From an uncultured Cetobacterium sp. (GTDB lineage: Bacteria; Fusobacteriota; Fusobacteriia; Fusobacteriales; Fusobacteriaceae), in the NCBI RefSeq assembly GCF_947072685.1, contig NZ_CAMTIK010000020.1, positions 1-41,388 on the forward strand: a DNA stretch of 41,388 nucleotides, in the 5' to 3' direction. The notes under the pieces are model-generated. The model did not search any database. It was not told the origin of the DNA and saw only the letters and a program-made list of their open reading frames with translations. A program made the position numbers and the translations under genes. Below are positions 1-41,388 of this stretch, in pieces (the first letter of the stretch is position 1; each line of letters begins with the position of its first letter).

Positions 1-18
1 TAGATTTTACAAAACTAA

Positions 19-45
19 AAAAGCTGACCTCTATGGTCAGCTTTT
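19..45 (-). terminator. Rho-independent terminator of the carbonic anhydrase-GGDEF/EAL-MscS operon
   Basis: An 11-bp perfect stem (AAAAGCTGACC / GGTCAGCTTTT) with a 5-nt loop sits 1 nt past the stop codon of the MscS gene. On the minus strand a T-rich run follows. It marks the 3' end of the minus-strand operon. Confidence 0.85.
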
Positions 46-46
46 C

Positions 47-913
47 TCACTTTACATCCACTCTATTTAAATGCACATCCATCTGCGGATATGGGATACC
101 TATGTTCTCTTTATCTAAAACCTCTTTTATTCCGTTCAAAACCTCTTTATAAACTGTCCAATAGCATTCATTCGTTGTCCAGCCTTTCAAGGCGATATTT
201 ATTGAACTGTCCGCGTACTGATCCACATGGCTATACACCACTGGATTTGTTAAAACTTTTGGATTCTCCCTCAAAAGTTTTTCTAAAGCTTCCCTAGCTA
301 CATTTAAATCTGCATCGTATGAAACCCCCACTATAAACTTCAATCTTCTCAGTGGCGTTTTAGTATAATTTATAACTTTATTTGAAACTATTAACCCATT
401 AGGAACTATTACCAAATCATTGTTATGGGTTCTTATTGTTGTTGAAAATATATCTATATCATGAATATATCCCATTTCAGAAGCTATATTCACCTCATCT
501 CCAACTTTATATGTTTTAAATATCAATACAATTAATCCCCCTGCAAAGTTTGAAAGATTATCTTTTAAAGCCAAACCAACACCGATTCCCAAAGTTCCAA
601 AAAATGCTAGTAAACTGCTCTCCTTAACTCCCATTATCAACAAGCAAAATGTTATTAAAATTGCATGTAATCCAATATTTAATATCGATGTTATAAAACT
701 TCTTAAAGATTCATCTATCACCTTTTCATTTGAAGCTTTTCCAAACATCGGTGTTATCTTTTTTACTGCTTTTAAAACTACATAATAGATAACTATACAG
801 ATTATTAATTTAATCATAAAAAATACGATATCAACTGTAAAATTTACAAAAATATTCTTCCCCATAAGTTTTTCAATAACCTCTTCTAAAAAACTTTGTG
901 ATTGCACATCCAT
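47..913 (-). CDS. MscS-family small-conductance mechanosensitive channel
   Basis: The 288-aa product is an inner-membrane channel of the MscS family, which opens under membrane tension during hypo-osmotic shock. The sequence shows three hydrophobic helices in roughly the first 130 residues. The pore-lining helix is Gly/Ala-rich (GTLGIGVGLALKDNLSNFAGG), and a soluble beta-domain follows that contains VGDEV and the VPNG turn. Its length matches the E. coli MscS prototype (286 aa). It is the last gene of a minus-strand operon, 18 nt after a GGDEF-EAL gene and immediately before a terminator. Co-transcription with a cyclic-di-GMP enzyme and a carbonic anhydrase is unusual. Whether it acts in osmotic relief or is tied to that signalling is unknown. 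Family assignment is firm; physiological role is inferred. Confidence 0.93.
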   Translation of the reverse strand: MDVQSQSFLEEVIEKLMGKNIFVNFTVDIVFFMIKLIICIVIYYVVLKAVKKITPMFGKASNEKVIDESLRSFITSILNIGLHAILITFCLLIMGVKESSLLAFFGTLGIGVGLALKDNLSNFAGGLIVLIFKTYKVGDEVNIASEMGYIHDIDIFSTTIRTHNNDLVIVPNGLIVSNKVINYTKTPLRRLKFIVGVSYDADLNVAREALEKLLRENPKVLTNPVVYSHVDQYADSSINIALKGWTTNECYWTVYKEVLNGIKEVLDKENIGIPYPQMDVHLNRVDVK

Positions 914-931
914 TCAAAACTCCTCCATATT

Positions 932-3679
932 TTAAAGCCCTCTTCTGGGTTTTCCCAGTAAATATCCTTGAACATAGTCCACTTCAATCCTTTTTAAAAA
1001 TTCAAGCTCTGACTCCTCTTCAATCCCTTCGGCTACAATTTTTAAATTTAAACTTTTTATCATTCTTGTGAGAGCTAAGTAAATCGCCTCTCCTTTTTGG
1101 GAATCACCCTTTAAAATCAATATCAAAGATCTATCAAATTTCACAACATCTATTGGTAAAGTTGTTAAAAGTGCAACTGTTGAATGCCCTGCTGTAAAAT
1201 CATCTATTGAAATTTTTATTCCCAACGATTTTAAACGGTTTAATTTTTTAAGTATATCCTCTATATCCGCTAAAATCATACTCTCTGTTATCTCAACCTC
1301 TATATATTCACCCGAAACTTCATATTTTGTGAGTAAAGACTCTATTTTTTCAACAGCATCTCCTCTTTTAAAAGTTTCTGCTGAAAAATTAAATGATATT
1401 CTAAAATCTGATAAAACAGAATTTCTCATCAAATAACTCTTCAAATATTTGATTGTTTCCTCCGCCATCTTGTAATCTATTCTATGGACAATTCCAATCT
1501 CCTCTGCCAGTGGAATAAATTCTACAGGTGATACAAATCCCAACTCTTTGCTCTCCCATCTAGCCAAAGTTTCAGCCCCTGAGAGCTCACCTGTCAAAAC
1601 TTTATATTTAGGTTGAAATACAGGATGAAATTCATCTTTTATAGATTCTTTTAAATATTGTTTTATCCTCTCTTTTCTATCAGTTTGATTTATAAAATCT
1701 ATATTGGCTTCCTTAACCTTATATATCTTGGATTTTTTAGCATCATACATCGCCATATCAGCATACCTAAAAGCATCCTTCATCCCTATATTTTTATCTT
1801 TAATGAAATATCCCAAACTAAATCCTACATTGTTTCTTTTTATTATAGGTATGTTTCTAAACACTGTTTCAATCTCTTTAAGTTTTTTTTCAAACTCTTT
1901 ATTTTCTGCAAATATATAAAATTCATCCCCAGATATTCTAAAGATATAATCTCTTTTAAATACACTCTTTAAACAGTTTGAAAAAGCTACTAAAACTGCA
2001 TCTCCAACCTCATGACCATAAGAATCATTTATAACCTTAAACTTATTCAAATCAATTACAACCGTTATTCCAAAGATATAATTTTTATTCAAACAAAACT
2101 CTTCAAACACTCTTCGGCTCAAAAGTCCTGTTAAAGAGTCTTTTAAAAGTTCTTTATTCTTTCTCTGTTGTTTTATAATTCTATAGGATTGTATAGTTAG
2201 AATAAATAGTACCAAAATTAATATCGACAATATATTGTTATATTTTATACTTTTTTTCTCCATCATTTCGAGTTCATAATTTTTATTCTGTATCTCTGAT
2301 TTTTTCAATATTTCTTTCTTATCAACAACATTATCTATAGCCTTGTTGATAATATCTCTCAAAATATAGTCCTCTTTTTTTAAAGCTAAGTTTATAGGGA
2401 CCACCTCTAGTAGTTCTAGAGTATATTTTATTTTCTCCAAATCATTTAACTCAAATACAGCTACAGATGATATTTTACGCTCTTTTAAATCCTTAAGCAT
2501 GCTCTCTCTATCTGTATATGTAATCACAGCGTCATCTAAAAAATATTTTCTGACAACAATCTCTTCAATTCCGTCCTTAATTACCCCTATCTTGTTGTCA
2601 CTATTTTTTCTCAAGTTGGAAACTATATAGGTATTTAAATCAAATAATTTCTTAGTAAAAATATGTTTTTTCTCTCTTTCACTATCTCTAGACATGGGGA
2701 TAACATCTATAAAGCCATTCTCAAATTTAGTGTATTTTTGCTTCCACTCCTCATCGACAATTGATTTATCCACAAGTAATACATCCATCCCTTTAAATAA
2801 TATCGATAGTAGATTGGGAAGAAGCCCCTCATATTGCCTACTTTTTATGGAATAGTAGCTCAATACTCCTGAGCTCTCATAAGTTATCCCTATACTTTTT
2901 AATCCCTTTAAGTATTTTTTTTCCTCTTCAGTCAAAGATTTATAAAAATTCTTTTGAAATAGATTAATTTTTTTATCTTCAATCCATTTATTTATAATTT
3001 TTTTATATCTCTCATCTAGGGCTCTATTTATTATTGGTATTAATTTTTCATATTTTTTAGAAACTGCCATTGCTCTATCTGGCAATCTTCCAATCTTCAT
3101 CTTATTTTCTATATCTAAAATATTGTGTTCAGACTCCAAAAAATAATAATCTCTATATGGGAGGTTATCCTCTATAAAAACTTTTTTTATATCCAAATTA
3201 TTCTCTTTTAAAAACAGATCTAAATATTGAATATATATTGATTCTTTGGTCAAATAGAGAACTTTATTTTTTATATCCTCTCTACTGTTTATTTTATTTG
3301 TTTTTGAAGCTATATACAGACTTTCTCCAAACAATGGTTTTGTAAAACCAACAAACTTTTTTCTTTCTTTTGTTTGGGTTAAAACATTTAAAATATCTGT
3401 CTGTCCATTTTTAAAATGAAGATATACCTCTTCCCAACTCCCTTTTTCAACCTTTATATTCAGCTGAAGATAATTTTTTAACATATCCTCTATTATATCA
3501 TTTAGTGAGACCCCATTAACTTTTTCATCTGTGAAATCATTTTTTAATACTCCTACTCTTATCTCTTGTTTTCTAAAACTATCTAAGATTTTTTTTTCTT
3601 CCTCATTTTTAGAAAGATATACTGTTTCTGCAAATGTTATCTGTGAAAAAATAATCAATAGTAACAAAAATTTTAACAT
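932..3679 (-). CDS. Tandem periplasmic-sensor GGDEF-EAL cyclic-di-GMP protein
   Basis: This 915-aa membrane signalling protein begins with a signal peptide (residues 1-17, ending TFA). Two consecutive solute-binding-protein-like (SBP_bac_3, Venus-flytrap) modules follow at about 35-240 and 255-455. After them come one transmembrane helix (about 482-500), a GGDEF domain (510-660) and an EAL domain (680-915). The GGDEF signature reads SGDEF (583-587), and the inhibitory RxxD site is replaced by FKRD. The EAL domain keeps the usual acidic and metal residues: ETL (703), NFS, EITES, IDDF, VVKFD, AEGIE and QGY. It is therefore a credible phosphodiesterase. Diguanylate cyclase activity is uncertain. 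It lies 15 nt after a carbonic anhydrase gene and 18 nt before an MscS gene in one operon. The ligand of the sensor is unknown; amino acids are common for this fold. Confidence 0.92.
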   Translation of the reverse strand: MLKFLLLLIIFSQITFAETVYLSKNEEEKKILDSFRKQEIRVGVLKNDFTDEKVNGVSLNDIIEDMLKNYLQLNIKVEKGSWEEVYLHFKNGQTDILNVLTQTKERKKFVGFTKPLFGESLYIASKTNKINSREDIKNKVLYLTKESIYIQYLDLFLKENNLDIKKVFIEDNLPYRDYYFLESEHNILDIENKMKIGRLPDRAMAVSKKYEKLIPIINRALDERYKKIINKWIEDKKINLFQKNFYKSLTEEEKKYLKGLKSIGITYESSGVLSYYSIKSRQYEGLLPNLLSILFKGMDVLLVDKSIVDEEWKQKYTKFENGFIDVIPMSRDSEREKKHIFTKKLFDLNTYIVSNLRKNSDNKIGVIKDGIEEIVVRKYFLDDAVITYTDRESMLKDLKERKISSVAVFELNDLEKIKYTLELLEVVPINLALKKEDYILRDIINKAIDNVVDKKEILKKSEIQNKNYELEMMEKKSIKYNNILSILILVLFILTIQSYRIIKQQRKNKELLKDSLTGLLSRRVFEEFCLNKNYIFGITVVIDLNKFKVINDSYGHEVGDAVLVAFSNCLKSVFKRDYIFRISGDEFYIFAENKEFEKKLKEIETVFRNIPIIKRNNVGFSLGYFIKDKNIGMKDAFRYADMAMYDAKKSKIYKVKEANIDFINQTDRKERIKQYLKESIKDEFHPVFQPKYKVLTGELSGAETLARWESKELGFVSPVEFIPLAEEIGIVHRIDYKMAEETIKYLKSYLMRNSVLSDFRISFNFSAETFKRGDAVEKIESLLTKYEVSGEYIEVEITESMILADIEDILKKLNRLKSLGIKISIDDFTAGHSTVALLTTLPIDVVKFDRSLILILKGDSQKGEAIYLALTRMIKSLNLKIVAEGIEEESELEFLKRIEVDYVQGYLLGKPRRGL

Positions 3680-3693
3680 GCCCCCTCCATATT

Positions 3694-4341
3694 CTATACT
3701 TGTTGTTCTGTGTAATTTTGCGGAATTATCCCCTTAGATTTCCACTCCTCCATCGGAACTACAATCTCTTTTATTTTTCCATGTCGAATATCCAAAATCC
3801 ATCCATGGATTCTAGGATATTTTCCACTCTCTATTCTATTTTTTATGATTGGGAGTTCAAAAATATGTTTCAGTTGCTCCAAAACATTTAGTTCAGTCAA
3901 CCTATCTATTCTTCTCTCCACACATTCAATTTTATCTAACTCCTCTCTATTTTCAAGCTCTATTTTTTTTATCGGCATCAACCAACTTGATATAACAGAA
4001 GAGTTCGTACACTTCTCGTGGGCCGTTCTTATTCCACCACACTCGTAGTGTCCCGATACAATTATATGCTGAACCTCAAGTTGCTCGACAGCATACTCAA
4101 GTGTCGCTAAAAAATTCATATCATTTCCAAAAACTTGATTTGCTATATTTCTATGGATAAAAAAACTTCCTGGTTCACTCTGAGTAAAAGTGTCTATTGG
4201 CATTCTACTATCTGAACATCCTATGTATAAAAACGGCGGTTTTTGTCCCTTAGATAAATTTTTAAAATAATCTTTATCCAAAGATAGTTTCATCTCTACC
4301 CATTCTATATTTTCCTTTAATAAATCATCATAATTTTGCAT
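3694..4341 (-). CDS. can: Beta-class carbonic anhydrase
   Basis: A 215-aa zinc enzyme that interconverts CO2 and bicarbonate in the cytoplasm. The beta-class zinc ligands are visible: Cys42 and the Asp44/Arg46 dyad in CSDSRM, and His98 and Cys101 in SGHYECGG. The length is normal for the Can/CynT type. The start is preceded by GAGGAGG seven bases upstream. It is the first gene of a minus-strand operon with a GGDEF-EAL sensor and an MscS channel. The operon promoter should lie between 4342 and about 4430, but no box there is strong enough to name. The symbol follows the E. coli orthologue type; cynT is an alternative name, and no cyanase genes are nearby. Confidence 0.93.
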   Translation of the reverse strand: MQNYDDLLKENIEWVEMKLSLDKDYFKNLSKGQKPPFLYIGCSDSRMPIDTFTQSEPGSFFIHRNIANQVFGNDMNFLATLEYAVEQLEVQHIIVSGHYECGGIRTAHEKCTNSSVISSWLMPIKKIELENREELDKIECVERRIDRLTELNVLEQLKHIFELPIIKNRIESGKYPRIHGWILDIRHGKIKEIVVPMEEWKSKGIIPQNYTEQQV

Positions 4342-4532
4342 TTTTTCCTCCTCAATTAAACTAGAGTATTATTCTATATTTTACTCTATTTTATTTATTT
4401 TTTCTACTTTTAAAGCATGTTTTTTAATTAAGTTTCATATGTGGAACAATTACACACAATATACTCTTGTTTATATCTCTATTTTTAACTAGAATTAAAC
4501 AAAAATATCAACTTTATATCGGGAGGATTTTT

Positions 4533-5171
4533 ATGTTAAAAAAACACAAAATTATAGATAGCATTTTAGAAACTGGGGTGGTTGCTGTTGTTAGAGCAGA
4601 AAACCTAGAAGAGGCTAAACGTATTTCAAATGCTTGTATTGCTGGTGGAGTTAACGCTATTGAAGTAACTTACACAGTTCCTGGAGCAACTGAAGTTATA
4701 TCTGAACTTTCTAAAGAGTTTCCAGGGGATGATTTTATAATTGGTGCTGGAACCGTTCTTGACAGCGAGACTGCTAGACTAGCTATTTTAGCTGGAGCTA
4801 AATATATCGTCTCTCCTGGATTTGATGAAGAAACTGCAAAACTTTGTAACAGATATGCTGTTCCATATATGCCCGGATGTATGACTATCACAGAGATGAT
4901 TAGAGCTATGGAACTTGGGTGTGACATCATCAAACTTTTCCCTGGAAGCGCTTTTGGACCTGATTTTATAAAAGCTGTTAAAGCTCCACTTCCACATGCC
5001 AACATTATGCCTACTGGTGGAGTTTCTTTAGAGAATGTTGATAAATGGATTAAAAATGGGGTTTCTGCTGTTGGTGTTGGAGGAAAACTTGCCACTGGTC
5101 CGAGTTCTGAAATAACTGAAACTGCTAAAGCTTTTGTTGCAAAAATTAAAAAGGTTAGAGAGGAGATTTAA
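4533..5171 (+). CDS. eda: KDPG / 4-hydroxy-2-oxoglutarate aldolase
   Basis: A 212-aa class I aldolase that splits 2-dehydro-3-deoxy-6-phosphogluconate to pyruvate and glyceraldehyde-3-phosphate. The Schiff-base lysine is Lys134 in DIIKLFPG and the catalytic glutamate is Glu44 in IEVTYT. GAGTV and PTGGV phosphate-site motifs are also present. The frame is open from an ATG at 4467. The start at 4533 is preferred because it follows GGGAGGA by six bases and matches the family N terminus. The next gene, kdgK, begins 2 nt after the stop. The pair therefore makes and cleaves KDPG from 2-keto-3-deoxygluconate, the end of uronate or pectin breakdown. No uronate isomerase or dehydratase genes are in the window. 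Confidence 0.95.
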   Translation: MLKKHKIIDSILETGVVAVVRAENLEEAKRISNACIAGGVNAIEVTYTVPGATEVISELSKEFPGDDFIIGAGTVLDSETARLAILAGAKYIVSPGFDEETAKLCNRYAVPYMPGCMTITEMIRAMELGCDIIKLFPGSAFGPDFIKAVKAPLPHANIMPTGGVSLENVDKWIKNGVSAVGVGGKLATGPSSEITETAKAFVAKIKKVREEI

Positions 5172-5173
5172 TC

Positions 5174-6163
5174 ATGGGAAAAATAGTTACTCTCGGAGAG
5201 ATCATGCTTCGTCTATCCACTGAAAACAATAATCGTTTCATACAGAGTAGCTCTTTTAGAGCTGACTATGGTGGGGGAGAAGCCAATGTTGCCATTTCTC
5301 TTGCTAACTTTGGTATTCCAACTGAATATGTTACAAAACTTCCAAACAACCCTCTTGCAGAGTCTATTTTTAGATATCTTAAAGGGAATGGTGTGCAAAC
5401 TAAAAATATTGTCATCGGTGGCGAAAGGTTAGGGACTTACTACCTTGAAGTTGGAACAAGTATCAGAGCTTCATCTGTAATTTATGATAGAAAGTTCTCA
5501 TCTTTTTCAACTTTAAATTTTCAGGAATTGGATATAGACAATATATTTAAAGATTGTGATATATTACATCTCTCTGGTATAACACCCGCTCTTTCTGAGA
5601 ACTGTAATATTTTGATGGAACTCATCATTAAAAAAGCAAAATCTTTGGGGATTCTTATAAGTTTTGATTTTAATTATAGAAGTAAGCTTTGGTCTCTACA
5701 GAAAGCTTCAAAAGTTTTGACAAGCTATCTCCCATATATTGATATCTGTTTTGCTGGAAGTTTAGATGCAGAACATATAATGGCTTTGGGTTCTAATAAA
5801 ACTCTACTGGAATATTACAAGGAGATTGTTTCAAAATATCCCAATATCAAATATCTACTTTCTACTAAAAGAGAGACTCACTCTGTTAATGAAAACTCTC
5901 TGACTGGATTTATATTTGAAAATGGAAACCTTCTATCTTCTAATAGATATAAATTTCAAATAGTAGATAGAGTTGGGGGTGGGGATGCTTTTGCTGCCGG
6001 TGCTCTTTGTGCGATATATAATGGCCTGTCTTCTCAGGATATTGTTGACTTTGCAACTGCTGCTTCAGTTTATAAGCATACCATCAGAGGGGATGCCAAT
6101 CTTGTTTCTAAAGATGAAATTCAACATATTATAAAAAATGGAATTTCAACTGTTTCCAGATAG
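5174..6163 (+). CDS. kdgK: 2-dehydro-3-deoxygluconokinase (PfkB family)
   Basis: A 329-aa ribokinase/PfkB-family sugar kinase, assigned as the enzyme that phosphorylates 2-keto-3-deoxygluconate to KDPG. The N-terminal PfkB signature DYGGGEANVAISLANFG (31-47) and the C-terminal signature DRVGGGDAFAAG are present, with Asp271 as catalytic base in the anion-hole motif. Length and both signatures fit KdgK. Substrate choice rests mainly on the eda gene ending 2 nt upstream, because fructokinases share the fold. GAGGAG precedes the ATG. A convergent terminator separates it from hcp. The operon lacks its own regulator, but an IclR-family gene lies 2.3 kb downstream. Confidence 0.92.
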   Translation: MGKIVTLGEIMLRLSTENNNRFIQSSSFRADYGGGEANVAISLANFGIPTEYVTKLPNNPLAESIFRYLKGNGVQTKNIVIGGERLGTYYLEVGTSIRASSVIYDRKFSSFSTLNFQELDIDNIFKDCDILHLSGITPALSENCNILMELIIKKAKSLGILISFDFNYRSKLWSLQKASKVLTSYLPYIDICFAGSLDAEHIMALGSNKTLLEYYKEIVSKYPNIKYLLSTKRETHSVNENSLTGFIFENGNLLSSNRYKFQIVDRVGGGDAFAAGALCAIYNGLSSQDIVDFATAASVYKHTIRGDANLVSKDEIQHIIKNGISTVSR

Positions 6164-6178
6164 CAGTTCCATATATGA

Positions 6179-6222
6179 AAAAAAGCTGATTTAAGATTTT
6201 CTATCTTACAATCAGCTTTTTA
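6179..6222. terminator. Bidirectional terminator between kdgK and hcp
   Basis: The stem AAAAGCTGATT..AAGAT / ATCTT..AATCAGCTTTT, with one bulged base, lies between two convergent genes. It has A-rich and T-rich flanks, so it can work in both directions. Confidence 0.82.
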
Positions 6223-6228
6223 CTTATT

Positions 6229-7905
6229 TTAAAACCTATTTAAATCCTCTTCAACAGTTGAAATTGTTCCAATATTAAAGTTTTCAATCAAAACTTTCAA
6301 CACATTTCCAGATAAAAATGCTGGAATTGTAGGTCCTATATTGATATTTTTAACTCCTAAATGAAGCAATGCAAGTAAAACTATCACAGCTTTTTGTTCG
6401 TACCAAGCTATGTTATAAGCTATTGGCAACTCATTGATATCATTTAATTCAAACACCTCTTTTAACTTTAAAGCTATCAATGCAAGTGAGTATGAATCAT
6501 TACACTGCCCAGCATCCAAAACTCTTGGAATTCCACCAATGTCCCCTAAATTTAACTTATTGTATTTATATTTTGCACATCCTGCCGTTAAGATAACTGT
6601 ATCTTTTGGTAAATTAGCTGCAAATTCTGTATAGTAATCTCTAGATTTCATTCTTCCATCGCAACCTGCCATAACATAGAATCTTCTTATAGCTCCACTT
6701 TTAACTGCATCTACAACCTTATCTGCCAAAGCAAAGACTTGATTATGAGCAAATCCACCAACAATCTTTCCAGTTTCAATCTCTGTTGGTGATTTACAAG
6801 TTTTAGCTAATTCAATCACTTCTGAGAAATCCTTTTTTCCACTCTCGTCCTCTTTAACTCTCGTCCAACCTGGGAATCCTGTCGCATTGGTTGTAAATAC
6901 TTTCCCTTCATATGAAGCCCCAGCTTTTGGAGGCACTATACAATTTGTTGTAAAAATAATCGGTCCATTGAATGTTTCAAACTCTTCTTTTTGTTTCCAC
7001 CAAGCATTTCCATAGTTTCCAACCAGATGTGAATACTTCTTTAACTCTGGATAGTAGTGAGCCGGTAACATCTCTGAATGAGTATATATGTCTATACCTG
7101 TTCCTTCTGTTTGCTCAAGAAGTTGAACTATATCATTTAAATCATGACCAGATATTAAAATCCCTGGATTATTTTTTACTCCAATACTCACCTCTGTTAT
7201 CTCTGGATTTCCAAATTTACTAGTGTTTGCTGAATCTAGAAGTCCCATAACGTCCACTCCAAATTTACCAGTTTCTAAAGTGAGAGCTATCAATTCATTT
7301 ACAGACAAAGTGTCATCTAAAGTTGAAGCAAGCGCTCTTTCAATAAACATAACAATCTCTTCTTTTTCATATCCTAAATTAACAGAGTGCTCATAGTATG
7401 CAGCCATACCTTTTAACCCATATACAATCAGTTCTCTCAAAGATCTTATATCCTCATTTTCTGTAGCTAAAACTCCTACAGATAGAGCTTTCTCATTCAT
7501 ATCAACAACTGTATCAACCATAAATGTCACTGCATCGTGATCTTTTAATCTTTTAATTTCAATATTTTTTTCTTCAATTTTATTTTTTATTATATCTCTA
7601 ATTTTTATTCCCTCTAATATTTGAGCAGATATTGCATCATCGTCAAAATTTGCATTTGTTATTGTTGTGAAGAGAGAGTTTGTTATAAAATAATCGATCT
7701 CTGAATTCAATTTTTTCTCAATCTTTCTCTCTTCTAAAGATATATTTTCTCTATAGATTGATATTCCCTTCACCATATATATCAATAGATCTTGAAGATT
7801 TGATGTTGTCGCCTTTTTTCCACATACCCCTACAACAGAACATCCTTTATTTCCTGCTGTCTCCTGACATTGGAAACAAAACATTGGTATTTTCATATTT
7901 GACAT
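6229..7905 (-). CDS. hcp: Hybrid cluster protein (hydroxylamine reductase / NO reductase)
   Basis: A 558-aa cytoplasmic Fe-S protein of the Hcp/prismane family, which acts on hydroxylamine and nitric oxide in anaerobes. The N-terminal cysteines are spaced C-x2-C-x8-C-x5-C ([13 protein letters not shown]...C), the class I pattern that binds a [4Fe-4S] cluster. Ligands of the hybrid 4Fe-2O-2S cluster are recognisable in [29 protein letters not shown] and AGQCNDS. The start follows AAGGAGAG at good spacing. It is monocistronic, with a terminator at 6179-6222 and no hcr reductase partner nearby. Its promoter carries a large palindrome in the class II activator position (see 7941-7993). Confidence 0.95.
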
Positions 7906-7940
7906 ATTTAAACTCTCCTTTTTTAGTATTCTATTGATTT

Positions 7941-7946
7941 ATTATA
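7941..7946 (-). promoter_or_regulatory. -10 box of the hcp promoter
   Basis: The minus strand reads a perfect TATAAT here, 36 nt upstream of the hcp start codon. No good -35 box lies 17 bp upstream, which fits an activator-dependent promoter. Confidence 0.7.
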
Positions 7947-7957
7947 GCAATCTTTTT

Positions 7958-7993
7958 TAATTTAGTATGTAACATATGTTACATACTAAATTA
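7958..7993. promoter_or_regulatory. 36-bp perfect palindrome, probable Crp/Fnr-family operator of hcp
   Basis: All 18 bp on each side of the axis (between 7975 and 7976) are complementary. The core is GTAAC-ATAT-GTTAC. The axis is 30 bp upstream of the first base of TATAAT, which puts it at -41.5 if that base is -12. This is the class II activator position for Crp/Fnr proteins. HcpR-type Crp/Fnr regulators are known to control hcp genes in many anaerobes. The regulator gene is not in the window, and the match to the HcpR consensus is from memory. Confidence 0.7.
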
Positions 7994-8071
7994 TTTTTTT
8001 TATAAAAAAAGAATTCATAAATTTTTTATGAATAAATAAAAAACAAACAACATATAATAAGGAGGATGAAT

Positions 8072-8317
8072 ATGGGAATTTTATCTTGGATTATTCTCGG
8101 TTTACTTGCTGGTGCTCTAGCTAAATTTTTAATGCCTGGAAGTGACAGTACTGGACTTGTTGCCACTATGTTACTAGGAATTGTTGGGGCTCTTGTCGGA
8201 GGATTTATCGGTGGAATAATTGGATTTGGCTCTGTTCACGGATTGAATATCGGTAGTATTATAACTGCAACTTTGGGTGCGTTTGTCGTTCTATATCTAT
8301 TCAAAAAATTTAGATAG
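8072..8317 (+). CDS. GlsB/YeaQ/YmgE-family small membrane protein
   Basis: An 81-aa, very glycine-rich hydrophobic protein with three membrane segments: WIILGLLAGALAKFLMPG, a central GIVGALVGGFIGGIIG stretch and a C-terminal IITATLGAFVVLYLF ending in basic residues. This is the transglycosylase-associated/GlsB family linked to general stress responses; its biochemical activity is not known. An ATG at 8066 directly abuts GGAGG and is too close to be used. The ATG at 8072 lies six bases after that site and is preferred. It is monocistronic, with a strong terminator at once downstream. Confidence 0.88.
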   Translation: MGILSWIILGLLAGALAKFLMPGSDSTGLVATMLLGIVGALVGGFIGGIIGFGSVHGLNIGSIITATLGAFVVLYLFKKFR

Positions 8318-8318
8318 T

Positions 8319-8351
8319 AAAAAAGCTGAGAAAATCATTCTCAGCTTTTTT
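8319..8351 (+). terminator. Rho-independent terminator after the GlsB/YeaQ gene
   Basis: The stem AAAAAGCTGAGAA / TTCTCAGCTTTTT has a short loop and a T run. It begins 2 nt after the stop codon. Confidence 0.85.
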
Positions 8352-8383
8352 TATAAAAATATCTAACGATAATTATAATCATA

Positions 8384-8412
8384 TTTACACTTTGTTTTAA
8401 ATGGTATATTAT
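8384..8412 (+). promoter_or_regulatory. Promoter of the IclR-family gene
   Basis: TTTACA (8384-8389), a 17-bp spacer and TATTAT (8407-8412), 46 nt upstream of the start codon. Confidence 0.55.
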
Positions 8413-8458
8413 ATCTATATACATAAACTCCTATTTTTAAGAGAAAGGATAAAATATA

Positions 8459-9211
8459 ATGAAAAAATTAGTTCCATCTATGGAAAAAATAGATAAGATC
8501 TTCAACTATCTTTATTTGAAAGAAAAAGCTACTCAATCAGAGCTTTCTAAAGCATTAGATATTCCTAAAGCGACTACCAACAGAATTTTATATACTCTAG
8601 TAACTATGAGTTATTTAAATCAACACGGTAAAGAATACACTTTAGGAAATAAATTTGAATATTTTGCCGACAAAAATCAAAAATATAATCTTATTAAAAA
8701 TATATCCTTTCATTATTTAGAAGAGCTTTCTTTAAAATTTAAAGAAACTTTTAAGATAAGTGTTTTAGATAAAAATAAAATTAGAGTTATTGCCAGTGTT
8801 GAAAGTAATGATTTTTATAAAATTACTGTGCCGGAGAATGCTATTTTCCCTCTCCATGCTGGGGCAGCAAGTAAGCTTCTCATCTGTCAGCTCTCTGAAA
8901 AAAAATTAAACTCTCTACTTCCAGAAGCTCTACCTAAATATACTGAAAATACAATTGTAGATAGAGATGAGTTGAAAAAAGAACTTTTTAAAATAAATAT
9001 AAAAAAAGTCTCTTTCGACAACATGGAACACTCCAATACTATATCTGCTGTGGCAACTCCAATATTTAACAGTCAAAACAAAATTATTGCATCCATCAGT
9101 TGTCCATTTTTTAGCAGCCATCAAAATGATGAACATATAAATGAGATTGTTAAAGCCATGAAAGAGATAGGAAACAATATATCTTTTACACTAAAAAACA
9201 TTCCTCACTAA
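8459..9211 (+). CDS. IclR-family transcriptional regulator
   Basis: A 250-aa DNA-binding protein. An N-terminal winged helix (about 9-70) contains the recognition region ATQSELSKALDIPKATTNRIL. The C-terminal IclR effector domain is about 80-245, with GAASKLLICQL and ISAVATPIF typical of the ligand pocket. The length is normal for the family. AAAGGA precedes the ATG. IclR proteins in this size class include KdgR, the repressor of ketodeoxygluconate genes, and eda-kdgK lies 2.3 kb away on the same strand. A KdgR role is therefore plausible, but the sequence alone does not prove it. The dps gene that follows has its own promoter and is probably unrelated. Confidence 0.9.
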   Translation: MKKLVPSMEKIDKIFNYLYLKEKATQSELSKALDIPKATTNRILYTLVTMSYLNQHGKEYTLGNKFEYFADKNQKYNLIKNISFHYLEELSLKFKETFKISVLDKNKIRVIASVESNDFYKITVPENAIFPLHAGAASKLLICQLSEKKLNSLLPEALPKYTENTIVDRDELKKELFKINIKKVSFDNMEHSNTISAVATPIFNSQNKIIASISCPFFSSHQNDEHINEIVKAMKEIGNNISFTLKNIPH

Positions 9212-9248
9212 AAAAAATTAAAACTTTTGAAGGAAAAAACTAAATTCT

Positions 9249-9277
9249 TTGAATAATAAAAGCGAAGTATTTAAAAT
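9249..9277 (+). promoter_or_regulatory. Promoter of dps
   Basis: TTGAAT (9249-9254), 17-bp spacer, TAAAAT (9272-9277), 32 nt before the start codon. No clear PerR or Fur box is seen. Confidence 0.6.
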
Positions 9278-9309
9278 AAAAGTTTTTTAACTCAAAGGAG
9301 GATTTTTTT

Positions 9310-9753
9310 ATGGAAAATAAAGATCTTGTATTTCAAATGAATAAATTTGTAGGGGACTTACATGTATTTAAAACTAAGGTTCACAATTTTCACTGGAATC
9401 TTGTTGGGGAACATTTCTTTGTAATTCATCCTATGTTAGATGGGATTATGACTGAAATTGATACTCAAATTGACAGTGTTGCTGAAAGAATCCTTATGAT
9501 TGGTCATAGACCTTTCGGTTCTTTAGAGATTTATTTAAAGCATACAGTTTTAGGTGAAGCTGAAACTAAAGCTTATACTGCTAAAGAAGCTGTTAAGCAC
9601 ATTCTTGAAGATTTTAAACTTCTTTTATCTGAGATAAATATTATTTTAAAAATTGCTGAAAAAGAGGATGATCAAGAAACACTTACTCTTATGACAGATA
9701 TTGCTGCTTTGTATCAAAAACATATTTGGATGTTTGGTGCTTGGTTAGCATAG
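9310..9753 (+). CDS. dps: Dps-family DNA-binding ferritin-like protein
   Basis: A 147-aa ferritin-like subunit that forms a dodecamer, oxidises and stores iron with hydrogen peroxide, and protects DNA. The intersubunit ferroxidase ligands are visible in KVHNFHWNLVG and in the HPMLDGIMTEIDTQIDSVAER helix (His, Asp and Glu). The length is short, without an extended basic N-terminal tail, so DNA binding may be weak. The start follows AAAGGAGGA. It has its own promoter and a strong terminator, so it is monocistronic. In an anaerobe the likely job is survival of oxygen exposure. Confidence 0.93.
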   Translation: MENKDLVFQMNKFVGDLHVFKTKVHNFHWNLVGEHFFVIHPMLDGIMTEIDTQIDSVAERILMIGHRPFGSLEIYLKHTVLGEAETKAYTAKEAVKHILEDFKLLLSEINIILKIAEKEDDQETLTLMTDIAALYQKHIWMFGAWLA

Positions 9754-9776
9754 TTTAATTAACTCCTTCCTAAATT

Positions 9777-9814
9777 AAAATTCCCTCTAAACCTGATTAG
9801 AGGGAATTTTTTTA
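9777..9814 (+). terminator. Rho-independent terminator of dps
   Basis: An 11-bp stem ATTCCCTCTAA / TTAGAGGGAAT with a 6-nt loop, followed by T7. Confidence 0.9.
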
Positions 9815-9863
9815 TCAATTAAAACTCAAAAATAATTTTAAGAGCACAAACTGGAGGAATATA

Positions 9864-11048
9864 ATGAAGAGAAAATTATATATTCTTGGAATCATTTTAA
9901 CTGTTTTGATATCAATTCTTTTTTTTCTTTTTTTTAAAAAAAATATTATTCCAGCTATAAAGATAAAAAAAATTGATTATACTGAAAAAATTCTTGTTAC
10001 AGGGACTATCCAATCTAAAAAATTTTCTACTCTCACTTCCGGAGTCAATGGTATTGTTGAATCAATATATATAAGAGAGGGTGAAAATATCTTGAAGGGC
10101 GACGTTATAGCTAAACTGGATACCCAAGAAATCGAAGCTGATATTGCTCGAAGTAGAGCTCTTTACAAAAAATCTATCTACGATTTAGAAGTAATAAATA
10201 CATTCAATCTTGAAAATATAAAATCTCAACTCAAATCTGCTCAAATTAACTACGATATAGCAAAAAATGAATATCTAGATTTTCAAACTCTATTCGATAA
10301 AAAATATATCAACAAACTAGATTTTTATATCAAAAAAAATAATTTTATTAACAGCGAAACTCAATTAAAAAATATTGAAGCTCAACTTAAAAGCACTGAA
10401 GCTCAAGGTGCTACAAATAAGGTTGCAATTGAAAATGTTAACGCCGCTAAAAATGCTTTTATTTCACTCCAAAAGACTCTTTTAAAATACTATATTTTTG
10501 CACCTTATGATGGTTATATCATAGTCAGAAATGTTGAGGTGGGACAAACTGTTGCACCCTATACACCTATGTTTGAAGTTTCGTCTAGCAGTGATAAAAT
10601 CGTCAGTATAAATTTAGACGAAAAATATATTGGTAAAGTATCTTTAGGATCTCCCATTAAAGTCTATCCATATGCGGATATAAAGAAGTACTCCACAGGA
10701 AATCTATATTTCTTGGGTATAAATATTGATAGCTCATTTGGAACTCTAGAGATTAGAGGTAATATTGAGACTCCACTTCCTGAGTTTGTTTTTAATAGTA
10801 CCGCAAATGTAGTTATTGATGGGCAAAAATTTCAAAATAGTATTTTACTCCAAGACATATATACAGTCCTTAAAAAGGATAAAATTTTTGTTTATATTTT
10901 AAAGAACAACAAATCAAAACTAATCGAAGTATCTGGCACTCCTGTTATTGATGGTTTTATTATTACCGATGGACTTGAAGACGGGGATATTGTTCTCTCT
11001 CCCAAAAACCTTATAGAAGGAGTTAGAGTGAAACCTAAATTTGACTAA
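9864..11048 (+). CDS. Periplasmic adaptor (membrane fusion) subunit of an ABC exporter
   Basis: A 394-aa HlyD/MacA-type adaptor. It has one N-terminal membrane anchor (about 5-25) and no lipobox. A split lipoyl/barrel-sandwich domain (SGVNGIVESIYIREGENILKGD, then YYIFAPYDGYIIVRN) flanks a long Gln/Asn/Ala-rich alpha-hairpin at about 95-210. Beta-barrel and membrane-proximal domains follow. In diderms this subunit links an inner-membrane MacB-type transporter to a TolC-like outer-membrane channel. The permease and ATPase genes follow directly. No TolC homologue is in the window. The substrate (macrolide, peptide, lipid or other) cannot be told. Confidence 0.88.
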   Translation: MKRKLYILGIILTVLISILFFLFFKKNIIPAIKIKKIDYTEKILVTGTIQSKKFSTLTSGVNGIVESIYIREGENILKGDVIAKLDTQEIEADIARSRALYKKSIYDLEVINTFNLENIKSQLKSAQINYDIAKNEYLDFQTLFDKKYINKLDFYIKKNNFINSETQLKNIEAQLKSTEAQGATNKVAIENVNAAKNAFISLQKTLLKYYIFAPYDGYIIVRNVEVGQTVAPYTPMFEVSSSSDKIVSINLDEKYIGKVSLGSPIKVYPYADIKKYSTGNLYFLGINIDSSFGTLEIRGNIETPLPEFVFNSTANVVIDGQKFQNSILLQDIYTVLKKDKIFVYILKNNKSKLIEVSGTPVIDGFIITDGLEDGDIVLSPKNLIEGVRVKPKFD

Positions 11049-11076
11049 CAAAATATATTGTTAAAGGATGATTAAA

Positions 11077-12273
11077 ATGAGATATGAGTTTAGAATAAGT
11101 ATTAATTTTATGACTCACAACAAAGGGCAAACAATATTTATAGTTTCTGCTATCGCCCTTGGAGTTGCTATTCAAATTTTTATAGCTTCTCTAATAGTTT
11201 CACTTCAAACCAGCCTTATTCAAAGAATTTTAGGTGATTCGTCTCATATATCTATTGAAGATGGAAATATGAGGGATAGGCTTCTTCTTTTAGATAACAG
11301 TCCCACTATATATGGTAATTTCTCTACAACACGAAACAAGATTCAAGATTTTTCTGATATAATTAACTATATAAAAAATTATGATGATGTTACAGTCGTT
11401 GTTCCAACTATAGAAGGTAATGCCATCTATAGCAGAGGTGAAAAAACTACTTCTCTAACTGTTCGGGGTATCGATTTAAAAAGTGGCGATCGACTCTATA
11501 ATATAACTGACCGAACTGTTCGAGGGGTTCCTTTGATTGATTCTGAAAATATATTGATAGGAACTCGTCTTGCTAAAAACTATTATCTCAATCCTGGAGA
11601 TATTATGCAGCTCACTCTATCTTCTGGAGAAATTGAAACTGTTCGAGTTGCAGGAATTTTTGATTTAGAAAACTCTTTTTCAAATAGTAACTTAGTTATT
11701 ATGGATTTTGACCGTGCTCAAAGACTTTTTAATAAAAAAGGTTATGCTACTAATATAAATCTACAAATAAAAGATGTTTTTAAAGCTCCTAATTTAGCTG
11801 AAGATTTTCAAAAAAAATATCCTTATTTGGAAGTTATTCCTTGGACTAGAGATTCCGAGAACATATTAAAAGCTTTAAGATCTCAAACTGATACCAGTAT
11901 CATAATTCAAGTGGTAGTTATGCTCGCAACATCTATGAGTATAGCCAGTGTCCTTCTTGTCACTGTACTTCAAAAGATGAAAGAGATTGGCATTTTAAAA
12001 GCTATGGGTGCCCTGGACAAATCAACTGGGTATCTTTTCATTATCCAAGGTACCTTAATTGGATTTTTAGGTTCAATTGTAGGAGTTGTTCTAGGTATCC
12101 TTCTTATAGAAATTTATGTTTTTTTTGCACAGCCATCTTTTGATATCCTTGTCCGTCCACAAAAATTAGCATTGATAATTTTTATATCGACAATAGCTGG
12201 AACTCTTTCTGGAATTATCCCTGCTAAAAAATGTATGAAACTGAGTCCTATAGAGGTGATAAAAGGTGAGTAA
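11077..12273 (+). CDS. MacB/LolC-type ABC transporter permease
   Basis: A 398-aa inner-membrane permease with the MacB/FtsX topology. One membrane helix lies near the N terminus (about 18-42), followed by a large periplasmic domain (about 45-260) and three C-terminal helices. The conserved KMKEIGILKAMGA coupling loop and the terminal SPIEVIKGE motif are present. An ATG at 11068 also opens the frame but overlaps the AAAGGA ribosome site. ATG 11077 sits eight bases after it and is preferred. The gene overlaps the ATPase gene by 8 nt. Unlike MacB, the nucleotide-binding domain is a separate polypeptide. Confidence 0.88.
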   Translation: MRYEFRISINFMTHNKGQTIFIVSAIALGVAIQIFIASLIVSLQTSLIQRILGDSSHISIEDGNMRDRLLLLDNSPTIYGNFSTTRNKIQDFSDIINYIKNYDDVTVVVPTIEGNAIYSRGEKTTSLTVRGIDLKSGDRLYNITDRTVRGVPLIDSENILIGTRLAKNYYLNPGDIMQLTLSSGEIETVRVAGIFDLENSFSNSNLVIMDFDRAQRLFNKKGYATNINLQIKDVFKAPNLAEDFQKKYPYLEVIPWTRDSENILKALRSQTDTSIIIQVVVMLATSMSIASVLLVTVLQKMKEIGILKAMGALDKSTGYLFIIQGTLIGFLGSIVGVVLGILLIEIYVFFAQPSFDILVRPQKLALIIFISTIAGTLSGIIPAKKCMKLSPIEVIKGE

Positions 12274-12976
12274 TCAAAAAAATATAATCTTACAACTTGT
12301 TGACATTGATAAATCTTATGGTGATAAAGTTGTTACAAAAGTTTTAAACAATATAAATTTAACACTTTACGAAGGCGAATTTATTGCAGTTATTGGGAAA
12401 AGCGGAAGTGGAAAAAGTACACTTTTGAATATTCTTGGAGCGCTTGATAAACCCACTCGCGGAAGTATTTTATTCCGTGGAAAAGATATCTCTAATTTTT
12501 CTCGAGATGAGATGGCTAATTTTAGAAATCATTCCATTGGTTTTATCTTCCAATTTCACTACCTTCTACCAGAGTTTACCGTTTTAGAAAATGTTCTCAT
12601 TCCCACTTGGATAAAAAGTGGAAATGATACTGAGGATCAAAAAGAAAAGGCTTTAAATATTTTGGAGTATGTAGGATTAAAAGATTATAGCGATAGAAAC
12701 TCTTCCAATCTTTCTGGTGGACAACAGCAAAGAGTAGCTGTAGCTAGGGCACTCATAAATAATTCTGACGTTATTTTGGCTGATGAACCCACTGGGAATT
12801 TAGATTCTGAAAGTAGCAAACAAATCTACACTCTTTTAAGAGAGATCAATATTAAATTTAAGACCACATTTATTATCGTTACACATGACACTCGTATTTC
12901 TAGTCTGTGTGATCGTGTTATTGAAATAGTGGATGGGAAAATTGTTAAAGATGAATCTCAAACTCCAAAATTTTAA
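12266..12976 (+). CDS. ABC transporter ATPase (MacB/LolD family)
   Basis: A 236-aa ATPase that powers the preceding permease. Walker A is GKSGSGKST (44-52), the family-typical Q loop is FIFQFHYLLPEFTVLENV, the signature is LSGGQQQR, and Walker B is VILADEPTGNLD, with the switch His in IVTHD. The start is GTG at 12266, overlapping the permease stop by 8 nt, with GAGGTGA as ribosome site. That arrangement suggests translational coupling. A strong terminator ends the three-gene operon. Confidence 0.93.
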   Translation: MSNQKNIILQLVDIDKSYGDKVVTKVLNNINLTLYEGEFIAVIGKSGSGKSTLLNILGALDKPTRGSILFRGKDISNFSRDEMANFRNHSIGFIFQFHYLLPEFTVLENVLIPTWIKSGNDTEDQKEKALNILEYVGLKDYSDRNSSNLSGGQQQRVAVARALINNSDVILADEPTGNLDSESSKQIYTLLREINIKFKTTFIIVTHDTRISSLCDRVIEIVDGKIVKDESQTPKF

Positions 12977-12989
12977 TAAATTTTAATAA

Positions 12990-13024
12990 AAAAGTCCCTC
13001 ACAGTGAAAATTGTGAGGGACTTA
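12990..13024. terminator. Bidirectional terminator between the ABC exporter and HD-GYP genes
   Basis: A 12-bp stem AAGTCCCTCACA / TGTGAGGGACTT with an 8-nt loop, A-rich on the left and T-rich on the right, between convergent genes. Confidence 0.88.
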
Positions 13025-13029
13025 TATTT

Positions 13030-15168
13030 TTAATTCATTTTAAATATCATATCAAATTTTTCATTATATTTAAGAAATATATCTACAACTTGGGGGTCAA
13101 AATGTTCTCCCCTTTCACTTTCAATTATCTCTATCGCCTTTTGGTGTGAAAACCCTTTTTTATAGACTCTTTCCTGTCTAAGGGCATCATATACATCGGC
13201 CAATGCAACAATTCTAGCTTCTAAAGGTATTTTTTCTCCCTTTAAGCCCACAGAGTATCCCTTTCCATTATATTTTTCATGATGGTAAAGTGCAATATTC
13301 TCCGCTATTTTTCCTACCTGCATTTTTTTAATAAGCTTGTATCCTAAAACCACATGATTTTGCATCTCATCAAACTCTTCTGGAGTCAATTTCCCTGGTT
13401 TTTTTAAAATTACATCCGATATCCCTATCTTTCCTACATCATGAAGAGAGGCATAAGTTGAGACCTCTTGAATAAATTTTCGAGAACATCCCAACATCTC
13501 CGCAATAAGCTTTGAATATAGATTCACTCTCAATATATGATTTCCTGTATCCTCATCATTTAATTCATTGGCTATCTCAAAGCTTTCTACCAAAGCTTTC
13601 GTTATTCTTTCAGCCTTATATTTTTCACCTTGTGCTCGAAGCAGTAAAAAGTACATGACAAAAATTATTATACTTGAGATTACAACTACTAAAAACATAT
13701 ATTTATAGTCTATATATGGGGTTTCATATATCTCAAAATGACTTGAAAGTATATGGAAAGCTGTTGTGTGATTGGGAAGTATTTTCTTTAAAGTTTTAGC
13801 CAAATAAATATCTTTCGGATTTATTCCAAATCCAACATTAGTTTTTTCATTGTAAAAACCTATGATTTTTATCTTTTTATCCAAATGTTTTCTTGATATC
13901 GATAGTGATGTTATTTTAAAATCTCCCATCAAAACATCTATATCTCTTTCTAAAATTGCTTTAAATGCTTCTTTATTTGTGTTGTATCTCACTACTTTTT
14001 CAGTACCATAGACCTCTTTAAAATCCAAGTTTAATTTTTCATGAGATACATATCCCAATTTTTTACCCGATAGTCCTTCATGTAGATCTAAGTTTTCAGA
14101 ATCTATATTTGAAAACAGCGTTATATTGCTTTCATAATACGGTATAAAATATTCAGTTTTTTCTTCAAACAAGTGGTAATCTACCGCTTTTATATTATAG
14201 TCCTCACCCTCTTTATACGGCTTTAAAATAACTGGAATTTCCAATATTTTACTGAGTTCTTCCAATCTATCTGGTATATATCCAAAATATTTTCCATTTT
14301 TTTTATAAAAAAAAGACGGAATTTCATCCACAGCTGGCATCGATACTATAATCTCTTTATATTTTTCCTGTATGCACTTTATATTTTCATCATTCATCAA
14401 TAGTTGTTTATAAAATATTGGTCTTTCAACTTTTAATGAATTCATAAACATTTTATCGGCAAATTTCTTTTGATACTTTTGAATAATACTTGCCAGTTCA
14501 GGCTCTTTTTTACTGACTATCATCTTTATACTTTTTTTCGCTATTTTATCTAGCATATGAAAATTATAAACTTTAAATACATCGTTGCTACTTTTCCCTA
14601 AGTAAGTATCAATTTCCCCTGAATTTAACTTTTCAAATCCATCATTTGAATTAACTACATACACTATTTTTTTTGTATTCCTATACTGTTTTGGATAATT
14701 TTTTTTGAAAAGCTCTTCCTCCGTGCTCCCCTCTATAATCCCAACTGTCTTTTCATGAATATCATTTAAATTTATACCCTTTATATCTTTTGTATAAAAT
14801 CCTATATAATAGTTATTTAAAGTTGGTAGATATGTATAGCAGTTTTCTCTTTCTAAAGTTCTTGAAGCATTGATGACTATAGTTGCCTCATTCTTTTTTA
14901 TACTCTCCTGTAATAATTTTGTATCCATATATCTAAAATTAAATCTAATTCCTGTATCCGCTTCCAAATATTTAAAAAAATCTTTTTGAACACCTCTAAA
15001 ATTTCCCATACTATCCTTATATAGGAATATTGTCAGTGGTCGTAAAGAATCTACTTGATATACTCCACCTCTATTTTTAGAAATCCATGCTTTTTCCCCA
15101 ATAGACAGGTCTATTGAAAACATATTTGTGAATGTAATAATAAAAATAATTAAAAAACTTTTTAACAA
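13030..15168 (-). CDS. Tandem periplasmic-sensor HD-GYP cyclic-di-GMP phosphodiesterase
   Basis: The 712-aa product has a signal peptide and two SBP_bac_3-like sensor modules (about 45-255 and 270-475). A transmembrane helix (about 490-510) and a C-terminal HD-GYP domain follow. All metal-site residues are seen: HDVGK, QNHVVLG, YHHEK and LADVYDAL. The GYP signature reads GYS. HD-GYP enzymes hydrolyse cyclic di-GMP to pGpG or GMP. The frame is open to an ATG at 15222, but an extended -10 promoter (TGATATAAT, 15200-15208) lies inside that extension. GGAG (15181-15178) is 9 nt before a TTG at 15168, giving a clean signal peptide (MLKSFLIIF). The ATG at 15183 is the other option. It shares sensor architecture with the GGDEF-EAL protein at 932-3679. 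Confidence 0.88.
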   Translation of the reverse strand: MLKSFLIIFIITFTNMFSIDLSIGEKAWISKNRGGVYQVDSLRPLTIFLYKDSMGNFRGVQKDFFKYLEADTGIRFNFRYMDTKLLQESIKKNEATIVINASRTLERENCYTYLPTLNNYYIGFYTKDIKGINLNDIHEKTVGIIEGSTEEELFKKNYPKQYRNTKKIVYVVNSNDGFEKLNSGEIDTYLGKSSNDVFKVYNFHMLDKIAKKSIKMIVSKKEPELASIIQKYQKKFADKMFMNSLKVERPIFYKQLLMNDENIKCIQEKYKEIIVSMPAVDEIPSFFYKKNGKYFGYIPDRLEELSKILEIPVILKPYKEGEDYNIKAVDYHLFEEKTEYFIPYYESNITLFSNIDSENLDLHEGLSGKKLGYVSHEKLNLDFKEVYGTEKVVRYNTNKEAFKAILERDIDVLMGDFKITSLSISRKHLDKKIKIIGFYNEKTNVGFGINPKDIYLAKTLKKILPNHTTAFHILSSHFEIYETPYIDYKYMFLVVVISSIIIFVMYFLLLRAQGEKYKAERITKALVESFEIANELNDEDTGNHILRVNLYSKLIAEMLGCSRKFIQEVSTYASLHDVGKIGISDVILKKPGKLTPEEFDEMQNHVVLGYKLIKKMQVGKIAENIALYHHEKYNGKGYSVGLKGEKIPLEARIVALADVYDALRQERVYKKGFSHQKAIEIIESERGEHFDPQVVDIFLKYNEKFDMIFKMN

Positions 15169-15199
15169 AATCTCACACTCCATTTTAATTTGAACATTT

Positions 15200-15208
15200 A
15201 TTATATCA
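15200..15208 (-). promoter_or_regulatory. Extended -10 promoter of the HD-GYP gene
   Basis: The minus strand reads TGATATAAT. It implies a start of transcription near 15193, which excludes the upstream ATG at 15222 as the start codon. Confidence 0.55.
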
Positions 15209-15230
15209 TATTTTTTGTACAATAGAAATA

Positions 15231-15265
15231 AAAAAAGCCAAGATCACGAAGCTTCTTGGCTTTTA
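15231..15265 (-). terminator. Terminator of the mupG-EIIA operon
   Basis: The stem AAAAGCCAAGA / TCTTGGCTTTT with a 9-nt loop lies 15 nt past the EIIA stop, with a T run on the minus strand. Confidence 0.85.
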
Positions 15266-15279
15266 CTAATTAAATCTAA

Positions 15280-15618
15280 CTATTTATTTTCTAAATCAAA
15301 TAATCTCTTGTTCATTTTTATCATTTTTTTTATTAACTCTCTCTCTGATAGAGCTGTCATAAGGTGATCTTGAGCATGAACAAAGACCATTGATAGTGGA
15401 ACCTTCTGTCCTCCAGCTTCTTTTTGAATCATATCAGTTTGAACGTGATGAGCTTTTAACACTGCAGCATTACACTCCTTCATACACTCTTCAGCCTCTT
15501 CAAATTTTCCCTCTTCTGAAAAAGCCAGTGCTTGATGCGCACATCCTTTAGCTTCTCCTGCATATGCAACTATTGAAAATATTATCTCTTCTAACTCATC
15601 CTCTGTAAAATCTACCAT
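15280..15618 (-). CDS. PTS lactose/chitobiose-family EIIA
   Basis: A 112-aa cytoplasmic phosphocarrier of the Lac-family PTS. It forms a trimer and passes phosphate from HPr to EIIB. The active-site region VHAQDHLMTA gives His81 as the phospho-acceptor and Asp84 as the metal ligand. AYAGEAK, KAHHVQT and IQKEAGG are also family hallmarks. It follows a MupG-type gene by 43 nt on the minus strand. The EIIB and EIIC partners lie 2.8-6 kb away on the plus strand, and no other EIIA is in the window. GGAGGAT precedes the start. Confidence 0.95.
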   Translation of the reverse strand: MVDFTEDELEEIIFSIVAYAGEAKGCAHQALAFSEEGKFEEAEECMKECNAAVLKAHHVQTDMIQKEAGGQKVPLSMVFVHAQDHLMTALSERELIKKMIKMNKRLFDLENK

Positions 15619-15661
15619 TTTTTATCCTCCTAAAATTTTGCATTTTTCTACTCTATATGTT

Positions 15662-16747
15662 TTAGTTTTTTATTTTTATCTTAAATTTTTGCCATGGTTT
15701 TATACTATCTAAAAGACCCATATATTCAGATTTTATTTTCCCAACAACACTTGTTTTTCCTGTGTTTTTCATATCTTTTCTGGCGATATGTAACTCACCG
15801 GCATATTGTCCATAAAGTGATGATTCAATAAGAACATCCCCTTTTTTTATATTCACAGGGTTAAATAGTTCAAAATGGGTTCCCTTGTATTTCACTCTTG
15901 ATTGTGTTGATCTAACAACATATTCTCCCACATCTCCACGTTGAAAATGTAGCTCTTTTTCCACTATAGCTCTTTCAACCTCTCCAACACCTTCATAAAT
16001 TTCACACTCTAACTCTAACATCTCTTTATTTATCTCAGCAAGAGCCCTCAATTCATCCTCACTTGGAAAGCAATTGGATATGATTACAACATCTATTCCC
16101 TCATTAAAAAGCTCTCTACCTTGAACCTCAATAGGTAAATCTCTGTGCTCCTCTAGAGTACAAAGACCATCATTTACTGGCCAAGGACCAAACGTTCCTG
16201 TTTGAGCCGTTACAAAGGCTGCTGTTGTAAGTGAAAATCCTTTGAACCTTTTGTTGCAGCTTCTAAAATGTTCTCTTGAAAGTCCAGTATATCTATGTGG
16301 ATAAAAATTATGACATCCAACTAATCTCTCTTGATTTGGCATATAATCTATGATTGTATTGACATAGTTCGTATCCTGACTCATATTAATCTCAACCACA
16401 AGCCCATGTTCATTGAAAGTCATTATACTCTCTTCATTCCCTGAAAATCCTAAATCTAACCTAACCCCATAAGCTCCAATCTCTTTAAAAAAAGATAAAT
16501 CCTCATAACTTATTCCCAACTTATTAAAAATTGATGGAGCTACATCGACCATAACTTGCATTCCAAATCTGTTTGCGTGAGCTATTGTTTCTTTAAATTC
16601 ATTTATTATAGCGTCTTTATCCCCTTCAACTGATAATAAACAAGTAAAAACTCTTCTATATCCATATTTTGCTGCCATCTCTATATAGTTTTTATTCTCT
16701 TCTAAAGTAGCGTGAAATGGATAGATTGAAATTCCTAACTCTCTCAT
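15662..16747 (-). CDS. mupG: MupG-family TIM-barrel glycosidase (DUF871), probable 6-phospho-N-acetylmuramidase
   Basis: A 361-aa cytoplasmic protein of the DUF871/MupG family. A TIM-barrel domain covers about 1-240, with the family N terminus ELGISIYPFHATLEENKNYI, VMVDVAP, LRLDLGF and CHNFYPHRYTGLS. A cyclophilin-like C-terminal domain is at about 250-361. The characterised Gram-positive member MupG cleaves MurNAc-6-phosphate-GlcNAc during peptidoglycan recycling. Other family members sit with lactose/cellobiose-type PTS genes and may act on other 6-phospho-disaccharides. The operon with EIIA here supports hydrolysis of a PTS-imported phospho-disaccharide. The symbol reflects the family; the exact substrate is inferred. 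Confidence 0.85.
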   Translation of the reverse strand: MRELGISIYPFHATLEENKNYIEMAAKYGYRRVFTCLLSVEGDKDAIINEFKETIAHANRFGMQVMVDVAPSIFNKLGISYEDLSFFKEIGAYGVRLDLGFSGNEESIMTFNEHGLVVEINMSQDTNYVNTIIDYMPNQERLVGCHNFYPHRYTGLSREHFRSCNKRFKGFSLTTAAFVTAQTGTFGPWPVNDGLCTLEEHRDLPIEVQGRELFNEGIDVVIISNCFPSEDELRALAEINKEMLELECEIYEGVGEVERAIVEKELHFQRGDVGEYVVRSTQSRVKYKGTHFELFNPVNIKKGDVLIESSLYGQYAGELHIARKDMKNTGKTSVVGKIKSEYMGLLDSIKPWQKFKIKIKN

Positions 16748-16781
16748 TTATAACTCCCTCCTGAAACCTTTCGTTTCCTAG

Positions 16782-16810
16782 GTTTTACTAGAAAAACAAA
16801 TTTAAGTCAA
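16782..16810 (-). promoter_or_regulatory. Promoter of mupG-EIIA
   Basis: On the minus strand: TTGACT (16810-16805), 17-bp spacer, TAAAAC (16787-16782). The spacer begins with TAAATTTGTT, which shares its core with the palindromes at 18270 and 27242. Confidence 0.6.
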
Positions 16811-16908
16811 GAACTAAAATTTTGGGAATATTCAAAGTTATTTTTTCGTCTAATCAACTCAACACTTATAACTATTTATCTATTTCATATGAGATTAAAC
16901 GGGCGAAT

Positions 16909-18054
16909 TTATTTTTTTTCTTGTGTAGCATTCTCAGCAAGTTTATATATCTCAATTGTACTTTCTCTACCTTTATCTAGATATAATATCTCAATTTTAT
17001 GTCTTTCATCTTTATATTGTAGCAGTTCCCCTATTTTCATATTTCTCAAAGTTTTTAAAAAATTGTAGTTGTAATAAAACTTACATTTTAGTAACTCTTT
17101 ATAAAGTCTTGATTCAAATATAAATCTATTTGAAAAAATATCTGTAGTTTTGTTCACAAGAATATATCTCTCTTGAGTTTCTATATTTGGGTTTTCTTTC
17201 AGTGCTAAAGAGATAGCTTCATCTAAAGATCCTGAAATTCCCTTATCCAAATGATATAAATTATTTCTTACAAAATCTATCCCCTCTTTTAGCAGGGTCT
17301 CCTCTATAATTTTACTAACTTTTGCGATGGAATCCACTCTATCTCTAAGAGGCAACAAAAGACTATCTATCTCACTAGCTATAATCGGTGAAAGTTTATG
17401 ATTAAAAACAAATTCAATCTCCATAATTTTACTCGTGAACCCTTCACTATTCTTTATTTTTTTATAGTCTATATTATATTTTGTAAGTTCGTTTATATCG
17501 TTTAAAGCTGGTCTCAAAATAGTTTTTTCAAAATCATAAAATCTCTCGTAGTTCTCTTGAGCTACACCTAAAAGCTCTTTCAATTGATCTCTAGTTAAAA
17601 GAAATTTTCCCTTAGTCCTATTTTTTATCATTGCTAAATAAAGTTGAAAACTTTTTTTCTCCTTGAATAGCAGTATTAAAAGCAGATCAATATCATCAAA
17701 TATTCCACTTTCTTTCAAAGATTTTAAAGATCTCGATATATATATACGATACTCCTCTCGATTTTTCATATAGAAGTCAAATATTGAAAAAGATGAAAAA
17801 AATATCTCCTCTCCCTTTTCAATCAATCTCAAGTGTATTCTTCTCTTAGAAAATTTATCTAAAAACTCCTCTATCGAGCTCCTATCTTTTACTATATTTC
17901 GAAGTTCTTTTTCATTAAAAGTTATATGTTTTTCATTTTTACCTTTATATTTGTCTCTTATTACTTCCAAAAATTCTCTTTCTTTTTTATTAAGCTTTTT
18001 ATCAGTATCTATAAAAATATCATTTTTAGAAAAATCAAATGCTGTTTTTTTCAT
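16909..18054 (-). CDS. Rep_3 (RepB/Initiator Replication)-family replication initiator-like protein
   Basis: A 381-aa protein that looks like the Rep_3 plasmid initiators. Two winged-helix regions are suggested, at about 18-130 and 140-225. The second contains YERFYDFEKTILRPALNDIN and IDYKKIK, close to the conserved core of that family. The last 150 residues are charged and family-atypical. Such proteins bind iterons and open a plasmid origin. Here the gene stands alone among sugar-uptake genes, without partition or mobilisation genes. It begins next to a 317-bp AT-rich segment with phased A-tracts and repeated TCGTC motifs. It could be a relic of an integrated plasmid, a co-opted regulator or a working chromosomal initiator. 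AAGGAG precedes the start. The family call is from motif recognition only. Confidence 0.75.
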   Translation of the reverse strand: MKKTAFDFSKNDIFIDTDKKLNKKEREFLEVIRDKYKGKNEKHITFNEKELRNIVKDRSSIEEFLDKFSKRRIHLRLIEKGEEIFFSSFSIFDFYMKNREEYRIYISRSLKSLKESGIFDDIDLLLILLFKEKKSFQLYLAMIKNRTKGKFLLTRDQLKELLGVAQENYERFYDFEKTILRPALNDINELTKYNIDYKKIKNSEGFTSKIMEIEFVFNHKLSPIIASEIDSLLLPLRDRVDSIAKVSKIIEETLLKEGIDFVRNNLYHLDKGISGSLDEAISLALKENPNIETQERYILVNKTTDIFSNRFIFESRLYKELLKCKFYYNYNFLKTLRNMKIGELLQYKDERHKIEILYLDKGRESTIEIYKLAENATQEKK

Positions 18055-18153
18055 TTTTTGTTCTCCTTTTTTAAGATTTTTTTAAGATTTTTTAAACTTT
18101 TTTAAAAAAAATAAAATTATTTTGTGATTTTTTCTTGATTTTTTTTAAAAATT

Positions 18154-18183
18154 AGACGATTTTATAACGCTTTTTTTTCGTCT
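18154..18183. repeat. Inverted repeat AGACGA / TCGTCT
   Basis: Six-bp arms at 18154-18159 and 18178-18183, 18-nt spacer, with A/T runs outside. ATTAGACGA (18151-18159) is an exact inverted copy of 16846-16854. Confidence 0.55.
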
Positions 18184-18269
18184 TTTTTAAAGAATACAAT
18201 ATTTGTCTCTTATTTTCAAGTTTTTTTTATTTTGTTTTATTGTTATTCGACGAAAAAAGTCTTGTTTTT

Positions 18270-18305
18270 GTCAAATTTGACTTTTTTTAAAACACATTTT
18301 ATAAT
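18270..18305 (+). promoter_or_regulatory. Promoter and operator of the EIIB-porin-EIIC genes
   Basis: TTGACT (18277-18282), 17-bp spacer, TATAAT (18300-18305): a near-consensus promoter. A 12-bp perfect palindrome GTCAAATTTGAC (18270-18281) overlaps the -35 box, as a repressor site would. Confidence 0.75.
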
Positions 18306-18371
18306 AATTTCATAAACATATTGAAAAGTTAAAGTAAAAAAACTTCAGACTTTTAAAAAGGAGAAATTATT

Positions 18372-18677
18372 ATGAAAAAAATATTATTACTTTGTTCTGC
18401 AGGAATGTCAACGAGTATGGTTGTTAAAAAAATGGAAGCTGCTGCTGCCGCTGAAAATATAGAAGTTAAAATTGATGCTGTAGGACTAGAGCAATTCCAT
18501 GATCTATTACCACAATATGATGTATTCTTACTGGGACCACAAGTTAGATTTAAAAAAGCTGAGCTTTCTGCTCTTGCTGCCGCTGCTGGAAAACCACTAG
18601 ACGTTATAGACACGATGGCATACGGAACTTTAAACGGAAAGAAAATTTTAGACTTTGCTTTAAATATGTCTAAGTAA
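18372..18677 (+). CDS. PTS cellobiose/chitobiose-family EIIB
   Basis: A 101-aa cytoplasmic EIIB of the lactose/chitobiose PTS family. The phospho-accepting cysteine is Cys8 in ILLLCSAGMSTSMV, and the rest (LLGPQVRFKK, VIDTMAYGTLNGKKIL) matches the ChbB/CelA fold. It takes phosphate from EIIA (minus strand, 15280-15618) and passes it to sugar bound by EIIC (19905-21242). AAAGGAG precedes the start. It is the first gene after a strong promoter at 18277-18305 and is followed 37 nt later by a porin gene. A porin between EIIB and EIIC is unusual. Confidence 0.95.
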   Translation: MKKILLLCSAGMSTSMVVKKMEAAAAAENIEVKIDAVGLEQFHDLLPQYDVFLLGPQVRFKKAELSALAAAAGKPLDVIDTMAYGTLNGKKILDFALNMSK

Positions 18678-18714
18678 AAATAAAGAATTTTTTTATAAAA
18701 CGGGAGGATAACAA

Positions 18715-19797
18715 ATGAAAAAATCACTTTACTTATTAGCTGCTTTATCATTATTAGGAACAAACGTTTTTGCAAAAGAGGTTGTGGCTACACCAATAAC
18801 TTCAACTGAATCTAATGCTATCGCTGGAGAGATAACAGAAGAGAGAGTTAACGAAGAGACCGAAATTTTGACAATCGTTGAAGTTCCTGAAGATAAGTGG
18901 ACTTTTGCTGGAAGAATGTATTTAGAAACTGAGGATTTTGATAATGGCTCTGCACTTAGATGGCAAGCGCCTGGAGAAGTTATTGGGGATGATGAGGATG
19001 GAACTTTCTGGGGGACTGGAATTTCAGCTTCAAAAGGAAAGCTAACATTAGACTTAAATGTTGAAAAAAGATTTGGTGGAGATTTAGGACTTAGCAGTAC
19101 TGATGCTGAATGGGAGGCTACAAGAGTTGATTGGAAAGTTAGATACCAACTTTTTGCTAACCAAGGGTTCCATTTAAAATATAGAAATGAAGAAAGAACT
19201 AGGGATTACTCTAGAAATACATACCATTCTAACTGGACAAGAGATAGATATGAATTAGGAACAGACTTCAACCACTTCGATGGTCTATTAGCGGGATGGT
19301 TAGTTGCTGGTATTGATAAAGATAAATCTACTGAACTTACTGGAACTACAAGAGATAACGGTTGGTATTGGGAAGGAGATTTTGGACCTTCATTTAAGTT
19401 AACTGAAAAATTATCTTTAAATCCAACTGTTTATACTACTGGAGAATTCTATGACTCTTATGAGATGGTTGAAACTCAAATCAGAGTTATGATGCCATAT
19501 AAAGCTACGGAAAAACTTACTATCATGCCTAGAATCAGATTTACTCTTGAAAGAACAGATGATGGAAAGTTGAATGGAGATTTCGTTAGAAATTATGAAA
19601 ATAAAGCTGGATCAAGAGTTAGATATGAGTTGATGGCTAACTATATAATCAATGAGCAGTTCTCTACATTTGTTGGTGTTGCTTATGATGATAACACTAG
19701 AGATTATAAAAATGCTGATAAGTTTGGTGGAAACGAAGGTAAAAAAGATCTTGATATGTGGTGGTCATATGTTGGGTTAAACTATAACTTCAACTAA
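18715..19797 (+). CDS. Outer-membrane beta-barrel porin, fusobacterial type
   Basis: A 360-aa exported protein with a signal peptide of about 20 residues (cleavage after NVFA, mature KEVVATP). The rest consists of alternating polar/aromatic beta strands without cysteine-rich or enzymatic motifs, and it ends YVGLNYNFN, an aromatic C-terminal strand. This resembles fusobacterial FomA/KdgM-like outer-membrane barrels. Its place between EIIB and EIIC suggests a dedicated pore for the sugar taken up by that PTS. The ribosome site CGGGAGGATAAC is strong. A G-rich/C-rich imperfect hairpin follows at 19826-19858. The number of strands and the ligand are not determined. Confidence 0.82.
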   Translation: MKKSLYLLAALSLLGTNVFAKEVVATPITSTESNAIAGEITEERVNEETEILTIVEVPEDKWTFAGRMYLETEDFDNGSALRWQAPGEVIGDDEDGTFWGTGISASKGKLTLDLNVEKRFGGDLGLSSTDAEWEATRVDWKVRYQLFANQGFHLKYRNEERTRDYSRNTYHSNWTRDRYELGTDFNHFDGLLAGWLVAGIDKDKSTELTGTTRDNGWYWEGDFGPSFKLTEKLSLNPTVYTTGEFYDSYEMVETQIRVMMPYKATEKLTIMPRIRFTLERTDDGKLNGDFVRNYENKAGSRVRYELMANYIINEQFSTFVGVAYDDNTRDYKNADKFGGNEGKKDLDMWWSYVGLNYNFN

Positions 19798-19825
19798 AAT
19801 TATATAAACTCTTTATACAAATTAT

Positions 19826-19858
19826 GGGGAGGGGAAATTTTTTCCTCCACCCCTTTCT
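19826..19858 (+). terminator. Imperfect hairpin between porin and EIIC, possible partial terminator
   Basis: GGGGAGGGGAAA pairs imperfectly with TTTCCTCCACCCC over a T-rich loop. No long U run follows, only TTTCTG, so it is more likely an attenuator or mRNA-stabilising stem than a full stop. Confidence 0.45.
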
Positions 19859-19866
19859 GTAAAATT

Positions 19867-19875
19867 TGATATAAT
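19867..19875 (+). promoter_or_regulatory. Possible internal extended -10 promoter of EIIC
   Basis: TGATATAAT lies 30 nt before the EIIC start, just after the hairpin. No recognisable -35 box. Confidence 0.4.
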
Positions 19876-19904
19876 TAAATCAATTAAGAAAATGGAGGAA
19901 AATT

Positions 19905-21242
19905 ATGAGTAAATTTATGAATTTAATTGAAGAAAAAATGATGCCCATAGCTGGAAAAGTTGGGCAAAATAGATATTTAAATGCAATTAAGGATGGTTTT
20001 GTTTATACGATGCCGTTCCTAATAATAGGATCTTTTATACTTTTGATAGTGAACCTACCTTTTACTGATCCTAGCAATGTTTTATATATGGAGTGGTACG
20101 CTAATCTTATGGGTGCTTTTAAAGCCGATTTAGTACAACCCTTCTACGTAAGTATGGGAATCATGTCCCTTTTTGTTTCTTATGGAATCGGTATGTCACT
20201 ATCTAATAGTTATGGACTTAATGGTACAACTGGTGGATTCTTATCAATGTATGCTTTCTTACTTACATCTGCTAAACTTGATTGGTTACCTGTAGGTCAA
20301 GCAGAGGGTGCTAGTGCTCTATTCTTAATTCCTGACGGTGGATGGATGCCTGTTATGGATGCTAGATATTTGGATGCTAAAGGACTATTTACAGCTATAA
20401 TTGGAGCTATTATCGCAATTGAAATTTTCAGACTTCTAGTTCAGAAAAAGTTTGTTATTAAACTTCCTGATTCTGTGCCACCTGCAATAGCAAAGTCTTT
20501 TGAACTTTTAATCCCGATTGTATTTGTTACTATAATCTTCCATGCAGTTAACATCTTTGCAATGAAGAGTTTAAATATTATGGTTCCTGAGATTATATTA
20601 AAAGCTTTTGCACCACTGTTAAATATGTCTGATTCATTGATCTCTGTAATCTTTATAATTATAATAACTCACCTTTTATGGTTTGCTGGATTGCACGGAA
20701 CAAATATTGTTATAGCTATCATTAACTCAATCACTTTATCTAACCTTGCTGTTAATCAAGCTGCACTACAAGCTGGGGATACTTTACCTAAAATATTTGC
20801 TGGTGGATTCCTGGATGCTTATGTTTACATCGGTGGAGCTGGAGCAACTTTAGGACTTGCCCTTGCCATGTCTGTAAGCAAAAATGCACATATCAAATCA
20901 ATTGGAAAACTTTCAGTTATTCCAGCTGTATTTAATATAAATGAACCTATTATGTTTGGAGCACCTATCGTGATGAATCCGTTATTATTTATTCCTTTCG
21001 TTGGAATACCAGTTTTTAACGCTTGCATTGCTTGGTTTGCGACAAAGTTTAATTTAGTTGGTAAGATTGTAACTCTTGTTCCTTGGACAACACCTGGACC
21101 TATTGGAGCGTTCTTAGGGACAAACTTCAGCATTACCGCTTTCCTATTAAGTTGTGGACTTGTAGGAGTTTCATTCTTCTTATACCTTCCATTCTTAAGA
21201 GTTTATGAAAAATCTCTTAATGAAGAGGAAGTTGTAGCTTAA
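19905..21242 (+). CDS. PTS cellobiose/chitobiose-family EIIC permease
   Basis: A 445-aa integral membrane transporter of the lactose/chitobiose PTS family, which binds and moves the sugar while EIIB phosphorylates it. About ten membrane segments are visible. The sugar-site motifs WFAGLHGTNIV and NINEPIMFGAPIVMNP are the conserved EIIC signatures. The length agrees with ChbC/CelB (about 430-450 aa). ATGGAGGA precedes the start. It completes an EIIA-EIIB-EIIC set with the genes at 15280-15618 and 18372-18677. A bidirectional terminator follows. The natural sugar could be chitobiose, cellobiose or a MurNAc-containing disaccharide; the mupG linkage favours the last. Confidence 0.93.
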   Translation: MSKFMNLIEEKMMPIAGKVGQNRYLNAIKDGFVYTMPFLIIGSFILLIVNLPFTDPSNVLYMEWYANLMGAFKADLVQPFYVSMGIMSLFVSYGIGMSLSNSYGLNGTTGGFLSMYAFLLTSAKLDWLPVGQAEGASALFLIPDGGWMPVMDARYLDAKGLFTAIIGAIIAIEIFRLLVQKKFVIKLPDSVPPAIAKSFELLIPIVFVTIIFHAVNIFAMKSLNIMVPEIILKAFAPLLNMSDSLISVIFIIIITHLLWFAGLHGTNIVIAIINSITLSNLAVNQAALQAGDTLPKIFAGGFLDAYVYIGGAGATLGLALAMSVSKNAHIKSIGKLSVIPAVFNINEPIMFGAPIVMNPLLFIPFVGIPVFNACIAWFATKFNLVGKIVTLVPWTTPGPIGAFLGTNFSITAFLLSCGLVGVSFFLYLPFLRVYEKSLNEEEVVA

Positions 21243-21286
21243 TATATAAACCTCACAGTTTAAAATATAAAAAAAGTGCTAATAAT

Positions 21287-21320
21287 AAAACCCCTAAGGA
21301 TTTATATCCCTAGGGGTTTT
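21287..21320. terminator. Bidirectional terminator between EIIC and ligA
   Basis: A 14-bp stem AAAACCCCTAAGGA / TCCCTAGGGGTTTT with one mismatch and a 6-nt loop, between convergent genes. Confidence 0.88.
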
Positions 21321-21331
21321 GTTATTTACAA

Positions 21332-23371
21332 CTATTTCGTTAATTCTATAAATTCATCCTCTGTCAATATTGTAACTGTTTCTAGTTCTTGAGCTTTTTT
21401 CAGCTTACTTCCAGCATCTGCTCCAACTATAAGATAATCCAATTTTTTACTCACAGACGACATATTTGTTCCACCCAAAGATTCAATCAACTCTTTAATC
21501 TCCTCTCTTTTAAACTTTTCTAACTTTCCTGTAAATAGAAATGTTTTTCCAGAGAAAGGTCCCTCTCCAGAAGTATCTTTTTTCTTTTCTTGACTGAAGT
21601 TAATTCCATACTCTTTAAGCTTTTTTACAATCTCCATAGATTTTTCATCTCTGAAGAATTTATATACAGATTCGGCTACTTTCTCTCCAACACCTTCAAT
21701 TTCTAAAAGTTCTTCTTTTGTCATAGATGAAAGCTTATCAATATCCCCACTCTTTTTAGATAGAACTGTTCCTAAGAATTTTCCCACAAATGGTATTCCA
21801 AGAGCGTAAAGAGTTTTTGAGTACGGTCTTTCCTTACTCTTCTCTATTGAGGCAAAAAGTTTCTCGACACTTTTTTCTCCCATCTTATCTAATTTCTTCA
21901 TCTCTTCACCATATTTTGAAAGTTCATATATATCTGTTATATCTTGTATATAACCTAACTCTAGCATTCTTTCTACAATTTTACTTCCAAACCCACTGAT
22001 ATTCATTCCATCACGAGATACAAAATACTCTATGCTTCCCTGTATTATAGCTGGGCAAGTGGGATTAACACACTTTAAATCCACTAACCCTTCCTCTTTC
22101 TCCAAAAGTGATTTACAAATAGGGCAGTGTGTTGGCGGAACTACAATTTTCTCGCTTCCATCTCTCACTTCTTTTACAGAGCTCACAACTTGCGGTATTA
22201 TTTCCGCAGCTTTTTCTATAAAAACACGATCTCCTATTCTTATATCTTTTCTAACTATCTCATCCATATTATGTAAACTTGCTCTTTTTACCCTACTTCC
22301 AGATAGTTCTACCTCTTCTAGTTCCGCTACAGGTGTAACTTTTCCTGTTCTTCCAACCTGCCAAGTTATCCCATTCAATTTTGTTGTTACCTGTTTTGCA
22401 GGAAATTTATATGCTATTGCCCATCTTGGACTTTTAGTTGTGTATCCCACCTCTTCCCAAAGACCTATATTATTTAATTTTAAAACCAATCCGTCTGTTT
22501 CATAATCCAATTTTTCTTTAGCTTTCTCCCAATATGCAATACGTTCTTCCATTATAGACATTGAGCTAATAACTTCTGCAATTCCTGTCGTTTTTATTCC
22601 AATTTTACTTAAATATTCTAAACTTTCTTTATGAGTTTTCATACCATGATCTTCAGGATCAACTAGATAATAAAAATATGCATCTAGCTCTCTTTCTTTA
22701 ACAACCTCTGCATCTAGCTGTCTTAAAGTTCCACTAGCTGCATTTCTTGGATTGGCAAATATCTCCTCTCCATCTTCTAATCTTCTCTGATTAATTTCTT
22801 GGAATCTGCTTAAAGGTAATACAATTTCACCTCTTACCTCTATCGATATATTTTCTTTTAGATAGTTAGGAATACTTTTTATAGCTAAGATGTTTTCTGT
22901 CACATCCTCTCCCTCTATCCCATCTCCTCTTGTTACTGCTTTTACAAGTTGTCCATCTTCATACTGCACACTTATACTCGCTCCATCTAATTTTAGCTCT
23001 AAAACATATTCCAAATCTCTATGAGTTCCATCCAAGTTTTTTTCAACTCTTTCTGCAAAGGCAATTACATCCCCAATGTTATATGAGTTATTTAAACTTA
23101 ACATCGGTTTTTTATGCACAACTTTCGTAAACTTTGATTCTTTCAAATTGCTCGCACCCACATTTACTGTTGGAGAGTTTAAATCTCTATATTCTGGATA
23201 ATTGTGCTCTAATTCCTGTAGCTCTTTTAAAAGTACATCAAACTCCATATCCGATATCAAAGACTCATTTTTCGTATAATAGTAGTAGTTATAACGTTCT
23301 ATCTCTTGCTTTAACTTCTCTATTCTTTCCTCAGGCTTTTCTTTTTCATCTATATCAAATAGTTTTAACAC
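21332..23371 (-). CDS. ligA: NAD-dependent DNA ligase
   Basis: A 679-aa replicative DNA ligase that seals nicks using NAD+. An Ia domain (about 10-70) precedes the adenylation domain with the AMP-accepting Lys127 in LELKLDGAS. An OB fold, a four-cysteine zinc finger (CPIC...CVNPTC), helix-hairpin-helix repeats (IEGVGEKVAESV) and a C-terminal BRCT domain from about residue 600 follow. The length is typical. The start is GTG at 23371, chosen because GGGTGAT lies 6 nt upstream and the N terminus matches the family; no in-frame ATG is nearby. Its neighbours are unrelated. Confidence 0.97.
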   Translation of the reverse strand: MLKLFDIDEKEKPEERIEKLKQEIERYNYYYYTKNESLISDMEFDVLLKELQELEHNYPEYRDLNSPTVNVGASNLKESKFTKVVHKKPMLSLNNSYNIGDVIAFAERVEKNLDGTHRDLEYVLELKLDGASISVQYEDGQLVKAVTRGDGIEGEDVTENILAIKSIPNYLKENISIEVRGEIVLPLSRFQEINQRRLEDGEEIFANPRNAASGTLRQLDAEVVKERELDAYFYYLVDPEDHGMKTHKESLEYLSKIGIKTTGIAEVISSMSIMEERIAYWEKAKEKLDYETDGLVLKLNNIGLWEEVGYTTKSPRWAIAYKFPAKQVTTKLNGITWQVGRTGKVTPVAELEEVELSGSRVKRASLHNMDEIVRKDIRIGDRVFIEKAAEIIPQVVSSVKEVRDGSEKIVVPPTHCPICKSLLEKEEGLVDLKCVNPTCPAIIQGSIEYFVSRDGMNISGFGSKIVERMLELGYIQDITDIYELSKYGEEMKKLDKMGEKSVEKLFASIEKSKERPYSKTLYALGIPFVGKFLGTVLSKKSGDIDKLSSMTKEELLEIEGVGEKVAESVYKFFRDEKSMEIVKKLKEYGINFSQEKKKDTSGEGPFSGKTFLFTGKLEKFKREEIKELIESLGGTNMSSVSKKLDYLIVGADAGSKLKKAQELETVTILTEDEFIELTK

Positions 23372-23454
23372 CTGTCTATCACCCTACCTAATTTTTTACT
23401 TAATTATACCACTTTTCTATTTACAATTTAAGCTTTTAATGGTAATAGATAATA

Positions 23455-23470
23455 TGACAAAAATTTGTCA
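23455..23470. promoter_or_regulatory. Palindrome upstream of gldA, possible operator
   Basis: TGACAAA-AA-TTTGTCA, arms perfect over 7 bp, lies 25 nt before the gldA start. A -10-like GATAAT (23448-23453) ends 1 nt upstream of it, so it would cover the transcription start. Confidence 0.45.
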
Positions 23471-23494
23471 ATTAAGTTCATAGGAGGATTTTAA

Positions 23495-24571
23495 ATGGAG
23501 AACATTATTTTATCGCCAAGCAAATATATTCAAGGTTCTGGCTCATTAAAAAATATAGCTAAGTATGCCAATAAAAATGCCTTTATCATTGCCGACGAGT
23601 TTGTTATGAATCTCACCAAAGAGATTGTTGAAAAAAGTTTTCAATATCATAATTTAGAGGCTTTCTTTGAACAGTTTAATGGGGAATGCTCTAAAATTGA
23701 GGTCAATCGTTTAATTGATATTATGAAATCTAAAGATGTTGAAATGATTATTGGAGTTGGTGGTGGAAAAACTCTTGATACCGCTAAAGCTATTGGTTAC
23801 TATTCTAATTTTCCTGTTTTAATCGTTCCTACAATCGCTTCTACTGATGCTCCTTGTAGTGCTCTATCTGTTTTATATACCGAAGATGGCGTATTTGATG
23901 AATACCTTCTTTTGCCCAATAATCCCAATATGGTTCTTATGGACACTGAGATTATAGCTAAAGCTCCTGCTAGACTCCTTGTCAGTGGAATGGGAGATGC
24001 TCTTGCTACATATTTTGAAGCTAGGGCATGTGAAAGATCTGGAGCTCTTAATATGGGAGGAGGACTCCCTACAAAAGCAGCTATTGTTTTAGCTAAGCTT
24101 TGCTACGACACTCTTATAGAGGATGGAGAAAAAGCACTGTTTGCTGCTCAAAAAAATGTTTGTACTAAAGCTGTTGAAAATATTATTGAAACAAATACAT
24201 ATCTCAGTGGGATTGGATTTGAAAGTGGAGGACTTGCTGCAGCTCATGCTATCCACAATGGATTGACTGTTTTAGAGGAGTGCCACCATCTATATCACGG
24301 TGAAAAAGTTGCTTTTGGTACCTTAGTTCAACTTTTTTTAGAAAATGCTCCACTAGAAGAGATAGATGAAGTTTTATTCTTCTGTAAAAATGTTGGTCTG
24401 CCTACGTCTTTAGAGGATATGGGAGTTACAACTATTGATCACAATAAAATTATGGAGGTCGCTAAAATTTCATGTGCTCTTGGTGAAACAATTCATAATA
24501 TGCCATTTGAAGTTACTCCCGAAAAAGTTTTTGCTGCGATATTGGCTGCAGACAACTACGGAAGTTATTAA
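23495..24571 (+). CDS. gldA: Glycerol dehydrogenase
   Basis: A 358-aa zinc-dependent NAD+ dehydrogenase of the iron-containing alcohol dehydrogenase superfamily, oxidising glycerol to dihydroxyacetone. The NAD-binding GVGGGKTLDTAK and PTIASTDAPCSALSVLY segments are present. The zinc ligands correspond to Asp168 (GMGDALATYFEA), His251 (AAHAIHNG) and His268 (LYHGEKV). Length and spacing match characterised glycerol dehydrogenases. TAGGAGGAT precedes the ATG. It stands alone; no dihydroxyacetone kinase or glycerol facilitator is in the window. The upstream palindrome suggests repressor control. Confidence 0.95.
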   Translation: MENIILSPSKYIQGSGSLKNIAKYANKNAFIIADEFVMNLTKEIVEKSFQYHNLEAFFEQFNGECSKIEVNRLIDIMKSKDVEMIIGVGGGKTLDTAKAIGYYSNFPVLIVPTIASTDAPCSALSVLYTEDGVFDEYLLLPNNPNMVLMDTEIIAKAPARLLVSGMGDALATYFEARACERSGALNMGGGLPTKAAIVLAKLCYDTLIEDGEKALFAAQKNVCTKAVENIIETNTYLSGIGFESGGLAAAHAIHNGLTVLEECHHLYHGEKVAFGTLVQLFLENAPLEEIDEVLFFCKNVGLPTSLEDMGVTTIDHNKIMEVAKISCALGETIHNMPFEVTPEKVFAAILAADNYGSY

Positions 24572-24616
24572 TATAAAAATCCCACCACTATTGCAATAGT
24601 GGTGGGATTTTTATAT
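24571..24616. terminator. 46-bp perfect palindrome terminator between gldA and porin
   Basis: Every base from 24571 to 24593 pairs with 24594 to 24616. The core is ATCCCACCACTATTG and its complement, flanked by A5 and T5. It serves both convergent genes, and its first base is the last base of the gldA stop codon. Confidence 0.92.
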
Positions 24617-24637
24617 ATTTTTACACTTTATTAGGGA

Positions 24638-25738
24638 CTAGAATGTTGCTTTCATTCCTACAAAAGCGAATGGTTGCCATCTCCAATCAGCAGCTGAACT
24701 TTGAGCTGTTCTATCCCAGTTTCTATACTCAGCAGCGATTCCTCCATTAACTGTTAAATACTCATTTACTTTATAATCATTTTCTAAAGCAAACTGTGCA
24801 TATAAACTATAAGTTGTTTTTTCTGATTTAGTAATCTTCTTAGTATCCTTGTCTTGAGTGTATTTGTCATACTGACCAAATTTATACGGATCATATCCTC
24901 CCTCAAATTTTAGATCAAGTGCATAGTTTTCAGTTGCATATAGAGCAAATGTTCTATATAAATAGATCTCCCACTCGATGTTAAGTTCTTTATCCTTATT
25001 TCCTGTTAAATCACTGTTTGTGTGGAAATCTTGGTTATAGAAATTTTGGTTTATATAGATTGTACCGTCCCAAGTAAATCCTAGTGGTAAATTACCTGCA
25101 TAATCGATATCCATACCGATAGTATTCATGTAGTTTCCGCCACCATTTGCAGGGAATGTGTGATATAATTTTGGTGCAAGTACTAATTTATTCAATAGTG
25201 CCCCTTGATTTTTGTACACTGTAAATCTTGCTTGATACTCTAAGTTTTGAGATTCATCCTCTTCATCTCTGTATTGAATTCTTGAAGTGAACCAGTCATT
25301 GTGCTTGTAATAAGCTCTCAATCTTGTTTCAGTTCCATCTCTTCCGTTATCTTTTGTAGAATCATTTCTTTCTAATTCACTGTAGTCTCTAATTCTTCCT
25401 TCTAATGAGAAGTTCTCTGTTGCTTGAATTCCAAAAGTTGTTTCAAGTCTAGAGTATTTATTTGATCCTCTATTCCAAGTATCTTGATTGTCATCTGGTG
25501 TATTTTGTGATTGAGTATTTCTTATGCTATCTCCTTGTCCCTCAGTATCTCCATATGCTCTGTACTGAACTCCTAAGTATCCACTTGGTCTAAACGACGG
25601 TGTAATTACTTCCACTACCTCTTCAGCTACAACTACAACCTCTTTTGAAACCTCTACAGGTGCTACCACTACTTCTTTAGCTTGAGCTGCTGTTCCAACT
25701 ACAAGTAAAGATCCTAATAAAAGTGCTAATTTTTTCAT
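24638..25738 (-). CDS. Outer-membrane beta-barrel porin, fusobacterial type
   Basis: A 366-aa exported protein. The signal peptide ends TAAQA and the mature chain starts KEVVVAPVEVSKEVVVV, a Val/Glu-rich N-terminal linker like that of the porin at 18715. Amphipathic beta strands rich in Tyr, Trp and Asn follow, and the chain ends in KATF. The start at 25738 follows GGAGGGGA; an ATG 18 nt further upstream precedes that ribosome site and is not used. A good promoter at 25815-25843 gives an AT-rich leader of about 70 nt. The SD-rich leader is a possible target for the small RNA at 27389. Ligand unknown. It is probably a general or sugar porin; the ROK regulator gene upstream may control it. Confidence 0.83.
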   Translation of the reverse strand: MKKLALLLGSLLVVGTAAQAKEVVVAPVEVSKEVVVVAEEVVEVITPSFRPSGYLGVQYRAYGDTEGQGDSIRNTQSQNTPDDNQDTWNRGSNKYSRLETTFGIQATENFSLEGRIRDYSELERNDSTKDNGRDGTETRLRAYYKHNDWFTSRIQYRDEEDESQNLEYQARFTVYKNQGALLNKLVLAPKLYHTFPANGGGNYMNTIGMDIDYAGNLPLGFTWDGTIYINQNFYNQDFHTNSDLTGNKDKELNIEWEIYLYRTFALYATENYALDLKFEGGYDPYKFGQYDKYTQDKDTKKITKSEKTTYSLYAQFALENDYKVNEYLTVNGGIAAEYRNWDRTAQSSAADWRWQPFAFVGMKATF

Positions 25739-25814
25739 AAAATCCCCTCCGAGCATAATTTAGTTTAGAGAAAAATTTTTTTTCAAGTAAAAATTCAATC
25801 CCCACATTAGTTAG

Positions 25815-25843
25815 TTTATACTACATTTTTGACAATTTGTAAA
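25815..25843 (-). promoter_or_regulatory. Promoter of the porin gene
   Basis: On the minus strand: TTTACA (25843-25838), 17-bp spacer, TATAAA (25820-25815). The untranslated leader is about 70 nt. Confidence 0.65.
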
Positions 25844-25966
25844 CAATATTTTTCTAAGTAAATTTTAAAAAAACACTTTTTTTACAAACAATTCTTTTAT
25901 TTATAAGGCTTTTTGAACATTTTAAGAAGAATAATATTTTTTTACATTATAAAATATTTACGCATA

Positions 25967-26006
25967 AAAAAAGACTTAAAATAACCAAGGTTAAATTTAA
26001 GTCTTT
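25967..26006 (-). terminator. Terminator of the ROK-family gene
   Basis: An 11-bp stem AAAGACTTAAA / TTTAAGTCTTT with a 15-nt loop. T7 follows on the minus strand. Confidence 0.8.
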
Positions 26007-26011
26007 GAAAT

Positions 26012-27211
26012 CTATTCTATCTCACTCTTTTCTCTCTCATCTAAATTATTTATATGATAGTTATAAAAAACATAGTTTATAGCTAAAAATGATGCCGAAA
26101 ACTCAGCTTTATCTAAACTTGTATCCAATATAACTAATTTTTCATGTACCTCAGCTAACTGAAACTCCTGTAAATACATTTTTAAATAACTTATAAACAA
26201 CTGACTTTTAAAGATTTTTCCAGAAAGAAAAAAAGTATCCAAAGGTAATAGATTATTATGATTTATAATAAGTATTGAAATATACTTCGCAACTTTTCTA
26301 AGAACTTTACACTCTAAAATCTCGCCCTTTTCGGCTCTTTCTATAAATTCATCAAACTTCATATTTTCATACAGAAGTCTTATACGCTCCGAATTATTAT
26401 TTTCCTTTAAAATTTCTTTAAATAAATATTTTGGCGAAACCATTGTTTCAAAACATCCTCTTTTTTTACAGATATCACAATAAACCTCAGAGTTTGGCTC
26501 AACTATAAAATGTCTATTTCCCATCGATCTATAGTGACTAACTACTGGATTTATAAGTTTATTGTCCACTATAATTGAACTTCCCCTTGTATTAGCATAT
26601 CTCACTAAAAAAAAGTTTTTATACTCTGGATTTAAAAAAGCTTCATAGAGAGCTAACGCCCTAATCTCACTCTCTATATAAACTTTTTTCTTTAAATGAT
26701 ATTTTACAAGTTTTTCAATTTTTGAAAACCTATCCTCCTTAAATAAAGATATAGAGTTGTCAGTTATAAAATCATTTGATACAACAATTCCCACTCCCAA
26801 TATTTCATCTAGTGAAATTACACTGTCTTCAATTATTTTTTTTATCTCCAAAACTATAATCTCTGAAAAGCTTTCAAAATTATTTTTATAATCATTTTTT
26901 ATAACAAATTTTTGAATAATTTCATTTTTTAGGTTTGTTATATTTATTTTTATTTTTTTTAACTCAATTAAAACACCTATAGAATAAAATCTCTCATAAT
27001 TAATTAATAAGATATTTTTTTTACGACCATTTTCATCTATTTTTTTTTGCTCTAATAAAATATTTTCCGCAATAAGTTTTTTCGATATCTTTGTTAATGC
27101 TGCTGGAGAAACCATTATATTTTCTGCTATCTCTAACTTATTGGACCCCTCACTAGAATTAATAAATTTCAACAAATTGGTAATATTTTTATTCTGACTT
27201 TTTAAATCCAT
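26012..27211 (-). CDS. ROK-family transcriptional regulator
   Basis: A 399-aa NagC/XylR-type regulator. An N-terminal winged helix (about 8-70, SNKLEIAENIMVSPAALTKISKKL) is followed by a ROK sugar-kinase-like domain. The catalytic parts are worn: the GEIGH motif reads GNRHF, and the glycine-rich ATP loops are not canonical. It is therefore a sensor rather than a kinase. The zinc-site cysteines are spaced C-x2-C-x4-C (YCDICKKRGC) instead of the usual C-x-C-x4-C. GGAGACGGGG precedes the start. It is divergent from the small RNA/groES region. A palindrome AACAAATTTGTT at 27242-27253 lies in its upstream region and resembles one at the PTS EIIB promoter, so it may control the PTS-porin-mupG genes. 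Confidence 0.88.
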   Translation of the reverse strand: MDLKSQNKNITNLLKFINSSEGSNKLEIAENIMVSPAALTKISKKLIAENILLEQKKIDENGRKKNILLINYERFYSIGVLIELKKIKINITNLKNEIIQKFVIKNDYKNNFESFSEIIVLEIKKIIEDSVISLDEILGVGIVVSNDFITDNSISLFKEDRFSKIEKLVKYHLKKKVYIESEIRALALYEAFLNPEYKNFFLVRYANTRGSSIIVDNKLINPVVSHYRSMGNRHFIVEPNSEVYCDICKKRGCFETMVSPKYLFKEILKENNNSERIRLLYENMKFDEFIERAEKGEILECKVLRKVAKYISILIINHNNLLPLDTFFLSGKIFKSQLFISYLKMYLQEFQLAEVHEKLVILDTSLDKAEFSASFLAINYVFYNYHINNLDEREKSEIE

Positions 27212-27233
27212 CCCCGTCTCCTTAATTTTTTTA

Positions 27234-27262
27234 TTGACAAATAAACAAATTTGTTATATATT
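27234..27262 (+). promoter_or_regulatory. Strong promoter with internal palindrome upstream of the small RNA
   Basis: TTGACA, 17-bp spacer, TATATT on the plus strand. The spacer contains the perfect 12-bp palindrome AACAAATTTGTT. The palindrome is also in place to control the divergent ROK gene. Transcripts from here would include about 190 nt up to the hairpin at 27426-27458. Confidence 0.55.
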
Positions 27263-27388
27263 TTTACTAGATAAAACATTTTTTAATTAACTTAACATTT
27301 TTTTAAACCAAGTTAAAAAAATTATAAAAATATTTACTACTAAATTATATCATATTTTGATAATAAGGTGCTAAACTTATTATATAAT

Positions 27389-27465
27389 AACCAATATCCT
27401 CCAGGTATTTGGTTAGAAACCCGTTTAAAGAGGAGGCATTCCCGTTGCCTCCTCTTTATATTTTA
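27389..27465 (+). ncRNA. Probable small RNA (or groES leader) with anti-Shine-Dalgarno hairpins
   Basis: Two strong hairpins stand in the 317-bp gap between the ROK gene and groES. The first is 27389-27414, stem AACCAA / TTGGTT, and its upper part exposes TATCCTCC. The second is 27426-27458, a 13-bp perfect stem TAAAGAGGAGGCA / TGCCTCCTCTTTA with a 7-nt loop and a T-rich tail, like a terminator. TTGATA (27357) with TATTAT (27378-27383) could start a transcript of about 75 nt. The promoter at 27234 would give a longer one. TATCCTCC is complementary to the GGAGGAT ribosome sites common in this window. The terminator arm is complementary to the groES ribosome site. No match to a known RNA family is recognised. 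Confidence 0.5.
27426..27458 (+). terminator. Terminator-like hairpin upstream of groES
   Basis: A 13-bp perfect stem with a 7-nt loop (TTCCCGT), followed by TATTTTAATT and, after a further GC pair, T12. It can end the small RNA or attenuate groES. Confidence 0.7.
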
Positions 27466-27528
27466 ATTGCTTTTTTTTTTTATTTTTGATAAAGTTTTAA
27501 ATAAGTAAATAGAAAAGGGGAGGCAACA

Positions 27529-27804
27529 ATGAAAATAAGACCTATCGGAAAAAGAGTTTTGGTTAAACCTATCGCTATTGAAGAGAAAACTACTACTGGT
27601 ATTTTACTTATTCAAAATAACGAGGAAAAAAACTACAGAATTGGACAAATCATCGCCCTCAGTGATGATGATGAAGTTTTAACTACTTTTAAACTTAAAG
27701 ATCATGTTATTTTCTCTAAAAAAACTGGTATCAAAATTGAAAGGTTTGGAGAAAACTTCATTCTTTTAGAATTGGAAGAAATTTTAGGAATTATCGAAGA
27801 CTAG
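27529..27804 (+). CDS. groES: Co-chaperonin GroES
   Basis: A 91-aa 10-kDa chaperonin, the heptameric lid of GroEL. The N terminus IRPIGKRVLVKP, the mobile loop EEKTTTGILL and the roof and base strands ending EEILGIIED are family features. The protein is a few residues shorter than the usual 94-97. The ribosome site is GGGGAGG. No groEL follows: the next gene is convergent and unrelated, and a terminator lies 14 nt downstream. Either groEL is elsewhere or this is an extra copy. The leader contains a terminator-like hairpin whose 3' arm can pair with this ribosome site. No CIRCE element is visible. Confidence 0.9.
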   Translation: MKIRPIGKRVLVKPIAIEEKTTTGILLIQNNEEKNYRIGQIIALSDDDEVLTTFKLKDHVIFSKKTGIKIERFGENFILLELEEILGIIED

Positions 27805-27817
27805 TTATCTAACCATT

Positions 27818-27851
27818 AAAAAAAAGCCCACACTCAGTGCAGGCTTTTTTT
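27818..27851. terminator. Bidirectional terminator between groES and pcp
   Basis: Outer stem AAAAAAAGCC / GGCTTTTTTT enclosing a short CACT / AGTG element, between convergent genes. Confidence 0.85.
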
Positions 27852-27852
27852 G

Positions 27853-28494
27853 TTAAAACTCTTTTCCACCAGAAACTTTAATATCTACACTATATTTTTT
27901 TAAAGCTGCAACCGCACACTCTAAAGCTTTTGTTATAGTGCTAACTTCCATATAAGGCATATTTTTCTTATCCACAACTTGCTCCGTTATATATGGTACA
28001 TGTATAAATCCACCTTTTATATCCAGTTTATTTTTAGATATATAATAAAGCAAAGAGTACATTATGTGATTACATACATATGTCCCCGCTGTATTCGAAA
28101 CAGAGGCTGGAATTTTTACATTTTTTATCTCCTCTACAATCCCTTTTATTGGAAGAGTTGCAAAGTAAGCGTTCTCTCCATCCTCAAAAACAGATGTATC
28201 TACCGGTTGATATCCATCGTTGTCTGGAATTCTTCCATCATCCATATTTATTCCTACTCTTTCTACAGATATATCAAATCTTCCACCAGCTTGTCCTATA
28301 CATATAACAGCGTCCGGTTTGTGCTCATCTATTCCCGCAAAAAGTTTTTCTGCCGATCTTTTAAAAACTGTAGGTATTTGTAATTTTATAACCTCGATTC
28401 CTTCTATACTATCCTTCATCGCTTTTACTGCTTCCCAAGCTGGATTTATACTTTCTCCTCCAAATGGATCAAATCCTGTTATTAAAACTTTCAT
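27853..28494 (-). CDS. pcp: Pyroglutamyl-peptidase I (pyrrolidone-carboxylate peptidase)
   Basis: A 213-aa cytoplasmic cysteine peptidase (C15 family) that removes N-terminal 5-oxoproline from peptides. The triad is Glu79 (VERVGIN), Cys141 ([10 protein letters not shown]) and His165 (GFIHVPY). The N-terminal [17 protein letters not shown] is diagnostic. It is the last gene of a long minus-strand run, 13 nt after a DUF979 gene and with DUF969 before that. The DUF969/DUF979 pair is associated with 5-oxoproline transport, which fits the enzyme product. Confidence 0.96.
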
Positions 28495-28507
28495 AACTAC
28501 CTCCTAA

Positions 28508-29425
28508 TTAAAATGCTAATAAATACATCAACGCAATATGAATTATAAGAAGTGGTAACGCAACTCCCACTTGCTTTAGTATAACACCATTTTTATTCTT
28601 CATTTCCAATATTGATGCCGGAACAATATTGAAATTTGCTCCCATTGGAGTCAATAAAGTTCCACAATATCCAGCTGTTAATCCCATTGCACCAACTACT
28701 GCTGGATTTCCACCTTGAGCTATCACAAAAGGATATCCAATTCCTGCTGTAATAACTGCAAAAGCTGCGAAAGCATTTCCCATTATCATAGTAAATATTG
28801 CCATAGATAGGCAATATACTGCCACACCAGCTAAAATATTTCCTTCTGGCACTACACTTCCCATTATTCCAGCAATAACCGTTCCTACTCCAGCTTTAGC
28901 AAAAACTGATCCCAAAGAACCTAGCAGTTGTGGAAGAATAACTGTTGGCCCCATCTGTTGTAAAATTCTGCTTGAATCATATGGAATTTTATCCAGTTTT
29001 TCCTTTGTTACAACCATTGTTACACCAAGAGAGATTATAGCCCCTAGACCTAAACCTACAAGACCTCCTAGCTTAGTGAATTGAGCTATAGAAAAAGCTA
29101 TAACCCCTATCAAACCAGCTGGAATAAACAATGTATTTCCTATTTTAAGAGCTTGCTTCTCTCTAAACTCATCCGTACTTGTAGTAAAAGTAGCCAGAGA
29201 TACAGATTTAGTAGCACTCAGAACTCCCATAACTAAAAGTAATCCTCCAACTATTGCTGGATTCACATGTGGTCCACCTATAAATAAAAATCCAAATATC
29301 ATCCAAAAAGCTGCCGATCCAAATCTTTTTGGATTTTTTTTATCTAAATATGAATATACTCCACTCACAAGTAAAACAACTCCGCAAAGTATATACATGA
29401 TCTCTAATAACGTTTTAACATCCAC
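28508..29425 (-). CDS. DUF979-family membrane protein, putative 5-oxoproline transporter subunit
   Basis: A 305-aa integral membrane protein with about eight to ten helices and a glycine-rich C-terminal half (GMGANFN-like turn LLTPMGANFNIVPA). It belongs to the DUF979 family, which nearly always follows a DUF969 gene. It starts 12 nt after DUF969 and ends 13 nt before pcp. Annotation practice calls the pair a 5-oxoproline transporter because of this neighbourhood. Direct transport evidence is not something the sequence can show. No ATPase is present, so secondary transport is likely. Confidence 0.85.
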   Translation of the reverse strand: MDVKTLLEIMYILCGVVLLVSGVYSYLDKKNPKRFGSAAFWMIFGFLFIGGPHVNPAIVGGLLLVMGVLSATKSVSLATFTTSTDEFREKQALKIGNTLFIPAGLIGVIAFSIAQFTKLGGLVGLGLGAIISLGVTMVVTKEKLDKIPYDSSRILQQMGPTVILPQLLGSLGSVFAKAGVGTVIAGIMGSVVPEGNILAGVAVYCLSMAIFTMIMGNAFAAFAVITAGIGYPFVIAQGGNPAVVGAMGLTAGYCGTLLTPMGANFNIVPASILEMKNKNGVILKQVGVALPLLIIHIALMYLLAF

Positions 29426-29437
29426 TAATTTTCCCTC

Positions 29438-30100
29438 CTACTTTGCTCTTGATTTTTTTATCTCTTTATCCAAACGATAATATTGAATAAAAGCTAATAC
29501 CAATGTCACTAACGCTACAGGTATTGAAGCTTTTGAAACCGCATAAGCCTGAACATCCACTCCTAACTCTTGAAGTGTTCCAACAATCAAAAGAACTCCT
29601 GATGAAGCTACAAATACATTTTGTCCAAAGAAATTTGCATAGTTTTCAGAGGCGTTTGTTATTCCCTTTAAATCCTCATCTAATTCATCGCTTACAGGTC
29701 CGTCCTTAGCTATAGCACCTTTTGCCATAGGATATATCAACGGTCTTATAAACTGAACGTGACCTCCCAGTCTCATAGATAAAACTGCTGCTAACATTCT
29801 AACAACAACATAGATCGATAAAACCTTTCCTGCTGTAGCTCCCTTCAATTTTGATATACAGATAGAAGCTCTCTCTCTCAATCCATTTCTCTCCAATATT
29901 CCTACAACTGCCAATGTTAAAAGCAGTAGTGTCATATATCTTGTTTGAACAAAAGCAGCTCCTAGAATACTTAAAACCTCTACAAAATCTATTCCCGCTA
30001 CAAGACCTGTTGCTAGTCCAGCTATTAAGACAACCGCTATAGTGTCTAATTTTATAATAAATCCTATAAGTATTATCAATACCCCTATCAATTTAATCAT
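29438..30100 (-). CDS. DUF969-family membrane protein, putative 5-oxoproline transporter subunit
   Basis: A 220-aa integral membrane protein with about six helices, including LVAGIDFVEVLSILGAAFVQTRYM and RLGGHVQFIRPLIYPMAKGA, which fit the DUF969 family. It is the partner of the DUF979 protein encoded 12 nt downstream. Its start overlaps the stop of hslO by 4 nt, so the two are translationally coupled although the functions seem unrelated. The transport role is inferred from linkage to pcp. Confidence 0.85.
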   Translation of the reverse strand: MIKLIGVLIILIGFIIKLDTIAVVLIAGLATGLVAGIDFVEVLSILGAAFVQTRYMTLLLLTLAVVGILERNGLRERASICISKLKGATAGKVLSIYVVVRMLAAVLSMRLGGHVQFIRPLIYPMAKGAIAKDGPVSDELDEDLKGITNASENYANFFGQNVFVASSGVLLIVGTLQELGVDVQAYAVSKASIPVALVTLVLAFIQYYRLDKEIKKSRAK

Positions 30101-30978
30101 AGTATCTCTTCCAACTCCTCTCTTTTAAATACATAACTTTTTCCACAGAAATGGCACTGTGCCTCAACTTCACCCTTTTCAGCAAGAATTTCCTCTATTT
30201 CACCCTTACCTAAAGTTATAATACCTTTAAAAAACTTCTCTTTGCTACAATCACAACTGTATTTTATCTCTTTTGAATCCAAAATTTCATAGTCCTCTAT
30301 CAGCTTTTCATGTTCCTCATCGCTCATATCCTCATAGATTAGATGTAAAATTCTTTCTAAATCCATTCCACCTTTGAACAGTTCTGATACTCCTCTAATA
30401 GCAGCTATCTTTTTTTCTAATTCAACTATAAATGTTTCCTCAGCTCCAGGTAGAAGTTGAATCATATATCCACCTGCTGATTTTACTATTTTTTCATTCT
30501 CTAACTCCACTCCCAGAGCAATAACTGTTGGTGTTTGCTCCGAAGTTACATAGTAGTAAGCTATATCATAAGCTATCTCTCCACTCGTTATTGTTGAAAC
30601 TCCAATATATGGATCTTTCAATCCTAAATCTTTTATAACATGCAGTGTTCCCTGTCCCACTAAGTTTTGAACATCTGGTTCTCCGTTTGCTTTAGATGGT
30701 AAATCCACTTCTGGATTAGAGAGATACCCCTTCACTCCATTTTTATTCACTGTGGCCAACATATTTGATAACGGTCCATTTGTTGTTGTTCTCAATGTCA
30801 ATATATCCTCACCTTTTAAAGTTGCTCCCATTATTATAGCAGCGGATAAAAGTCTTCCAAATGATGAGATAGCTGTTGGGCTACACTTATGTATATCCAG
30901 TGCTTCTTGCACTATATCCTTTGTATCAACAAGAACAAATCTGGCATTTTTACTAACCCCTCTTATTAATCTACTCAT
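30097..30978 (-). CDS. hslO: Hsp33 redox-activated chaperone
   Basis: A 293-aa cytoplasmic holdase that is activated when oxidants release zinc from its C-terminal cysteines. The four zinc ligands are in the CxC-x30-CxxC pattern: Cys242, Cys244, Cys275 and Cys278. The N-terminal domain shows the Hsp33 features SRLIRGVSKNARF, GRLLSAAIIMGATLKGE and GYLSNPEV. The length is typical. It sits 16 nt after an HHH-protein gene and overlaps the DUF969 gene. Together with hcp and dps it adds to the redox-stress functions in this window. Confidence 0.95.
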   Translation of the reverse strand: MSRLIRGVSKNARFVLVDTKDIVQEALDIHKCSPTAISSFGRLLSAAIIMGATLKGEDILTLRTTTNGPLSNMLATVNKNGVKGYLSNPEVDLPSKANGEPDVQNLVGQGTLHVIKDLGLKDPYIGVSTITSGEIAYDIAYYYVTSEQTPTVIALGVELENEKIVKSAGGYMIQLLPGAEETFIVELEKKIAAIRGVSELFKGGMDLERILHLIYEDMSDEEHEKLIEDYEILDSKEIKYSCDCSKEKFFKGIITLGKGEIEEILAEKGEVEAQCHFCGKSYVFKREELEEIL

Positions 30979-30994
30979 TTCAATTTCACCTCTT

Positions 30995-31492
30995 TCAATA
31001 TTCTATGTAATCTTTTAAATCCTCATATCTTTTTTTGGAAATTATTTTTTTTATTTCCAAATTACTTCTTATTTTCCCATCTTCGTGGTATTTTCTGATA
31101 TTTTGTATTTCTTTTTTAGACAAACCATAATAGATTAAAGTTTTATCATCCACTTTATTTATATTAAATTTATTTAACTTTACTTTCTCAACCTCTTTAA
31201 ATTTTCCTTTTAGTTTTTCAAATGTTTTCTTTCCAATCCCATCAACTCTTACCATATCTTTTAAATTTTCAAATCCACCGGTTATAGCTCTATATTCTAA
31301 AAGTTTATCCACATAACCTTTTGATATCCCAGATCTTAACATCTCTGATTCTGTGGCTGTATTTATATCTAACAACAGATTTTTTGAATCTAAGGTATTT
31401 TTGCTCTCAATAACTTTAAACTCACTCTCTATCAATGAATATGAAAATGTTGTTAAGGCAATCAATAGAATTGATATAAATATTTTTTTCAT
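30995..31492 (-). CDS. Exported helix-hairpin-helix (ComEA-like) protein
   Basis: A 165-aa protein with an N-terminal signal sequence or anchor (residues 1-19). Two helix-hairpin-helix motifs follow: DINTATESEMLRSGISKGYV (about 43-62) and the clearer MVRVDGIGKKTFEKLKGKF. ComEA-type proteins bind incoming DNA outside the membrane during natural transformation. No other competence genes are nearby, so DNA uptake is only a possibility. A C-terminal Lys/Ile-rich tail adds a third, weaker hairpin. It is 12 nt from the HemZ-like gene and 16 nt from hslO in the same run. Confidence 0.8.
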   Translation of the reverse strand: MKKIFISILLIALTTFSYSLIESEFKVIESKNTLDSKNLLLDINTATESEMLRSGISKGYVDKLLEYRAITGGFENLKDMVRVDGIGKKTFEKLKGKFKEVEKVKLNKFNINKVDDKTLIYYGLSKKEIQNIRKYHEDGKIRSNLEIKKIISKKRYEDLKDYIEY

Positions 31493-31504
31493 AACATCTC
31501 CTCT

Positions 31505-32896
31505 TTATGAGAAAAACTTTATTTTTTTTATGTGTCTATCTCTCATCTCAGCTATATAAAGTGCTGGATCCTTAGGGTTCACAAGTCTTTCTATCTGATC
31601 GATATACTCAGTTTCTTTGTGGATAGATTTACTTATCGCACCTCCACCAAGTCCCATAGTCTGCTGATTTTCTTCAATCATTTCAATATTAAATCTAGAT
31701 TCAAATCCTGGGATAGAATAACCCACATTTTCTCCCCAATCCAAACTATTTTTTTGACGATACATGTAATATGCTTCCATTCCTTTTTCTTTGATAATTT
31801 TAGATATTTCTCCCTCAACTAAAACTCTTTCTACTTCAGATTCTTCAAAGCTTTCTCTATAGAGTGTCGAACCTTTCTTTTTAGCTAAAGAATGTACAGT
31901 TAAATTCTCCATCTCATATTTTCTAAGCTCATTTAAAGTGTTTAAAATATCCTCCACACTCTCTTCAGGCAGCCCTAAAATTATATCCATATTTAAAATA
32001 AATCCAAGTTCTTTTATATCCCTATAAACTTCATCAAAGTGTTTTCTATCAAAAGTTCTATTTAAATTTTTTAGAGTCTCATCTTTAAATGTCTGAGGGT
32101 TTAAACTCACTCTATCTACACCATATTTTTTTAAAACTTCTAACTTTTCTCTGGTGATAGCATCCTCTCTTCCAGCTTCAAATGTGAACTCTTTAATATT
32201 TGAGAGATCTATATTCTCGTGTATTGCCTTTAGTACTCTTTCCGTATCCTCTAAAGTTAAAGTACTTGGTGTTCCCCCTCCTATGTATAGAGATTCATAC
32301 TTGAAGTTTTTTTCCTCAGAAAGCTTCCCTACAAGTTTTATCTCCTCTAAAAGAGTTTCTACAAACTTTTTATAAAATCTTCCTAAAGCACTTCCAATTT
32401 CATAAGATGCAAAAGAACAGTATCTACATTTAGATGGACAAAATGGAATACCTATATACATATTCATAGCTTGCTTATTTAAAAGCTTTTCCTCTGTCTC
32501 TATAACTTTCATTATAAGGTCTATTTTCTCTTTAGTAGCGAGATACATATTATTTAAAAGTTTCTCCACTCTCTCCTTTGAAAATCCCATTTGGAGAAAT
32601 CTCCTGGTCATCTTAGTTGGACGAACACCTATCAAACTTCCCCATGGATACATTTTTCCATAAGCCTTTAAAAGAGCACCTTTTAACATTATAGTCCCTT
32701 GATCCTCCACTATATGCTCCAAATTTTCCTCTTCTAAAAAAGCTACTTTTCCATCTATACTAACACTTACTTTTATTCTATCTTGTGAGTAGCTTACCTC
32801 ACCTTTTATATCCTTACCTATTCCTTCAGGCAATAACAGCCTTACAAACTCCTCTACGCTTTTTTCACTTAGAGGAAAGTTAGTAACTATACTCAC
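31505..32896 (-). CDS. hemZ: HemZ-type radical SAM protein (coproporphyrinogen dehydrogenase-like)
   Basis: A 463-aa radical SAM enzyme. The [4Fe-4S] cluster motif is CPSKCRYC with Cys153, Cys157 and Cys160. GGGTPSTL (SAM-binding), LNPQTF and DIILGLPEE follow in the order typical of the HemN/HemW/HemZ superfamily. The 140-residue N-terminal extension and the late YYMYRQKN and GLGGGAIS motifs fit HemZ rather than HemW. Members have been proposed to oxidise coproporphyrinogen III without oxygen; HemW relatives are heme chaperones, so activity is not certain. No other heme genes are in the window. Confidence 0.82.
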   Translation of the reverse strand: MSIVTNFPLSEKSVEEFVRLLLPEGIGKDIKGEVSYSQDRIKVSVSIDGKVAFLEEENLEHIVEDQGTIMLKGALLKAYGKMYPWGSLIGVRPTKMTRRFLQMGFSKERVEKLLNNMYLATKEKIDLIMKVIETEEKLLNKQAMNMYIGIPFCPSKCRYCSFASYEIGSALGRFYKKFVETLLEEIKLVGKLSEEKNFKYESLYIGGGTPSTLTLEDTERVLKAIHENIDLSNIKEFTFEAGREDAITREKLEVLKKYGVDRVSLNPQTFKDETLKNLNRTFDRKHFDEVYRDIKELGFILNMDIILGLPEESVEDILNTLNELRKYEMENLTVHSLAKKKGSTLYRESFEESEVERVLVEGEISKIIKEKGMEAYYMYRQKNSLDWGENVGYSIPGFESRFNIEMIEENQQTMGLGGGAISKSIHKETEYIDQIERLVNPKDPALYIAEMRDRHIKKIKFFS

Positions 32897-32913
32897 TTTT
32901 TAAACACCACTTT

Positions 32914-33717
32914 CTATTTCATCAACAATAAAACTAAAATTCCTAAAATGATTCTATATATTCCAAAAGCTTTAAAAGTTTTTTGCTTAATATATCCCAT
33001 AAACCACTTTATAACCACATAAGCTACAACAAAAGATACAATCGATCCCAGTGCTAAAAGTTGCCATTCTACCGAGGTAAAGTTAAGTCCATTTTTCACA
33101 AGCTTAAGTAAAGTTGCTCCTGCCATTGTTGGAATAGCTAAGAAAAATGAGTATTCAGCCGCAACAGATCTAGATACACCCAATAGAAGAGCTCCTATTA
33201 TTGTTGCTCCTGAACGTGACGTTCCCGGTATCATTGCTAAACACTGAAAAAAACCTATTGTGAAAGCTAATCTATACGACATCTCTTTTATTGAACCTAT
33301 TCCACCTTTGAGATTCTTTCTCTCCACTAAAATGAATATTATTCCATATAATATTAACATTGATGCCACTATTGTGGTATTATCCATAAAAAATTTAGAT
33401 ATATAATCATCCGCTAAAAGACCTATTACTCCAGCTGGTAACACACCTACAATTATTTTTGTCCAAAGAGAAAACTTCTCTTTAAACTCCTCTTTTGTTT
33501 TTACAAATGGGGTTAAATCCTTCCAAAAATACGCTACTACTGAAAGTATCGCTCCAAATTGTATTATTACTAAAAAATTTTCCATAAAGGCTTTTGAAAC
33601 TGACGGAGAGTTTATAAATCTCTCCACCAAAATCATATGACCTGTACTACTCACAGGAACAAACTCTGTCATCCCTTCAACTATACCTAGTATTATAACT
33701 AGTAAAAATGGATTCAT
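32914..33717 (-). CDS. uppP: Undecaprenyl-diphosphate phosphatase (UppP/BacA)
   Basis: A 267-aa inner-membrane enzyme that dephosphorylates undecaprenyl diphosphate so the lipid carrier for peptidoglycan and O-antigen can be reused. The two catalytic signatures are present: EGMTEFVPVSSTGHMIL at 14-30 and PGTSRSGATI, with the conserved Glu, Ser, His and Arg. About eight membrane segments are seen. It lies between rfaD (14 nt) and the hemZ-like gene (17 nt), an envelope-related neighbourhood. Confidence 0.96.
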   Translation of the reverse strand: MNPFLLVIILGIVEGMTEFVPVSSTGHMILVERFINSPSVSKAFMENFLVIIQFGAILSVVAYFWKDLTPFVKTKEEFKEKFSLWTKIIVGVLPAGVIGLLADDYISKFFMDNTTIVASMLILYGIIFILVERKNLKGGIGSIKEMSYRLAFTIGFFQCLAMIPGTSRSGATIIGALLLGVSRSVAAEYSFFLAIPTMAGATLLKLVKNGLNFTSVEWQLLALGSIVSFVVAYVVIKWFMGYIKQKTFKAFGIYRIILGILVLLLMK

Positions 33718-33731
33718 TATTTTTTTCCTCC

Positions 33732-34727
33732 TTACAGGTAACTATCCTCTTGTTTTAAGTATTTCACATAGTCTGCTACGCCCTCTTCTAAAGAGTAGAA
33801 ACTCTTGTCATATCCAGCTTCTCTTATCTTTCTCATAGAGGCTTCTGTAAAGTATTGATATTTCCCTCTTAAATCCTCTGGCATAGGAACAAACTCTATT
33901 ACATCCTCTGTTTTAAGATTGAAATCTCCACTTGCATTTTTCATTGTCTCCATAGATAGATCGTGGAAGCTTCTAGCTTCTCCAGTACCAATATTATAAA
34001 CACCTGATGGAACTTTATTAAACATACAGAAATAAAGCATATCCACAACATCTTTTATATATACGAAATCTCTTAACTGTTCCCCATCTCTATATCCCTC
34101 TTTATGAGATTTAAATAGTTTTACTCCTCCGTCCACATTGAACTGGTTAAATGTATGAAGCACCATAGATGCCATTCTTCCTTTATGGAACTCTTGAGGT
34201 CCATAAACATTGAAGAATTTAGCTCCTATCCATTGTTTTGGTGCCTTTTCTTGTTTAAAAGCCCAATCATCAAAGAATTTTTTTGAATAACCATACTTAT
34301 TTAAAGGCAATAGTTTCTTTAGCTCTTCTGGAGTACCTTCATCGCTATACCCTTGCTCTCCAGCTCCATATGTAGCTGCTGATGAAGCATAGACATATGT
34401 TATATCTCTTTTAGCACAGAAGTTCCACAATCTCTTTGAATACTCATAGTTATTTTTCATAAGTAGATCTCCATCTTTTTCTGTTGTTGCTGAGATTGCT
34501 CCCATATGTAAAACTGCGGTTATTTTTTTAGCATTTTCTTCTACAGCTAACCAATCAAATAACTCATCTCTATCACACCAATCAGCATAGTCTCTTTTTC
34601 TTAAATTTAGCCATTTGTCCTCAAATCTCAACTTATCAACAGCTAAAATATCGTTTATCCCCATCTCATTTAACTTCCAAATATATGCACTTCCAATAAA
34701 TCCAGCAGCACCTGTCACTATAATCAT
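33732..34727 (-). CDS. rfaD: ADP-L-glycero-D-manno-heptose 6-epimerase
   Basis: A 331-aa NAD(P)-dependent short-chain epimerase that makes the LPS inner-core precursor ADP-L,D-heptose. The Rossmann motif GAAGFIG is at 6-12, and the active-site YGYSKKFFD and [17 protein letters not shown] segments are specific to RfaD/HldD. The start overlaps the PHP gene stop by 4 nt. The gmhB phosphatase of the same pathway is at 40252-40806. Together they show that the organism makes heptose-containing LPS, a diderm trait. Confidence 0.96.
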
Positions 34728-35584
34728 AAATTCTCCTCCTTATTTTTTCCTCTTTCTAATAACTCTTTTATCTCCTCTTGTGAAATACAAGCATAACCTA
34801 TATCTACACCCACTCTATTTCCACCATGAAAATCTGAACCTCCAACCATGAGAAGATTTTTTTTCATAGCTAACTCTTTGTAGTATTTTTTTTCTTTTGA
34901 TGTATATGAACTATATTCAACTTCCAATCCATCTAGACCGCTCTCTTTTAAAACTTCAATTATTTTTTCAACTTTTTCTCTCGATACAGATACTAAGCTC
35001 GGATGAGCTAGTGCTGAGACACCACCACACTTTTTTATAAGTTCTACTATCTCTTTTGGATCTGAATTCCCCTTCTCCACATAAGCGACACCATTTCTAC
35101 CTAAATATTGTTTGAAAGCTTCTCCCTTTGAATAAACAAACCCCTTGTTCATCATGACATTACATATATGGGCCCTGCTAACTATTGTTCCAGTAGCTTC
35201 TCTTTCAACCTCTTCAAGAGTTATTTTTAAACCTCTATCATTTAACTTTTTTATCATTTTTATATTTCTTTCTTTTCTAGCTTTTTTCAAATCAATCAGT
35301 TTATCTTTCAACTCCTGACATCCTTCATCTAAAAAATAACCTAGAATATGTATTTCCAATCCATCTAAAGCACATGAAAATTCAATTCCAGGAATGAAGT
35401 CTAAATCCAATAGTTTTGCTATCTCTTTTCCTTCCTCAATTCCTTCCATCGTATCATGATCACTTATAGCAATACCTTTTATTCCTAAAACTTTGGCTCT
35501 TTCTAAAATCTCTTTTACTGTAAATGTTCCATCTGAATATGTGGTGTGAATATGTAAATCATAACATCTATTTAAATCTTTCAT
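34724..35584 (-). CDS. PHP-domain phosphoesterase (RNase AM / YciV type)
   Basis: A 286-aa metal-dependent phosphoesterase. PHP motifs are in order: [13 protein letters not shown] with His11 and His13, [26 protein letters not shown] and GGSDFHGG. Homologues act as 5'-3' exoribonucleases on short RNA or rRNA ends, or as 3',5'-nucleotide bisphosphate phosphatases. The sequence does not decide between them. The start at 35584 follows GGGGGGAAC; an ATG 12 nt upstream would overlap that site. It is translationally coupled to rfaD by a 4-nt overlap. Confidence 0.88.
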
Positions 35585-35608
35585 AGTTCCCCCCATTTAA
35601 GTAAATAT

Positions 35609-35640
35609 GGCACCTTAGTTAAAAGGTGCCACAATTTTTT
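35609..35640. other. Hairpin between the lipoprotein and PHP genes
   Basis: Stem GGCACCTT / AAGGTGCC with a 6-nt loop. The T run (35635-35640) lies on the plus-strand side only, whereas the genes run on the minus strand. It is better read as an intercistronic stem than a terminator of the operon, though it would stop antisense transcripts. Confidence 0.5.
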
Positions 35641-36371
35641 TAGTCATCCCACTTTTCTAACTCTGAAAAATACTCTGAATAAGCAAGGTATAAAGCCTTT
35701 GCATTTACATTGTTTCTCTCTAGCTTAGTTTTATCTGTTTTTTTATAGATATTGTTTACCTCTATCATTCTAGGAGAAACCTCTACAAAATACCAAGTTC
35801 TTGAATCAAAAAATTCACTTCTTTTTATAAATTTATTTAAAAGTTTTCTAAATCTTTTAATCTCTTTTTCTGTTAAATCCTGCTTTTTAGAGAATCCAAC
35901 AATCTCTGCCCACTCCTCTTTTGTAGCCACTTCATTAGCTATAAAATTAGAGGGATTTGAAATTCTTAAATATGATTGATTTACCATATATTTGGCAAGC
36001 CCATTTGGATCTTTAAAATTTTCATCCTTTAAGTAATACTCTCTTGGAAGTTTTTTTACAACCTTTTCAAGAATTTTATTAAACTCTTCTTGATCAGCTT
36101 CAGTTATTTCAGATTTTGTTTTTAAAGAATCTAAAAATTTAACTTGTTTTTGATCCAATTTTTGGTTTTTAGCTAAAAATCCTATCGGTTCTTCTGCTCC
36201 ATACCAATCTTCTAATTCCGATTCACCTACCACAACTGTAGTGAATGTTTGTTCCCAATTTTTCATAGCGACATTATCTATTTTATACTTCTCTTGAATA
36301 TTTACACCATTTTTTACAGAACTACATCCCATCAATGTAACTAATAAGGCTAATACAACAATCTTTTTCAT
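35640..36371 (-). CDS. Putative lipoprotein of unknown function
   Basis: A 243-aa protein with a type II signal peptide: Lys-rich start, hydrophobic core and lipobox LMGC with Cys16 as the lipidation site. The mature part is charged, Lys/Glu-rich and mostly helical, without a recognised domain. Two segments with similar wording, WEQTFTTVVVGESELEDWYG and later YFVEVSPRMIEVNNIY, do not match any family known to me. It begins 9 nt after secA and precedes the PHP gene by 55 nt with a hairpin between. Probably an outer- or inner-membrane-anchored periplasmic protein; no function assigned. Confidence 0.82.
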   Translation of the reverse strand: MKKIVVLALLVTLMGCSSVKNGVNIQEKYKIDNVAMKNWEQTFTTVVVGESELEDWYGAEEPIGFLAKNQKLDQKQVKFLDSLKTKSEITEADQEEFNKILEKVVKKLPREYYLKDENFKDPNGLAKYMVNQSYLRISNPSNFIANEVATKEEWAEIVGFSKKQDLTEKEIKRFRKLLNKFIKRSEFFDSRTWYFVEVSPRMIEVNNIYKKTDKTKLERNNVNAKALYLAYSEYFSELEKWDD

Positions 36372-36380
36372 TATTCCTCC

Positions 36381-39002
36381 CTATAATCTCCCGCAACATT
36401 TTCCATATACTTTTCCACTTCCACATCTACAAATATCTTCTAAATCAAGATCCTCTGTATCTTGTGGCTCTATAACTTCTTCTTCTGGATTTTTAATAAC
36501 AACTTTAAACATATATGATGTTGTTTCCACTTTAATAGTAGATAGCATTCTAGAATACATGTCTCCTGATATTATTTTATACTCTACAACTGGATCCTTT
36601 TGTCCATAAGATCTCAGATAAATCCCCTCTCTCAGAGCATCTAAAGCTTTTAAATGTTCTCTCCATCTAGCATCTACAACTTCAAACAGAACATATTTTT
36701 CCACTTTTCTCATTACATCTGAACCTAATTCATTCTCTTTTATCTGATACTCTTCAGATATAGCTTGATATAATTTTTCAACATATTCCTCTACAGTCAA
36801 GGCTTTATACTCTTCTAAATCAGTTATTTCATAGTTATATTTTTCTAAAATAACCTCTTTAACTCCAGCAATATCCCATTCTTCTTTGAACTCTCCTACA
36901 AATCTTTCAACTATGATATCTGAAATACTAGACTTTAACATTCCTAAAATAGTTTCTTTTAAATCATCCTTTTCAAGAGCTTCATTTCTACTATCATATA
37001 TTGCTTCTCTTTGTTTGTTCATAACATCATCAAATTCAAGTAGATTTTTTCTTATACCAAAGTTTCTAGATTCCACTTTCTTTTGAGCGTTTTCAATAGC
37101 TTTATTGATCATTTTATGTTGAATTGATTCTCCCTCTGGAAGTCCCAATCTTTCCATAACCCCTTGAATTCTTTCAGAACCAAACAGTCTCATCAAATCG
37201 TCCTCCAAGCATAAATAAAACTCTGATGCTCCTGGGTCTCCTTGTCTTCCTGCTCTTCCTCTTAGCTGGTTATCTATTCTTCTAGATTCATGTCTTTCTG
37301 TACCTAAAATAAATAGTCCTCCTGCTTCTATAACCTTATGTTTTTCTACCTCACATTCAGCCTTATATTTATCTAAAACCACTGGATATTCAGCTGCATC
37401 TCTAGCTCCTATCTCTGCTACCGCTCTAAATTCAGGATTTCCTCCCAACATTATATCTGTTCCTCTACCTGCCATATTAGTTGCGATTGTTACCGCTTTA
37501 TATCTCCCTGCTTGAGCCACAATCTCAGCCTCTTTAGCATGTTGCTTAGCATTTAGTACGTTGTGTGGTATTTTTTTCTCTTTTAATATCTCTGACAGCT
37601 CCTCAGAACTCTTTATTGTTACAGTTCCCACAAGTACAGGCTGACCCTTTGTATATAGCTCTTCTATTCTTGCTACAATAGCATTCGTCTTTTCTGTTTT
37701 TGTTTTATAAACTAAGTCTGGAAAATCAGTTCTTCTAACAGGTTTATTTGTTGGGATAACTATTACCTCTAATCCATATGTATGCATAAATTCAGCAGCT
37801 TCAGTTTCCGCTGTTCCTGTCATTCCAGCTAACTTATCATACATTCTGAAATAGTTTTGAAGTGTTATTGAAGCTAATGTTTGATTTTCTCCAGCAACAT
37901 TTACACCCTCTTTAGCTTCGATAGCTTGATGAAGACCATCTGAATATCTTCTTCCTTCCATTGCTCTTCCTGTAAACTCATCTATTATTATTACCTCTCC
38001 ATCTCTTATAAGGTAATCTTTATCTTTTATGAATAACTCTTTTGCTTTTAAGGCTTGATTTAAATAATGTGTTAACTCTACATGTTCAGGTGAATATAGA
38101 TTATCTATATTTAAAAGTTCTTCAACTTTTTTTATTCCTTTATCAGTCAAAACTATATTTCTAGCCTTCTCGTCAACTTCATAATCTCCCCATTGCTCAT
38201 CTGGGATATTCATCTCTTTTTTCTGTTTAGCATCTTTTATTTTTTCTGTTTCAAAACTTCTATCAAGCCTAAAAGCTACTTGACAGAAAATAGAATACCA
38301 CTTTGTAGTTTCAGAAGCAGCACCCGATATTATTAAAGGTGTTCTCGCTTCATCCACAAGGATGGAGTCAACCTCATCTACAATACAGAAATGAAGAGGT
38401 CTTTGAACTTTATTTTCCACTCTATTGACCATATTATCTCTCAAGTAGTCAAATCCAAACTCTGAATTCGTACCATATGTTATATCAGCTTCATAGGCTG
38501 CCTTTCTATCCTCATTTTCCATTCCATTTATAATTACTCCAGAAGTCAATCCTAAGAAATCATAAACTCTTGCCATAAGCTCTCTATCTCTTTGAGCTAA
38601 GTAATCATTTACTGTTATTACATGAACCCCTTTGCCTTCAAGAGCATTTAGATAAACAGGTGCTGTAGCCACTAGAGTTTTTCCTTCTCCAGTCTTCATC
38701 TCAGTTATTTTCCCCTCATGAAGTACAATTCCACCCACTAGCTGTACATCATAATGTCTCATTCCATGTACTCTTTTAGAGGCTTCTCTCACAACAGCAA
38801 AAGCTTCAACTAAAAGATTATCTATAGTTTCACCTTTCTCTAATCTCTGTCTAAACTCATAAGTTTTACCTTTAAGCTCTTCATCTGAAAGCTTTTCTAT
38901 CTCTAGCTCTAGTGAGTTTATAAGTGTAACTAATTTTTTGATTCTTTTAATCTCTCTGTCATTTCTTGTACCGAAAATTTTCTTTAATAAATCTCCAAAC
39001 AT
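36381..39002 (-). CDS. secA: Protein translocase ATPase SecA
   Basis: An 873-aa motor that drives preproteins through SecYEG. Motifs include the Walker [12 protein letters not shown], the [19 protein letters not shown] helicase box, the preprotein cross-linking domain, [31 protein letters not shown] and the helical wing. The C-terminal SEC-C zinc motif [15 protein letters not shown] supports SecB- or ribosome-type interactions. The length is normal. It is the first gene of the minus-strand run, driven by a strong promoter at 39048-39076, with AGGAAGGAT before the start. Confidence 0.98.
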
Positions 39003-39047
39003 TCCTACATCCTTCCTAGCTTTTTTTTATGTTTATTATTATTCCAT

Positions 39048-39076
39048 ATATTACCATAATTAGGTTTAATAGTCAA
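39048..39076 (-). promoter_or_regulatory. Promoter of secA and downstream genes
   Basis: On the minus strand: TTGACT (39076-39071), 17-bp spacer, TAATAT (39053-39048), 45 nt from the start codon. Confidence 0.75.
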
Positions 39077-39190
39077 TTTATACCCCCTCTCTCTCAGTTT
39101 TTGACTCGTGATTCAAAAAGTTCTTTTAATTTTTTGAAAAATATGGTATATTGTAAAATAAATAACAAGCTTTTTTAGGAGGTAATTAAT

Positions 39191-40210
39191 TTGAATTCTA
39201 TAAAATCAACACTTCCAGGACTAATACTTTGTATAATCCTCGCTCAACTCGGGATTTTTCTTGGGAAATTTATCCCTAGCATTGGTGGTGCCCCACTCGC
39301 TATTTTCCTAGGACTTATTGCTGGAAATACTTTTGCTAAATCAAAAAAATTTGCAGATGGTTCTAAATTTTCAGAAAGCGATCTTTTAGCTTACTCTATT
39401 GTTCTTCTTGGAGGAACATTAAGTATAAAAACAATTCTACAACTTGGAGTTTCAGGAATAATTTTTATTTTTTTACAGATGCTAATAACTATAGTTATTA
39501 CAATGTTCATAGGTAAAAAACTTGGATTTTCAAAAAAATTCTGTGCCTTAATGGCAAGTGGTAACGCTGTTTGCGGTTCCTCTGCTATAGGAGCAACCTC
39601 TCCAGTTATAAAGGCTGAAGATGCAGAAAAAGGTATCTCCATAACGATAGTTAATTTAACAGGAACTTTACTTATGTTTGCTCTTATTCCTATTGCTAAT
39701 TTTTTCTTCAATTTTGAAACTGTGCAGACCTCGGCTTTATTGGGAGGAGTACTTCAATCTGTTGGACAAGTTATTGCGGCAGGAAGTATGGTCAATCACG
39801 ATGTTCTAGAAATGGCTACTATTTTTAAAATAGTTAGAATTGTATTTTTAGTTTTAGTTGTTCTTTGGTTATCTAAAGAGTTTAAAGTAAAGCAACTTGA
39901 AAATAATACTGAATTTGCGCTTGAACAGGAAGCTTATAGTAAAAAGAAAAACAAAATATCTATTCCTTGGTATATCGTTGGCTTCTTTATCTTGTGTGCT
40001 CTTTTTTCTCTGGGAATTATTCCACCCTCTATTTCAAAAATTTTCAAACTTATTTCATCTAAATTTGAAATTGTTGCCTTAGCCGGAATTGGTATGAGAG
40101 TTAAAATTGCTGAACTTTTAAAACAAGGACCAAAAGCTTCATTGTATGGGTTATTTGTTGGTGCTTCACAAATTGTTGTAGCACTGTTACTTATAAAAAT
40201 TTTCATTTAA
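39191..40210 (+). CDS. YeiH/UPF0324-family membrane transporter
   Basis: A 339-aa integral membrane protein with about ten helices, of the YeiH (UPF0324, putative sulfate exporter) family. Typical segments are GGAPLAIFLGLIAGN, SIVLLGGTLSIKTILQLG, GNAVCGSSAIGATSPVIKA and SVGQVIAAGSMV. The start is TTG at 39191, supported by AGGAGG 8 nt upstream and by the family N terminus. The substrate is not established; sulfate and related anions are only suggested for the family. A bidirectional terminator follows and overlaps the end of gmhB. Confidence 0.88.
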   Translation: MNSIKSTLPGLILCIILAQLGIFLGKFIPSIGGAPLAIFLGLIAGNTFAKSKKFADGSKFSESDLLAYSIVLLGGTLSIKTILQLGVSGIIFIFLQMLITIVITMFIGKKLGFSKKFCALMASGNAVCGSSAIGATSPVIKAEDAEKGISITIVNLTGTLLMFALIPIANFFFNFETVQTSALLGGVLQSVGQVIAAGSMVNHDVLEMATIFKIVRIVFLVLVVLWLSKEFKVKQLENNTEFALEQEAYSKKKNKISIPWYIVGFFILCALFSLGIIPPSISKIFKLISSKFEIVALAGIGMRVKIAELLKQGPKASLYGLFVGASQIVVALLLIKIFI

Positions 40211-40218
40211 ATTTAGTC

Positions 40219-40252
40219 TAAAAAAGGAAGCTGGATCTCAGCTTCCTTTTTT
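40219..40252. terminator. Bidirectional terminator between YeiH gene and gmhB
   Basis: A 14-bp perfect stem AAAAAAGGAAGCTG / CAGCTTCCTTTTTT with a 5-nt loop. Its end touches the gmhB stop codon. Confidence 0.9.
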
Positions 40253-40806
40253 CATATTAATTTTTTAATTATCTTGGCTACTTCTAGAAGATCTTCAGCA
40301 ACAGGGTACTTCCCCTCATATTTATCCACGATTTTGTTTCCATAACCGGTCTTTACTAATATCGATTGAACTCCTGCATTTTCTCCGGCTTCTAAATCGC
40401 TTCCCTTATCTCCAATCATAAAAGAGCTATCTATGTCTATATCATATTTTTTAATCGCATCTTTCAACATACCTGGATTTGGCTTTCTACACTCACATTC
40501 CTTTTTGTATATTCCAATACCTTTCTCTATATGATGAGGGCAATAATAACACTCCAAAATATCTATTCCATGATTATTCAATTCTTTTACCATAGAAGCA
40601 TTCAATTTTATTAAATCTTCCTCTGTATAATAGCCTCTTGCAATCCCAGATTGATTTGTTACAACTATAAATTCATATCCCAATTCTTTTATCGCTTTTA
40701 AGCCGTCAATAACATTTTTTTCAAATTCAAAATCTTCCCATCTATGAAGATATGATTTTTCAACATTTATTGTCCCGTCTCTATCTAAAAACACTATTTT
40801 TTTCAT
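40252..40806 (-). CDS. gmhB: D-glycero-D-manno-heptose 1,7-bisphosphate 7-phosphatase
   Basis: A 184-aa HAD-superfamily phosphatase of LPS heptose synthesis. Motif I is FLDRDGTIN (nucleophile Asp), motif II is VVTNQSGIARGYY, and the zinc-binding loop CYYCPHHIE...CECRKPNPG has the GmhB Cys/His set. Motif IV is MIGDKGSDLEAGENAG. The length is typical. An extended -10 promoter lies 36 nt upstream. rfaD, which acts two steps later, is 5.5 kb away. Histidinol-phosphatase is a related activity, but the zinc loop and rfaD favour GmhB. Confidence 0.93.
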   Translation of the reverse strand: MKKIVFLDRDGTINVEKSYLHRWEDFEFEKNVIDGLKAIKELGYEFIVVTNQSGIARGYYTEEDLIKLNASMVKELNNHGIDILECYYCPHHIEKGIGIYKKECECRKPNPGMLKDAIKKYDIDIDSSFMIGDKGSDLEAGENAGVQSILVKTGYGNKIVDKYEGKYPVAEDLLEVAKIIKKLI

Positions 40807-40841
40807 CTATAGAATCTCCTTTTTATTTAAAGTTTTTCTAT

Positions 40842-40850
40842 ATTATATCA
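40842..40850 (-). promoter_or_regulatory. Extended -10 promoter of gmhB
   Basis: The minus strand reads TGATATAAT with no good -35 box; AAGGAG and the start codon follow. Confidence 0.55.
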
Positions 40851-40921
40851 TTCTTTAAAGGATTTTTTACTTTATTTGGAATATCTTTGAAGTGTAAGTT
40901 AATATTAAGGGGGTATTTTTT

Positions 40922-41320
40922 ATGGATTTAAAAGACATTTTTTCAGCAATCGGCTCTTTAGCCTTTATTTGTGCTATCTTAGCTGTTGCAATGTTTATCA
41001 TCAACTATAAGTTTAAAGATTTAGTTAATACAATTTCCCAAGGAAAATTTAATCATTTAAAATTTCATAAATTTTTGGGTATTTCTACTGTTATTTTAGC
41101 CACTGTTCATGGTTTAGGTATGATCTATATATCCACTAAAACGCTGACATATCTCAAAGGACAAAGTGGATTTTTTACCCTTATCATATTTTGGATAATT
41201 GGTACAATTCCATTTTTAAATAAAAAAATACCTATAAAATATAAACGAAGTTTTTTTAAACTTCATAAAATTTTAGGTATCCTGGTTTTTATTTTTATCC
41301 TTATACATGTTTCTCTTTAA
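40922..41320 (+). CDS. Small four-helix membrane protein, b-type cytochrome-like
   Basis: A 132-aa protein with four membrane helices (about 8-28, 50-70, 82-98, 113-131). Two similar helices carry paired histidines: FHKFLGI...VH (His49 and His63) and LHKILGI...IH (His115 and His129), each pair 14 residues apart. This is the spacing of bis-histidine heme ligation in membrane cytochromes b and ferric-reductase-like domains. It would be a minimal electron-transfer module, without a flavin or NAD domain. GGGGG precedes the ATG; a weak promoter (TTGGAA, then TAATAT) lies at 40876-40905. The electron partner is unknown. It converges with the rRNA operon. Confidence 0.7.
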   Translation: MDLKDIFSAIGSLAFICAILAVAMFIINYKFKDLVNTISQGKFNHLKFHKFLGISTVILATVHGLGMIYISTKTLTYLKGQSGFFTLIIFWIIGTIPFLNKKIPIKYKRSFFKLHKILGILVFIFILIHVSL

Positions 41321-41346
41321 AATATTTCCTTAGAAAATAAAAAAAA

Positions 41347-41388
41347 GATTGGCAACTTCCTATCCTCCCAGAGGGCTGCCCCCCAAGT
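41347..41388 (-). rRNA. rrf: 5S rRNA, 3' end (partial, runs off the right edge)
   Basis: The minus strand reads GGGAGGATAGGAAGTTGCC near its end, which matches the conserved 3' part of bacterial 5S rRNA (loop E/helix IV and helix I). A T8 run follows directly (about 41346-41336) and would terminate the rRNA operon. Only about 42 nt of the gene are inside the window; the exact 3' end is uncertain by a few bases. Confidence 0.85.

Follow-up and report, generated by a model that had tools for sequence, protein, structure and literature searches.

The initiators RepE of plasmid F (1REP, 2Z9O), pi of R6K and RepA of pPS10 share a two-winged-helix architecture, and the RepE dimer is a DNA-binding autorepressor. 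A second point of reference comes from cell-wall sugar recycling in Staphylococcus aureus, where MupG hydrolyses MurNAc 6-phosphate-GlcNAc and where, in the mupG-murQ-murP-murR operon, mupG adjoins genes for a PTS (MurP, an EIIBC protein) and for a dedicated, putative MurR-like regulator (PMC6262408). A third is provided by transcription factors co-opted from mobile elements, such as Ner/SfsB and the Xre-type antitoxins, in which a mobile-element DNA-binding protein regulates host carbon genes (PMC8987985); replication-initiation or Rep proteins were not found in the text of that review, and in the open-licence literature we found no report of Rep_3 proteins as PTS or host regulators. Here we describe a Cetobacterium locus in which a gene for a protein with the architecture of RepE, pi and RepA lies beside mupG and between the genes of a PTS.

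The window, by which we mean the whole 41,388-nucleotide stretch analysed, is one contig of a 2.15-Mb genome. Within it EIIA, mupG and rep, all on the minus strand, face EIIB, a porin gene and EIIC, all on the plus strand. The minus-strand genes encode a PTS lactose/cellobiose-family EIIA (15280..15618; Pfam PTS_IIA, E 2e-33), the 6-phospho-N-acetylmuramidase MupG (15662..16747; MupG_N, E 6e-91, and MupG_C, E 2e-34) and a Rep_3-fold protein of 381 aa (16909..18054), which is the subject of this study. On the plus strand lie genes for a lactose/cellobiose-family EIIB (18372..18677; Pfam PTS_IIB, E 5e-20), an outer-membrane porin-like protein (18715..19797; FomA-family and OmpL matches in NCBIfam that are weak and do not reach the cut-off) and a lactose/cellobiose-family EIIC (19905..21242; TIGR00359/TIGR00410, E 1e-136, over cut-off). 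We also note that EIIA adjoins a gene (13030-15222, minus strand) whose 730-aa product combines a family-3 solute-binding domain with an HD domain (HD_5) at the C-terminus, an apparent sensor phosphodiesterase judging from its domains. We propose, with a probability of roughly 90%, that the rep product is a local regulator of the flanking PTS operons; the support that we have computed for this consists of its fold relationship, its linkage to PTS genes, conserved boxes, their fixed spacing, motif specificity and clade separation.

The identification of a Rep_3-like gene in the preliminary description is borne out both by a Pfam match to Rep3_C, the second winged helix (WH2; E 5e-11, 43.1 bits against a curated cut-off of 21.1), and by a family profile that reaches RepE. 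This profile, built from 53 relatives, aligns with RepE of plasmid F over residues 14-222, which span both winged helices (E about 2e-10). Some paralogues match Rep3_N (WH1) in Pfam, and although the single 381-aa sequence does not, both the family profile and its AF2 model align with RepE over the two winged helices. WH1 occupies about residues 11-121 and WH2 about residues 132-222, and they are followed by a C-terminal region of residues 223-381. The best aligned chain for the AF2 model (mean pLDDT 83, pTM 0.62) is RepE 1REP (VIA-align; Z 13.9, rmsd 6.8, 191 residues aligned), and the high rmsd suggests that the two winged helices are arranged differently in the model.

No Pfam family was found for the C-terminal region, which in the AF2 model comprises H222-286 followed by an alpha/beta part (297-379). 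When this region was modelled alone no PDB match with significance was found (best Foldseek E 0.03, nothing at or below 0.001), a result that does not prove a new fold, and we found within it neither a conserved histidine nor a recognised ligand-binding fold. A PRD was considered, since one type of neighbouring operon encodes a small PRD protein; Pfam gave this idea no support, PRD (PF00874) being absent from 50 C-terminal regions at E 0.01. A profile of the region finds matches in 53 of 98 Fusobacteriota genomes, and among the sampled loci no plasmid Rep was found to match it; its helical part does show weak matches to some 600-aa ORFs. ORFs of 595-665 aa at L156-L163, some of them on small contigs and without a significant Pfam family, have a mid-region that resembles this helical part (about residues 225-310) in weak profile matches. 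They are perhaps large plasmid Reps, and the helical part is possibly common to such proteins.

The preliminary description had raised the possibility of a plasmid-type replication origin, active or relic, which would here be inserted in the chromosome. The Rep_3 fold is in keeping with this idea, and so is the AT-rich flank with its A-tracts: the segment at 18055-18371 has a GC content of 17%, as against 31% for the window, and T6AA tracts are present at 18067, 18078, 18088 and 18098. These tracts are nonetheless no conserved element, because the relatives in a nine-species alignment lack the stretch that contains them, and we reject phased A-tracts as a functional feature. Tandem iterons (about 17-22 bp) beside rep are absent from 16700-18400, as are DnaA boxes of the TTATNCACA type from 16701-18400; four related plasmid Reps (L145, L146, L147 and L151) have tandem iteron arrays at 21-22 bp. 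Eight congeners carry an orthologue (81-91% identity) with the same neighbourhood, and it occupies the same chromosomal site in every congener that has the gene, including on contigs of 1.7-1.9 Mb. A dN/dS of 0.03-0.11 among seven species indicates that rep is under strong purifying selection. In an unrooted tree, moreover, the PTS-linked proteins are split from the iteron-plasmid Reps by a branch with an SH-aLRT of 99; three rows of the tree labelled plasmid-like (L061, L064 and L142) belong to regulator loci truncated by the end of a contig. Taken together with the finding, described below, that paralogues lie beside many different PTS operons, these observations lead us to reject a plasmid origin, which we regard as very improbable. 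A phage origin was rejected as well, phage records giving no match and viral contigs holding no relatives. Because plasmids use this fold so widely, the change was probably from initiator to regulator.

A different kind of mobility might be imagined, in which Rep genes travel with sugar operons as selfish cargo, being remnants of integrated plasmids that once carried those operons. One relative does lie beside a mannose-type PTS on a 664-kb megaplasmid of C. somerae. Against this scenario, which we find hardly credible, stand the retention of orthologues at one site under purifying selection, the failure to find relatives on viral contigs, and the conservation of both the divergent layout and the promoter boxes.

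Paralogues in the same genomes are about 24-34% identical and lie, nearly all of them, beside PTS genes of differing types. On 18 large contigs of 17 well-assembled Fusobacteriota genomes we counted 44 chromosomal Rep3_C genes, 30 of them no more than 5 kb from a PTS EIIC gene; 2.4 would be expected, and the largest count in 200,000 simulated runs was 12. The EIIC-linked genes include 23 that are divergent and six on the same strand, several of the latter with an EIIA gene as the divergent one. For the 14 that are not near an EIIC gene we inspected neighbours at all except G027:C1:2531190, G054:C2:1051425 and G090:C1:3509674, and those checked mostly adjoin PRD/DUF4311 operons, the gene for a family-5 solute-binding protein, or a PTS of the mannose or Gat type. 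At one of the 14 (L117) a regulator-type ORF was not found, and two others, L106 (G069:C1:1080852) and L108 (G075:C1:987782), have no PTS-type neighbours, fall in the plasmid-Rep clade and are probably integrated plasmids.

Several individual loci are worth recording. At L098, L114 and L115 a regulator-type Rep stands beside an operon for a small PRD-domain protein, a glycine-rich SFCGS protein and a DUF4311 protein, a poorly known system. At L119 (G059:C1:163721) the regulator-type Rep is divergent to a family-5 solute-binding protein of ABC uptake, not a PTS, with a box 29 bp from TTGAC, and at L141 (G089:C111:25858) it is near a gene for a PTS enzyme I-like protein with PEP-utilising enzyme domains. 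We also note two near-identical mannose-PTS-linked Rep loci (L055 and L056; G003:C6:28169 and 58223) near Mutator-type transposases on one 65-kb contig; one copy is broken by TGA.

The two intergenic regions at the locus itself contain four TCGTC-type cores (at 16846, 18155, 18178 and 18249), each within a footprint conserved in 9/9 species amid AT-rich sequence that otherwise drifts; the core at 18178 reads TCGTT in seven of the nine. Conservation of such motifs in relatives that keep the gene is what the preliminary description had looked to. The cores surround three recognisable promoter-like pairs, all with 17-bp spacers and likewise conserved in the alignment, to which we assign the putative promoters of mupG-EIIA (TTGACT-17-TAAAAC, 16782..16810, minus strand), of rep (TTGAAA-17-TATTCT, 18191..18219, minus strand) and of the EIIB-porin-EIIC operon (TTGACT-17-TATAAT, 18277..18305, plus strand). 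Box 1 (ATTAGACGAAAAAA, 16841..16854, minus strand; TTTTTTCGTCTAA conserved in 9/9 species) is oriented towards the mupG promoter, its core lying 40 bp before the -35, and box 4 (GACGAAAAAA, 18249..18258, plus strand; conserved in 9/9) has the same orientation relative to the EIIB promoter, 28 bp upstream of the -35. Downstream of the predicted rep -10 lie box 2 (ATTAGACGAT, 18151..18160, plus strand; core GACGA from 18155) and box 3 (GACGAAAAAA on the minus strand, 18173..18182; TTTTTTTTCGTC/T conserved in 9/9), the latter at the predicted rep transcription start. The distance from box 2 to box 4 is 94 bp, or 9 helical turns, and is constant in 9/9 species. A further element, an inverted repeat of the type GTGTCAGGTGAA..GGTTCAC, is seen in the EIIB leader of seven congeners (L034-L040), after the -10 and before the start codon; absent from the window and from L033, it may be a leader hairpin.

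The repeats that had drawn attention to this locus are real. TTTTTTCGTC occurs at 16841-16850 and 18173-18182 and inverted at 18249-18258, with 0.14 copies expected in the window; it is rare genome-wide, at 15 copies in 2.15 Mb, which gives a Poisson p of about 2e-7 for three copies within 1.53 kb; TCGTCTAAT at 16846-16854 does recur inverted at 18151-18159, a match that alone is weakly significant (2/100 shuffles). Compared across the family, the TTTTTTCGTC motif is a box with the core RACGAAA. On the three points that the preliminary description had named as possible refutations, namely the rarity of the motif, the Rep_3-like character of the protein and the conservation of the intergenic motifs, the results favour the regulator idea. 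As far as sequence can tell, linkage, footprints, motif specificity and phylogeny all give strong support to its suggestion of a Rep protein co-opted as regulator of the PTS genes on either side.

In 66 divergent intergenic regions the top de novo 8-mer was GACGAAAA, present in 39 against 1.15 expected, and AATTTGAC, from the -35 region, was also among the top 8-mers (29 against 2.2 expected). When the proteins were grouped at 60% identity, giving 34 groups, RACGAAA was found to start 28 or 29 bp before TTGAC, the -35, in 12 of the 34, always in the same orientation and never in reverse; the binomial p for this fixed position is 9e-15, a value that overstates certainty since the groups share ancestry. 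The distance from box to TTGAC is 16 bp in two further groups, and the remainder have no box or a box without a clear TTGAC. A sister-genus orthologue (44% identical), which the pattern misses, has CACGAAT 28 bp from TTGAC and GACGAAT a further 94 bp upstream, both distances counted by eye on the sequence. No RACGAAA-type box was found in the roughly 400-800 bp upstream of plasmid Reps sampled from the phylum.

It is conceivable that the boxes serve some other, global regulator of carbohydrate genes and that rep is a mere neighbour, and the tie between protein and box is indeed indirect. The pattern RACGAAAN{21,22}TTGAC, however, has a single match in the whole 2.15-Mb genome, which is box 4, and in four congeners 8/8 matches fall at Rep-PTS loci, although three of these genomes have 11-17 EIIC genes, most of which lack it. 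Boxes also occur at the predicted rep promoter, and the same core, with some drift, recurs at paralogous loci in two families. We therefore consider this possibility improbable, and think it very likely that the rep product regulates the flanking operons with the RACGAAA boxes as its sites. Specificity may differ among genomes: in more distant ones matches lie elsewhere in 3/4 cases (G090) and 1/3 (G069), and one genome (G027) has none at all. The RACGAAA pattern and the definition of an upstream box were refined after sequences had been inspected.

In ten groups an upstream RACGA box accompanies the box anchored to the -35, at distances of 52, 52, 53, 73, 85, 94, 94, 94, 95 and 125 bp, all within 0.1 turn of an integer if a turn is taken as 10.5 bp (R 0.94, p 1e-6). 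The seven distinct spacings give R 0.92 (p 3e-4) with a best period of 10.25-10.5. Phasing declines when all RACGAAA pairs are counted (R 0.68, p 6e-4), and it declines further with RACGAW (R 0.46, p 0.004). Because the upstream box was defined after inspection, we regard helical phasing of these pairs as a strong lead rather than proof. Looping between boxes 2 and 4 would fit such phasing, and we put its chances a little below even.

How the protein might act on the PTS promoters can be argued in two ways. It could be a repressor that, without sugar, loops box 4 to boxes 2 and 3 and so blocks both promoters until an inducer releases it. The EIIB promoter, TTGACT-17-TATAAT, is near consensus and may need no activator, two of the boxes are a whole number of turns apart, the start of rep is covered by boxes 2 and 3, and Rep dimers of the RepE type serve as autorepressors (the RepE dimer is seen bound to operator DNA in 2Z9O). 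Yet the box nearest the promoter stops about 18 bp short of the -35, with no overlap; divergent families keep its distance from the -35 and its orientation unchanged, a pattern more characteristic of activators; and box 1 stands alone upstream of mupG. We consider repression rather unlikely, while noting that the strong, near-consensus core promoters leave room for it. The constant position and orientation of the box upstream of the -35 favour activation, and we lean towards the view that the Rep-fold protein activates the PTS promoters.

Our preferred reading is thus of a chromosomal Rep_3-fold transcription factor that shares ancestry with, and is probably descended from, the iteron-plasmid initiators, and for which we infer DNA binding, activation of the PTS promoters, autorepression, looping and sensing. 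The protein would bind boxes with the RACGAAA core. At the EIIB-porin-EIIC promoter box 4, with its 28-bp distance to the -35, would place it just upstream of RNA polymerase, and box 1 would do the same at the mupG-EIIA promoter, most likely resulting in activation. Boxes 2 and 3 cover the rep transcript start, which makes autorepression the most likely outcome there, and the 94 bp that separate boxes 2 and 4 suggest that the two are bound cooperatively or through a loop. The C-terminal region is a likely sensor of sugar-phosphate or of PTS state. The divergent PTS operons here probably import the MurNAc disaccharide or a related sugar. We note that rep orthologue and mupG co-occur, in that four related genomes without a mupG match also lack the orthologue and one with mupG has both; this co-occurrence and the activity of S. 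aureus MupG make MurNAc 6-phosphate-GlcNAc the first candidate inducer.

It is tempting to extend this picture to an unnamed family of Fusobacteriota transcription factors with an initiator fold, up to about nine per genome, that control nearly every type of PTS through "handcuffing"-like pairing of phased boxes and that carry a new C-terminal sensor domain; we offer this broader view tentatively, thinking it somewhat more apt to fail than to hold. Since the C. somerae megaplasmid relative is publicly annotated as a "replication initiation protein" (WP_330112116.1), a wrong name may be concealing what is likely a sugar-regulation family of the phylum. If our reading is correct, this would be a clear example of how the fold of a plasmid initiator gave rise to a chromosomal transcription-factor family with many paralogues, the monomer/dimer and site-pairing behaviour of initiators would be open to study as gene regulation, and the boxes would offer candidate operators of carbohydrate uptake, in Cetobacterium as in other Fusobacteriota.

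Compared with RepE, pi and RepA, the 381-aa protein has an extra C-terminal region of about 160 residues and is encoded on the chromosome, divergent to PTS operons and without iterons or an origin, at a locus whose box keeps a fixed distance to a -35. The best matches among plasmid records, after one Cetobacterium megaplasmid, are to Acinetobacter RepM (NF038290), with 35-37% identity over about 95 residues of WH2; the likeness is limited to that domain, at 42 bits in NCBIfam against a cut-off of 250. As in the S. aureus mupG operon, mupG here adjoins a PTS and a dedicated candidate regulator, but the PTS is of the lactose/cellobiose family, a porin gene is present and the candidate regulator has a Rep_3 fold. 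Finally, whereas Ner/SfsB and the Xre-type antitoxins likewise illustrate the recruitment of mobile-element DNA-binding proteins to host carbon genes, the protein that appears to have been recruited here has the fold of a replication initiator and is found in many copies, in two families.
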